Positions 1-41,767 of a stretch of DNA of 41,767 bases are shown in pieces. This stretch comes from an uncultured Bacteroidota bacterium. GTDB lineage: Bacteria; Bacteroidota; Bacteroidia; AKYH767-A; JABDAW01. The notes below the pieces were generated by a model. It made no database searches. It was given only the letters and a program-made list of their open reading frames with translations, and was not told where the DNA came from. The DNA lies in NCBI GenBank assembly GCA_903911135.1, contig CAIWCG010000211.1:1-41767 (forward strand), in the 5' to 3' direction. Numbering within the stretch: position 1 is the stretch's first letter; each line of letters starts with the position of its first letter. A program made the position numbers and the translations under genes.

Positions 1-120
1 ATGCATTTCTCTTCCGACTTGATGCATTTCTCTTCCGACTTGATGCATTTCTCTCTCGACTTGATGCATTTCTCTCTCGACTTGATGCATTTCTTCTCCT
101 ACTTGATGCATTTCTCTTAC
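1..120. repeat. Tandem array, 21-bp unit, about 5.7 copies
   Basis: Five full units start at 1, 22, 43, 64 and 85, each beginning ATGCATTTCT, followed by a partial unit from 106. Copies differ by a few substitutions near the 3' end (TTCCGACTTG, CTCGACTTG, TCCTACTTG). The array is cut by the window edge, so its true length is unknown. The reading frame through it is open only because 21 is a multiple of three; the heptad-like peptide it would give has no start signal or homology I recognise. It lies upstream of element A at 241. Confidence 0.95.
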
Positions 121-187
121 GAAACAACTCGTTGTAGCTTTAAAACTACTCTTTGTTGCAAATATGGTATGCTTAGGCTTGGGAAAA

Positions 188-222
188 GCTACGGCGAAAA
201 GGCAAAGCCTTTTCGCCGTAGC
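188..222. repeat. Perfect 16-bp inverted repeat (hairpin) with 3-base loop
   Basis: The left arm at 188-203 (GCTACGGCGAAAAGGC) is exactly complementary to 207-222, with loop AAA. It lies between the 21-bp array and element A. No T-run follows, so it is not a typical intrinsic terminator. A near-identical left arm (GCTGCGGCGAAAAG) occupies the last 14 bases of the window, so this is probably a dispersed repeat. Confidence 0.9.
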
Positions 223-240
223 CAGGTTATGTATAAAAAG

Positions 241-375
241 TCGTTTCGAAGCTACCTGCCATAGCTAATAGCCCCGATAGTAGCGGCAGCCCGCTGCTTT
301 GTGTCGGTAGTGGGGATGCAGCGGCTACAGCGGATAGCGGGACGCACCTTGATACGAGTGGAAACCGTAGGCTCC
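241..375 (+). repeat. Dispersed intergenic element, subfamily A, copy 1 (candidate structured RNA)
   Basis: The core TAGCCCCGATAGTAGCGG through AGCGGATAGCGGGACG is nearly identical to copies at 20354 and 29778; most core differences fall at 298-317. A plausible fold pairs CCCG (273-276) with CGGG (338-341), GTAG (280-283) with CTAC (325-328), and CCGCTGC (291-297) with GCAGCGG (318-324). The 5' flank (TTTCGAAGCTACCTGCC) and 3' end (ATACGAG...TAGGCTCC) are shared with subfamily B. An AT-rich direct repeat (AATTATAAATTATAAATT) follows at 388-405, as it does near copy 3. No open frame is conserved. Whether it is transcribed is unknown. Confidence 0.8.
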
Positions 376-463
376 TTATTGGAATTAGGAATTATAAATT
401 ATAAATTAGGAATTAGGAGTGGGATAAAGTAGGATGACATGGGTATTTGGGGCTGGTAACGAG

Positions 464-494
464 TTGCCTGTATTAAACCATTTGCTTATCTTTG
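464..494 (+). promoter_or_regulatory. Bacteroidota-type promoter for the lipoprotein at 525
   Basis: TTG (464-466), a 20-base spacer, then TATCTTTG (487-494) match the TTTG/TAnnTTTG signature of the phylum's primary sigma factor. The start codon at 525 lies 30 bases beyond the -7 box, leaving a short AT-rich leader. Confidence 0.65.
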
Positions 495-524
495 CCTCTA
501 TAATTAAACTTAAAACAACAATAT

Positions 525-1328
525 ATGAAATCAAATTATCTGAATCAATCGTTTATCATCGTGTTTATGGCTGCCATTCTTTTCGGTGGATGTGCCAAGG
601 ATGGCGCTACCGGACCAGCAGGACCGGCAGGAGCTACAGGGGTTACGGGGCCTATAGCCACCGGAAATTTATTTGGTTATGTAAAGAAATGGGATCAGTA
701 CGGAAGTGCCATCACCACCGACTTGAGCGGCGTCAGTGTAAACCTGACGGGTGGCAGTTTCAATTTGAACACCACCACCGATTCGACTGGGAAATATAGT
801 TTCGACAACATCACCACAGGATACTATACCTTGAAATATACGGATTCCTTGTTTGGGTTTAATCAGGTGAACTATAATTTGTTTTTGGGTGGTGCCACCG
901 TTCCTAGGGCGAATGTAAACATGAGTAAGATTCCGAATTTTTACATGACCGCCTTGGCCTTTACCGATACGTTGATAACGAACGATTCGAGCATTGTGGT
1001 TACGTGCACGCTGAATGCTTCCGACAATAATCAGCGGGCTGGCATCTTGTATGTAGGCACATCGGCGGGGGTATCTTCTAATCCGGCAACGTATCTGAAC
1101 TATTATACCAAGAACATAACGGCATTGTCCACCACCTTTAAGGTTGTCATTCCATTAAGCGACCTGTATAACCTAGGATTTACACCAGGACAAACGGTTT
1201 ATTTTGCCGGTTATGGCATCTCCTTGGGATTCAACACCAATTCGTCTTACGAAGATTTTGTTACAGGACGAAGTGTATTTACAGCAATCAGCACTACAGC
1301 CGTAACATCCAGCCATATCATTCCATAA
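525..1328 (+). CDS. Lipoprotein with short collagen-like stretch and carboxypeptidase-regulatory-like domain
   Basis: The 267-residue protein opens with a hydrophobic signal (about residues 9-22) ending in a lipobox (LFGGC), so Cys23 should be lipidated and the protein anchored in the envelope. Residues 27-43 form a short Gly-X-Y run (GATGPAGPAGATGVTGP) of collagen type. Residues about 48-112 (GNLFGYVKKWDQYG...TDSTGKYSFDNITTGYYTLKY) look like a CarboxypepD_reg beta-sandwich, seen in the family as a stalk or binding domain. The remainder is beta-rich and unrecognised. It has its own promoter (464-494) and terminator (1354-1389). A surface binding or structural role is inference; no catalytic residues are evident. 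Confidence 0.8.
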   Translation: MKSNYLNQSFIIVFMAAILFGGCAKDGATGPAGPAGATGVTGPIATGNLFGYVKKWDQYGSAITTDLSGVSVNLTGGSFNLNTTTDSTGKYSFDNITTGYYTLKYTDSLFGFNQVNYNLFLGGATVPRANVNMSKIPNFYMTALAFTDTLITNDSSIVVTCTLNASDNNQRAGILYVGTSAGVSSNPATYLNYYTKNITALSTTFKVVIPLSDLYNLGFTPGQTVYFAGYGISLGFNTNSSYEDFVTGRSVFTAISTTAVTSSHIIP

Positions 1329-1353
1329 ACCACATCCCATATATTATCATTGA

Positions 1354-1389
1354 AAAAGGACAGGTGTCATGCCTGTCCTTTTATCTTTT
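1354..1389 (+). terminator. Rho-independent terminator after the lipoprotein gene
   Basis: AAAAGGACAGG (1354-1364) pairs with CCTGTCCTTTT (1372-1382) around a 7-base loop, followed by a T-rich tail. It begins 25 bases after the stop codon. Confidence 0.85.
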
Positions 1390-1411
1390 AAAAAAATTTA
1401 TGATTTATTTG

Positions 1412-1443
1412 TTTGGTAATGGCAAATATATTTTATAATTTTC
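1412..1443 (+). promoter_or_regulatory. Putative promoter for the SRPBCC gene
   Basis: TTTG (1412-1415), a 20-base spacer and TAATTTTC (1436-1443) differ from TTTG/TAnnTTTG only in the last base of the -7 box. The start codon follows at 1466. Confidence 0.5.
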
Positions 1444-1465
1444 CAACCTCAAATAATATAAAAAT

Positions 1466-1873
1466 ATGACAGCATTTTCAATTGAAATGACATTCCACGT
1501 GAATGCCACGCCTGATGAGGCTTTCGAGCTATTGGCAAACCAGGAAAAGATTACACTTTGGGGAGGTGGAAAAGCCATCCTTGAACCTAAAGTAGGAGGA
1601 AAGTTTGAAATGTTTGATGGTTGGGTGCATGGAAAGGTTCTGGAATATATTCCAGGCAAAACCCTTTCCTATACCTGGAGGCCTGATGATTTCCATGATG
1701 ATTGGGAAGATTCGATCGTATCCTATCATTTCGCTCCTGATGGAAAGGGAACGGAAGTTAAATTGGAACATCATAAACTCCCTAACATAAAAGAAACCAA
1801 GGACCATGAAGCTGGTTGGGAAGACCAAGTATTTGGCCCTATCAGGGAGTATTTGGCGCATGCCATAGCTTAA
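1466..1873 (+). CDS. SRPBCC / AHSA1-like domain protein
   Basis: The 135-residue cytoplasmic protein has the usual length of the single-domain SRPBCC (START/Bet v1-like) family. It shows the family's N-terminal strand (EMTFHVNATPDEAFELL), the EPKVGGKFEMFDGWVHGKVL region, the TLSYTWRPDD strand and a C-terminal helix (WEDQVFGPIREYLAHAI). The fold makes a hydrophobic cavity; members bind lipids or small ligands, or act as Hsp90-activator-like proteins, and the substrate cannot be read from sequence. It stands as a single gene between two lipoprotein genes with no obvious functional link. Translation probably starts at 1466, 22 bases after the predicted -7 box. Confidence 0.85.
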   Translation: MTAFSIEMTFHVNATPDEAFELLANQEKITLWGGGKAILEPKVGGKFEMFDGWVHGKVLEYIPGKTLSYTWRPDDFHDDWEDSIVSYHFAPDGKGTEVKLEHHKLPNIKETKDHEAGWEDQVFGPIREYLAHAIA

Positions 1874-1970
1874 GTTTCAAGCATTCTATTTCATCCTTTG
1901 TTGCCTGTTCTTCTGATTGTAAATAATCAGGGGTAGGTGGTATTATATCCTTTCAAAACCGTATAAATTC

Positions 1971-2981
1971 ATGAATAATAAATCATGGCATATTGTTGCC
2001 TTGCTGTTTTCATTCCTGCTAAGCTCTTGTTTTATCAAACCTTCGGGCAATTTCAATGAATATAAGCCTTATGCAAAGCCCGATTACAGCAACGAGAACA
2101 ACTGGGCGGCTCTTCCAAACAAGAAGGACAAGGCGCACATGGTTCCTGCCAACTCGGGGTTGAAGGAGTGTGAAGATACGGCCTGGGTGGACGTTTTCTT
2201 TGTTCACCCGACGACTTATTACAGCAGACATTCCTGGAATGCGGATGTAAACGACGAACGGCTAAACGCATTTACCGACAAGACCACCATCATGCATCAG
2301 GCGAGTGTGTTTAATGGCAGCTGCAAGATATACGCCCCACGATACAGGCAGGCAACCTTGTACTCTTTCATGGACAAGAAAGACAATGGCATCAAAGCCC
2401 TGGAGCTTGCATACGGAGACGTGGAAGAGGCATTCGATTATTACCTGAAGCACTACAACCATGGGCGTCCGTTCATCATAGCATCACACAGTCAGGGCTC
2501 GAGGCATGCCACGCGGTTGTTGCATGACTTTATCGAGAATGACACCGCCCTTTTTCATAGGATGATAGCGGCTTACATCATCGGATTCAAGATAAAGCAG
2601 ACCGATTTGACCGTCATTGAGCCTTGCCATTCGGCTACGGAGACAAACTGCCTGATAACTTGGAACACCATACTGAAGGGCAAGGACAGCGAGTTCTTCA
2701 GGAGCTTTGCCTGCACCAATCCTTTGAGCTGGACTACGGATACCGCCTACGTTGGCCATGAAAGGAACATGGGAGGCATCCCTTCGAGCTTTGACCATGT
2801 GGACAAGCATGTGTGTGATGCCCAGGTGGTGAATGGTTTACTGGCCATCAACAGGCCCAATTTCGATGGCTACCCCAGTGTGTATGGAAACAGCTATCAT
2901 CTGATGGAATACAACTTGTTTTACCTCAACATGCGGCAGAACATTCGCGATAGGATAGCTGCCTATTTCCGCCAACGATAA
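1971..2981 (+). CDS. DUF3089-family lipoprotein, predicted alpha/beta hydrolase
   Basis: The 336-residue protein begins with a lipoprotein signal (hydrophobic residues 8-17, lipobox LLSSC, Cys20), so it should sit in the envelope. The FFVHPTTYYSR region (76-86) and the nucleophile elbow SHSQG (Ser174 between His173 and Gln175) are characteristic of DUF3089, an alpha/beta-hydrolase family. Later conserved pieces include IIGFKI, CHSATETNCLITWNT and YHLMEYNLFYLNMRQNI near the C terminus. Family length is about 300-380 residues, so it looks intact. The substrate is unknown; esterase activity is inferred from the fold. The downstream neighbour lpxB is convergent, with repeats between them. Confidence 0.85.
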   Translation: MNNKSWHIVALLFSFLLSSCFIKPSGNFNEYKPYAKPDYSNENNWAALPNKKDKAHMVPANSGLKECEDTAWVDVFFVHPTTYYSRHSWNADVNDERLNAFTDKTTIMHQASVFNGSCKIYAPRYRQATLYSFMDKKDNGIKALELAYGDVEEAFDYYLKHYNHGRPFIIASHSQGSRHATRLLHDFIENDTALFHRMIAAYIIGFKIKQTDLTVIEPCHSATETNCLITWNTILKGKDSEFFRSFACTNPLSWTTDTAYVGHERNMGGIPSSFDHVDKHVCDAQVVNGLLAINRPNFDGYPSVYGNSYHLMEYNLFYLNMRQNIRDRIAAYFRQR

Positions 2982-3181
2982 GGGTTTTCGTATTTGCTGA
3001 TTGCTTTTTAATTTGGATTGGCCAAAATTTTTGGCAAGGTGTTGGGGGTGTGTCAGGTGTTATTGATCATTCGTTTTGAGCGGTAGGATTGGGTATGGGT
3101 AATGGCTGGATAAGGCCTTAAAACGTGGGTGCGTTTTGTTGGCCGATGCTCGTCATTGCCATTGATGTCTGTATATTTAGG

Positions 3182-3260
3182 ATGTTTACATAAACTTTTC
3201 AAATGTTTACATAAACTTTTTGGATATTTACATAAACTTTTCAAATGTTTATGCATTCTT
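3182..3260. repeat. Tandem array, 21-bp unit, 3 copies plus partial
   Basis: Units start at 3182, 3203 and 3224, each close to ATGTTTACATAAACTTTTC, with a broken fourth from 3245 and a decayed copy before 3182. The array sits between the convergent DUF3089 and lpxB genes and precedes element B at 3327. The spacer 2982-3529 holds nothing else I can support. Confidence 0.9.
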
Positions 3261-3326
3261 AGTTGGTTGATGGTGGTAAGGGGGTGGTGAATGGTGGGTT
3301 TTGCCTACCACACCTATGACTGTTGA

Positions 3327-3464
3327 TTCGAAGTATGTGCCATGGAGCATAGCCCTGACATGCCCAAGATTATCCTCTTGTGCGTTGGCATTTTTGGGGG
3401 GTATGGAAGAGATAACTGGTGGCTGGCAGGACAGGTTATGATACGAGAACCGGGCGTAGGCTCC
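3327..3464 (+). repeat. Dispersed intergenic element, subfamily B, copy 1 (candidate structured RNA)
   Basis: The element shares CATAGCCCTGACATGCCCA and GATAACTG...GGCTGGCAGGAC with the copy at 25819, and both with the minus-strand copy at 41205. Its ends (TTCGAAG..., and ATACGAGAA...TAGGCTCC) match subfamily A. A helix TTAT-C-CTCTT (3370-3379) pairs with AAGAG-ATAA (3407-3415). TGCCA (3339-3343) can pair with TGGCA (3424-3428). It carries no conserved open frame. Confidence 0.75.
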
Positions 3465-3529
3465 TGATTGGAATTATTATTGATGAACAGGTAACGATAA
3501 CTGCTGATGATGGTGAGGAGGATGGTTGA

Positions 3530-4651
3530 TTATGGGCGGAGATAGGCCCACATTTTGGCGGCGATGTTTCGTGAGGCTCCGTTGGTGCCGAGGAGGGCGA
3601 TGAGGTCGTTGTAATCGTTGGCTATTTCCCTTCGTCTTAGCTTGTTGTAGGTTATTTGGGTGAGTTCTTTGCGGATGTTGATGACGGTCATGTCGTGCTG
3701 GATGAGTTCTTTGACGATTTCTCTGTCCATGATGAGGTTTACGAGGGAGATGAACTTGATGTTGGTGAGCATTTTGGCGATGCGGTAGGAGATGGGGTTG
3801 GCTTTGTAGCAGACTACTTGCGGCACTTGCATGAGGGCGGCTTCGAGGGTGGAGGTTCCTGATTTTACGATGGCTGCATCGGCATGCTGGAGTATGGTGT
3901 AGGTTTGGTTGAAGAGTATCTTGATGTCGAGACCGGCGAGGAAGAGTATGTAGAATTCCTTTGGGATGGAGGGGGCTCCGGTGATGACCAATTGGTGCTG
4001 TTGGTAGGGCAAGGCGGCTTCTATCATGATGGGCAACATGCGGGATATCTCCTGCTTTCTGCTTCCGGGGATGATGGCGATGATGGGGAGGCTGGTGAGG
4101 GCGTTTTGTTTAATCCACTCTTCGTTTTTTACGTGCTTCATCTTCCAATCGTTGACGACATCGGTGAGGGGATGGCCTGCGTATTCCACCTCTATGTGGT
4201 GCTTGGCATAGAATTCCTTCTCGAAGGGGAGGATGACGAACATCTTGTCGACAAAGCGCCTTACTTGTTCCACCCGGGACTCGTGCCATGCCCAGACGGA
4301 AGGCGAAATGTAGTAGAATACCTTGAGCCCTTGCTGCTTGGCGTACTTTGCAATGCGTAGGTTGAACCCGGGGTAGTCCACGAGGATGAGCACATCGGGT
4401 TGGAAGGCCATGATGTCTTTCTTGCAGAAGGCGATGTTGGAAAGGATGGTTCGCAAGTTCAGCAAAACCTCTACAAAACCCATGAAAGCAAGGTCTTTGT
4501 AATGCTTGACGACTGTTGCCCCTTGTTCTTCCATCAAGTCTCCGCCCCAACACCTGAAGATGGCGTTGGAATCAAGCTGCTTCAGCTCCTTAATCAGGTT
4601 CGAGGCGTGCAAATCGCCTGATGCCTCGCCTGCTATGATGTAATATTTCAT
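3530..4651 (-). CDS. lpxB: Lipid-A-disaccharide synthase
   Basis: The 373-residue protein has the normal LpxB length. LpxB is a peripheral inner-membrane GT19 glycosyltransferase that joins UDP-2,3-diacylglucosamine to lipid X, giving the tetraacyl disaccharide of lipid A. The N terminus carries the family signature GEASGDLHASNLIKEL. Further conserved segments are LVDYPGFNLRIAK, YYISPSVWAWHESRV, FEKEFYAKHHIEVEYAGHPL, the GSRKQEI nucleotide-binding region and KSGTSTLEAAL. It is last in a minus-strand run (desaturase, surE, small membrane protein, lpxB), 15 bases after the small membrane protein gene, so co-transcription is likely. No terminator is evident before the B element. Confidence 0.95.
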   Translation of the reverse strand: MKYYIIAGEASGDLHASNLIKELKQLDSNAIFRCWGGDLMEEQGATVVKHYKDLAFMGFVEVLLNLRTILSNIAFCKKDIMAFQPDVLILVDYPGFNLRIAKYAKQQGLKVFYYISPSVWAWHESRVEQVRRFVDKMFVILPFEKEFYAKHHIEVEYAGHPLTDVVNDWKMKHVKNEEWIKQNALTSLPIIAIIPGSRKQEISRMLPIMIEAALPYQQHQLVITGAPSIPKEFYILFLAGLDIKILFNQTYTILQHADAAIVKSGTSTLEAALMQVPQVVCYKANPISYRIAKMLTNIKFISLVNLIMDREIVKELIQHDMTVINIRKELTQITYNKLRRREIANDYNDLIALLGTNGASRNIAAKMWAYLRP

Positions 4652-4666
4652 TGAACCAATGGACTA

Positions 4667-4960
4667 TCAGAACACTCCGAGCTTTGTCAGCAGGATGACG
4701 GCCCCATAAACGAAGGTGGCAAACAGCACTCCCTTGGCGGACAGGTCTCTCTTGAGATAAATGAACAGAAAGAAGGTGCCGAGGTTCAGTATCAGGCTGA
4801 TGGAGAGTATCGGAGATACCAATCTGTATTGAATGGTGTGGCTGATGAACGCACTGAAGGCCATGATGCGGAACATGAGGAGCCAATAGATGTATATGCC
4901 GGATATGGGAGTAAGCATTCCGCAAATCAAGCCTAAGAATATGGAATCTTTCTTTATCAT
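4667..4960 (-). CDS. Small integral membrane protein between surE and lpxB
   Basis: The 97-residue, strongly hydrophobic protein has about three membrane spans (approximately residues 5-30, 48-66 and 73-93) and a short basic loop (YLKRDLSAKG). It has no cleavable signal or conserved catalytic motif that I recognise. It starts 7 bases after the surE stop codon and ends 15 bases before lpxB, so it is probably translated from the same message. Its position suggests a link with envelope lipid synthesis, but that is inference from neighbourhood only. The tight gene packing, open frame and membrane topology support a real gene. Confidence 0.75.
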   Translation of the reverse strand: MIKKDSIFLGLICGMLTPISGIYIYWLLMFRIMAFSAFISHTIQYRLVSPILSISLILNLGTFFLFIYLKRDLSAKGVLFATFVYGAVILLTKLGVF

Positions 4961-4967
4961 TTGTAAA

Positions 4968-5732
4968 TTAAAACTCCCAATTGTTCAGGAAAGGTATGGC
5001 ATGATGGGCAGTAAAATCGAACTGCACCGGAACAATGGAGACATAGCCGTTCGACAAAGCCCATTCGTCGGTGTCTTCGCCGTGATCATAGTTTTTAAAC
5101 TTGCCCGTGAGCCAGTAATAGCTTCTATTGTGCGGGTCCTTGCGTTCATCGAACTCTTCTTCCCATTTTGCTATGGCTTGACGACAAACCTTGATGCCTT
5201 TGATGTCGTTTTCTTCTAGATTGGGAATGTTTACATTCAATAGCGTGCCTTGTGGAAGTCCATGTTTCAGGACATTCTTGGCAATGATGCCGGCATATTT
5301 TCTGGAAGGAATGAAATCTGCATTGAGATTATAATCATTCAATGAAAACCCGATGGAAGGTATCGATTCGATGGCGCCTTCCATGGCTGCAGACATGGTT
5401 CCTGAATAAATCACATTGATGGATGAATTGGAACCATGGTTGATGCCGGAAACACATAAGTCCGGTTTGCGATGAAGTATCTTGTCGATGGCAATCTTGA
5501 CACAATCTACCGGAGTACCGGAACATTGATAGCCCAATGATTCGCCATGATAGGAAACCTTATCCAAACGGAGGGGATTATTGATGGTAATGGCATGTCC
5601 CATACCCGATTGCGGACTATCAGGGGCTACCACCACCACATCTCCTATGGCTTGCATCTCTTCTACCAGAGCCCGAAGGCCGGGAGCAGTTATTCCATCA
5701 TCATTGGTAACTAAAATTATGGGACGACTCAT
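4968..5732 (-). CDS. surE: 5'/3'-nucleotidase SurE
   Basis: The 254-residue protein matches the SurE family in length and motifs. SurE is a cytoplasmic, metal-dependent nucleoside-monophosphate phosphatase linked to stationary-phase survival. The N terminus ILVTNDDGITAPGLRAL holds the paired metal-binding aspartates. The conserved Ser of SPQSGMGHAIT and the SGINHGSNSSINVIYSGTMSAAMEG region (written here in two parts: SGINHGSNSSIN and VIYSGTMSAAMEG) complete the site. It begins 22 bases after the desaturase stop codon and is followed after 7 bases by a small membrane protein gene, consistent with an operon ending at lpxB. No independent promoter was identified. Confidence 0.95.
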   Translation of the reverse strand: MSRPIILVTNDDGITAPGLRALVEEMQAIGDVVVVAPDSPQSGMGHAITINNPLRLDKVSYHGESLGYQCSGTPVDCVKIAIDKILHRKPDLCVSGINHGSNSSINVIYSGTMSAAMEGAIESIPSIGFSLNDYNLNADFIPSRKYAGIIAKNVLKHGLPQGTLLNVNIPNLEENDIKGIKVCRQAIAKWEEEFDERKDPHNRSYYWLTGKFKNYDHGEDTDEWALSNGYVSIVPVQFDFTAHHAIPFLNNWEF

Positions 5733-5754
5733 TGTTTAATGGAGAATACCAATA

Positions 5755-6762
5755 TTATTTCTCTTGGTTCAGCAAATCGACATCTGGGGTGGACATATCA
5801 GTTAAGGCTACCTTGCCTCTTTCCTGCCTTACCACTCTAGAAAACAAGGATATCTTAGGATCAAACAAGAATCTCAACCATAAATAAGTCCAAGATTTAT
5901 GTGAATGAAGATTATCATAATGTTCTTTCGCCTTTTCCTTGATTTGAGGCAATTTATTCCAAGGCACGGAAGGAAAATCGTGATGTTCGTTGTGATATCC
6001 CACATTCAAGGCGATGGAATTCAATACACCATAATAGCTATAAGTCTCTTGCTTTTCGCTGTCGGTGAGGAAATGCTCCTGAATCCAACGGGCACCAAGT
6101 GGATGAAGGCCTATCGAGAAAAATAAACTCGACAATAAATAAATGAATGCCTTGATGCCAAAGAAATAGATGATGGCGGCAGAGAATAGTATCTGGGTGG
6201 TGATATTCAACAGTATCCAACCGTCGATAGGTTTGATTTCCTTTAAACGGGATACTCGAACGGTTTGAAAAACGGGGAACAGCAACAGCCAAAGCGCCTT
6301 GCCGAAGAAGGAATTTCCTATCAATCGCGCTTCCCATGCATTAGGCAAGTCGGCATCGAGTTCGTGGATGCCTTGAAAGGAATGATGCTTTATGTGATAT
6401 CGCTGAAAGGATACGGAGCTTGGCACTATCTGTGGCAGATTGGCGAAGATTCCTGACAAGGTGTTTGCTACTTTTTTCTTGAATATCATGTTGTGGGCAC
6501 ATTCGTGGATGGCGACAAAGAGGGTATGGTCGCAGAAGGCACCGACGCAATAGGCTATGAGGAAAATCAACCACCAGGCCTGATCTTTCAGCACGATGCT
6601 TAGCCCTACCTGAAGACTCACCACAAAAAAGATGATGAGGAAGGTATAAGGATTGCGCCCGATGAGGTTTCTGATGTCCGGATGCTCCTTTAAAATGGTT
6701 TTTGTTCGTTCTCTGTGTGGCTCCCGATCGTCGGAATAGACAAAATCTTTTCTTTTATTCAT
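5755..6762 (-). CDS. Fatty-acid desaturase of the sphingolipid delta-4 desaturase (DES1) type
   Basis: The 335-residue membrane protein carries the three histidine boxes of di-iron desaturases: HECAH (86-90), HIKHH (123-127) and HNEHH (257-261). Beyond these it follows eukaryotic dihydroceramide desaturase closely: N-terminal DFVYSDDREPHRERTK like DFEWVYTDQPHADRR, IFANLP, the GLHPLGARWIQEH region, and ETYSYYG...NVGYHNEHHDFP. The inferred reaction introduces the 4,5-trans double bond into dihydroceramide. I chose Met at 6762 rather than the longer frame from 6810 because a TATCTTTG -7 box (6790-6797) falls inside the extra 16 codons, and human DES1 also begins only a few residues before this motif. 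It is first in the run leading to lpxB. Confidence 0.85.
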   Translation of the reverse strand: MNKRKDFVYSDDREPHRERTKTILKEHPDIRNLIGRNPYTFLIIFFVVSLQVGLSIVLKDQAWWLIFLIAYCVGAFCDHTLFVAIHECAHNMIFKKKVANTLSGIFANLPQIVPSSVSFQRYHIKHHSFQGIHELDADLPNAWEARLIGNSFFGKALWLLLFPVFQTVRVSRLKEIKPIDGWILLNITTQILFSAAIIYFFGIKAFIYLLSSLFFSIGLHPLGARWIQEHFLTDSEKQETYSYYGVLNSIALNVGYHNEHHDFPSVPWNKLPQIKEKAKEHYDNLHSHKSWTYLWLRFLFDPKISLFSRVVRQERGKVALTDMSTPDVDLLNQEK

Positions 6763-6789
6763 TGCATTAATATTTAATTGATTCGATGG

Positions 6790-6797
6790 CAAAGATA
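6790..6797 (-). promoter_or_regulatory. -7 promoter box for the desaturase–lpxB run
   Basis: On the minus strand TATCTTTG matches TAnnTTTG exactly and lies 27 bases before the ATG at 6762. A clear -33 TTTG at the usual distance is missing. The box decides the start codon, because transcription from it would begin downstream of the alternative ATG at 6810. Confidence 0.55.
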
Positions 6798-6852
6798 GTA
6801 TTTCTGGCATTAATGCGGAAGGAGGGCAGTCAAAATAGAAATTGCACTGGCA

Positions 6853-7131
6853 AAACTGTAAATGTCATCCCGCAGCCTTGCGGGTGCCATCGTTAAAAAT
6901 AATTATGCCATGGCGGACACCCGCGAAGACATCCTCAAAAATAATTATGGCATGGCGGACATCCGCGATTCCATCGTTAAAAATAATTATGACGTGGCGG
7001 ACACCCGCGATGACATCCTCAAAAATAATTATGGCATGGCGGACTCCCGCGATGACATCGTTAAAAATAATTATGGCGTGGCGGACACCCGCGATGGCAT
7101 CCTTAAAAACAATTATGGCGTGGCGGAACCA
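6853..7131. repeat. Tandem array, 42-bp unit, about 6 copies
   Basis: The landmark AAAAATAATTATG (AAAAACAATTATG in the last copy) recurs at 6895, 6937, 6979, 7021, 7063 and 7105, exactly 42 bases apart. Each unit also holds GGCGGACACCCGCGA or a close variant, a small hairpin (GCGG/CCGC). A half-unit with its own hairpin (CCCGCA/TGCGGG) precedes the first copy. The array lies in the 584-base spacer between the desaturase start and the terminator of the cargo operon. No A or B element is present here, and nothing recognisable lies at 7132-7281. Confidence 0.95.
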
Positions 7132-7280
7132 TTTTATAAGCTAAAACTAGCTTAAAACCCAAAAAAACCGAAATGGGTGGGTGGCTGTATATATATAGTA
7201 TATGGATTAACCAAAGTATGGATAATTTCTTCATCTTTTTATGCTACCGACCTTATCGGAGGTGCAATAGGAGGATGATA

Positions 7281-7322
7281 AAAAAAGAAAACGGGATTGC
7301 CTTGGTGAGACAATCCCGTTTT
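7281..7322 (-). terminator. Rho-independent terminator of the three-gene cargo operon
   Basis: AAAACGGGATTG (7288-7299) and CAATCCCGTTTT (7311-7322) are perfectly complementary. Read on the minus strand the hairpin is followed by a T-rich tract (7281-7291). It lies 24 bases past the stop codon of the gene ending at 7347. Confidence 0.9.
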
Positions 7323-7346
7323 GCGAGGAATGATTTTTGGGAACTT

Positions 7347-8438
7347 TTATTTTACTATGGCAAACTTTCCTGTTTTCAAGGATGTATTGTCATTGCCAAG
7401 GATTCGATAGGAATACAAGCCGTTGGCATAGCTGGAGGTATTGATTTTTGTTGTCATTCCAGTTAGTCTTTGAGTGTCCATCAATCTGCCCATCGCATCA
7501 TAAACGGTGATGATGGAAGCATTTTTATCAGCATTGATGATGTTCAACTCGTCCTTTGCAGGATTAGGGAATATTTGGAATGCTGTATTGCTAATGGTCA
7601 AGTCATTGGTACCGGTATTCGATGATTTCAACCACACGGCAGTATGAGGGATGGACCAGGTGGTATCCATGGTAACCTCTACAATCGGGAAGCTCTGACT
7701 GTTTGCAAACCAACGATATCTCAAGGAAGAATCCTTGATGGTGATGGTGCTGAAAATCCATAAAGATGGGTTGACATTATGTACAAAAATGCTGTCTAAA
7801 GTATATTCGGTATATTTTTGACGCAGGGCAGGGTAAGTGCCTGAAGGCGAAGTGACAGAACCCCAAGCATCGATGAGGGAGGTGTAGGTGATGTGATGCT
7901 CGATGCGGGTGGTATCAATAGTATAAAAGGAATAGGTAAAAGTGGAATCCAGGATGATGGTTCCATGAGAGGCACCATTGAAAGTGGCATTGTAGGTGCT
8001 TGGGAAATTCATGAAGGTCATCGGAGGATTTACAGGAACCGCTTCATTAGGAGTAGTGGTGCTGATGTTTCCCTGATTCAAACCTTGTCCAAGAATCATT
8101 GCTGCAGAAGGAGATGAATTTACAAAGTTGAAAGTTCCTGGAGATGATGCCTGCTTGAAAGCCATGTTGGCAGTTGCAAAATTGCTTGCATAAGGGGTAG
8201 CGGAAATGTCCATGAACTGGAGGGAATCGGTAAGGTTGTTGTGTAAACTGTCGAAAGCCCAAACCATATTGGTGCCAGGGTTTCCGATGTGGATATGAGC
8301 AGTATCAACCAAGGTATCGTTTGCCTGAATGGCATGAAACCAAACATTGGCAAAGTCGGCTTGGTTTATGGTGATTTGTGCATTGGAACTGACCATGCCC
8401 ATGAAGGCAATGGTGATTAAAGTTATTATCTTTTTCAT
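7347..8438 (-). CDS. Secreted protein with type IX (type A) sorting domain
   Basis: The 363-residue protein has a cleavable signal (MKKIITLITIAFMGMVSSNAQ) and a C-terminal type A sorting module from about residue 285. This contains FQIFPNPAKDELNI, a central ITVYDAMGRLMD strand and the terminal GLYSYRI...TGKFAIVK. Type IX cargo crosses the outer membrane and is released or anchored to the surface. The middle (residues about 22-280) is beta-rich with many Thr/Ser; I recognise no enzyme signature. It is last in an operon-like minus-strand trio and is closed by the terminator at 7281-7322. The trio's promoter appears to be at 10347-10376. Confidence 0.85.
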   Translation of the reverse strand: MKKIITLITIAFMGMVSSNAQITINQADFANVWFHAIQANDTLVDTAHIHIGNPGTNMVWAFDSLHNNLTDSLQFMDISATPYASNFATANMAFKQASSPGTFNFVNSSPSAAMILGQGLNQGNISTTTPNEAVPVNPPMTFMNFPSTYNATFNGASHGTIILDSTFTYSFYTIDTTRIEHHITYTSLIDAWGSVTSPSGTYPALRQKYTEYTLDSIFVHNVNPSLWIFSTITIKDSSLRYRWFANSQSFPIVEVTMDTTWSIPHTAVWLKSSNTGTNDLTISNTAFQIFPNPAKDELNIINADKNASIITVYDAMGRLMDTQRLTGMTTKINTSSYANGLYSYRILGNDNTSLKTGKFAIVK

Positions 8439-8462
8439 TTTATTTATTATTTATTTTGATGA

Positions 8463-9380
8463 TTATTGAACGATGAATTTACCCTTTTTCATCATGGTCT
8501 GATTCAAGGAAACTATTTGATAGAAATAGATTCCTGAAGCCAAAAACTTGGTATTTACGGTGGTAATATCCTGATTCAAGTTTGCCGTAGAAACATTTTT
8601 GCCCATTTCATCGAAGATGTTGATAATGGCTTCCTTTTTGAAGAAATTATTATTGCTGATGAACAAAGTGCCTGCAACAGGATTAGGGTATAAATCATAA
8701 TTGGCATTTAAAGGATCTATTTCATCAATGCCAGTGGTTAAAGATAAATCATCAACCCACAATGTGCTACCTGCAGTAGCAGTATCTATTCGGCTTGATT
8801 GAAATACAACATAACCTGAATCAGGGAAAACGGTTGGAACGGAATCAATGTTGATAGGTAGCGTAAAAGGAGTCCATCCGGTCATGTTTGTAGTACCAAT
8901 GGCCAACCTACCATGAGCAACAGTATCACGACGGCTATTGGCAGCATTCCATTTGGTATAAAAAGTAACGATATAAACGGAATCTCTGGGTCCTCCGATG
9001 GTATCCATATAATAACCTTTAAGATTTTGTGGAATGGTATTGGCAGCAAAACCACTATCTACAGAATAGGAGAAAGGAGTAAGAACGATGGTGATCTTTC
9101 CGGTAGTGGCAGCACCTAATACATTTACGTTCGCCAAAGAAAAGTGTGTTGTTTGAAGCTTCATGCTGGAAGTTCCTGAATGAAAATTTACAGAATCCTT
9201 GGTAACGGGATAAAAGCCGTAAGCTGCGGTAAGATAATTAATGGTTCCCCAACCAGCAGGATCTTTGTAATTACCATGGTTCACCCATGATTCAAAACCT
9301 GGATTAGGGATAGTTTGCCCGAAAGCAAAAGGCAAGGAGATAAAGCAAATTAATGCTGCAATTAGTAATGATTTTTTCAT
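8463..9380 (-). CDS. Secreted type IX cargo protein, paralogue of the next gene upstream
   Basis: The 305-residue protein has a signal peptide (MKKSLLIAALICFISLPFAFG) and a type A sorting module (LYPNPVAGTLFISNN, INIFDEMGKNV, ASGIYFYQI, KKGKFIVQ). The N-terminal domain begins IPNPGFESWVNHGNYKDPAGW and contains GYYMDTIGGPRDSVY and NSRRDTVAHG, motifs also present in the 305-residue product of the gene at 9397-10314. The two look like a tandem duplication that has diverged widely. The domain resembles the jelly-roll, carbohydrate-binding type (possibly PCMD), which I could not confirm. It lies 24 bases before the next gene of the operon. Confidence 0.85.
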   Translation of the reverse strand: MKKSLLIAALICFISLPFAFGQTIPNPGFESWVNHGNYKDPAGWGTINYLTAAYGFYPVTKDSVNFHSGTSSMKLQTTHFSLANVNVLGAATTGKITIVLTPFSYSVDSGFAANTIPQNLKGYYMDTIGGPRDSVYIVTFYTKWNAANSRRDTVAHGRLAIGTTNMTGWTPFTLPINIDSVPTVFPDSGYVVFQSSRIDTATAGSTLWVDDLSLTTGIDEIDPLNANYDLYPNPVAGTLFISNNNFFKKEAIINIFDEMGKNVSTANLNQDITTVNTKFLASGIYFYQIVSLNQTMMKKGKFIVQ

Positions 9381-9396
9381 CTTGTTTAAATTTATT

Positions 9397-10314
9397 TTAA
9401 TTGTTTATAATTGAGAATTTTCCATTCAATAGACCTTGATTATTCTTATCGCTTAACTGATAAAAATAAATTCCATTTGGGTATTTCGCTGTGTTTATCG
9501 TTGAGTTTTGTTGGGTTAAAAGTATTCTATCCAACTCCCTTCCTGTGACGTCATATATGGTCAATGAAGCAGGATTGGTGTTAAAGTCATCATATTTGAC
9601 ATTCATGTTTGTTGATGCTGGATTAGGATAAACAGAGAAGTGATTGAATTCATTGTTGACTTCGCTAATACCAGCAGGATTTGGATAGTAAGAAAGATCA
9701 TCTAAAAATAAGGCACCAGGATTGGCAGAAGTTAAACTTCCGGATAAAATCAAGATTGAAATCGTATCAGGAATTGAAGCACTTGTAGGTATGATGAAGG
9801 CGCTGAATGAAGTCCATGTTTGTTGGTCAGTCCTGAATTGAGTTCCGCCCAAACCAACGGTATCTCTGGAATTCGTAACTGTATTCCACATGGTCATGAC
9901 GATGGCAATGGTAGCCGTATCCAGACCTGCAGTCAAGTCATATTTATAATACCCCTTAAACATCAATGGTCTGAAGTTAATGGGAAAACCACCTGCCGAA
10001 CCAAAAGTTTGGGTATTGATTTGCCCCGAAGAAAGTATTCCTGGCACCGACCCGATGAACGGAATTCCTGGAATAGCTTGCAAACGAATTGCATACGTAC
10101 CGCTATTTCCTGGAGTAACTCTGGTAGCGGTAAATTGACCTGCAAGGCCAGTAAGTTGATTCAAGGTTCCCCAGTTATCAGGAGTTAGATACGTTCCGAA
10201 ACCGGTATGGGTAGTCCAGTTCTCGAAGCCCGCATTAGGAATTTGGCCTTTCATCTTGGAAACTGAGAAGGTCAATGCGATTAATGTTGCGATTGTAAGT
10301 AGGTATTTATTCAT
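9397..10314 (-). CDS. Secreted type IX cargo protein, first gene of the trio
   Basis: The 305-residue protein has a signal peptide ending near SVSKMKGQ, an N-terminal domain IPNAGFENWTTHTGFGTYLT with FKGYYKYDL and NSRDTVGLGG, and a type A sorting module (FSVYPNPASTNMNVKY, LTIYDVTGRELD, NGIYFYQL, GKFSIINN). It shares this layout and length with its neighbour at 8463. Its stop codon is 16 bases before the next start. A promoter with good spacing (10347-10376) precedes it, so it probably heads the operon. A surface or extracellular carbohydrate-binding role is inferred only from the GFExW-type domain. Confidence 0.85.
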   Translation of the reverse strand: MNKYLLTIATLIALTFSVSKMKGQIPNAGFENWTTHTGFGTYLTPDNWGTLNQLTGLAGQFTATRVTPGNSGTYAIRLQAIPGIPFIGSVPGILSSGQINTQTFGSAGGFPINFRPLMFKGYYKYDLTAGLDTATIAIVMTMWNTVTNSRDTVGLGGTQFRTDQQTWTSFSAFIIPTSASIPDTISILILSGSLTSANPGALFLDDLSYYPNPAGISEVNNEFNHFSVYPNPASTNMNVKYDDFNTNPASLTIYDVTGRELDRILLTQQNSTINTAKYPNGIYFYQLSDKNNQGLLNGKFSIINN

Positions 10315-10346
10315 CTTATTAGGATTTTGTTTAAAATTTGTGTGGT

Positions 10347-10376
10347 CAAAAGTACAATAAATTTTATTAATACCAA
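10347..10376 (-). promoter_or_regulatory. Promoter of the three-gene type IX cargo operon
   Basis: On the minus strand, TTG (10376-10374), 19 bases, then TACTTTTG (10354-10347) fit the phylum's consensus. The ATG at 10314 follows after 32 bases. The rest of the 304-base divergent spacer is AT-rich, with a run of ten T near 10540, and shows no gene. Confidence 0.6.
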
Positions 10377-10554
10377 CAAAATTATTTTTATGTTGATGAA
10401 ATTTTCAAGACAAATGCATGATATTATTAATGGTAAGCAGGTAGCAATTTACAGATATTCAGGCGTCAAATCTGTTTTAATAGATGCCAAACTGGAGTAA
10501 AGGTTTCTTTTGTCCGATAAAATTGGCTTTGATGCCCTATTTTTTTTTTCATAT

Positions 10555-10586
10555 TTTGGTGGTTTAGTTTTTATTTATTAATTTTA
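10555..10586 (+). promoter_or_regulatory. Putative promoter for the gliding-type adhesin
   Basis: TTTG (10555-10558), a 20-base spacer and TAATTTTA (10579-10586) match the consensus except for the final G of the -7 box. The ATG at 10619 lies 32 bases further on. Confidence 0.45.
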
Positions 10587-10618
10587 CATCTCAATTCTTA
10601 AAAAAAGAACAAGCGATA

Positions 10619-13105
10619 ATGAAACGTACGATATTTATTAGCCTTTATTTCCTTATTTTATCTTTAACATCAATATTTGGACAGACACTTCTTTACCAAA
10701 GCAACTTTGTAGGAGGTGTTACTGGTGCAGGTTTTACTCCAATGTATACAACTTCAAGCCCAACGATTGGAAATTTCTCCATCAATATTTGTGGTGGCAG
10801 CACCATACATAAGGCTTACTTGCTGGCTGGAAGACAAGGCGTTGCAGGTCCCTTGCAAGTGACCTTGAACGGAAACAATTTCACTTTTGACAATACAAAT
10901 CAGGCTTCAAATACTTTTCAATCAGCCTTTTATGGTGGCAATTCTGGTGTTCATGCCATTGATATTACCGCTTCTATAAACCCATCAATAACTACCTATA
11001 ATATTACCATTCCTGCGCAACCAAGTGGACCTGCAGATGTTTATACTGATTTTTATTTATGGGTAGCTTACGACAATGCCTTGCTGCAACCGATTCATGC
11101 TGCAATTTTTCTGAATGATCAGGATATGGGGACAAATATTAATTATACTTTCAACCTTCCTGCTCCCATGCATGTCATTTCAAATATTGGGGTTGCCTTG
11201 TTGAACGGTTATGCGTGCGGTGCTGGCGATGGTTCAACCATTACCGTCAATGCAACTGGTTTAGGAAGCGTATATGGCCCTGATGCCAACTCCACTTCAT
11301 CTTGTGGAGGACCGATGGGTTGTTTTTATTATTACAACAATACCTTATACGGCTTGAGTGACGATAATCCAAACCAAACAATGAATGGCCCCGATGCCTT
11401 GAGCAATGTAAATGCAATAGTGACCAATAACAGCAGCACGTTTACCATGAATCTTTCTCATGGCAACCAGGATAATTCTTATTGGGCAGTATTCATTACC
11501 TTTGGCGATACCAGTTCATTATCTTCCTCCTCCATCACAGGCACCTTCACCATTTCGCCGGATACGGCATGTGCTCCTGCTACCATCACCTTTACGAACA
11601 CCACTCCTAGCGTCACTTCCATTCATTGGGATTTCGGTGATGGAGGCACAGATACAACCCTTGCTCCCACTCATACCTATAACAACACCGGAACCTACAC
11701 GGTTACCATGATTGTAGTTTGCACTGGTGGATGTGTTTCCGGTACCGATACCGTAACACAAACAGTGGTGGTGGTGCCCCCTCCATCGCTGTTCATTGGT
11801 AATGATACATCTCTATGTTCCGGCTTGAATGTTACCCTAGATGCAGGAAATCCAGGTTCCGTTTATGCTTGGTCAACTGGGGCAACCACACAAACCATCA
11901 ATGTGACCACCACGGGAAGCTATTGGGTGCATGTAGGTGGCGGTGCATGTGTTGCTGCCGACACCATCAATGTAACCTTCTTACCAAACCCTGTGGTGAA
12001 TTTAGGTGCCGACATTTCCGTATGTGCAGGTGTTCCCGTTACCTTGGATGCAGGCAATGCAGGTGCCACCTATCTTTGGAATACCGGTGCCACCACACAA
12101 ACCATCAGCCCTACCACCAATGGAACTTATTGGGTGGTGGCTGCCTTAGGAACATGCATCGATTCGGATACCATAAACATCACTTTCAATACCATTCCTG
12201 TAGTTAATTTGGGAGCCAACCTATCCTTGTGCAATGGCCAAAGCGTCATGTTGAATGCCGGCAATGCAGGGGCAACCTATCAATGGTCGGATGGCTCTAC
12301 CACACAGGTCATTACGGTTTCCACCGCAGGAAACTATTGGGTAGTGGTTTCGAATGGAACTTGCACCGGAACCGATACCGTTTCGGTGGTGGTGAATGTG
12401 GCTCCTACCGTAAACCTTGGCCCCGACATAAAGCTTTGTTATGGTATAGATACCGTCCTCTATGCCAATAATCCCGGCTTCAGCTATTTATGGAGCACTG
12501 GCGAAACCACCCAGAAAATTGCCGTCACCGTTTCAGGAAACTATTGGGTGAAGGTGAGCAACAATGGCTGCATAGGCACCGATACCGCTTTGGTGAGCAT
12601 CAGCAAAAAACTGGAACTCGACCTTGGCGTCGATACTTTCGTTTGCCCTGGTGAACCCATCACACTTATTGCCCAAAGAGGTTATGCCTCCTATTACTGG
12701 ACTCCTGTTGGCGGTGGCCGCTATTTCGTGACCATCGACAATGCTGGAACCTATTATTGCACTGCCATAGACACCAACGGATGTTCCGTTACCAATTCCA
12801 TTTTGGTACGCGAGTTTTGCCCATCCGAAATGTATATCCCTACGGCCTTTACGCCCAACAGAAACAACATGAACGATTATTTCATGGCCTATTGCGAGGG
12901 AGCGGTCGAATTCCACATGTATATCTTCGACAGGTGGGGAGAAATGGTGTTCGAATCTACCGACATCAGCCAAGGATGGGATGGCACTTTCAATGGAAAC
13001 GATGCTCCGCAAGGCAGCTATGTATATCGAATAGACTACAAGCTATACACCTATGTAGAGCTCAAGAAATATTCCAAATACGGTGTGGTGAATCTCATCA
13101 GGTAG
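10619..13105 (+). CDS. Large secreted PKD/Ig-repeat protein with gliding-motility-type C-terminal domain
   Basis: The 828-residue protein has a signal peptide (1-21) and an N-terminal DUF3344-like domain (about 22-290, starting LLYQSNFVGGVTGAGF). A PKD domain follows near 305-385 (WDFGDGGTDTTLAPTHTY). Five Ig-like repeats of about 69 residues start near 390, 459, 527, 597 and 666, each of form NLGxDxxLCxG...TLDAGNxGxxYxWSTGxTTQTI...YWVxV. The C-terminal gliding-motility-associated domain starts near 737 (MYIPTAFTPNRNNMNDYF, FDRWGEMVFEST, GWDGTFNG, GSYVYRIDYK), marking type B type IX cargo. Such proteins are cell-surface adhesins. The repeat cysteines could form disulphides. It appears to be a single-gene unit. 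Confidence 0.9.
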   Translation: MKRTIFISLYFLILSLTSIFGQTLLYQSNFVGGVTGAGFTPMYTTSSPTIGNFSINICGGSTIHKAYLLAGRQGVAGPLQVTLNGNNFTFDNTNQASNTFQSAFYGGNSGVHAIDITASINPSITTYNITIPAQPSGPADVYTDFYLWVAYDNALLQPIHAAIFLNDQDMGTNINYTFNLPAPMHVISNIGVALLNGYACGAGDGSTITVNATGLGSVYGPDANSTSSCGGPMGCFYYYNNTLYGLSDDNPNQTMNGPDALSNVNAIVTNNSSTFTMNLSHGNQDNSYWAVFITFGDTSSLSSSSITGTFTISPDTACAPATITFTNTTPSVTSIHWDFGDGGTDTTLAPTHTYNNTGTYTVTMIVVCTGGCVSGTDTVTQTVVVVPPPSLFIGNDTSLCSGLNVTLDAGNPGSVYAWSTGATTQTINVTTTGSYWVHVGGGACVAADTINVTFLPNPVVNLGADISVCAGVPVTLDAGNAGATYLWNTGATTQTISPTTNGTYWVVAALGTCIDSDTINITFNTIPVVNLGANLSLCNGQSVMLNAGNAGATYQWSDGSTTQVITVSTAGNYWVVVSNGTCTGTDTVSVVVNVAPTVNLGPDIKLCYGIDTVLYANNPGFSYLWSTGETTQKIAVTVSGNYWVKVSNNGCIGTDTALVSISKKLELDLGVDTFVCPGEPITLIAQRGYASYYWTPVGGGRYFVTIDNAGTYYCTAIDTNGCSVTNSILVREFCPSEMYIPTAFTPNRNNMNDYFMAYCEGAVEFHMYIFDRWGEMVFESTDISQGWDGTFNGNDAPQGSYVYRIDYKLYTYVELKKYSKYGVVNLIR

Positions 13106-13240
13106 CATCCTATTCTTATGATAGCTCGCCAAACGCGAAGCAATTATAAGAACATCAATAAATAAAAAGTGCCTTTTTAATCAATTAAATGATGATTAAT
13201 GATAACAATCATGTTTTGAAGGCATTCTCAAATTGATGAA

Positions 13241-13482
13241 AGAGGCAAAAACTTGTACGGACGCAAGTTCTGCTCGGCATAAGCATCCATATACATGTAT
13301 GGACACTATTTTTCCTCGGCGATAGCATCCATACACCTGTATGGTCACCATATCCGCACGGAACTTGCGTCCATACACCTGTACGGACACCATATCCGCA
13401 CGGAACATTCATCCATACATGTGTACGGACACTATTTCTGCACGGAACATGCGTCCATACACGTGTATGGACGCATGTTCCG
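13241..13482. repeat. Tandem array, 42-bp unit, five copies, ending in a perfect 40-base palindrome
   Basis: The landmark G(C/T)(A/G)TCCATA recurs at 13283, 13325, 13367, 13409 and 13451, always 42 bases apart, with a half-unit before the first. Each unit contains a palindromic centre such as ATACATGTAT or ACACGTGT. In the last unit the symmetry extends to 40 bases: 13443-13462 is the exact reverse complement of 13463-13482. The array occupies most of the 515-base spacer between two plus-strand cargo genes. There is no A or B element. Confidence 0.95.
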
Positions 13483-13564
13483 ACAAGGAATGCCATCAAT
13501 ACATGATTTTTTCTTCCAAACCCGAAAAGCACTCCTTATATATATAGTATCATTTTTGCTTGAG

Positions 13565-13596
13565 TTTGGGATTACGAAAACAATTTACTACTTTTG
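13565..13596 (+). promoter_or_regulatory. Promoter of the YVTN beta-propeller gene
   Basis: TTTG (13565-13568), a 20-base spacer and TACTTTTG (13589-13596) are an exact match to TTTG/TAnnTTTG. The ATG follows at 13621. Confidence 0.75.
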
Positions 13597-13620
13597 CTTT
13601 TCAAATAAAACTTAAAAGTC

Positions 13621-14820
13621 ATGAAAAAATCAATGCTAATCTTAATCCTGATAGTCCTTGCAGGAATAACAATGAAGGCGCAGACTGCTTATATTCCGAA
13701 TGCTGGTGATGGCACAGTATCAGTAATCAACCTAGCAACAAATATAGTTGACACTACATTTTCTGTTGGCCAATCTGAATTTGGTGTTTCAGTAAGTGCT
13801 GATGGGGCAAGTGTTTATATTGGCAATATGGGAGCCATTGGTTATATAAGTACGCAGACTAATTCTGAGTATGCATATTCTACTTGTCTTGGCCCAAATG
13901 GTATTGTAGCAAGTCCTGATGGAAGCAAGGTTTATGTTGCTAATATTGGATATAGCAACATGCAAATTATAAATACGTCAACAAACATATCATCATCTCC
14001 AATAACATTAAGTAATACTCCTTTTGGCGTTGCTATAAATCCTGATGGAACTAAAGTTTATTTTACTATTGATGGACCTTTGGGTAATGATTCTTTAGTA
14101 AACGTTTTTAATACCACCACTAATACTGTTACAACATCAATATTTGTTGGTCATATGCCAACTGGAATTGCAATTAGCCCAAATGGGATGAAAGCATATG
14201 TTGCAAATGCAAATGACAATACAGTTAGTGTGATTAATTCAATAATGGATACCGTGATTGCAACTATTCAAGTTGGCCATTATCCATACGGTATAGTAGT
14301 TAATCATGATGGGTCAAAAGTATATGTTTCGAACTATAATGATAATACTATAAGCGTAATTGATTCGGCATCCAACACTGTTATAAATACAATTCCTGTT
14401 GGTCTTTTTCCTGTTGGTCTTTCCATAAGTCCGGATGGGTCAAAATTGGTATGTGCTAATTCGCAATCAAATACAATAAATATTATTAACCCCTTTCTGG
14501 ATATTGTAACAGATACTATTGCGGTTGGTCATGGTCCATTATCATTTGGTAATTTCATTTCAAGTGCCCATGTTGGAATTCCTTCTATAAATAATGATAA
14601 AGGCATAAGTATCTACCCCAACCCCACCGCCAATACCATCACCATCCATCAAGATACTTATTCTCCCAATCAGCAAATAATCATCACCGATGTGTTGGGC
14701 AATAGGGTTTATTCTCAAGCCTTAAATACTGCCACCGAAACGATAGATATATCCCACCTTAGCAGCGGCATTTATTTTTATGAGGTAAGCGGCAAGCGCG
14801 GGAAGATTATCAAGGAGTAA
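13621..14820 (+). CDS. Secreted YVTN/YncE-type beta-propeller with type IX sorting domain
   Basis: The 399-residue protein has a signal peptide (MKKSMLILILIVLAGITMKAQ), about seven propeller blades of roughly 42 residues from 22 to 310, and a type A sorting module from about 325 (ISIYPNPTANTITI, IIITDVLGNRVYSQ, SSGIYFYEV, terminal GKIIKE). Blades repeat the motif xPxGIAISPNGxKAYVANxxDNTVSVINxxxxxVxxTIxVG. Such secreted propellers usually mediate binding; no catalytic site is visible. The propeller is written in AT-rich codons, while the sorting module from about 14610 switches to C-rich codons (CCCCAACCCCACCGCC), suggesting the two parts have different histories. The toxin-antitoxin pair follows after 21 bases. 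Confidence 0.88.
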   Translation: MKKSMLILILIVLAGITMKAQTAYIPNAGDGTVSVINLATNIVDTTFSVGQSEFGVSVSADGASVYIGNMGAIGYISTQTNSEYAYSTCLGPNGIVASPDGSKVYVANIGYSNMQIINTSTNISSSPITLSNTPFGVAINPDGTKVYFTIDGPLGNDSLVNVFNTTTNTVTTSIFVGHMPTGIAISPNGMKAYVANANDNTVSVINSIMDTVIATIQVGHYPYGIVVNHDGSKVYVSNYNDNTISVIDSASNTVINTIPVGLFPVGLSISPDGSKLVCANSQSNTINIINPFLDIVTDTIAVGHGPLSFGNFISSAHVGIPSINNDKGISIYPNPTANTITIHQDTYSPNQQIIITDVLGNRVYSQALNTATETIDISHLSSGIYFYEVSGKRGKIIKE

Positions 14821-14829
14821 AAAAATTCC

Positions 14830-14837
14830 TATCTTTG
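14830..14837 (+). promoter_or_regulatory. -7 box of the DUF433 antitoxin, 4 bases before the ATG
   Basis: TATCTTTG matches TAnnTTTG exactly. Only four bases separate it from the ATG at 14842, so the transcript would start at or next to the start codon (leaderless). No matching -33 TTTG is evident. Confidence 0.5.
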
Positions 14838-14841
14838 CATT

Positions 14842-15084
14842 ATGAATAACATAAAAAATCTGATAACCATAGACCAGGAAATTCTTGGTGGGCAGCCTGT
14901 TTTCAAGAACACCCGCGTCCCCATAGAATCGCTGTTCATGCATCTCGAGAAAGGTATTTCCATGGATGAATTCCTCGAAGATTTCCCTACCGTTACCAAA
15001 GAACAGGCAGTGGCGGTGCTGGAAATAGCAGAGAAAATCATGACTTCTCAAGACATTGAAAAGGTCTATGAAACTATTGCTTGA
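14842..15084 (+). CDS. DUF433 family antitoxin
   Basis: The 80-residue protein shows the DUF433 hallmark DQEILGGQPVFKNTRVPIESL near the N terminus (in parts: DQEILGGQPVF, KNTRVPIESL), followed by the helical segment GISMDEFLEDFPTVTKEQAVAVLE. Family members are small DNA-binding-type antitoxins found beside DUF5615 PIN-like proteins. That arrangement is seen here: the partner's likely ATG at 15068 lies inside this gene, 17 bases before its stop ends, which couples their translation. The antitoxin normally neutralises the toxin and represses the pair's promoter. The pair sits alone between two secreted-protein genes. Confidence 0.85.
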   Translation: MNNIKNLITIDQEILGGQPVFKNTRVPIESLFMHLEKGISMDEFLEDFPTVTKEQAVAVLEIAEKIMTSQDIEKVYETIA

Positions 15085-15412
15085 CGAGAACTTGCCGAAA
15101 CGTCTTAAAAAAGATTTTTTGGATCATGAAATCTACCACATTAGAGATATGGGCTGGAATGGTATTTCAAACGGGAAACTGCTTGAATTAATGCTTTCCA
15201 ACAAGTTTGATGCGTTATTGACCTTTGATAGAAACCTGCGTTATCAGCAGAATTTTGCGAAGTATTCGATCACCGTTTTTGTCTTGAATGCACCGGATAA
15301 TTCTTATGATACCTTAAAGGAATTGGCTCCTGCCATAAAAGAAATTATGAACGAAAATCTTTTGCCCGGTCCTATCGAGATAAAGGCCATCAAAACCCAA
15401 TCAGGAAATTAA
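15068..15412 (+). CDS. DUF5615 PIN-like toxin
   Basis: The 114-residue protein begins MKLLLDENLPKRL, the DUF5615 signature; Asp6 and Glu7 fit the first acidic residues of PIN-like nucleases. A second acidic cluster follows in DALLTFDRNLRYQQNF, as expected for this fold. I preferred ATG 15068 over 15056 because it starts exactly at the family N terminus. The start overlaps the antitoxin's last codons. PIN-domain toxins are usually metal-dependent RNases, but the activity of DUF5615 proteins is not established to my knowledge. The C-terminal tail (LLPGPIEIKAIKTQSGN) is polar. Confidence 0.85.
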   Translation: MKLLLDENLPKRLKKDFLDHEIYHIRDMGWNGISNGKLLELMLSNKFDALLTFDRNLRYQQNFAKYSITVFVLNAPDNSYDTLKELAPAIKEIMNENLLPGPIEIKAIKTQSGN

Positions 15413-15498
15413 TCAAATTCACGGTTATATAAACATGCTTATTGGCCATGTACAAGCATTTGTTTGTATAGTCATACCTTATATATATAGGCAATGTC

Positions 15499-15506
15499 TA
15501 TTTTTG
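15499..15506 (+). promoter_or_regulatory. -7 promoter box of the choice-of-anchor-like protein gene
   Basis: TATTTTTG fits TAnnTTTG and lies 28 bases before the ATG at 15535. The -33 position is not convincing. Confidence 0.45.
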
Positions 15507-15534
15507 CCGCGAATAAATATAATAAAACATCACA

Positions 15535-16374
15535 ATGAAAAGAACAGTACTAATCACAGCAATTTTTGTCGCCTTGTGTGCGACATTTATTTTCGATGGC
15601 TTGCATCAGTCAGCCACATCACACGTAACCGGAGCACCATCAGGCAGAGCCGGAGACCCAGCAGGTGGAGGGGCCACCTGTTCCGGAAACATGTGCCATT
15701 CGGGAGGAGCCCTTTCCTTGGCAGGCTTGATAACAACCAATGTTCCGGCTTCAGGCTATGTTCCGGCAACCGTTTACAACATTACCGCCACGGTTACCCT
15801 TCCAGGCAATCAGCGCTTTGGCTTCGAAATCAGCCCTCAAAATGCCACAGGAACATTCATGGGAGTCTTGATTGCCGGACCAGGTTCGCAGCTTACACAA
15901 CTGAACACCCATTACATCACGCATGATTCCGTCAGTACGGTAAGCACCAATACCAAAACATGGAATTTCACTTGGAAATCACCTGTTGCCGGTAGTGGAC
16001 CAGTTACTTTTTTCGGTTGTTTCAATGCTACCAACAACAACAACCAGAACAGTGGTGATACCATCATCCGAACCGCTACAGTAGTTCAGGAAACTGCTGC
16101 CACAGGCATGGCAAGCATCAGCAATGCAGCTGTGGTTTCCATCTTCCCCAACCCATCGAATGGAATAATCAATGTTGATTTCGGCTTTGCAGAGGCTACT
16201 GGTGAATTCCGTATCATGGATGTAACGGGCAAAATGGTTTTCAACACCCTCATCAACGAAACTTCCGGCATCAAAAACATCGATGCTTCCCAACTGAAGA
16301 ATGGGATTTACTTTTACGAGCTGACTTCGAATGGTCAAATTCTGAAGAACGGTAGGATTGCCATCTTGAAATAA
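15535..16374 (+). CDS. Secreted type IX cargo protein with choice-of-anchor-V/reeler-like domain
   Basis: The 279-residue protein has an N-terminal signal (MKRTVLITAIFVALCATFIF) and a domain opening GAPSGRAGDPAGGGATCSGNMCHSGG. That opening (in parts: GAPSGRAGDPAGGGATC and CSGNMCHSGG) is typical of choice-of-anchor-V proteins. Cys49, Cys54 and His55 form a C-X4-C-H motif that could bind haem or metal, or Cys49 and Cys54 could make a disulphide. The beta-domain continues to about residue 190 (RFGFEISPQN, TWNFTWKSP, TFFGCFNATNNN). The type A sorting module runs from about 200 (VSIFPNPSNGIINVDF, FRIMDVTGKMVF, NGIYFYEL, KNGRIAILK). A large hairpin follows 12 bases after the stop. Confidence 0.85.
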   Translation: MKRTVLITAIFVALCATFIFDGLHQSATSHVTGAPSGRAGDPAGGGATCSGNMCHSGGALSLAGLITTNVPASGYVPATVYNITATVTLPGNQRFGFEISPQNATGTFMGVLIAGPGSQLTQLNTHYITHDSVSTVSTNTKTWNFTWKSPVAGSGPVTFFGCFNATNNNNQNSGDTIIRTATVVQETAATGMASISNAAVVSIFPNPSNGIINVDFGFAEATGEFRIMDVTGKMVFNTLINETSGIKNIDASQLKNGIYFYELTSNGQILKNGRIAILK

Positions 16375-16386
16375 ACTGGCATTTTA

Positions 16387-16441
16387 GGAACCATAGGCTG
16401 AAAATTGTTCGGATCAGGAACGATTTTCAGCCTAACGTTCC
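16387..16441. terminator. Long inverted repeat downstream of the cargo gene (possible terminator)
   Basis: TAGGCTGAAAATTGTTC (16394-16410) pairs with GAACGATTTTCAGCCTA (16418-16434) with one G-T wobble. An outer helix GGAAC/GTTCC (16387-16391 and 16437-16441) extends it. A T-run does not follow directly, so termination is likely from position but not certain. It separates the cargo gene from nuoI. Confidence 0.6.
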
Positions 16442-16492
16442 AAATATTTTCAATAAATGGTTTTAATCATTTTCTTTTTATCCATATTTTTT

Positions 16493-16500
16493 TATTTTTG
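16493..16500 (+). promoter_or_regulatory. -7 promoter box for nuoI-J-K-L
   Basis: TATTTTTG fits TAnnTTTG and is 24 bases before the ATG at 16525. It suggests that this partial nuo cluster has its own promoter. The -33 element is not clear. Confidence 0.45.
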
Positions 16501-16524
16501 CTCCGCTAAAAAAGGCAAAATTAG

Positions 16525-17079
16525 ATGGAAGCATTAAGTAACAGGTCGGTACAGGTAAAGAAAAGGAAGATGACGTTTGTGGAAAAACTGTATCTCCCTG
16601 CAATATTAAACGGACTGCGGATAACGATGAAGCACTTCTTCAAAAAGACCGTTACCATCCGTTACCCAGAAAAGACAAGACCTTTTGCCCCCGTTTTCAG
16701 AGGCAAACACATATTGAAATTGGACGACAAGGGTGCAGAAAGATGCACTGCCTGCGGTCTATGCGCCGTGGCATGTCCTGCCGAAGCAATAACAATGGTT
16801 GCCGCAGAAAGAAAACCTGGAGAGGAAAATTTATACCGAGAAGAAAAATATGCTGAAGTATATGACATCAACATGCTTCGATGCATTTTCTGCGGACTAT
16901 GTGAAGAGGCCTGCCCAAAAGAGGCTATTTTCCTTACACCTGAAACAGTTCCTGCCATGTATAACCGAAAGGATTTCATCTATCACAAAGACCGTTTGGT
17001 AGAAAAGAAAGACCATAGTATAGACATTACCAAAAGGCAAACACCAGGAACCACTCACCCTACAAACCCTACAGCATAA
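16525..17079 (+). CDS. nuoI: NADH-quinone oxidoreductase subunit I
   Basis: The 184-residue protein carries two 4Fe-4S ferredoxin motifs: CTACGLCAVAC with Cys74, 77, 80 and 84 plus a later Pro, and CIFCGLCEEAC with Cys120, 123, 126 and 130. In complex I these hold clusters N6a and N6b, passing electrons from the peripheral arm towards N2 and quinone. The pattern CTxCGLC...ACP with YDINMLRCIFCGLCEEACP (19 residues) and the following EAIFLTPE is specific to NuoI. It is the first gene of a truncated cluster; nuoJ begins 6 bases later. The nuoA-H genes that normally precede it are not present. Confidence 0.95.
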   Translation: MEALSNRSVQVKKRKMTFVEKLYLPAILNGLRITMKHFFKKTVTIRYPEKTRPFAPVFRGKHILKLDDKGAERCTACGLCAVACPAEAITMVAAERKPGEENLYREEKYAEVYDINMLRCIFCGLCEEACPKEAIFLTPETVPAMYNRKDFIYHKDRLVEKKDHSIDITKRQTPGTTHPTNPTA

Positions 17080-17085
17080 CATATT

Positions 17086-17598
17086 ATGGCACCATACTTT
17101 TTTTATTTCCTAGCTTTCTTATCCATCCTTAGCGCTTTGATGGTTGTTTTCAGCAAAAACCCTGTTTACAGTGTTTTATATTTAGTAATAACTTTTTTTT
17201 CCATTGCCGGGCAATACATATTACTGAACGCCCAGTTTCTTGCAGCAGTTCATGTCATTGTTTATGCAGGAGCCATCATGGTTCTGTTTCTTTTTGTGGT
17301 AATGCTTTTGAATCTCAATAAGGAACTGGAACCACATAAATCCTCTCTATTGAAACTTTCAGGCGTTATTGCTGCAGGGTTGCTCTTGGTAACCATTGTC
17401 GGTTCTTATAGAGGTGCTGCAGTTCAAGTAGTAGGTAGCGCCATGGATACTCCCACTTACGACAACCAAATTGGATTAGTGAAAAATTTAGGTAAGGTTT
17501 TATTCGGCGATTTCTTGTTGCCTTTCGAAATATCTTCTGTTCTGTTCTTGTCGGCCATGGTTGGCGCTGTAATGCTTGGAAAAAAGGACAAGGTTTAG
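17086..17598 (+). CDS. nuoJ: NADH-quinone oxidoreductase subunit J
   Basis: The 170-residue membrane protein has about five transmembrane segments, as expected for NuoJ, a core subunit of the complex I membrane arm. The segment NAQFLAAVHVIVYAGAIMVL (residues 45-64), with the alternating small residues and pi-bulge region of TM3, is the family signature. It is followed by FLFVVMLLNLNKE. The C terminus ends in a hydrophobic helix and a short basic tail (GKKDKV). It lies 6 bases after nuoI and 27 before nuoK. Confidence 0.93.
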   Translation: MAPYFFYFLAFLSILSALMVVFSKNPVYSVLYLVITFFSIAGQYILLNAQFLAAVHVIVYAGAIMVLFLFVVMLLNLNKELEPHKSSLLKLSGVIAAGLLLVTIVGSYRGAAVQVVGSAMDTPTYDNQIGLVKNLGKVLFGDFLLPFEISSVLFLSAMVGAVMLGKKDKV

Positions 17599-17625
17599 TA
17601 TTCATTTTTATTAAAAATATAGCTT

Positions 17626-17949
17626 ATGCTAACTCAAACATTAAAAACAATCCCCATAGAACACTATATCTATTTAAGTTCAATACTGTTTGCAATAGGT
17701 GTTTTAGGAGTACTGATAAGACGAAATGCCATCATCATCTTCATGTCCATTGAGTTGATGCTTAACGCAGTAACCTTGTTATTGGCCGCTTTTTCCACCT
17801 ATCGTTCGGATGCTGCGGGACAAGTTTTTGTTTTCTTCATCATGGTGGTGGCAGCGGCAGAAGTGGCTGTAGGATTGGCAATCATAGTGATGATTTTTAG
17901 AAATATCAAGTCCATTGATATTAATTTGTTGAATAAATTGAAGTGGTAG
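17626..17949 (+). CDS. nuoK: NADH-quinone oxidoreductase subunit K
   Basis: The 107-residue protein has three transmembrane helices and the two buried glutamates of NuoK: Glu43 in SIELMLNAV and Glu79 in [11 protein letters not shown]. These belong to the antiporter-like proton path of the membrane arm. Length and topology are normal. Its stop codon is two bases before the nuoL ATG at 17952, so the two genes are translationally coupled or nearly so. Confidence 0.95.
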
Positions 17950-17951
17950 TT

Positions 17952-19862
17952 ATGATACAGAACGCTTGGCTAATACCCATTTTTCCTTTAATAGGTTTTA
18001 TTATCCTAGGATTAGGAAACAATAAAATCTCCAAAACACTTGCCGGAATAATAGCCTCCTGTGCAGTTTTGGCATCATTCATTATAGGCATCTCTATCCT
18101 TCCCGGGTTTTTAAATGGAGAAACAAAAGCCACGACCATCAACTTATTTGATTGGATAAATGCTGGTGCGATGCACATCTCCTTTTCATTTTTAATCGAT
18201 CAGCTTTCGTTGCTGATGATCTTGATCATCACGGGTGTAGGCTTCTTGATTCACATCTATTCTATCGGTTATATGCACGATGACGAAGGCTTTAATAGAT
18301 TCTTTGCCTATTTGAACTTATTCGTGTTCTCTATGCTTTTGCTGGTTATGGGTTCCAATTATGTCATCATGTTCATCGGTTGGGAAGGTGTAGGTTTATG
18401 TTCTTATCTGCTTATCGGTTTCTGGTTCAAGAATCAGGATTATAACGATGCTGCCAAGAAAGCTTTCATCATGAACAGAATCGGAGATTTAGGTTTCCTT
18501 TTAGGTATTTTCCTGATTTATCAAACCTTCCATTCCGTCAGTTTTGCTGAAGTTTTCGAAGGTGCAAAAGGATTTTCTTCTGGTGACACAATAATCGTTG
18601 CAATAACTCTTTTATTATTTGTTGGAGCCATGGGAAAAAGTGCCCAATTGCCTTTATACACATGGCTACCTGATGCCATGGCAGGCCCTACTCCAGTCTC
18701 TGCATTGATACATGCTGCAACTATGGTTACCGCTGGAATTTACATGATAGCCCGTAGCAATATACTATATACATTGGCACCAATGACCCAAACTGTGGTA
18801 TTGTTCGTTGGTTTGGCAACTGCCTTTTTTGCCGCTACCATCGGTTTATTTCAGAATGACATCAAAAAAGTTTTGGCCTATTCTACCGTCAGTCAATTGG
18901 GCTATATGTTTGTGGCATTGGGTGTCGGGGGATATACCAGTGCCATGTTTCATTTGACGACGCATGCATTTTTCAAAGCCCTGTTGTTTTTGGGTGCAGG
19001 CAGTGTCATTCATGCCATGAGCGGCGAACAGGACATCAGGAAAATGGGTGGCCTAAGGAAATATCTGCCCATCACATTCATGACATTTCTTATCGGAACA
19101 CTTGCCATTTCGGGCGTACCGCCATTTGCAGGTTTCTTTAGCAAGGACGAGATTCTTGCACTCACCATTGGGCCATATGCCAATGCCATTTTCATCATCT
19201 TGAGCTTCACTTCGGTGATGACCGCATTGTATATGTTCCGATTGTTTTTCTTGACTTTTTATGGAACCTTCAGAGGCACCGATGCACAACAGCACCACCT
19301 GCATGAAAGCCCAAAGACCATTACCATTCCATTGATGGTTTTAGCCTTATTGTCCACAGTAGGTGGGTTTCTGGGTATGCCTGCCATTATGGGCAAAACT
19401 CATTTCCTGAACAATTACCTGGCTCCGATATTCGATTTTTCAAACATTAAGAACGAACCCGTTCATCCATCCGAATTTGCAGAATATGCCATCATCATCG
19501 TGGCTGTGGTGGTGTTGCTGGGAATTATTTTATGGGGATTGAACCGTTACAACAAAAACCAATCGGTACCTCCGGCTGATGACGTGAAAGTGTCGCCGAT
19601 ACGAAATCTCATCTACCATAAATATTATATCGACGAGATTTATGACGCCATCATTATAAAGCCATTGAATGGATTTGGTCGAATGTTCAATAAGGTATTG
19701 GAGAACGAAATCATCGATGGAATGGTAAATGGCATCGGAAAAACTGTAATTTGGAGCGGCAAAACTCTAAGATTGGTGCAAACAGGGGCCATCGGGTTCT
19801 ACATTTTTGCCATGGTGGCCGGCATCATCCTCATTTTGCTTTACAATCTGTTTATGGTATAA
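17952..19862 (+). CDS. nuoL: NADH-quinone oxidoreductase subunit L
   Basis: The 636-residue antiporter-like subunit has the full NuoL fold, including the C-terminal lateral helix region. Key segments are MFIGWEGVGLCSYLLIGFW (proton-channel Glu), GAMGKSAQLPLYTWLPDAM (conserved Lys), GPTPVSALIHAATMVTAG and the HAFFKALLFLGAG region. I start at ATG 17952 instead of GTG 17943, because the latter overlaps the nuoK stop and adds only three residues. Normally nuoM and nuoN follow directly. Here the gene is followed by a 797-base repeat-bearing spacer and a secreted-protein gene, so the operon is interrupted. Confidence 0.95.
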   Translation: MIQNAWLIPIFPLIGFIILGLGNNKISKTLAGIIASCAVLASFIIGISILPGFLNGETKATTINLFDWINAGAMHISFSFLIDQLSLLMILIITGVGFLIHIYSIGYMHDDEGFNRFFAYLNLFVFSMLLLVMGSNYVIMFIGWEGVGLCSYLLIGFWFKNQDYNDAAKKAFIMNRIGDLGFLLGIFLIYQTFHSVSFAEVFEGAKGFSSGDTIIVAITLLLFVGAMGKSAQLPLYTWLPDAMAGPTPVSALIHAATMVTAGIYMIARSNILYTLAPMTQTVVLFVGLATAFFAATIGLFQNDIKKVLAYSTVSQLGYMFVALGVGGYTSAMFHLTTHAFFKALLFLGAGSVIHAMSGEQDIRKMGGLRKYLPITFMTFLIGTLAISGVPPFAGFFSKDEILALTIGPYANAIFIILSFTSVMTALYMFRLFFLTFYGTFRGTDAQQHHLHESPKTITIPLMVLALLSTVGGFLGMPAIMGKTHFLNNYLAPIFDFSNIKNEPVHPSEFAEYAIIIVAVVVLLGIILWGLNRYNKNQSVPPADDVKVSPIRNLIYHKYYIDEIYDAIIIKPLNGFGRMFNKVLENEIIDGMVNGIGKTVIWSGKTLRLVQTGAIGFYIFAMVAGIILILLYNLFMV

Positions 19863-20071
19863 ATGTATCAGGCTGACTTTCATTCAGTCTGATACTGTTT
19901 ACACCCACTCAATTTTTTATAAAGTCGATTAGTTTTGGCTTGGCTGTTGACTAAGACCTCTGTTTATGGCTTTAGAACTTCTATGTTTTTTTTCAAATCT
20001 TTTCTCTTTTTAAAGAATCTCAAGCTAAAAATGGCTCGTTGCTGCAATAAATATATACTTTTAGGGCGCAA

Positions 20072-20281
20072 GGCACCTTGCAGACCAATCGGAATATAGT
20101 TATCGGTCTGCCAGGCACCTTGCTGACCAATGGGAATATAGTTATTGCTCTGCCGAGCACCTTGCAGACCAATCGGAATATAGTTATTGGTCTGCCAAGC
20201 ACCTTGCAGACCAATCGGAATATAGTTATTGGTCTGCCAGGCACCTCGCAGACCAATCGGAATATATATATTGCTCTGCCG
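20072..20281. repeat. Tandem array, 42-bp unit, 5 copies
   Basis: Units start at 20072, 20114, 20156, 20198 and 20240 and are each close to GGCACCTTGCAGACCAATCG followed by GAATATAGTTAT and a GTCTGCC block. Differences are single bases. A decayed flank (GGACATATTTGG) follows. It lies in the spacer 19863-20659 after nuoL, 72 bases before element A copy 2. The first 200 bases of the spacer (19863-20071) are AT-rich with no gene. Confidence 0.97.
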
Positions 20282-20353
20282 GACATATTTGGTTGAACAT
20301 TACCAAAATTTTGAGCTTTGGCAATTTTCAATGATTTACTTGCTAAAAGCCAA

Positions 20354-20482
20354 TTCGAGTTACCTGCCGTCAAATCTAGCCCCGATAGTAGCGGCAGCCC
20401 GCTGCCTTGTGTCGGTAATGGGGATGCAGCGGCTACAGCGGATAGCGGGACGTAGATGATACGAGAAGATGCCATAGGCTTC
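20354..20482 (+). repeat. Dispersed intergenic element, subfamily A, copy 2
   Basis: The core CTAGCCCCGATAGTAGCGG through GCGGATAGCGGGACGTAG matches copies 1 and 3 almost base for base; changes are confined to the predicted loop (CTTGTGTCGGTAATGGGGAT) and the flanks. The 5' end carries TACCTGCC and the 3' end ATACGAGAAG...TAGGCTTC, the ends shared by A and B. It lies 3' of the 42-bp array in the same orientation as the other plus-strand copies. Confidence 0.8.
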
Positions 20483-20605
20483 AAAAAATGAATGTCAAGA
20501 TGGTTATTGTCATTAAAATTTGTTTGAGCCAACCAAAATTTCCTGCAACCGTCTATGATTTTACAACGATGAAATAGTGTGATTTTAAGAAATTATTGGA
20601 AAATA

Positions 20606-20636
20606 TTGTCAGGATTAAATCATTATTGTATATTTG
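20606..20636 (+). promoter_or_regulatory. Promoter of the 1533-residue cargo gene
   Basis: TTG (20606-20608), a 20-base spacer and TATATTTG (20629-20636) match the phylum's consensus. The first ATG at 20660 lies 23 bases beyond. Confidence 0.65.
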
Positions 20637-20659
20637 TGCCCTCAAACTGAACATGTTAA

Positions 20660-23600
20660 ATGAAAATAAATAGAATGAAAATAAATATACAAAAAACGAT
20701 GATGTTCGCGGGCATGGCTTTGCTTGTGATATGTCTTACCAATTCGGTTTTTTCTCAACCCCTTTTTACACCTTATACGATTACCCGGACGACAGGAATC
20801 ACCTTCAATTCGATCATGTCCACTGGAACTACGCCTAACTCGACTGTTGGCTGGAGGGCTGGGAATACCGGTACGGATGATAACATGACCAATGCGATTT
20901 CGGACCCTACCGGCAGTTGGACTTTTGATTATGATAATGCTTCCAGGACTGCAGTTCTGATTTCAACGAATGGTTTTGTAACTTTCAATACCGGTACATC
21001 GGCCTCTGGTTCAGGTGGTTGGCCTTATGGTTATGTAAACTCTCCATATTGGTCGAATAATAGTGTTGGACAATCAGTTGGTCCTTTTTATGATGATATC
21101 GTTTGTTCGGCAGGTTCCAATCCTTATACGCAAACAGCATTGGATTCGTCGATAAAATATCAGTTTTCGGGTCTTAGTGGCAATCGGGTTTTGACGGTGG
21201 AATGGCATGAAATGGGGCATTTCGCCTCTTCTACCTGCCATATGAGCTTTCAAGTGAAATTCTATCAGGTGGATAATCGAATTGAGTTCATTTATGGAAA
21301 CATGGTTCCAGGAAATGCTGGGCACTCCTACTCTTGCGGATTGAATTCCCTGACCACTTCTACCTCATCAACGCAATACTTATTGACCCAACAAACTGTA
21401 AATAGCACCTCTTTTAGTTCAACAGCCCAGGATAATTTAACATCTACCCCTGCAAGTTATACGATGATTGTTTTTTCGAGGAGCACTACTGATGTGGGAA
21501 TCTATGCAGTTTCTCCACCATTGTCAAATCAGTGTAATTATTCCTCATCGGTATCAGTGGTTGATTCCATCAGGAATTATTCCGCTACAGCATTGGATTT
21601 TTCAGCCCATCCTGTAACAGTGAAGGATTCCATTTGGGGAGCCGTCAATACTGTTTTGACTTATACCATTTCAAATAATAGTCTAAATAGCAGTGCACCA
21701 TTGGCTGCAGGAGCCGCTATGGCTGTCCCCATGGGAACAATAAACATGACAGCCGGTGGCACCTATAATTTTAAATCGTGGGCCTATTTCAATAGTGGAC
21801 CAAATACGGATCAAAATCATAATAATGATACCTCGTCTACTACGTTTTATGTTTCCACAGTTACTGCAACAGCAGCAAATCCAACTATTTGTTCTGGAGG
21901 AAATACGACATTAACGGCAACAACACCGGGATTTACACATGTGTTTCCAATAACCTACGCACCTGTTACCTTAACATCTCCCACTACGATTACTTTGGCA
22001 AATGATGGATTTTCAAATCCTATGGTTCCAATAGGATTTAACTTTAAATACTTTTGCAATAACTATGATCACTTAGCTGTCAGCGCCAATGGTCTTTTGT
22101 CTTTTTCTGCGTATTATACCGATTACCTAAATCCAGTTTTACCAAGTAATGTCTATAATAACCTAATTGCTTTTGCTTGGACGGATTTGAACAATCCTAC
22201 CAGTGGCACCATTTCCTATCAAACCATGGGAACTACACCTAATCGTCAGTTTATAGTTAATTTCAATAGTGTTTCAGTATTTGGCACAACAAATATAACG
22301 ACTCAAGTTATCCTTTATGAAACAACTAACCTCATTGAAATTCACGAAAATACAGTTCCATATCATAACTACACCCAAGGAATTGAAGACTCTACCGGTT
22401 TAGTATCATACAGCCCACCAAATAGAAATAATCTATATTGGTCCGCTTCAAATGATGCTTACCAATTTACATCTTGTCCCACTTATAGTTGGTCTCCTGG
22501 TGCAACCTTAAACGATTCTACAAGTGCAACCCCAATCGCGTCACCTACAACAACTACAACATATACTGTTACTCTTAATCCTGGAAGCGCTTGCACAAAA
22601 ACAGCTACTGTAACGGTAACCGTAACTCCAGCGATGGGTAGTATTGGAGCCATATCTGGAGACACTATCGTATGCCAAAACCAACAAAGTCTTTCCTATT
22701 ATATTGCTCCAGTTACCAATGCAAATAGTTATCAATGGGATATATCAAATATCACCGGAGCCGGATTCAGTTATAATACCAATTCGGATTCTGTTGTTAT
22801 TTATATGGGAAGTAATTCTGGTATTTATACTATAAGAGTACGAGCATATAATTCTGCTTGTAATTCATATACTTCTTGGGTATCACAAACGATTTATATA
22901 ATTGGTGGAGTCTCAGGCCAATGGGTTGGTGGTCACGACAATGATTGGTTCAAGGCTGTTAACTGGTGCGGAGCAATTCCTACTTCTACGACTGATGCTG
23001 TTATAGATGCTGCATTAGCAATAAACACTCCATCGTATAACATGAACATGCCTGTGATTAATGCAAGTGGAGCAGTTTGTAATAATATTAACATATATGG
23101 TGACGGAGAAACGTTTACCATTAATGGAACTTATAATTTAGATGTTTGGGGTGATTGGGTGAATGGAATTAATGGCACGAGTTCTGCATTCGTTCCAAAT
23201 AACAGCACAGTAACCTTTAAAGGAAATACACCTATTCAATTCATCAATGGAGCTATACCTACCACTTTTCATAATATTACCGTTAATAGAGGTTCTGATA
23301 CAACTACTGTATTAGAGAATGTTGGTGGTAATTTTTATCCAACCACGGTTACAATGAATGGCAATCTTTCTCTAATCAATGGCCTTTTCCGCATCTCTGA
23401 ACCATCTTCTGTTGTTCAATTTACATCTGCTCCTACCATTCCATCAACCTCTGGTTTGGAATTGAATGGTGGAACAGTTACTCCTGGAAACTACACTATT
23501 ACCAATCAGGGCTTATTTAGAATGACAACCTATTCTTCAAATATCTCTATAGGAACATCTGCCAATAATTCATTCATTACTTCCGGCACTTCCGCACTTA

Positions 23601-25261
23601 CCGAAATCCTTGGTGGTGACCTTGCAATTGCAGGGAAATTAACTGCTGTAAGTGGGGGTACATTTAAATTCAATGATTACGATTACTATACTAATACCGG
23701 TGTTCAAAGCACCATCACACTAGCAGCCAATTCATTTACCGATAATACTTACGCTACTTTCCATGTCGATGCAACTTCAAAAATGCAGGTAATCGATGGT
23801 GTTATCGTTTTCCATTCACCTAACGGCGGAACAGGTGAAGACGTAAATATTGTAGCCGGTACTGGAACAAAAATTATTGTTGACAATCCAAGCTATAGCA
23901 GCATATTCCAATTTGGTGATAATGTTTCTTCTGCAAGACCGTTCAGAATAAAGGATTCAGTTGTTGCTTTTAACAATATCAGCATCAACCCTACCTCCCA
24001 TTACGATTCTTTAATCTTGGATTTGCCTGCAACTATCGATTCGATGGGGGTTTTATATTTAGGTATAGGAGTACTGAACCTAAATGGAAACCTCTTGACA
24101 ATATATGATACGCTTAGCAATTTTAATAATAACAACACCTCAATTGGAGCCATCCAAAGGCAGGTTGGAGGTTTTATCTATTCCGAGAATTCATCGAATG
24201 CATCTGCCGTCAGGTGGTTTACCAACAGTTCCACCAATGCTAGCTACTCCCATATATATCCATTTGGAAAGAGATATGGAAACACATTAAATTATAATCC
24301 ATTTACTTTTCAAGGAACCGATGCCGTATCTCACAGATATTTCGTAAAGATCGCCACTTATGCACCTACCACCAGTACCACAGCACATCTCCCTTATCCA
24401 TCTACCCCTACAAATGTTGTTCATATCAGGAATCTTGCTGGTGTAAATGACAGCGCTAACATCGTCAACCGTTTCTGGCAAATCGATGTTACAGGTGCTA
24501 ACCCAACAGCAACCGTTACATTTACTTATGGAGCCAATGAATTACCAGCAAATGGAAATGCGTCAATGACGGCGCAACGATATAATTCTTCAAACAATGG
24601 TTGGGTACAACCAGCAGCCATCGGTGGACAATCAAGTAGTCAGGGAAACAGGACCGTTACTGTAACCGGGGTTTCACAATTCTCACCATGGACGCTTTCC
24701 AGGTCTGGGTCTCCAATGCCAGTTGAGTTGACTGCCTTTACAGCCAACTATAATGGCAAGACGGTTGATTTGAATTGGAACACCGCTTCTGAAATAAATA
24801 ACGATCATTTCACTGTTGAGAAAACCATCAACCAAGAGAATTTTGATTTTGTAGCATGGGTGAAAGGCAATGGAAACACGAACTACAACAGTCATTATTA
24901 TGCCGAAGACAAAAACCCATATTTCGGAACTTCCTATTATCAATTGACTCAATTCGACTACAATGGCAATACTACCAAGTCGAGTTTGGTTCCTGTTGTG
25001 GTAGGCGAAAAAGGGTTCGAAATCATCAACACCTATGTGGATGGAAACGAAATCATCAACGTTAATTTAAATGATGACTCGAACGAAAAAGTGATCGTTT
25101 CAATTTATAATATACTTGGAACCAAACTTATGGATACGGAAGTAAATACTGTTCCTGGAAACAATTATTTCCAATTCAATGCCGACAAGATTGCTCAAGG
25201 CGTTTATTTGATTACCGTCAATAACGGCAAGAAAAAATTGACCAGCAAAATCGTTTATTAA
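20660..25261 (+). CDS. Giant secreted protein with type IX (type A) sorting domain
   Basis: The 1533-residue protein has a signal peptide ending near NSVFSQ. Residues about 40-290 form a beta-rich domain (AGNTGTDDNMTNAISDPTG, MVPGNAGHSYSCGLNS) that recurs in looser form near 430-600 (FPITYAPVTLTSPTTITL). A central region of Asn/Thr-rich beta repeats follows (750-1250). Near 1353 comes MPVELTAFTANYNGKTVDLN with WNTASEINNDHFTVEKT, the common linker domain before sorting modules. The C terminus has VIVSIYNILGTKLMD, FNADKIAQGVYLITV and the final SKIVY. The start region is duplicated: the same 13 bases, ATGAAAATAAATA, occur at 20660 and 20675, so either ATG may be used. Function beyond secretion and surface binding cannot be read. 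Confidence 0.88.
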   Translation: MKINRMKINIQKTMMFAGMALLVICLTNSVFSQPLFTPYTITRTTGITFNSIMSTGTTPNSTVGWRAGNTGTDDNMTNAISDPTGSWTFDYDNASRTAVLISTNGFVTFNTGTSASGSGGWPYGYVNSPYWSNNSVGQSVGPFYDDIVCSAGSNPYTQTALDSSIKYQFSGLSGNRVLTVEWHEMGHFASSTCHMSFQVKFYQVDNRIEFIYGNMVPGNAGHSYSCGLNSLTTSTSSTQYLLTQQTVNSTSFSSTAQDNLTSTPASYTMIVFSRSTTDVGIYAVSPPLSNQCNYSSSVSVVDSIRNYSATALDFSAHPVTVKDSIWGAVNTVLTYTISNNSLNSSAPLAAGAAMAVPMGTINMTAGGTYNFKSWAYFNSGPNTDQNHNNDTSSTTFYVSTVTATAANPTICSGGNTTLTATTPGFTHVFPITYAPVTLTSPTTITLANDGFSNPMVPIGFNFKYFCNNYDHLAVSANGLLSFSAYYTDYLNPVLPSNVYNNLIAFAWTDLNNPTSGTISYQTMGTTPNRQFIVNFNSVSVFGTTNITTQVILYETTNLIEIHENTVPYHNYTQGIEDSTGLVSYSPPNRNNLYWSASNDAYQFTSCPTYSWSPGATLNDSTSATPIASPTTTTTYTVTLNPGSACTKTATVTVTVTPAMGSIGAISGDTIVCQNQQSLSYYIAPVTNANSYQWDISNITGAGFSYNTNSDSVVIYMGSNSGIYTIRVRAYNSACNSYTSWVSQTIYIIGGVSGQWVGGHDNDWFKAVNWCGAIPTSTTDAVIDAALAINTPSYNMNMPVINASGAVCNNINIYGDGETFTINGTYNLDVWGDWVNGINGTSSAFVPNNSTVTFKGNTPIQFINGAIPTTFHNITVNRGSDTTTVLENVGGNFYPTTVTMNGNLSLINGLFRISEPSSVVQFTSAPTIPSTSGLELNGGTVTPGNYTITNQGLFRMTTYSSNISIGTSANNSFITSGTSALTEILGGDLAIAGKLTAVSGGTFKFNDYDYYTNTGVQSTITLAANSFTDNTYATFHVDATSKMQVIDGVIVFHSPNGGTGEDVNIVAGTGTKIIVDNPSYSSIFQFGDNVSSARPFRIKDSVVAFNNISINPTSHYDSLILDLPATIDSMGVLYLGIGVLNLNGNLLTIYDTLSNFNNNNTSIGAIQRQVGGFIYSENSSNASAVRWFTNSSTNASYSHIYPFGKRYGNTLNYNPFTFQGTDAVSHRYFVKIATYAPTTSTTAHLPYPSTPTNVVHIRNLAGVNDSANIVNRFWQIDVTGANPTATVTFTYGANELPANGNASMTAQRYNSSNNGWVQPAAIGGQSSSQGNRTVTVTGVSQFSPWTLSRSGSPMPVELTAFTANYNGKTVDLNWNTASEINNDHFTVEKTINQENFDFVAWVKGNGNTNYNSHYYAEDKNPYFGTSYYQLTQFDYNGNTTKSSLVPVVVGEKGFEIINTYVDGNEIINVNLNDDSNEKVIVSIYNILGTKLMDTEVNTVPGNNYFQFNADKIAQGVYLITVNNGKKKLTSKIVY

Positions 25262-25284
25262 CGAAAGAACAAATTAGTTTAAAG

Positions 25285-25317
25285 GCAGGTAGAATTAGTT
25301 TTCTACCTGCTTTTTTT
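25285..25317 (+). terminator. Rho-independent terminator of the giant cargo gene
   Basis: GCAGGTAGAA (25285-25294) pairs perfectly with TTCTACCTGC (25301-25310) around a 6-base loop and is followed by seven T (25311-25317). It lies 24 bases after the stop. Confidence 0.95.
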
Positions 25318-25483
25318 ATTTACTTTTATGAGTTTGCACTCGTGTTTTCGTAAAATTTTAATGCATTGCATTTTGCATATGCTTTCTTAGAAGTTCCTTT
25401 CCATTTTTTGAGCTCAAATTTCTTAATTTGGTTGATAATTAGATGATTATATAGAATACTATGGCTTTTAGAGAGACTGTTGC

Positions 25484-25714
25484 GGTCATCGCTAAGGTCA
25501 TTATCGTGACGATAATAACCTTTATTGCGACGATTATAACCTTTATCGTGACGATTATAACCTTTATCGTGACGATTATAACCTTTATCGTGACGGCTAA
25601 GGGCAATATGGTGAACGCTAAGGGTATTATCACGGCGACATTGACCAATATCATGACAGCATTGACCTTTATTGTGGCATCTATAACCTTTATCATGGCT
25701 GCAAAGGGCTTTAT
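25484..25714. repeat. Tandem array, 21-bp unit, 11 copies in two sequence variants
   Basis: Units start at 25484 and then every 21 bases up to 25694. Four central copies resemble CGTGACGATTATAACCTTTA. Others are of a second type (such as CGTGACGGCTAAGGGCAATA), mixed at both ends. All keep the ending (T/A)TAT and the 21-base register without a single slip. The array lies between the convergent giant cargo gene and dnaK and precedes element B copy 2. Confidence 0.95.
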
Positions 25715-25818
25715 TTTGGAAGGTTTTGATTTTCAATTCCGTAATTTGGGTTTCAAGGTTATCCGTGTTTTCAATTTTAATGCGGATCATCTTTTATACA
25801 TTTTCTGATGAAAGCCAT

Positions 25819-25957
25819 TTCGAAGTAGCTGCCATCAATCATAGCCCTGACATGCCCAAGGTTATCCTCTTGTGCGGAGGCATTCTTGGGGGGTATGGAA
25901 GAGATAACTGATGGCTGGCAGGACGTGCATGGAACGAGAAGAAAACATAGGCTCCAA
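25819..25957 (+). repeat. Dispersed intergenic element, subfamily B, copy 2
   Basis: It is nearly the same as copy 1 across CATAGCCCTGACATGCCCAA and GGGGGGTATGGAAGAGATAA. TTAT-C-CTCTT (25862-25871) pairs with AAGAG-ATAA (25899-25907); CTGCCA (25829-25834) can pair with TGGCAG (25917-25922). It ends ACGAGAAGAAAACATAGGCTCC in two conserved blocks (ACGAGAAG and TAGGCTCC), just before the dnaK terminator. Confidence 0.78.
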
Positions 25958-25969
25958 AAAAAGAAATGC

Positions 25970-26004
25970 AAAAGAAAAGCCCCGAAGAATTTCTTCTTCG
26001 GAGC
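25970..26004 (-). terminator. Rho-independent terminator of dnaK
   Basis: On the minus strand GCTCCGAAGAA (26004-25994), a GAAA tetraloop and TTCTTCGGGGC (25989-25979) form a stem with one G-U pair, followed by TTTTCTTTT. It lies 26 bases past the dnaK stop. Confidence 0.92.
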
Positions 26005-26030
26005 TTTCTCATGAAAAATTTTACAAACCC

Positions 26031-27959
26031 TTATTTCTTTTCGTCCTTCACCTCTTCGAAGTCCACATCGGTCACTTCGCCATCCTTTTTCGGTTCGCCA
26101 TTGTGGGCATGACCTCCATCGGCACCGGCATTCGGTTGGCCTTGAGCAGCGGCTTCTTGAGTGGCTTTATACATCTCTTCGGAAGCGGCATTCCAAGCGT
26201 TGTTCAAGGCTTCCAAGCATTTTTCTATGCCTGCCAAATCCTTGTTCTGATGTGCTTCTTTCAAGTTATTCAAAGCCAGTTGGATGGCCTCTTTCTTATC
26301 GTGCGAAATCTTTTCGCCATATTCCTTCAATTGTTTTTCAGAATTGAAGATTTGAGCATCGGCAGCATTGAGTTTCTCTACCTCTTCCTTGGCTTTCTTG
26401 TCGGCTTCGGCATTAGCTTCGGCTTCGGCTTTCATCTTCTTGATTTCTTCGTCAGACAAACCGGAAGAAGCTTCAATCCTGATGTTTTGAGATTTGCCAG
26501 TGGCCTTATCCTTTGCGGTTACATTCAAGATTCCGTTGGCATCGATATCGAAGATAACTTCGATTTGAGGAATGCCTCGAGGAGAAGGTGGAATGCCATC
26601 AAGATGGAAACGGCCAATCGTCCTGTTTCCGGCAGCCATAGGCCGTTCGCCCTGCAGAATATGAATTTCAACGGAAGGCTGATTATCGGAGGCAGTGCTG
26701 AATACTTCGCTTTTCTTGGTAGGAATAGTAGTGTTCGATTCGATGAGTTTGGTCATCACGCCACCCATGGTTTCGATGCCCAATGATAGAGGAGTGACAT
26801 CCAACAACAAAACATCGGTCACTTCACCTGTCAACACAGCACCTTGTATGGCCGCACCAACGGCAACCACTTCATCAGGATTAACTCCTTTATGTGGGGC
26901 TTTGCCGAAGAATTTCTCTACCAATTCTTGAATAGCTGGCATTCGAGTAGAACCACCGACCAATATCACTTCATCAATCTGGCTTACTGATAAACCTGCA
27001 TCAGACAATGCTTTCTTGCAAGGTTCCAATGTGGCTTGAATCAATTTATCAGCCAACTGTTCGAACTTGGCACGAGACAATTGTTTTACCAAGTGTTTTG
27101 GAATTCCATCCACCGGCATGATGTATGGTAAATTTATTTCAGTAGTTGCAGAACTTGACAATTCAATTTTGGCTTTTTCTGCAGCTTCCTTCAAACGTTG
27201 AAGAGCCATCGGGTCTTTCTTTAAGTCGAGGCCTTCATCTTTCTTGAATTCTTCTGCCAACCAATCGATGATGACCTGGTCGAAATCGTCGCCACCAAGA
27301 TGGGTATCACCATTGGTAGATTTTACTTCGAATACGCCATCACCCAATTCAAGGATGGAAATATCAAATGTCCCTCCACCCAAATCGAATACAGCAATTT
27401 TCTCGTCCTTATGTTTCTTGTCCAAGCCATAAGCCAAAGCAGCTGCAGTAGGCTCGTTGATGATTCTTAAAACCTTAAGACCGGCAATTTCTCCAGCTTC
27501 TTTAGTAGCCTGGCGCTGTGAATCGTTAAAATAAGCAGGCACCGTGATAACCGCTTCGGTAACTTCACCGCCAAGATAATCTTCTGCAGTCTTTTTCATT
27601 TTCTGAAGAACCATGGCAGAAATTTCTTGAGGAGTATATAACCTATCGGCAATTTTTACACGAGGTGTGCTGTTGTCACCTCTTACCACTTGATAAGGCA
27701 CCCTAGAAGTTTCTTTGGTGACTTGATCAAAAGTTTCTCCCATGAATCGTTTGATGGAGAAAACGGTGTTTTTGGCATTTGTTATAGCCTGCCGTTTTGC
27801 AGGATCACCCACTTTTCGTTCGCCATTATCTATAAAAGCTACGATAGAAGGGGTGGTTCTTTTCCCTTCGCTGTTAGGAATTACTACTGGCTCATTACCT
27901 TCCATTACGGAAACGCAAGAGTTGGTGGTTCCTAAATCTATTCCAATTACTTTTCTCAT
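26031..27959 (-). CDS. dnaK: Molecular chaperone DnaK (Hsp70)
   Basis: The 642-residue protein is a full-length DnaK: an ATP-driven cytoplasmic chaperone working with DnaJ and GrpE. The nucleotide-binding domain shows [50 protein letters not shown] and [12 protein letters not shown]. The substrate-binding domain starts after the linker [16 protein letters not shown]. The C terminus ends in the acidic [12 protein letters not shown], the usual EEVK-type tail. No dnaJ or grpE gene adjoins it. The upstream spacer (27960-28188) is AT-rich; I found neither a CIRCE operator nor a strong TAnnTTTG promoter there. Confidence 0.98.
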
Positions 27960-28188
27960 GTTATTTATTTTTAATTATTTTCCTACCCCGTTTTCAATGA
28001 TTATGCCAAGACGACAATGAGCAAATTTGTCATAGATATTTACTATCAGGCAAATAAATCTGTCAAAAACCAATAACAAAAATGGCAAAAGGATGACAAA
28101 ATTGTGCAAGATGTGCTAATAAGACACTATTGTCAGTCCATCAGCCGAGTAATAACTATTTTGAAGTGAAGTTAAAGTAGGAACTTTA

Positions 28189-29205
28189 TTATTGAAAACC
28201 CAAATGCCCGGTGATGGGACCACTCATCAAGGAATCCTTAGATAATTGACTAAGCATCATTCCATGAAGCATATAGGTATTCCTGCTCGAGAAGATTCCG
28301 ATGCCACCATTGATGTTTGTAAACTCCGGTTTCTCTTGAACGATGCCTATGGAAGGCTGGTAAACCTGAATATAAGTGTTCAAGTCCATAGAACCCACAG
28401 TCCAGATATAATCCAATGAATCCAAATGACGGCTACCTCCTGGTATGGGTTGCAAACGATTGGCCAAGAAAAGATAAAACTCATCTCCGCTGATATCCTG
28501 CTCCAAGGCTTCGCCAGGATTAAGATTATAACCTAAAGTATCCAATGACTGCATGTTGCCGAAAGACCAATCCAAAGTTTTGGGAACAAAGGTGCCTGTG
28601 GAAGGCAACATTTCATCATAATGAATACGGATAACGAGATTATATACCTTTCCATTTTGGGCGGTGTACCATTTCACACGGATAGGAGTAGACTGAATCC
28701 AGTTGATGGTGGCATTATTTCTATTCGGGGTGATGGGAAGAATGTCGTGAACGATGGATGTTTGACTGGTAACGGTGTTGCCCGATTCCGAATTCTTGAC
28801 GGTCAGCACATACTGGCTGTTTTGATCGATGACGGTATTGACAGGCGTTTTATACAGCACATTCGAATCGTTTGCAAAGGTGCCAGGGTCTTTCGGCATA
28901 CTGTTGTCGCGAATCAAATGTATGGGTGCACCCACAGCCGTTCCGTTGGTATATTTCTGGAGTAAAATGGTGAGCACACCGGCAGGATAATTTATTGAAT
29001 CCGCTATTTTGGCATACGACATTTCGTTTCCGGGGCCCAAGAAAGCCTTGTTTATACGGAGATATTGAACACTGTCATGAGGGTTCAGCAAGCCATAGAC
29101 TATCATCGATTCTTTCCAGGGGGCGTTCACCTGCAAATCGTTTTTACACGAGAAGAGGCTGCTGCACACGGCGAGGACAAGAAGGTATTTTAGGATATTT
29201 TTCAT
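28189..29205 (-). CDS. Lipoprotein of unknown function (possibly DUF4249-like)
   Basis: From ATG 29205 the protein has 338 residues and a clean lipoprotein signal (MKNILKYLLVLAVCSSLFSC, Cys20), so it is expected on the periplasmic or outer face of a membrane. The longer frame from 29244 would put 13 residues before the signal and would start upstream of the -7 box at 29211-29218, so I reject it. The body is beta-rich (ESMIVYGLLNPHDSVQYLRI, VLTILLQKYT, PIRVKWYTAQNGKVYNLVIR) and resembles Bacteroidota DUF4249-type lipoproteins, though I am not sure of that assignment. It is a single gene between dnaK and mutY. Confidence 0.75.
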   Translation of the reverse strand: MKNILKYLLVLAVCSSLFSCKNDLQVNAPWKESMIVYGLLNPHDSVQYLRINKAFLGPGNEMSYAKIADSINYPAGVLTILLQKYTNGTAVGAPIHLIRDNSMPKDPGTFANDSNVLYKTPVNTVIDQNSQYVLTVKNSESGNTVTSQTSIVHDILPITPNRNNATINWIQSTPIRVKWYTAQNGKVYNLVIRIHYDEMLPSTGTFVPKTLDWSFGNMQSLDTLGYNLNPGEALEQDISGDEFYLFLANRLQPIPGGSRHLDSLDYIWTVGSMDLNTYIQVYQPSIGIVQEKPEFTNINGGIGIFSSRNTYMLHGMMLSQLSKDSLMSGPITGHLGFQ

Positions 29206-29210
29206 GGATG

Positions 29211-29218
29211 CAAATATA
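29211..29218 (-). promoter_or_regulatory. -7 box 5 bases upstream of the lipoprotein ATG
   Basis: On the minus strand TATATTTG matches TAnnTTTG exactly and is separated from the ATG at 29205 by CATCC. The expected transcript would have little or no 5' leader. No -33 TTTG is evident at the right distance. Confidence 0.5.
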
Positions 29219-29258
29219 TATAAATTGGTTATACTGATAACCATTCATTTTTTCTTTT

Positions 29259-29420
29259 GGGGGCGCCCCCTTTCAGCAGCCAAGGGAGAAAAGGCTGCTG
29301 AAAGGGGTCGGGGTGTTGCGTGGGTTCGCTACGCTCCGTTTTTGCCGCCACCAACAAACGCAAGATAAAGGCGGCAAAGAACCGCCTATCGGCGCCACTA
29401 CACTCCCTCGCCCGAGGCTA
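29259..29420. other. GC-rich segment with several stable hairpins, unexplained
   Basis: The segment contains the palindrome GGGGGCGCCCCC (29259-29270). Overlapping it, CCCCTTTCAGCAGCC (29267-29281) is the perfect complement of 29293-29307, so the two structures compete for the same bases. A third pair is TTTGCCGCC (29341-29349) with GGCGGCAAA (29370-29378). Base composition is clearly richer in G+C than the surroundings. No open frame with recognisable coding content runs through it. It fills the spacer between the lipoprotein gene and the array at 29545; 29421-29544 shows nothing. Confidence 0.7.
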
Positions 29421-29544
29421 CGAATAAACTTTACAGCAAACTTTTCAGATGCGACTCGCTAAAATGGTCAAAATCTATCTCCGAAATTTAACTTCAGCAG
29501 ATGAAAACAGGCTAATTGATTGTTTATCAATGTTTTCATATAAT

Positions 29545-29770
29545 TATTGGAACGATTCTACCTATCGGTAGCAAGCCGCTACCGATAGGTAGCAGGTCGC
29601 TACCGATAGGTAGCAGGTCGCTGCCGATAGGTAGCAAGTCGCTACCGATAGGTAGCAAGTCGCTACCGGTAGGTAGCAAGTCGCTACCGATAGGTAGCAG
29701 GTCGCTACCGATAGGTAGCAAGTCGCTGCCGATAGGTAGAATTGAAGTTTTGATGGGAATTGTTCCAATA
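29545..29770. repeat. Tandem array of 21-bp hairpin units, 8 copies plus partial, inside an inverted repeat
   Basis: Units start at 29559 and then every 21 bases to 29706, with a partial at 29727. Nearly every unit is itself a hairpin, GCTACC-GATA-GGTAGC, separated by AAGTC or AGGTC. The whole array is bracketed by TATTGGAAC (29545-29553) and its reverse complement GTTCCAATA (29762-29770), and by ATTCTACC (29555-29562) with GGTAGAAT (29735-29742). On the right the two inverted blocks are separated by about 19 extra bases flanked by GAATT. Element A copy 3 starts 8 bases further on. Confidence 0.95.
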
Positions 29771-29777
29771 AAAAGAT

Positions 29778-29912
29778 GTTTCGAAGCTACCTGCCGTCGA
29801 AGCATAGCCCCGATAGTAGCGGCAGCCCGCTGCTTTGTTTCGGTAATGATGATGCAGCGGCTACAGCGGATAGCGGGACGCAGATGGGACGAGAAGAGGA
29901 CGTAGGCTCCAA
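29778..29912 (+). repeat. Dispersed intergenic element, subfamily A, copy 3
   Basis: TTTCGAAGCTACCTGCC at the 5' end, the invariant core ATAGCCCCGATAGTAGCGG to GCGGATAGCGGGACGCAG, and the 3' end ACGAGAAG...TAGGCTCC are all present. The predicted loop reads TTTGTTTCGGTAATGATGAT, differing from copy 1 at four bases while both stems stay intact. AT-rich direct repeats (AATTATAAATTATAAAT) follow at 29932-29948. The spacer to the mutY stop at 29987 shows nothing else. Confidence 0.82.
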
Positions 29913-29986
29913 ATAGAAATTATAAATGTTGAATTATAAATTATAAATCGGGAAGGTGGAATGTGGGCATTTCGGTCGAAAACGGA

Positions 29987-31030
29987 TTATTTGTCGGCCA
30001 AAAAATTCTCCATCAGCTTGGGCACGGCATATTGGTGGTGGTGCTTGGCGCTGACCCAAAAATATTCGTTGTCCAAATCTAAGGCCTTTTCCACCGTCAC
30101 CTCATAAAAAATGGCATGGATGGTTTGATGCGACAATTTATGGAGCTCCTCTTGGCTCACGTTGACAATTTGATAGTGTTCATTTTTAAACAAATCGGTC
30201 CAGATTGCATCTTTCATGATTTTTTTCGGTGTCATGGCCTTTTTTGTCTCAATCATGGGAAACTGGTAGAGATTTTTCCAGATGTCGTTGCCGGTTCTTT
30301 TCATCATCACGAACCGATTTTTATACCTTATATATATATAGCTGAAAAAACGGTGCCTCACGGCGGTGGTTTTCGCCTTGTAGGGCAATTTGTTTACGGC
30401 ATCGGTTTTCAAGGCCACACAACTTTGATTCAAGGGGCAGATTTCACAGTTAGGATTGGCAGGTTTGCACATCAAACTGCCGAATTCCATGATGGCCTGG
30501 TTATAGATTGCGGGATTCCTTTGGTCCATAAGTTCCTTTGCCAGCTCGTTGAAGACCTTTTTACCAGTATGAGAATCTATGGCCGTTTCAATGCCGAAAT
30601 ATCTCGACAGCAATCGAAAGACATTGCCATCCACAACCGGCACCACCACATCAAAAGCAAAGGAGGCGATGGCAGCGGCAGTATAAGTTCCGACACCTTT
30701 CAGCTTAAGCAGCTCTTCAAAGCTATCTGGAAAAATACCTTGATGCTCCTTGACGATAATTTTTGCAGTATGGTGAAGATTTCTTGCCCTGGAATAATAA
30801 CCAAGACCTTGCCAGAGTTTCAAAACAGTATCTTCATGGGCAGCAGCCAAATCAAAGACAGTAGGGAAATTGGCTACAAATTTTTCATAGTATGGCATTC
30901 CTTGCTCTACCCTGGTTTGCTGCAAAATAACTTCTGATAGCCATATTTTATAGGCATCATGGCTATTCCTCCAAGGCAAATCCCGTTTATTGATACTATA
31001 CCAATCCATGATAATGTCGCTGAAACCCAT
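29987..31030 (-). CDS. mutY: A/G-specific adenine glycosylase
   Basis: The 347-residue protein has the full MutY layout. It removes adenine mispaired with 8-oxoguanine or guanine during base-excision repair. The N-terminal HhH-GPD domain has the catalytic Glu33 in SEVILQQTR, the helix-hairpin-helix LKLKGVGTYTAAAI and the catalytic Asp134 in VVDGNVFR. A 4Fe-4S cluster is formed by Cys188, 195, 198 and 204 in the C-X6-C-X2-C-X5-C pattern. The C-terminal NUDIX-like domain, which recognises 8-oxoG, includes ELHKLSHQTIHA. It is divergent from hup; a TTAATTTG box (31035-31042) lies only 4 bases before its ATG. Confidence 0.97.
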   Translation of the reverse strand: MGFSDIIMDWYSINKRDLPWRNSHDAYKIWLSEVILQQTRVEQGMPYYEKFVANFPTVFDLAAAHEDTVLKLWQGLGYYSRARNLHHTAKIIVKEHQGIFPDSFEELLKLKGVGTYTAAAIASFAFDVVVPVVDGNVFRLLSRYFGIETAIDSHTGKKVFNELAKELMDQRNPAIYNQAIMEFGSLMCKPANPNCEICPLNQSCVALKTDAVNKLPYKAKTTAVRHRFFSYIYIRYKNRFVMMKRTGNDIWKNLYQFPMIETKKAMTPKKIMKDAIWTDLFKNEHYQIVNVSQEELHKLSHQTIHAIFYEVTVEKALDLDNEYFWVSAKHHHQYAVPKLMENFLADK

Positions 31031-31103
31031 ATCGCAAATTAACTATTTTAATATAAAATAAGCTTCAAAACCAATTCTATTTTTTAGTTTCCCAATAAAA
31101 TTC

Positions 31104-31111
31104 TATCTTTG
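31104..31111 (+). promoter_or_regulatory. -7 promoter box of the HU–TPR–bS22 run
   Basis: TATCTTTG matches TAnnTTTG exactly, 43 bases before the ATG at 31155. The -33 position holds a T-run (TTTTT at 31081-31085) and no TTTG. Confidence 0.55.
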
Positions 31112-31154
31112 CAGCCCTCAAATTTAATTTATTAACAATAAAAGGTATTTTAAT

Positions 31155-31463
31155 ATGAATAAAGTTAGCATGACAAAGCAAAAGTTGATCAACGCACTTT
31201 CGCAAAAAACCGGCATAGAAAAAGTCGTAGTAACAGAGATCGTTGAATCAACATTTAATGTGATTAAACAAACTATGATCAACGGAGAAAATGTTTATTT
31301 AAGAGGATTTGGCAGTTTCATAGTAAAGAGAAGGAAAGGAAAAATCGGGAGAAACATTACCAAAGGTTTGACTGTTATAGTACCTGAAAGATTTGTACCT
31401 ACATGGAAGGCATCAAAATCTTTTGGCGACAAGGTAAAAGCTTCAAATAAGAAGAGACTTTAA
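31155..31463 (+). CDS. HU-family DNA-binding protein
   Basis: The 102-residue histone-like protein bends and compacts DNA as a dimer. The N-terminal helices (KQKLINALSQKTGIEKVVVTEIVESTFNVIKQTMI) and the beta-arm region (ENVYLRGFGSFIVKRRKGKIGRNITKG) are typical; each is given here as the family hallmark in parts: LINALSQKTGIEK and YLRGFGSFIVKRRKG. The proline that intercalates in E. coli HU (GRNP) is replaced by Ile in GRNITKG, which I recall as common in this phylum. It ends in a basic tail (SNKKRL). ATG 31170 is an alternative start that would fit the classical N terminus MTKxKLI. The TPR gene begins 3 bases after its stop. Confidence 0.93.
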   Translation: MNKVSMTKQKLINALSQKTGIEKVVVTEIVESTFNVIKQTMINGENVYLRGFGSFIVKRRKGKIGRNITKGLTVIVPERFVPTWKASKSFGDKVKASNKKRL

Positions 31464-31466
31464 TTA

Positions 31467-32300
31467 ATGTCATCGTTTTCGAAAAATCAATATTTCCTAA
31501 TTATATTTACAGTGATATTAACTGCATTGATATATTTGGCTCCTAGACAGGTGTCTACAGCAAAAGATGCGGTAGTTCCTGAAAAGGCTGTTGAATTTAG
31601 TTTTGAAGATTTATTGAATAAAGCGAAAACTACCTTGCCCGAAGATGAAATGAATAAAGTAAAAAACTTCGCAGCAAGTGTTGGGAAAGACAAAAGCAAC
31701 TTGGATTCAATCGTTAAGATATTTGAACATGCCAATATGCCTGCATTAGCCGGCTATTACAAAGAAAAATTAGCCGTTGAGCAGCCAACTGAAAAGAACT
31801 GGATGAATACAGGAGACCATTATTTCGATGCATTCAGAGTTGCGAATGACTCGATGGAGCTCAAGGCATGTGTTGAAAAGGCGATCATGTGTTATTCCAA
31901 GGTACTTGAAATAAATCCAAAAAATTTAGATGCTAAAACTGATTTAGGTGTGTGTTATACCGAAGGAACAAGTAACCCAATGCAAGGAATTAGTTTATTA
32001 AGGGAAGTGTTGGCAGTAAATCCAAAACATGAAATGGCCCAATTGAATCTTGGCTTTCTAGCTGTAAAATCAGGCCAATTCGAGAAAGCACTTGCAAGAT
32101 TCGATACTGTATTAACCATTAATCCAAAAAACACTGAAGTATATAGTTATATTGGAAATGTGTATTTAAAAAAGGGTGACAAAGAAAAAGCAATTGTCAA
32201 TTTTGAGAAATTCAAAAGTTTTCTAAAAGATACTTTAAAAATAACTCAAGTAGAAAATTATATCAAGCAAATAAAAAGTTCAAAAGAACAAATTAATTAA
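31467..32300 (+). CDS. Membrane-anchored tetratricopeptide-repeat protein
   Basis: The 277-residue protein has one N-terminal membrane span (about residues 7-25, NQYFLIIFTVILTALIYLAP) and no lipobox. The rest is helical with TPR motifs, clearest at about 150-165 (AIMCYSKVLEINPKNLDAKT), 187-200 and 205-235 (FEKALARFDTVLTINPKNTE, VYSYIGNVYLKKGDKEKAI). TPRs act as protein-interaction scaffolds. The gene starts 3 bases after HU and 15 bases before a ribosomal-protein gene. This order, between HU and rng, is familiar in Bacteroidota, but the protein's partner is unknown. Confidence 0.88.
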   Translation: MSSFSKNQYFLIIFTVILTALIYLAPRQVSTAKDAVVPEKAVEFSFEDLLNKAKTTLPEDEMNKVKNFAASVGKDKSNLDSIVKIFEHANMPALAGYYKEKLAVEQPTEKNWMNTGDHYFDAFRVANDSMELKACVEKAIMCYSKVLEINPKNLDAKTDLGVCYTEGTSNPMQGISLLREVLAVNPKHEMAQLNLGFLAVKSGQFEKALARFDTVLTINPKNTEVYSYIGNVYLKKGDKEKAIVNFEKFKSFLKDTLKITQVENYIKQIKSSKEQIN

Positions 32301-32315
32301 TAAAAATTTAAAAAT

Positions 32316-32405
32316 ATGCCAAGCGGAAAAAAAAGAAAAAGACATAAAATGGCTACGCACAAGCGTAAAAAACGCCTTAGAAAGAATAGACATAAGAAGA
32401 AATAG
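32316..32405 (+). CDS. 29-residue ribosomal protein, AURKAIP1/COX24 (mS38/bS22-like) domain
   Basis: The peptide is very basic: MPSGKKRKRHKM, then ATHKRKKRLRKNRHKKK. The core KRKRHKMATHKRKKRLRKNR matches the AURKAIP1/COX24 domain of mitochondrial mS38 and of the small actinobacterial protein bS22, which binds near the decoding centre of the small ribosomal subunit. In Bacteroidota a gene of this size and sequence is regularly found between a TPR gene and rng, as here. It lies 15 bases after the TPR gene and before a strong hairpin at 32487. It is too short for default gene callers. Assignment to the ribosome is by homology, not by anything in this window. Confidence 0.85.
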   Translation: MPSGKKRKRHKMATHKRKKRLRKNRHKKK

Positions 32406-32486
32406 GTTTGTCTTTCAGCATAATTTATTTATGATTTTCAAAAAATGTAAATATTTTTTTGCTGATTAAAAACACAATAATATGGT

Positions 32487-32522
32487 AGATGAAACAACCG
32501 GAAAAATCCGGTTGTTTCATCT
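32487..32522 (+). terminator. 15-bp perfect hairpin ending the HU–TPR–bS22 run
   Basis: AGATGAAACAACCGG (32487-32501) is perfectly complementary to 32508-32522 around the loop AAAAAT. Only a few T follow (CTATTGTATC). Placement between two same-strand transcription units makes termination the simplest reading; processing by the neighbouring RNase G gene product is a possible alternative. Confidence 0.7.
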
Positions 32523-32583
32523 ATTGTATCGTCTGTGTATATTTAACTAAATTCTATAAATCATTGCTCTTTTTATTTCAAAA

Positions 32584-34137
32584 GTGAATAACGAACTTAT
32601 AATAAATTCGACTTCCACAGAAGTTACCATCGCCTTAGTGGAGGATGGTAAATTAGTCGAATTAAACAATGAAAAAGAAGATCAAAGTTTTTCAGTAGGC
32701 GATATTTATTTGGGTCGGGTAAGGAAAATTATCCCTGGTCTTAGTGCGGCATTTGTTGATGTTGGCTATGAACGGGATGCATTTCTTCATTACTTGGATT
32801 TGGGTCCTCAAGTTTTATCGGTAATTAATTTTACCAAAAACACTTCTACAGGAAAAAATCCAGATCATCTCTTGTCAAATTTTACTATTGAAAAAGAAAT
32901 CGAAAAGACCGGAAAAATAAGCAATATTTTAACTGCAAATCAATGGGTAATGGTTCAGGTAGCGAAGGAACCTATTTCTACAAAAGGACCAAGGATAAGC
33001 ACTGAAATTTCCCTTGCAGGAAGATATATGGTTTTGGTTCCATTTGAAGATTCTGTTTCTTTATCTCAAAAAATCAAGAGTTCGGAAGAAAGGACGAGAT
33101 TAAAGAAATTGATGCTGAGCATCAAGCCAAAGAACTTTGGTTTGATAATCCGTACTGCTGCTGTAGGAAAGAAGGTTGCAGAACTGGAGCGTGATTTACA
33201 TGACATGATGGCGAAATGGAAGAGTTTGCATGAACAGTTGCTAACAGCCAAACCGCCACAAAAACTACTTGGTGAACTTAACAGGACTTCTACAATTTTA
33301 AGGGATTTATTGAATCCGAATTTTCAGAATATCCATGTAAATGATCACGGTTTGTATGAGGAAATAAAGACCTATCTGCGATCAATTGCCCCTGAACATG
33401 AAAATATCGTCAAGCTCTATAGAGGGAAAGAAAACATCTTCGAACATTTTGGCATTGGCAAACAAATAAAGTCGGGATTCGGCAGGACCGTAAATCTTCC
33501 TGGTGGTGCCTATTTGGTAATAGAACACACCGAAGCGCTTCATGTAATTGATGTAAACAGCGGCTTAAGAAGCAAGGCAGATGTCAATCAGGAAGAAAAT
33601 GCTTTGGCGGTAAATCTGGAGGCAGCACGAGAAGTGGCAAGGCAACTGCGTTTGCGAGATATGGGTGGAATCATCGTCATAGATTTCATTGATCAACGAA
33701 ATGCAGCCAACCGAAAAATCCTTTATGAAAAGATAAAGGAAGAGATGAAAAAGGATAGGGCTAAACACAATATCCTGCCTCCAAGCAAATTCGGGCTGGT
33801 ACAAATAACCAGGCAGCGGGTAAGACCTGAAATGAACATCGTAACAGTTGAGAAATGCCCGGTATGTGATGGAACCGGTGAAATAAAGGCAAGCGTTTTG
33901 TTCATTGATGACCTTGTTAATAATTTGAAATATCTGCTGAAAGAGCAAGGTGAAAAAGCCATCAAGTTGCGGGTAAGCCCATACATCTATGCATACTTGA
34001 CCAAAGGAATAATTTCGATAAGGGTGAAATGGTTTATCGATTATAAAAAATGGGTGAAAGTAATTCCTGACCCGGCATATCATTTCATGGAATATCATTT
34101 CTTCAACTCTTCGGATGAAGAAATAAAACTTACATAA
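32584..34137 (+). CDS. rng: Ribonuclease G/E family endoribonuclease
   Basis: The 517-residue protein uses a GTG start (32584). It has the family order: N-terminal NELIINST, an S1-like RNA-binding domain (SVGDIYLGRVRKIIPGLSAAF, in parts SVGDIYLGRV and IIPGLSAAFVDVG), and the catalytic core with metal-binding Asp323 in VIDVNSG and Asp367 in GGIIVIDF. The Zn-link cysteines are Cys426 and Cys429 in CPVCDGTG. Length fits RNase G and not the long RNase E with its degradosome tail. Such enzymes mature 16S rRNA and start mRNA decay. It follows the ribosomal small-protein gene, and the GH3 gene starts 20 bases after it. Confidence 0.96.
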   Translation: MNNELIINSTSTEVTIALVEDGKLVELNNEKEDQSFSVGDIYLGRVRKIIPGLSAAFVDVGYERDAFLHYLDLGPQVLSVINFTKNTSTGKNPDHLLSNFTIEKEIEKTGKISNILTANQWVMVQVAKEPISTKGPRISTEISLAGRYMVLVPFEDSVSLSQKIKSSEERTRLKKLMLSIKPKNFGLIIRTAAVGKKVAELERDLHDMMAKWKSLHEQLLTAKPPQKLLGELNRTSTILRDLLNPNFQNIHVNDHGLYEEIKTYLRSIAPEHENIVKLYRGKENIFEHFGIGKQIKSGFGRTVNLPGGAYLVIEHTEALHVIDVNSGLRSKADVNQEENALAVNLEAAREVARQLRLRDMGGIIVIDFIDQRNAANRKILYEKIKEEMKKDRAKHNILPPSKFGLVQITRQRVRPEMNIVTVEKCPVCDGTGEIKASVLFIDDLVNNLKYLLKEQGEKAIKLRVSPYIYAYLTKGIISIRVKWFIDYKKWVKVIPDPAYHFMEYHFFNSSDEEIKLT

Positions 34138-34157
34138 ATCAACAAAATTTGTCCTTC

Positions 34158-35660
34158 ATGGGACTTAAATCCTTCATCAGTTTGCCATTCAGCAAGTGGG
34201 TGGCAAAAGCCACTGACAAGTGGAGTTCCAAGCCCTTCATAACGCAACAAAATGTCTTTGATGACTTGATTGAAAATGGAAGAAACACCGTTTTCGGCAA
34301 GAAACATTCCTTCAGTTCCATCAAGAATTATGATGACTTCAAGAGGGCCGTGCCCATCGTTACCTATGAAGACATCAAGCCTTATATAGAAAGGATAAAA
34401 AATGGCGAAAAGGATATTCTCTGGAAGGGAAAACCCATCTATTTATCCAAGACTTCGGGCACTACTTCTGGGGTGAAATATATTCCCATCACCAAGGAAA
34501 GCATCCCCAACCACATCAATTCCGCCCGAAATGCATTGTTGCTTTATATTGCCGAAACCAGGCGCAGCAATTTTGTTGACGGCAAGCTTATTTTCCTTAG
34601 TGGCAGTCCAGAACTGGATATGTTGGGTGGTATACCTACAGGCAGATTATCGGGCATAGTAAACCATCATGTTCCCGGATATTTGAGAAAAAACCAGATG
34701 CCCAGCTATACAACCAACTGCATCGAAGATTGGGAGCATAAAGTGGATGCCATAGTGGAGGAAACTTTCGATAAAAACATGACCTTGATTAGCGGTATTC
34801 CTCCGTGGGTGCAGATGTATTTCGACAAGATCATCAAGAAAACCGGCAAGCAAGTGGGTGATGCTTTTCCTGACTTTTCATTGTTCGTTTATGGTGGTGT
34901 AAACTATGAACCATACAGGAATAAACTGGAGAGCAGCATAGGCAGAAAGGTTGATTCCATAGAGCTTTACCCTGCATCGGAAGGATTTATAGCCTATCAG
35001 AACAGACAGCATGAGGAAGGCTTGCTGTTGATTTTGAACTCCGGAATTTATTATGAATTCATCCCTGCTGATGAGTATTTCAATGAGCATCCTACCCGTA
35101 TTAATTTGGAGGATGTTCAGGTGGGTGTAAACTACGCTTTGATAATGAACACCAATGCCGGATTGTGGGGATACAGCATCGGCGACACGGTTAAATTTGT
35201 CTCAACAAATCCTTATAAAATAGTGGTGACGGGAAGAATTTCCCATTTCATTTCCGCTTTTGGCGAGCATGTGATAGCCGAAGAGGTGGAGAAGGCCTTG
35301 CAGTTTGCCTGCTCCAAACAAATGGCTGAAATCATTGAGTTTACGGTGGCTCCGGAGGTTAGTCCGGCAGAAGGATTGCCCTATCATGAGTGGTTTATCG
35401 AGTTCGGAAGGGAGCCAAACGATATGGAATATTTCCGCAACTGCATTGATGAATCGTTACAGAAACAAAATATCTATTACCAAGATTTGATTGCCGGTAA
35501 AATCCTTCAACCTTTGAAAATAAGGGCTGTAAAACCCAATGCTTTCATCAATTACATGAAGGCGAAAGGCAAACTTGGCGGCCAAAACAAGCTTCCAAGA
35601 TTATCAAACGACAGAAAGATTGCGAATGATTTGATGGCATTCGATGCAAGTTCAGAATAA
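34158..35660 (+). CDS. GH3 auxin-responsive-promoter-family acyl-adenylating enzyme
   Basis: The 500-residue protein belongs to the GH3 family, ANL-superfamily enzymes that in plants adenylate hormone acids and join them to amino acids. The phosphate-binding motif SKTSGTTSG, the FVYGGVNYEPY and ELYPASEGF segments and the C-terminal GRISHFISAFGEHVIAEEVE are characteristic. The bacterial substrate is not known. I start at ATG 34158 (MGLKSFISLPF) because the longer frame needs a TTG codon at 34149. It follows rng by 20 bases and may be co-transcribed. A possible hairpin, CCCCAAAA/TTTTGGGG at 35745-35772, lies 84 bases downstream. Confidence 0.92.
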   Translation: MGLKSFISLPFSKWVAKATDKWSSKPFITQQNVFDDLIENGRNTVFGKKHSFSSIKNYDDFKRAVPIVTYEDIKPYIERIKNGEKDILWKGKPIYLSKTSGTTSGVKYIPITKESIPNHINSARNALLLYIAETRRSNFVDGKLIFLSGSPELDMLGGIPTGRLSGIVNHHVPGYLRKNQMPSYTTNCIEDWEHKVDAIVEETFDKNMTLISGIPPWVQMYFDKIIKKTGKQVGDAFPDFSLFVYGGVNYEPYRNKLESSIGRKVDSIELYPASEGFIAYQNRQHEEGLLLILNSGIYYEFIPADEYFNEHPTRINLEDVQVGVNYALIMNTNAGLWGYSIGDTVKFVSTNPYKIVVTGRISHFISAFGEHVIAEEVEKALQFACSKQMAEIIEFTVAPEVSPAEGLPYHEWFIEFGREPNDMEYFRNCIDESLQKQNIYYQDLIAGKILQPLKIRAVKPNAFINYMKAKGKLGGQNKLPRLSNDRKIANDLMAFDASSE

Positions 35661-35918
35661 TTCCTGCACTTCCCCATTTCCATTCCCCTATTTTATTATC
35701 TCTGCCGTCTCATGTTTGGCAAAAGAACGCACCAAGGAGGCGAACCCCAAAACAGAGAACAGATTTTTGGGGAGTGATAAGCAGTTAAGATGCTTCACCG
35801 ACCCCGAATGACAACATACCTCATTCTAAAAGAAGAGTATTAGTTCGAAATCATTTATCTAAAAATAAAAGATAATGAACAAAGTAAATTTATCTTATAT
35901 TAGCTATTGAAAGAATAT

Positions 35919-36032
35919 TTACTGCTGCTCCTTTTGTTTTGGCTTATCTCCCTTCAAAGTCCATAAATGCCCCATAGCTGTTTTATTATCTCCTCTTACA
36001 CATTCACCTATTCCTTTACAATTTAAAATCAT
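35919..36032 (-). pseudogene. Possible gene remnant or very small ORF
   Basis: On the minus strand an open frame ends at 35919 and reads ...NDHPRINQTQ then MILNCKGIGECVRGDNKTAM and GHLWTLKGDKPKQKEQQ. It stays open upstream of the only ATG (36032) to a stop near 36087, so about 55 codons are open but the start is missing. The mixed, unrepetitive composition looks more protein-like than the shadow frames around it. I recognise no family. The rest of the spacer 35661-36116 shows no gene and no A or B element. Confidence 0.25.
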
Positions 36033-36116
36033 TTGAGTCTGATTTATTCTTGGATGATCATTAAAGAATAAAACGGTTTTGAACGGGTAAGATTATTCCT
36101 TACTTATTATTCATGA

Positions 36117-36242
36117 AATAGTACATGGATAAGGCAAAATAGTACATGGATAAGGCAAAATAGTACACGGAAAAAGCCAAATAGTACACGGAAAAGCCGA
36201 AATGTTACACGGAAAAGGCAAAATGTTACACGGATTTTTGCA
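36117..36242. repeat. Tandem array, 21-bp unit, 6 copies
   Basis: Units start at 36117, 36138, 36159, 36180, 36201 and 36222, each resembling AATAGTACATGGATAAGGC. Change is progressive: the first two copies read GTACATGGAT, the next two GTACACGGAA, the last two GTTACACGGA. This fits stepwise duplication with divergence. The array lies between the convergent GH3 gene and the unknown gene at 36318. No A or B element follows. Confidence 0.96.
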
Positions 36243-36250
36243 AGAATAAA

Positions 36251-36285
36251 GCCTGTTAATATCTTTTTTAAGGATAATAACAGGC
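36251..36285 (-). terminator. Hairpin downstream of the unknown gene
   Basis: GCCTGTTA (36251-36258) pairs with TAACAGGC (36278-36285) around a 19-base loop. On the minus strand it comes 32 bases after the stop at 36318 and is followed by TTTATTCTT. The long loop makes this a moderate candidate. Confidence 0.5.
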
Positions 36286-36317
36286 GTTAAATGTATAATA
36301 ATACCTTATAAATGAAC

Positions 36318-37259
36318 TTATAAATGATAAAAATAGGAAACCTTAGCAGTAATGTCTACGGATAGATTAATTATCCACGAAGTGCTGTAACCAGCAAGTA
36401 AGGTGAATTTCTGTCCTGCTAAAATGATTATTCCTGCGCCTAACGGGTCTTTTCCTTTGACTAATTTAATGCTTCCTCCGGTGGTATTTTCCACTACTTC
36501 GCCTATTACACATCCTTTTAATTTCATTTGCTCAAGAGGCAATAGGGTACTGGTTCTTAACTTTGGTTCGGAGATGTGATAGGTGAGGTCGAAGCCATAT
36601 AGTTCCATCTTTCGGGGGTTTTTCGAGAAGGTGCGTTTGAGCGACTGGCCTGCTTGGACGGTGAATATTCGTACATCTTCCATGTCGGTATTTCGCATTT
36701 GCAATTCTAGGCCCGAGTCGATGGTTTTATGTTTGAAGAGTTCATGATCTACCTTTGCATCGGCTATGTTTGCAAGTTCATCGGCGCCTACGATGTTGTT
36801 TTCGGTTTTCCAAAAGGTCAATGGACTTAGGCCTGGGGCGAAGGTGGCGTCTTTGTCCCACACTTTTTTTGCTAAAGTGAACTTATCGGCAATGGTCAAT
36901 TCCAGATTGATGGCTTTGCCGCCCACCACATCATATCCCCATGCTTCTATGTTTGATACATTGCTCGGATTTTGGCTTTTCAATACTTGTCCGGCCTCCA
37001 CTATTTTCGTCCAGGAGGGTTCGAATTTCCTTAAGAATTCCTTGTGGGCTATATCGGCGGTTACCTTATAGTCATCGGCCTTTCCGTGGTGTACCAAGGC
37101 GCTGTCGGCAAGTGCATCGAGGGCATCCACATCCACATCTTCTTCGTCTATGAGGGGTTGGAGTGGGCCGGTGCCTGCATCGAGGTCTATCTGGGCTTTG
37201 AGTTTTTTGAATAATTTCACTTCGTCGGGAACATTTTCTTCTACTTCTACTTTTGACAT
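36318..37259 (-). CDS. Unrecognised 313-residue cytoplasmic protein
   Basis: I do not recognise a family. The protein has no signal peptide or membrane segment. An acidic N terminus (VEEENVPDEVK-like, and EEDVDVDALDALAD at about 39-52) precedes a helical stretch (residues 60-110). Two all-beta parts follow: about 115-200 (AWGYDVVGGKAINLELTIAD) and 205-313 (VRIFTVQAGQSLKRTFSKNP, LKGCVIGEVVENTTGGSIKL). The frame is long, codon use looks coding, and a hairpin follows its end. It is a single gene facing the GH3 gene, with a 21-bp array between them. It could be a structural or phage-tail-like component, but nothing shows this. Confidence 0.65.
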   Translation of the reverse strand: MSKVEVEENVPDEVKLFKKLKAQIDLDAGTGPLQPLIDEEDVDVDALDALADSALVHHGKADDYKVTADIAHKEFLRKFEPSWTKIVEAGQVLKSQNPSNVSNIEAWGYDVVGGKAINLELTIADKFTLAKKVWDKDATFAPGLSPLTFWKTENNIVGADELANIADAKVDHELFKHKTIDSGLELQMRNTDMEDVRIFTVQAGQSLKRTFSKNPRKMELYGFDLTYHISEPKLRTSTLLPLEQMKLKGCVIGEVVENTTGGSIKLVKGKDPLGAGIIILAGQKFTLLAGYSTSWIINLSVDITAKVSYFYHL

Positions 37260-37635
37260 GTTTAATGATTTTTAAATTTACACATACTATTTTTTTACTG
37301 ACCATGCGTTTCTGAAACGCCGTCAAACGGTAGTCGCTGTAGTATCTATAGGGTTTTAAAGAATCATCTTCGGGAGAAGCGGTGTCGAAGATTGCAGGAT
37401 GAAAACCGTTAGTTTTACTTGATGCAAATTTCCTGGAGAAATATTGACTTGGCAAAAGTAACAAAAAGATTGGAATGAGAACATCAATGACATGGAGTAT
37501 CATGAAAAGGGCATATTATGTTTATAGCTGCTCTTGGCGCCATAAAAATAAAATGCGGAGGGTTAAAAAACGGGTGCATAAATATACGGTATGGGTGCAA
37601 ATGCGATTGGGTGGAATGATGTCAATTAAATTTAT
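37260..37635. other. Intergenic stretch without recognised features
   Basis: Between the divergent unknown gene and tRNA-Leu there are 400 bases. I find no array, A/B element, RNA gene or credible coding frame here. An open minus-strand frame entering from the unknown gene's antisense side (to 37503) turns into an Arg-rich shadow and is not a gene. Confidence 0.6.
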
Positions 37636-37643
37636 TACATTTG
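37636..37643 (+). promoter_or_regulatory. -7 promoter box of tRNA-Leu (and perhaps tig)
   Basis: TACATTTG matches TAnnTTTG and ends 17 bases before the mature tRNA 5' end. No -33 TTTG is at the usual distance. The trigger factor gene begins 22 bases after the tRNA with no terminator between, so read-through is possible. Confidence 0.5.
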
Positions 37644-37660
37644 CGGGCTCAAAAACAAAA

Positions 37661-37742
37661 GCGGATGTGTCGTAATTGGTAGCCGAGCCAGACTTAGGAT
37701 CTGGTGCCGTAAGGCGTGGGGGTTCGAGTCCCTTCATCCGCA
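37661..37742 (+). tRNA. tRNA-Leu (anticodon UAG)
   Basis: The acceptor stem GCGGATG (37661-37667) pairs with CATCCGC (37735-37741), with discriminator A at 37742. The anticodon stem CCAGA/TCTGG encloses CTTAGGA, giving anticodon TAG, which reads CUA and, by wobble, other CUN leucine codons. A long variable arm (TGCCGTAAGGCGT) marks a class II tRNA, as expected for Leu. The T arm is GGGGG-TTCGAGT-CCCTT with two G-U pairs. The 3' CCA is not encoded. Confidence 0.97.
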
Positions 37743-37764
37743 CACAAAGAAAATAGAAACGAAC

Positions 37765-39156
37765 ATGGAGATTTTAACGGAAGAGATCGGGAAGCAGATG
37801 AAGTCGATAAAGGTAATCATCACTCCCGAGGATTACAAGGCAACGGTTGAAAAGGGAATGAAGGAACGCCAACGCAACATGGTAGTTGACGGATTCAGAA
37901 AAGGGCATGCTCCTATGGGGCTTATCCGCAAGAACTATGGCAAATATGTGCTCTATGATGTGCTTGACAAGTTGGTGAAGGACAGCATGGAAAATTATGT
38001 AAAGGAAGAAAAATTGACATTGATAGGAAATTTTATCCCTACCAAGGAGAATTATGATTTGGGGGATGATTGGAGCCTCGACAAGAGCTTGGAATTTGAT
38101 TATGAGATAGCAATAGCGCCCGAAGTTAGCTTGGATGTGAGCTATGATGAGGTGGTTCCGGTTTATACCGTTGATATAACGGAGGCTATGGTGGATGATG
38201 AGGTGAAGAAGCTGCAACGCCGCTATTCTAACTATGCCAAACCGGATGAAGTGGGCGAAATGGATTATACTTTTGGCGAATTGATACAGGTGGATGGCAA
38301 AGGCAAGGAGATAGAGGGTGGCATAAAGAGCAGGGGTTTGTTGTCGTTGGAAGTTTTTTCTGATGATAAGGAGAAGGCGAAATTCATTGGGAAGAAGAAG
38401 GATGAGGAAGTGGTTTTCGACATCAAGAAAGCGATCAAGAACGAAACTGACATTGCCCATACCTTAAACATAAAGAAGGAAGAGGTGGCTGATATGAGCG
38501 GGAAGTTCAAATATGTGATCAATGAGATAACCAGGATAGAGCTTCCGGAGGTTGATCAGGCTCTTTTCGACAGGGTTTATGGCGAAGGGAAGCTTGAGGG
38601 TATGGAGGCATTCAGAGAAAACATCAAGCAGAACATTCAATATACCTATGAGCAGTATACTAGAAGCCAGATGGCTCATGACCTGAAGGAATATATGATA
38701 CAAAAGCTCAACCCTTCGTTGCCAGATGAGTTCATCAGGAAATATTTTACCTATAAGGATGAAAAAGGCGAGGAAGCGGAAATGCAGATAAGTGAGGAGG
38801 ATTATGAAAAGCTTACAAAATCGTTTAAATGGGAATATATAGAACGGGCCTTGGATGCGCGATACAATTTTGACATCAAGGATGAAGAATTCATGCAGAT
38901 GGGGGTTTATTTATTGTCTCAAACATTGGACAATCAAAACATGCCGTCGGATGACCGCAGTTTAAGTGAACATTGGCCAAACTTCATCAAGGAAAAGAAA
39001 AACGTGGAGCAGATTCAAAGCAGACTGATGGAGATGAAAACGGTTGATGCGATGGGACAACTGGTGAAGACGGAGCAACAATCTGTTCCTGCGGACCTGT
39101 TCTTCAGCAAGATGACCTATCTGGAGACGATGAGGAAGAATAAACACAATCATTAA
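37765..39156 (+). CDS. tig: Trigger factor (ribosome-associated chaperone)
   Basis: The 463-residue protein has the trigger-factor signature GFRKGHAPMGLIRKNYG (residues 43-59) in the N-terminal ribosome-binding domain. This docks at the peptide exit tunnel. The middle FKBP-like part (about 150-240) is weakly conserved, so prolyl isomerase activity is uncertain, as in other Bacteroidota. The helical C-terminal chaperone domain includes ITRIELPEVDQALFDRVYGE and LNPSLPDEFIRKYF. It is encoded directly before clpP and clpX, the same order as in many bacteria (tig-clpP-clpX), and starts 22 bases after tRNA-Leu. Confidence 0.95.
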   Translation: MEILTEEIGKQMKSIKVIITPEDYKATVEKGMKERQRNMVVDGFRKGHAPMGLIRKNYGKYVLYDVLDKLVKDSMENYVKEEKLTLIGNFIPTKENYDLGDDWSLDKSLEFDYEIAIAPEVSLDVSYDEVVPVYTVDITEAMVDDEVKKLQRRYSNYAKPDEVGEMDYTFGELIQVDGKGKEIEGGIKSRGLLSLEVFSDDKEKAKFIGKKKDEEVVFDIKKAIKNETDIAHTLNIKKEEVADMSGKFKYVINEITRIELPEVDQALFDRVYGEGKLEGMEAFRENIKQNIQYTYEQYTRSQMAHDLKEYMIQKLNPSLPDEFIRKYFTYKDEKGEEAEMQISEEDYEKLTKSFKWEYIERALDARYNFDIKDEEFMQMGVYLLSQTLDNQNMPSDDRSLSEHWPNFIKEKKNVEQIQSRLMEMKTVDAMGQLVKTEQQSVPADLFFSKMTYLETMRKNKHNH

Positions 39157-39177
39157 TAATTAAAAAATAACAAGATC

Positions 39178-39852
39178 ATGATATACAACGATGAATTCCG
39201 CAAATTTGCGGTTAAACATAGAGGAATAAACAGTAATGTGCTGGATAAATACATTGGAATTTCGAATGATTACATCTCTCCTACCATCATTGAGGAAAGA
39301 CAGTTGAACATTGCTACCATGGATGTGTTTTCGCGGTTGATGATGGACCGTATCATTTTCCTTGGCGTGCCGATAAATGACTATGTGGCCAATATCATAC
39401 AGGCACAATTGCTTTTCTTGGAGAGCGTAGATTCCAAAAAGGACATCCAGATCTATTTGAACAGTCCGGGTGGTTCAGTTTATGCCGGATTGGGCATTTA
39501 TGATACCATGCAGTACATTGCTCCTGATGTAGCGACCATTTGTACCGGTATGGCGGCCTCTATGGCAGCCGTAATACTTTGTGCCGGTGCTGATGGCAAA
39601 CGAACAAGTCTCAAACATTCACGGGTTATGATTCATCAGCCCATGGGTGGTGCCGAAGGACAGGCGTCGGACATTGAAATAACGGCAAAGGAAATTCAAA
39701 AGCTCAAAAAGGAGTTGTATGAAATCATTGCCCTGCACTCAAAACAGGATTATGAGAAGGTTTGGAAAGATTCGGACAGGGATTATTGGATGACTGCCGA
39801 CGAAGCCAAGGAATATGGAATGATAGACGAGGTATTGGTTAGAACAAAATAA
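39178..39852 (+). CDS. clpP: ATP-dependent Clp protease proteolytic subunit
   Basis: The 224-residue serine peptidase forms the double heptamer chamber that degrades proteins delivered by ClpX. The catalytic triad is visible: Ser128 in GMAASMAAV, His153 in MIHQPMGG and Asp198 in WKDSDRDYW. The oxyanion-region LNSPGGSVYAGLGIYDTM is intact. It is slightly longer than E. coli ClpP because of the N-terminal extension (residues about 1-30), which may be partly processed. It lies 21 bases after tig and 45 before clpX. Confidence 0.97.
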   Translation: MIYNDEFRKFAVKHRGINSNVLDKYIGISNDYISPTIIEERQLNIATMDVFSRLMMDRIIFLGVPINDYVANIIQAQLLFLESVDSKKDIQIYLNSPGGSVYAGLGIYDTMQYIAPDVATICTGMAASMAAVILCAGADGKRTSLKHSRVMIHQPMGGAEGQASDIEITAKEIQKLKKELYEIIALHSKQDYEKVWKDSDRDYWMTADEAKEYGMIDEVLVRTK

Positions 39853-39897
39853 TCATCTCTGTTGTATAAAGATTCAGAATCAAACTAAAACAAGCTC

Positions 39898-41142
39898 ATG
39901 GCAAGTAAAATAATCAAAGAAATCAAATGTTCTTTTTGTGGAAAAGACAAGAGTGAAACATTGGTTTTGATAGCGGGCATCAATGGTCATATTTGCGATC
40001 AGTGCATTACCCAAGCGCAAGTGATTATGAACGAGGAGTTGTCGGATAAGCTCAAAAACAACTTTGCCTCGCAGCTGCATTTGCTTATTCCAAAGGAAAT
40101 AAAAACTTTTCTTGACCAATATGTAATCGGACAGGATCAGGCGAAGAAGGTACTTGCCGTAGCGGTTTATAATCACTACAAGAGGATTACCCATAAGATG
40201 AAAAAGCAGGATGATGTGGATTTGGAGAAGAGCAACATCATTCTTGTTGGCGAAACCGGAACCGGCAAAACCTTGCTGGCACGCAGCATTGCCAAGATGC
40301 TGAACGTACCGTTTTGCATAGCCGATGCAACGGTGCTTACCGAAGCCGGATATGTAGGAGAAGATGTTGAAAGCATCCTTACTCGCCTTCTTCAGGCAGC
40401 CGATTACGATGTGGCGGCAGCAGAAAGAGGTATCGTTTATATTGATGAGATAGATAAGATTGCAAGGAAAAGCGACAATGCCTCCATCACACGCGATGTT
40501 TCAGGCGAAGGTGTTCAGCAAGGGCTGTTAAAGCTTCTCGAAGGTTCTATAGTAAATGTGCCGCCACAAGGTGGCCGTAAGCATCCGGAGCAAAAGATGA
40601 TTGCCATCAATACTCAAAACATCCTGTTCATTTGTGGTGGTGCCTTCGACGGAATAGACAAGAAAATTGCAAGACGACTGATGACATCAGCCGTAGGATA
40701 CAAGAACACCAAAGATGTGGAAGAGATAGACAAGAACAATATGCTCCAATACATCTCGCCACAGGATTTGAAGAGCTTTGGCCTGATTCCGGAACTCATC
40801 GGCAGGTTGCCTATCGTCACCCACCTGAACCCGCTCGACAAGGAAACGCTTAGATTGATACTTACCGAGCCCAAAAATGCACTTATCAAGCAGTATCAAC
40901 GCCTTTTCCAATTGGAAAATGTGGAGCTGATGATTCAAAAGGACGTGCTGGATTTCATTGTGGACAAAGCAATGGAATTCAAACTTGGTGCCCGAGGTTT
41001 GCGCTCCATTTGTGAGGCCATCATGCTCGATGCCATGTACGAAACGCCATCGGATAAATCCACCAAAGAGTTGGTCATCGACATGCCATACGCCGAACAA
41101 AAGCTCAAGAAAGCCAACCTGAACAAGCTTAAGGTAGCTTAA
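39898..41142 (+). CDS. clpX: ATP-dependent Clp protease ATP-binding subunit ClpX
   Basis: The 414-residue AAA+ unfoldase has the N-terminal zinc-binding domain with Cys11, 14, 33 and 36. It has Walker A GETGTGKT (118-125), Walker [11 protein letters not shown], and the pore/sensor region [19 protein letters not shown]. The IGF-like ClpP-docking loop region and the sensor-2 [19 protein letters not shown] are present. Length is typical. With clpP and tig it forms a protein-quality-control run. No clear terminator follows the stop; a minus-strand B element begins 62 bases later. Confidence 0.97.
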
Positions 41143-41204
41143 AACCACCTTCCTTTTTTTGCTATCAAGCAAACAATTCAAACTAAAATACATCTTTTTT
41201 TTAA

Positions 41205-41345
41205 GGAGCCTATGTTCACTTCTCGTATCACGGTGCTACCTGCCAGCTATCGATTATCTGCCGCCAAAGGCAAGGGCCTTCGTAATGGCAGGATAAGCTG
41301 GGCATGTCAGGGCTATGACCGATGGCAGCTTCTTCGAAACAGCTT
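41205..41345 (-). repeat. Dispersed intergenic element, subfamily B, copy 3 (inverted)
   Basis: Read on the minus strand it shows TTTCGAAGAAGCTGCCATC, CATAGCCCTGACATGCCCA, then GCTGGCAGG, ATACGAGAAG and TAGGCTCC. Its internal helix TTAT-C-CTGCC / GGCAG-ATAA (plus strand 41287-41296 and 41254-41262) replaces CTCTT/AAGAG of the other two copies by paired changes. The apical part is different and contains its own small inverted repeat (AAGGC/GCCTT). The tandem array lies on its minus-strand 5' side. Confidence 0.78.
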
Positions 41346-41363
41346 TTGGCAGGTAGCTAAACA

Positions 41364-41396
41364 AACTTTACCAAAGTTTGAAACTTTGGTAAAGTT
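41364..41396. repeat. Near-continuous 33-base inverted repeat
   Basis: AACTTTACCAAAGTTT (41364-41379) and AAACTTTGGTAAAGTT (41381-41396) are exact reverse complements separated by one G. As RNA it would make a 15-bp stem with a three-base loop. It lies between the inverted B element and the terminal 21-bp array. No T-run follows, so termination of clpX transcripts is possible but not typical. Confidence 0.85.
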
Positions 41397-41499
41397 CAGT
41401 CAACAATTTGCTTAGCCCCGATTCCAAAACTAAGGAATTTGGAGCTATTCTTTTCCATCAAAAAAGTAAAAAGTCCTTAACCCATAAAATTCTATCCCT

Positions 41500-41647
41500 C
41501 GTGTACAGGTTCATGATGGTCGTGTACACGGCCATACAAACCTGAATACACGACCATACTATCCGTGTACAGGTTGATGCTGGTCGTGTACAAGTTGATA
41601 TTGGCCGTGTACAAGTTCATAATGGTGGTGTACATGTCCATACAAAA
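41500..41647. repeat. Tandem array, 21-bp unit, about 7 copies with an internal inversion
   Basis: Direct units start at 41500, 41564, 41585, 41606 and 41627, each beginning CGTGTACA or GGTGTACA. The stretch 41521-41563 (43 bases) departs from this. It opens with the palindrome CGTGTACACG and holds GAATACACGACCATA, which matches the units on the opposite strand, so about two units are inverted. The array lies on the minus-strand 5' side of element B copy 3. The remaining 120 bases show nothing except the first 14 bases of a hairpin arm like that at 188. Confidence 0.9.
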
Positions 41648-41767
41648 CATGTCCTCCACGAAAATCTTTCTCGTATAAAACACCTGTTTTTAAGTATAAT
41701 GTGCCTGAACTTTAGTAAAATTCGCTTATTTACTTGCTGAAAGTAAGGAGTTGGCTGCGGCGAAAAG

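Follow-up and report, generated by a model that had tools for sequence, protein, structure and literature searches.

Nine tandem arrays lie within a 41,767-nucleotide stretch of DNA from an uncultured Bacteroidota bacterium (the window), and they raise the question of why they should all repeat at 21 bp or a multiple of it. A sequence-only reading had proposed selection for helical phasing or a replication or recombination mechanism with a fixed step. We studied the periods, the unit variation and the surroundings of such arrays in this genome and in its relatives. Mostly intergenic arrays, nearly all with a 21-base step, are a trait common to this bacterium and two sister species. The step is found across unrelated sequences, so what is kept seems to be the spacing rather than the sequence.

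Genomes and detection of arrays

The window corresponds to contig C211 in a genome of 3.80 Mb (G000; 296 contigs, 98% complete). Two congeneric genomes (G001 and G002) and one of the same family (G003) were used for comparison, the placement in the Chitinophagales being based on protein relatives. We sampled 801 kb (21%) of the source genome and, for comparison, 768 kb from G001, 120 kb from G002 and 41 kb from G003, together with parts of 20 additional genomes from the order and 78 loci from GTDB species. Arrays were called with TRF, using a score of at least 80 for the period statistics; the TRF counts rest on 140 kb in G001, on 330 kb in the order genomes and on 851 kb in the other loci, which are mostly from Chitinophagales. 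As a TRF-independent measure of period we used exact 9-mer recurrence by lag, per Mb. For the location tests genes were called with a simple codon-usage caller, and dispersed intergenic repeats from the same genomes served as the baseline for indels.

Arrays of the window

TRF recovered all nine arrays that had been read from the letters, with periods of 21, 42 or 84 bp (Table 1), and the other repeats in the window were weak with scores of 60 or less. Given the background elsewhere in the order, where 3 of 24 arrays have a period that is a multiple of 21, the chance of nine out of nine is ∼1e-8. In all arrays a unit within the range of 10-100 bp is repeated head to tail (TRF), which makes them minisatellites; the whole period is repeated and there are no unique spacers as in a CRISPR.

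Table 1. Tandem arrays of the window, with positions counted from its first nucleotide
Position	Extent	Description	Basis
1-122		21-bp array, unit ATGCATTTCTCTTCCGACTTG, truncated by contig start	TRF and sequence
3182-3251		21-bp array, unit ATGTTTACATAAACTTTTCAA, partly palindromic	TRF and sequence
6853-7131	TRF 6885-7127	42/84-bp array 5' of a sphingolipid-desaturase-like gene	TRF
13241-13490	TRF 13328-13472; degenerate from ~13241	42-bp array, palindromic class, 28/42 self-complementary	TRF
20071-20280		42-bp array of a 21-mer and its inverted copy, 30/42 self-complementary	TRF
25484-25720	Core 25501-25595; degenerate to ~25720	21-bp array, related to two other arrays found in this genome	TRF
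29558-29739		21-bp array, unit CTACCGATAGGTAGCAAGTCG, then Flavo-1	TRF
36116-36234		21-bp array, unit AAATAGTACACGGAAAAGGCA	TRF
41500-41642	TRF 41564-41642; degenerate from 41500	21-bp array with one inverted unit, then a 1-bp shift	TRF

Period distribution across genomes

In the sampled 801 kb of the source genome 136 of 151 arrays have a period that is a multiple of 21 (TRF), with 52 arrays at 21, 49 at 42, 23 at 63 and 8 at 84 bp. The extrapolated total is ∼650 arrays, and their number in this genome is probably in the hundreds. The same multiples account for 39 of 42 arrays in G001 and 11 of 19 in G002, for 0 of 2 in the 41 kb of G003, for 2 of 13 in the 20 order genomes (330 kb) and for 1 of 11 in the further loci, mostly Chitinophagales (851 kb). 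The trait is shared by the two congeners and is not seen in the G003 sample or in the wider Chitinophagales (3 of 24).

At a lag of 21 the 9-mer recurrence per Mb was 6097 in the source genome, 11404 in G001 and 5213 in G002; the respective values were 26, 295 and 0 at lag 20 and 40, 39 and 17 at lag 22. The source genome reached 8482 per Mb at lag 42 (median 14), and peaks occur at 21, 42, 63 and onwards to 126. In all three genomes recurrence at lags 10-12, 31-33 and 52-53 stays at the background level or close to it, so the quantum is 21 and not 10.5. This genome-wide distribution had been set beforehand as the test of the hypothesis, which survives it with a sharp peak at 21 and its multiples.

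By lag identity the arrays fall into two base classes: base-21 with 114 arrays in the source genome and 167 in G001, and base-42 with 35 and 25; a base-63 class is almost absent from both. The base-42 units are on average strongly self-complementary (z 13 in the source genome, 11.6 in G001), a unit tending to be a 21-mer plus its diverged inverted copy, and thus the modules hold the 21-bp step in either orientation.

Unit sequences and flanks

The units had been described as mostly unrelated between arrays, and we found the same, with some small families. Among 21-class arrays 8 pairs of the source genome show a cyclic identity of at least 16/21, compared to 2 after shuffling; in G001 there are 38 pairs compared to 1, some perhaps being a single array split across two contigs. 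One such family comprises the window array at 25484 and arrays on L155 and L031. The GC content of arrays is 0.43, compared to 0.35 for other intergenic and 0.42 for coding sequence.

We considered several origins of the units. A search for a common motif by EM gave no convincing hidden motif in either genome: the score of 0.351 in the source genome is no better than the 0.29-0.40 of intergenic samples, and 0.434 in G001 is slightly above their 0.27-0.33. The flanks are mostly locus-specific with no common leader or universal flanking element among the arrays, which rules out a shared flanking element as their origin. Source copies of the units elsewhere in the genome were rejected, the excess over shuffled units being slight, as was an origin from 7-bp repeats, since similarity at a shift of 7 was not found. 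The relatives do contain 7-bp tandem arrays with up to 53 copies (L189:2134-2186 CAATTAA, L190:8393-8448 CTAACCA, L179:3578-3951 GAATAGT), a different repeat regime.

Neighbouring dispersed elements

Three window arrays adjoin copies of the Rfam element Flavo-1 (266-348, 20374-20456, 29802-29884), and there is no match to the Flavo-1 RNA (RF01705) above the gathering score within the arrays. The source genome has at least 64 scored Flavo-1 matches, and the element family, second type included, has ∼100 copies in the sampled 801 kb. Arrays lie on the 5' side of Flavo-1 in 67 of 69 cases (67:2); on the 3' side the next gene usually follows at a median of about 80 bp, so that an array would hardly fit there. 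We found 0 copies in G001, G002 and G003. As congeners have arrays without it, Flavo-1 is ruled out as the driver and is a neighbour rather than a cause; its abundance here, compared to zero in the three nearest genomes, suggests a recent burst.

A second dispersed element (window 3310-3475, 25815-25960 and 41195-41360) has ends like those of the Flavo-1 element, CTACCTGCC ... ACGAGAA ... TAGGCTCC, around a different middle and is possibly a related mobile element. A further dispersed repeat (window 29260-29440) starts with GGGGGCGCCCCC and contains, in reverse complement, an end resembling GGCGAGGGAGTG; it also occurs beside arrays on other contigs.

Substitutions and indels

Adjacent units differ at 14.6% of sites in the source genome and at 13.6% in G001. 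The share of transitions in arrays and dispersed repeats is 0.458 and 0.457 in the source genome and 0.478 and 0.497 in G001; the spectra match and thus the unit variants look like ordinary mutations. In the source genome we observed 0.017 gap events per substitution in arrays compared to 0.096 in dispersed intergenic repeats, so that indels are rarer about five-fold (5-6 times), and arrays with a divergence of at least 20% still have a ratio of 0.021. The depletion is weaker in G001 (0.042 compared to 0.110), which is partly accounted for by two outlier arrays that contain 73 of the 136 gaps. When arrays were simulated at a true ratio of 0.1, the measured ratio was 0.092 and 27% of the arrays were gapless; the detection bias is therefore small. 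The real arrays are gapless in 82% of cases in the source genome (96/117) and in 85% in G001. A register without slippage, as originally described, thus applies to most arrays but is not strict: beyond the inverted patch at 41521, for example, the register is displaced by 1 bp. With indels depleted amid ordinary substitutions, the register is apparently conserved. Selection against indels is the simplest reading that we infer from this depletion, the alternative being substitution-only copying.

Coding potential

Seven codons make up 21 bp and the period could reflect coding heptad repeats. Open frames are common in the arrays, a few arrays outside the window are part of genuine genes, and two long arrays of G001 may be coding. 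Three related arrays (window 25484-25720, L155:16855-17100, L031:4602-4901) can all be read on one strand as a hydrophobic heptad-like peptide (3/3) and are, from their sequence, a possible coding exception. However, the differences between units are not biased towards any codon position (p 0.37 in the source genome, p 0.72 in G001), open frames over arrays equal those over GC-matched intergenic 21-mers with no excess, ORFs across six of the nine window arrays have no family match above cut-off, and the gaps in arrays of the source genome are mostly 1 bp. We regard heptad coding as a very improbable general explanation. The earlier statement that no array carries a credible gene stands within the window, to the extent of these tests, and fails elsewhere in these genomes, where some arrays are within real genes.

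Genomic location

Arrays make up 14% of the intergenic bases in the source genome and 17% in G001. They occur in 52% (G001: 66%) of convergent intergenes, compared to 27% (34%) of tandem and 27% (51%) of divergent ones; for both genomes pooled the odds ratio of convergent intergenes versus the rest is 2.7 (p 5e-5). Gene order is broken at 28 of 28 testable gene sides with an array in the source genome, compared to 57 of 81 sides without (p 4e-4; non-array intergene of at least 100 bp). Where a gene side has an array in G000, G001 has one there in 17 of 20 cases, compared to 24 of 84 otherwise (p 5e-6; non-array intergene of at least 60 bp in both genomes), with unrelated units. Both results may partly be due to permissive block boundaries, and some arrays entered the location counts from both gene sides. 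The G001 orthologue of the sphingolipid-desaturase-like gene, for example, has an unrelated array on the same side as the window array. For the orthologous gene pair L144/L177 the intergene of the source genome has 110 bp and no array, and that of G001 has 374 bp with a 211-bp array between apparent divergent promoters (read by eye).

Predicted curvature

For an arbitrary repeat 21 and 42 are the best two integer periods for a coherent bend (10.5 bp/turn, 210 bp). A wedge model predicted a curvature of 0.66-0.72 degrees/bp for arrays compared to 0.40-0.42 for intergenic sequence (p 1e-12 and 2e-21), and re-spacing of the arrays to 20 or 22 reduced it. Column-shuffled arrays retained a predicted 0.61-0.64 and the real arrays are hardly above them (p 0.03 and 0.005, Bolshoy model). 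In the model the curvature arises mainly through the period, which alone would curve any sequence. Periods of 31 and 32 bend nearly as well in the model, yet such arrays are absent; as these three-turn arrays would be expected too, helical phasing alone is insufficient.

Discussion

Substitutions of the ordinary kind combined with 5-6 times fewer indels, and no detection artefact, support selection on spacing. Since 21 and 42 are the most coherent periods and the arrays are predicted to be more curved, we favour a selected two-turn spacing. Tentatively, the arrays would be genus-wide minisatellites whose conserved property is a two-turn 21-bp module and which act as architectural elements at gene boundaries. 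The module, whose copies all face the same way or alternate in orientation, would be free in sequence and held in its spacing by selection against indels. As repetition at 21 bp adds small bends in the same direction, an array would form a coherently curved, one-faced segment. Such segments may have an architectural or topological role at the borders of transcription units, most of all where genes converge, through curvature, phasing of nucleoid proteins or supercoil pinning. Ordinary tandem duplication would create new arrays, of which any with a step other than 21 bp would fail to persist. We infer a binding partner and a benefit as further parts of this model. It leaves the lack of 31/32-bp arrays unaccounted for, the same-side recurrence could reflect permissive, unconstrained intergenes and the indel depletion is weaker in G001. 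Of the two proposals made at the outset, helical phasing gains from this depletion and from the presence of 21 and 42 with 20 and 22 absent, but it does not suffice by itself.

The other proposal, a fixed step in replication or recombination, is a serious rival, although we consider it rather unlikely: a genus-specific enzyme or replication/repair process would copy exactly 21 bp (or 42 with inversion) as a mutational ruler, and the arrays would be neutral. The quantum of 21 rather than 10.5 fits this, about half of the 42-bp units in the source genome have unrelated direct halves and still obey 21, the inverted copies suggest fold-back copying, an orthologous site lacks an array where a congener has one, and unit variants in common show block duplication. 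The depletion of indels relative to an ordinary build-up of substitutions, however, is not explained by the step itself, and the reverse transcriptase and Y1 transposase families give no genus-specific candidate. SbcD (TIGR00619) was above cut-off in 0 of the 21 order genomes searched; missing across the order, it is not the genus difference, though its absence might help palindromic arrays survive. The distributions of all three thus fit no genus-specific factor. Ordinary slippage of free length in long unconstrained intergenes would agree with the long, non-syntenic intergenes in which arrays occur, and minisatellites are common in bacteria, but it predicts a broad period distribution where only multiples of 21 are seen; it is nearly refuted. 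It is improbable that a DNA-binding protein or family with a two-turn pitch recognises the units of each locus: plasmid iterons typically have a pitch of about two turns and dyad symmetry is enriched in the arrays, but by EM score they share no convincing motif and hundreds of unrelated sequences would require many specificities. Several contigs end in arrays, as an assembly artefact might produce, yet three genomes that were assembled separately all contain arrays, whose units are diverged and whose flanks are mostly unique. This makes an artefact the least credible explanation.

Among known systems, plasmid iterons share the pitch of about two turns with all units on one face, but each replicon has a single iteron sequence and a Rep protein that is cognate to it. 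BIME/REP elements are likewise intergenic and palindromic, often at gene 3' ends with a proposed topological role, but they form a conserved sequence family, which these arrays lack. The tandem repeats of Borgs are also pervasive, locus-specific, unrelated arrays in and between genes with rapid turnover, and they are nearly absent from the host genomes (PMC9879509). They have near-perfect, A-rich units of many lengths, and in intergenic arrays only 14-38% of these lengths are multiples of 3 (PMC9879509), whereas the units here are diverged by ∼14% between neighbours and fixed to multiples of 21. The BrickBuilt MITE of Porphyromonas gingivalis is another intergenic element of tandem units (23 bp) in Bacteroidetes, but with one sequence, a conserved leader and tail and 19 copies (PMC4596501), whereas units and flanks here are unrelated. 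The TAACTGA heptamers of Beggiatoaceae form well over a hundred intergenic direct-repeat sets in a single genome, but with one fixed 7-bp sequence (PMC4679880). We found no account of the present pattern in the open-access PMC literature, though such absence is no proof of novelty.

Still more tentatively, the arrays may represent a class of chromosomal elements that carry their information in the period: at hundreds of loci the sequence would drift freely and a two-turn step be selected, which would provide curved or one-faced DNA, independent of sequence, at transcription-unit boundaries. If the spacing is selected and the sequence free, such elements would be invisible to homology searches and visible only in period statistics. 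Should the step be set by a copying enzyme, on the other hand, this would represent a new fixed-length tandem-duplication activity. The arrays offer a natural setting in which to examine whether helical phasing and DNA curvature matter in vivo at the boundaries of genes.

What the first reader, a model, noticed from the sequence alone, without database searches (positions are those of the whole stretch)
25484..25957. A composite intergenic element: a 21/42-bp array always followed on the same side by an A or B module (six of six)
Six A/B modules occur in the window (241, 3327, 20354, 25819, 29778 plus strand; 41205 minus strand). Each has a tandem array on its own 5' side, about 36-155 bases away: 1-120, 3182-3260, 20072-20281, 25484-25714, 29559-29741, and 41500-41647 for the inverted one. 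The array sequences are unrelated between loci, while the modules are conserved. A constant order with a variable array suggests one functional or mobile unit and not chance neighbours. Three further arrays (6853, 13241, 36117) have no module. I know of no named element with this architecture.
Basis: partly seen in the sequence, partly recalled or inferred. Interest (0 to 1): 0.8.

Follow-up and report, generated by a model that had tools for sequence, protein, structure and literature searches.

The report
Tandem arrays capped by Flavo-1 hairpins
Between the genes of some uncultured Bacteroidota lie hundreds of short DNA arrays, each repeating its own 21-letter unit, and an orphan hairpin motif called Flavo-1 sits beside them always pointing away from the array; this one-way rule recurs in a second, unrelated family and suggests a single, probably mobile, kind of element whose function is unknown.

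Summary
Module A contains Rfam Flavo-1 (RF01705), an orphan candidate RNA; the genome has at least 149 copies. In about 10% of this genome, nearly every tandem array has a period that is a multiple of 21 bp, about one array per 5 kb, mostly intergenic. Of 75 modules readable on both sides, 59 have an array within 260 bp on the 5' side and none on the 3' side. The rule is two-sided: modules A, B and a third family C cap array ends and point outward (45 outward, 0 inward; 13 of 70 arrays capped at both ends). It also holds in Flavo-1 of another family (G269: 9 of 14 copies with a 5' array, one short tail repeat 3') and, less strictly, for a different module in a sister species (17 versus 5). It is not universal: 38 of 70 arrays have no known cap, and most other genomes with Flavo-1 lack arrays. 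'Unrelated arrays' needs correcting: 14 of 70 have a relative, and some whole composites are paralogous. Best reading: a non-autonomous, MITE-like composite, a minisatellite capped by hairpin modules, closest to P. gingivalis BrickBuilt. Mobility, transposase and transcription are not shown.

The parts
25501..25595 (.). focal 21-bp array, unit TTATCGTGACGATTATAACCT (dyad TTATCGTGACGATAA); degenerate copies extend over about 25484-25714
   Evidence: TRF; paralogous to L047:10413-10582
25809..25964 (+). focal B module: 5' TTTCGAAGTAGCTGCC, structured core, 3' GGAACGAGAAGAAAACATAGGCTCC
   Evidence: nhmmer; consensus structure with both-sided changes at 7 of 26 pairs
1..122 (.). 21-bp array ATGCATTTCTCTTCCGACTTG, cut by the contig start
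   Evidence: TRF
234..384 (+). A module; Flavo-1 core 266-348
   Evidence: Rfam RF01705, 52.9 bits against gathering 42
381..418 (+). 3' tail of 7-bp repeats (GGAATTA, 5.4 copies)
   Evidence: TRF; lag-7 peak over A tails
3182..3251 (.). 21-bp array ATGTTTACATAAACTTTTCAA
   Evidence: TRF
3326..3474 (+). B module
   Evidence: nhmmer
20071..20280 (.). 42-bp array with internal dyad GCAGACCAAT...ATTGGTCTGC
   Evidence: TRF
20343..20489 (+). A module; Flavo-1 core 20374-20456
   Evidence: Rfam RF01705, 53.8 bits
29243..29424 (-). C module (GGGCGAGGGAG...CCCCGACC...GGGGGCGCCCC), capping the left end of the 29558 array and pointing outward
   Evidence: repeat cluster; C profile
29558..29739 (.). 21-bp array CTACCGATAGGTAGCAAGTCG
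   Evidence: TRF; whole composite 29336-29944 is paralogous to L035:2061-1452, 71% over 615 bp
29770..29919 (+). A module; Flavo-1 core 29802-29884; 7-bp tail 29917-29948
   Evidence: Rfam RF01705, 53.3 bits; TRF
41196..41348 (-). B module, minus strand
   Evidence: nhmmer
41564..41642 (.). 21-bp array CGTGTACAAGTTGATAATGGT, 5' of the minus-strand B module
   Evidence: TRF
6885..7127 (.). 42/84-bp array without a known cap
   Evidence: TRF
13328..13472 (.). 42-bp array without a known cap; a short hairpin repeat lies at 13113-13147
   Evidence: TRF
36116..36234 (.). 21-bp array without a known cap
   Evidence: TRF

Best explanation
These are dispersed, non-coding composite elements of MITE-like type. 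The core is a minisatellite whose unit is two DNA helical turns (21 bp) or a multiple of it, often with an internal dyad. One or both ends carry a structured hairpin module of about 150-230 bp (A, which contains Flavo-1; B; C; in the sister species a different one), in this genome always with its 5' end toward the array, so capped arrays read [<-cap][array][cap->]. Some caps carry a 3' tail of 7-bp repeats. Shown here: anatomy, polarity, period lock, intergenic placement, multicopy state, and duplication of a few whole composites. Inferred: that modules are spread in trans by an unidentified host or mobile-element enzyme acting on the hairpins, and that each array is homogenised in place by slippage or unequal exchange, so that its sequence drifts between loci while its length unit is kept.
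For: 59 of 75 modules have an array within 260 bp 5' and 0 have one 3'. Caps around arrays: 45 outward, 0 inward, 13 of 70 arrays capped at both ends, across three module families. 128 of 133 TRF rows in 373 kb have a period that is a multiple of 21, and 63 of 70 arrays are intergenic by rough ORF calling although 81.5% of bases are coding. Unit dyads: 22 of 58 units with at least 7 self-complementary pairs, 3.65 expected by shuffling. Whole composites duplicated: L033:1027-1462 and L035:8928-8454 (main HSP 89%), window 29336-29944 and L035:2061-1452 (71% over 615 bp). Gene strand 3' of the module is random (31 same, 30 opposite, median gap 77 bp), which argues against a cis-regulatory leader. 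Replication: G269, family f23, 9 of 14 Flavo-1 copies with a 5' array within 500 bp against 1 on the 3' side, a short ACTAAAT-derived repeat; sister species G002, 34 copies of its own module, arrays 17 on the 5' and 5 on the 3' side of 26.
Against: No transposase, target-site duplication or precise empty site was shown. The one Y1-transposase locus of G000 is broken by stops, and reverse transcriptases do not track arrays. Short inverted repeats outside the caps are only weakly enriched, and direct repeats of similar length are as common. 38 of 70 arrays have no known cap.
Confidence: 0.45

Rival explanations
1. Arrays come first and are targets: they arise on their own, and Flavo-1-type modules are independent mobile hairpins that land at array edges in one orientation. 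There is then no single mobile composite.
For: Arrays are equally dense in G002, which has no Flavo-1 match; 38 of 70 arrays lack caps; paired caps are no more alike than random; caps of different families share one array.
Against: Whole composites including flanks are duplicated; in other lineages with few arrays, the arrays found near Flavo-1 are mainly on its 5' side.
Confidence: 0.28
2. The module seeds the array: its 5' junction is where 21-bp duplication of neighbouring DNA starts, so arrays grow on that side from local sequence.
For: Private unit sequences at most loci; constant period; strict polarity; recurrence of 21/42-bp arrays 5' of Flavo-1 in G017 and G269.
Against: Many arrays have no module; the gap between module and array varies from 1 to over 200 bp; most Flavo-1 copies in other genomes have no array (99 sites in 75 genomes).
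Confidence: 0.12
3. The composite makes RNA: transcripts start in the array and run outward through a Flavo-1-type structured RNA, as divergent non-coding RNA units.
For: Flavo-1 was proposed as a structured RNA (PMC2864571); B shows both-sided changes at 7 of 26 pairs; outward polarity fits two divergent units; BrickBuilt segments drive transcription in both directions in E. coli (PMC4596501).
Against: No expression data; no promoter test done; the RNAalifold covariation term for B is near zero; private array sequences make a shared promoter unlikely.
Confidence: 0.1
4. Assembly artefact or chance neighbours.
For: Draft MAGs; many contigs end inside these repeats (positions).
Against: The pattern recurs with unique flanks across many contigs and in independent assemblies (L071, L072; G002; G269); 59 to 0 polarity.
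Confidence: 0.02

Closest known systems
BrickBuilt MITE of Porphyromonas gingivalis (Klein et al. 2015, PMC4596501)
   Same: Bacteroidota; intergenic; minisatellite core (23 bp) with flanking segments of which one, both or neither may be present (11 both, 5 one, 3 neither of 19); no coding capacity; no transposase inside
   Different: BrickBuilt units share one sequence; here most units are private. Its leader and tail are two different segments with short inverted ends; here the caps are hairpin modules of a few families in outward orientation. No sequence comparison with BrickBuilt was run here.
Flavo-1 RNA (RF01705; Weinberg et al. 2010, PMC2864571)
   Same: Module A contains the Flavo-1 core above the Rfam gathering score
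   Different: The main text of that paper lists it only in a table as a candidate RNA of Bacteroidetes, and no paper found here links it to tandem arrays. B and C of the window, and anything in G002, are not found by the Rfam model at gathering score.
REP/BIME repeats and their RAYT transposases
   Same: Short intergenic palindromic repeats in high copy; inverted pairs
   Different: No intact Y1 transposase in G000; modules are larger; arrays have no counterpart in REP systems as I know them
CRISPR arrays
   Same: Direct repeats with a flanking structured element
   Different: Repeats abut without spacers; cas genes were not searched for
Heptad direct repeats (TAACTGA, Beggiatoaceae; PMC4679880)
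   Same: Intergenic 7-bp direct repeats resemble the 3' tails
   Different: Different sequences and lineages; only the tail is comparable

Membership tests
Flavo-1 (RF01705) | A modules match the Rfam model above the gathering score | tested here: met
   Three A modules in the window; 149 matches in the genome
Flavo-1 (RF01705) | B and C modules match the same model | tested here: not met
   Window scan found only the three A cores; B shares ends with A, and C shares, by eye only, a CCCGACC/outer-stem signature with extended Flavo-1 forms
MITE | Short, multicopy, non-coding, intergenic | tested here: met
MITE | Terminal inverted repeats | tested here: inconclusive
   Inverted caps at both ends in 13 of 70 arrays, but the two caps are no more alike than random and may be of different families
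MITE | Target-site duplication | tested here: inconclusive
   Ends inspected; no consistent duplication seen, variable tails blur the ends, no formal test
MITE | Parent transposase with matching ends | not tested
   Only Y1 (PF01797) and RVT_1 (PF00078) were sought; other transposase families were not
BrickBuilt | Shared repeat unit across loci | tested here: not met
   Only 14 of 70 arrays have a relative in the sample
REP/RAYT | Intact Y1 RAYT transposase in the genome | tested here: not met
   G000 has one locus with stops inside; G251, with many Flavo-1 copies, has none
CRISPR array | Unique spacers between repeats | tested here: not met
   Units abut head to tail

The most novel reading that the evidence does not exclude
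A previously undescribed class of bacterial element in which Flavo-1-superfamily hairpins direct, or are recruited to, tandem arrays locked to a two-helical-turn (21-bp) period, through a dedicated enzyme that acts with fixed polarity and is shared by unrelated Bacteroidota families.
Probability: 0.2. Interest if true: 0.85.

Novelty: new variant of a known kind. Interest (0 to 1): 0.62.

Why it matters
Flavo-1 has been an orphan candidate RNA since 2010. Its strict placement beside period-locked arrays, in two families at least, makes its nature testable: mobile hairpin, RNA gene, or array-forming element. A genome with about one 21-bp array per 5 kb of private sequence also asks what sets the period, since ordinary slippage gives many periods. 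The repeats also sit at many contig ends of this MAG, so they matter for assembly.

Tried and rejected
Y1/RAYT link: no intact gene in G000 and no correlation with copy number. Reverse transcriptase: absent in G002, G008 and G269. Inverted repeats immediately flanking arrays, outside caps: weak excess at 10 bp or more, but direct repeats of similar length are as frequent. Cis-regulation of the neighbouring gene: strand random. Caps as a TIR pair that moves together: not supported. A universal link of Flavo-1 to arrays: rejected; over 99 sites in 75 genomes long arrays (score 80 or more) were found 5' at 6 and 3' at 5, the 3' ones being simple tails, a coding repeat or one borderline repeat. 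Literature searches for a named element with this architecture found only BrickBuilt.

Full report
WHAT IS THERE. The window is contig C211 of a 3.80-Mb, 296-contig genome. The nearest named records, found with the RNase G protein, are MAGs called 'Bacteroidetes bacterium' (83% protein identity for the nearest two). All six modules and nine arrays of the finding were confirmed. Module A contains Rfam Flavo-1. B is not found by that model but shares both ends with A and has a consensus fold in which 7 of 26 pairs show a both-sided change, although the RNAalifold covariation term is near zero.

PERIOD LOCK. I sampled 373 kb of this genome: the window plus 20 stretches chosen on contigs known to carry Flavo-1, so module density there is biased upward. 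Of 133 TRF rows with score 60 or more, 128 have a period that is a multiple of 21; about 70 separate arrays lie about 5.3 kb apart. The sister species G002, sampled without regard to modules, has the same: 102 of 115 rows are multiples of 21. Two further relatives also carry them (L071, L072); they may be the same species as G001 or G002. Other genomes of the order have few or none. By rough ORF calling 63 of 70 arrays are intergenic; the focal array falls in a repeat-driven open frame, for which I have no other evidence of coding. Units are enriched for dyads: 22 of 58 with at least 7 self-complementary pairs against 3.65 expected, and 16 of 53 against about 4 in G002.

POLARITY. Over 75 A, B and C modules with at least 300 bp known on both sides, an array lies within 260 bp 5' in 59 and 3' in 0 (63 and 0 at 500 bp); a random position has one on a given side in 4.7% of cases. 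Stretches and match-centred loci overlap in part; exact repeats were removed by sequence, but a few duplicates cut by locus ends may remain. The smaller, non-overlapping sample gave 31 and 0 of 42 at 200 bp.

TWO-SIDED ARCHITECTURE. Masking arrays and A/B modules showed a third dispersed repeat, C, at array ends. With A, B and C together, caps within 260 bp of arrays point outward in 45 cases and inward in none; 13 of 70 arrays have caps at both ends, 19 at one, 38 at none. The array at window 29558 is capped by C on the left and A on the right.

SISTER SPECIES. G002 has no Flavo-1 match but 34 copies of its own structured module, found because it clusters at array edges. Arrays lie within 250 bp on its 5' side in 17 of 26 and on its 3' side in 5, so the rule holds there less strictly. 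By eye this module and C share, with longer Flavo-1 forms of other genomes, an outer stem, a first hairpin, a CCCGACC stretch and a second hairpin; this homology was not tested with a model.

OTHER FAMILIES. Flavo-1 is present in 107 of 296 class genomes, in some in more than 50 copies. In most it has no array: 99 sites in 75 genomes gave long arrays 5' at 6 and 3' at 5, the latter simple tails, a coding repeat or one borderline repeat. In G269, of another family, 9 of 14 copies have a tandem array within 500 bp 5', mostly of period 21, 42 or 22; one copy has a short repeat 3', an ACTAAAT-derived tail. In its congener G161 arrays are mostly farther off, and of ten sites one has an array within 500 bp 5' and one 3'. 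Single cases with 5' arrays are G008 (period 50), G017 (21/42) and G060 (41). The G269, G161, G060, G322 and G194 sites were chosen after a first 5' array had been seen in some of those genomes, so their totals are not an unbiased rate; the 5'/3' contrast within G269 is the useful part.

ARRAYS ARE NOT ALL UNRELATED. In this tenth of the genome 14 of 70 arrays have a relative. Two pairs are whole composites: L033:1027-1462 with L035:8928-8454 (main HSP 89%), and window 29336-29944 with L035:2061-1452 (71% over 615 bp, array part 64%, A part 78%). The second pair is not closer in its A module than random A pairs (mean 84%), so it is old. One array of G002 sits between two genes that are adjacent in G000 (L063:3160-3620 against L031:5480-5680), which shows gain or loss of an array without a cap.

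TAILS. The 3' side of A and of the G002 module shows a peak of self-similarity at lag 7 (0.386 and 0.38 against about 0.30 and 0.28 shuffled); B and C do not show it in this sample.

MECHANISM. The gene 3' of a module lies on the same strand in 31 and the opposite in 30 cases, at a median of 77 bp, which argues against a leader or terminator of that gene. Copy number, species-specific module families and duplicated composites fit a non-autonomous mobile element; absence of a partner enzyme, of target duplications and of closer similarity between paired caps keep this at about 0.45. The alternative that arrays are targets for mobile caps is not far behind.

KNOWN THINGS. BrickBuilt is the nearest published architecture. 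Flavo-1 appears in only four papers of the library by accession and once in the text of its discovery paper, as a table entry. No paper found links it to tandem arrays; most subscription papers are not held, so priority cannot be judged firmly.

Noticed in passing
G000 contig ends, e.g. C100:44-126, C2:11-93, C134:3-85: Many contigs start or end in or near a Flavo-1 copy, so these repeats probably cause much of the fragmentation of this MAG.
   Followed up: no
L142:4639-5190 (G161): Flavo-1 itself lies in a tandem repeat of about 224 bp (2.4 copies).
   Followed up: no
L063:3160-3620 against L031:5480-5680: A 21-bp array without a cap lies between two G002 genes that are directly adjacent in G000; short inverted repeat TGATGGAA/TTCCATCA near its ends.
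   Followed up: partly
window 20071-20280 against L056:10473-10706: Both species have a 42-bp array just downstream of the same proton-antiporter gene, with unrelated unit sequences.
   Followed up: partly
window 188-225 and seven similar sites: A strong palindrome (GGCGAAAAGGC, short loop, GCCTTTTCGCC) is dispersed in the genome, usually within 10 bp of a module.
   Followed up: no
L031:6481-6540, L035:8926-8980, L041:14305-14364, window 13113-13147: Another short hairpin repeat (ATGATGGCTCGC...GCGAAGCTATTAT) near arrays, some of which have no A/B/C cap.
   Followed up: no
L110 (G010): Several 7-bp tandem repeats of different sequence (TTCAACC, TCCGGTT, AACCCGA), with no run of 21-bp arrays like that of G000.
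   Followed up: no
G000:C203:27321-27678: Remnant of a Y1 transposase gene with several stops, the only one found in the genome.
   Followed up: partly
window 37661-37742: An ordinary tRNA gene.
   Followed up: no
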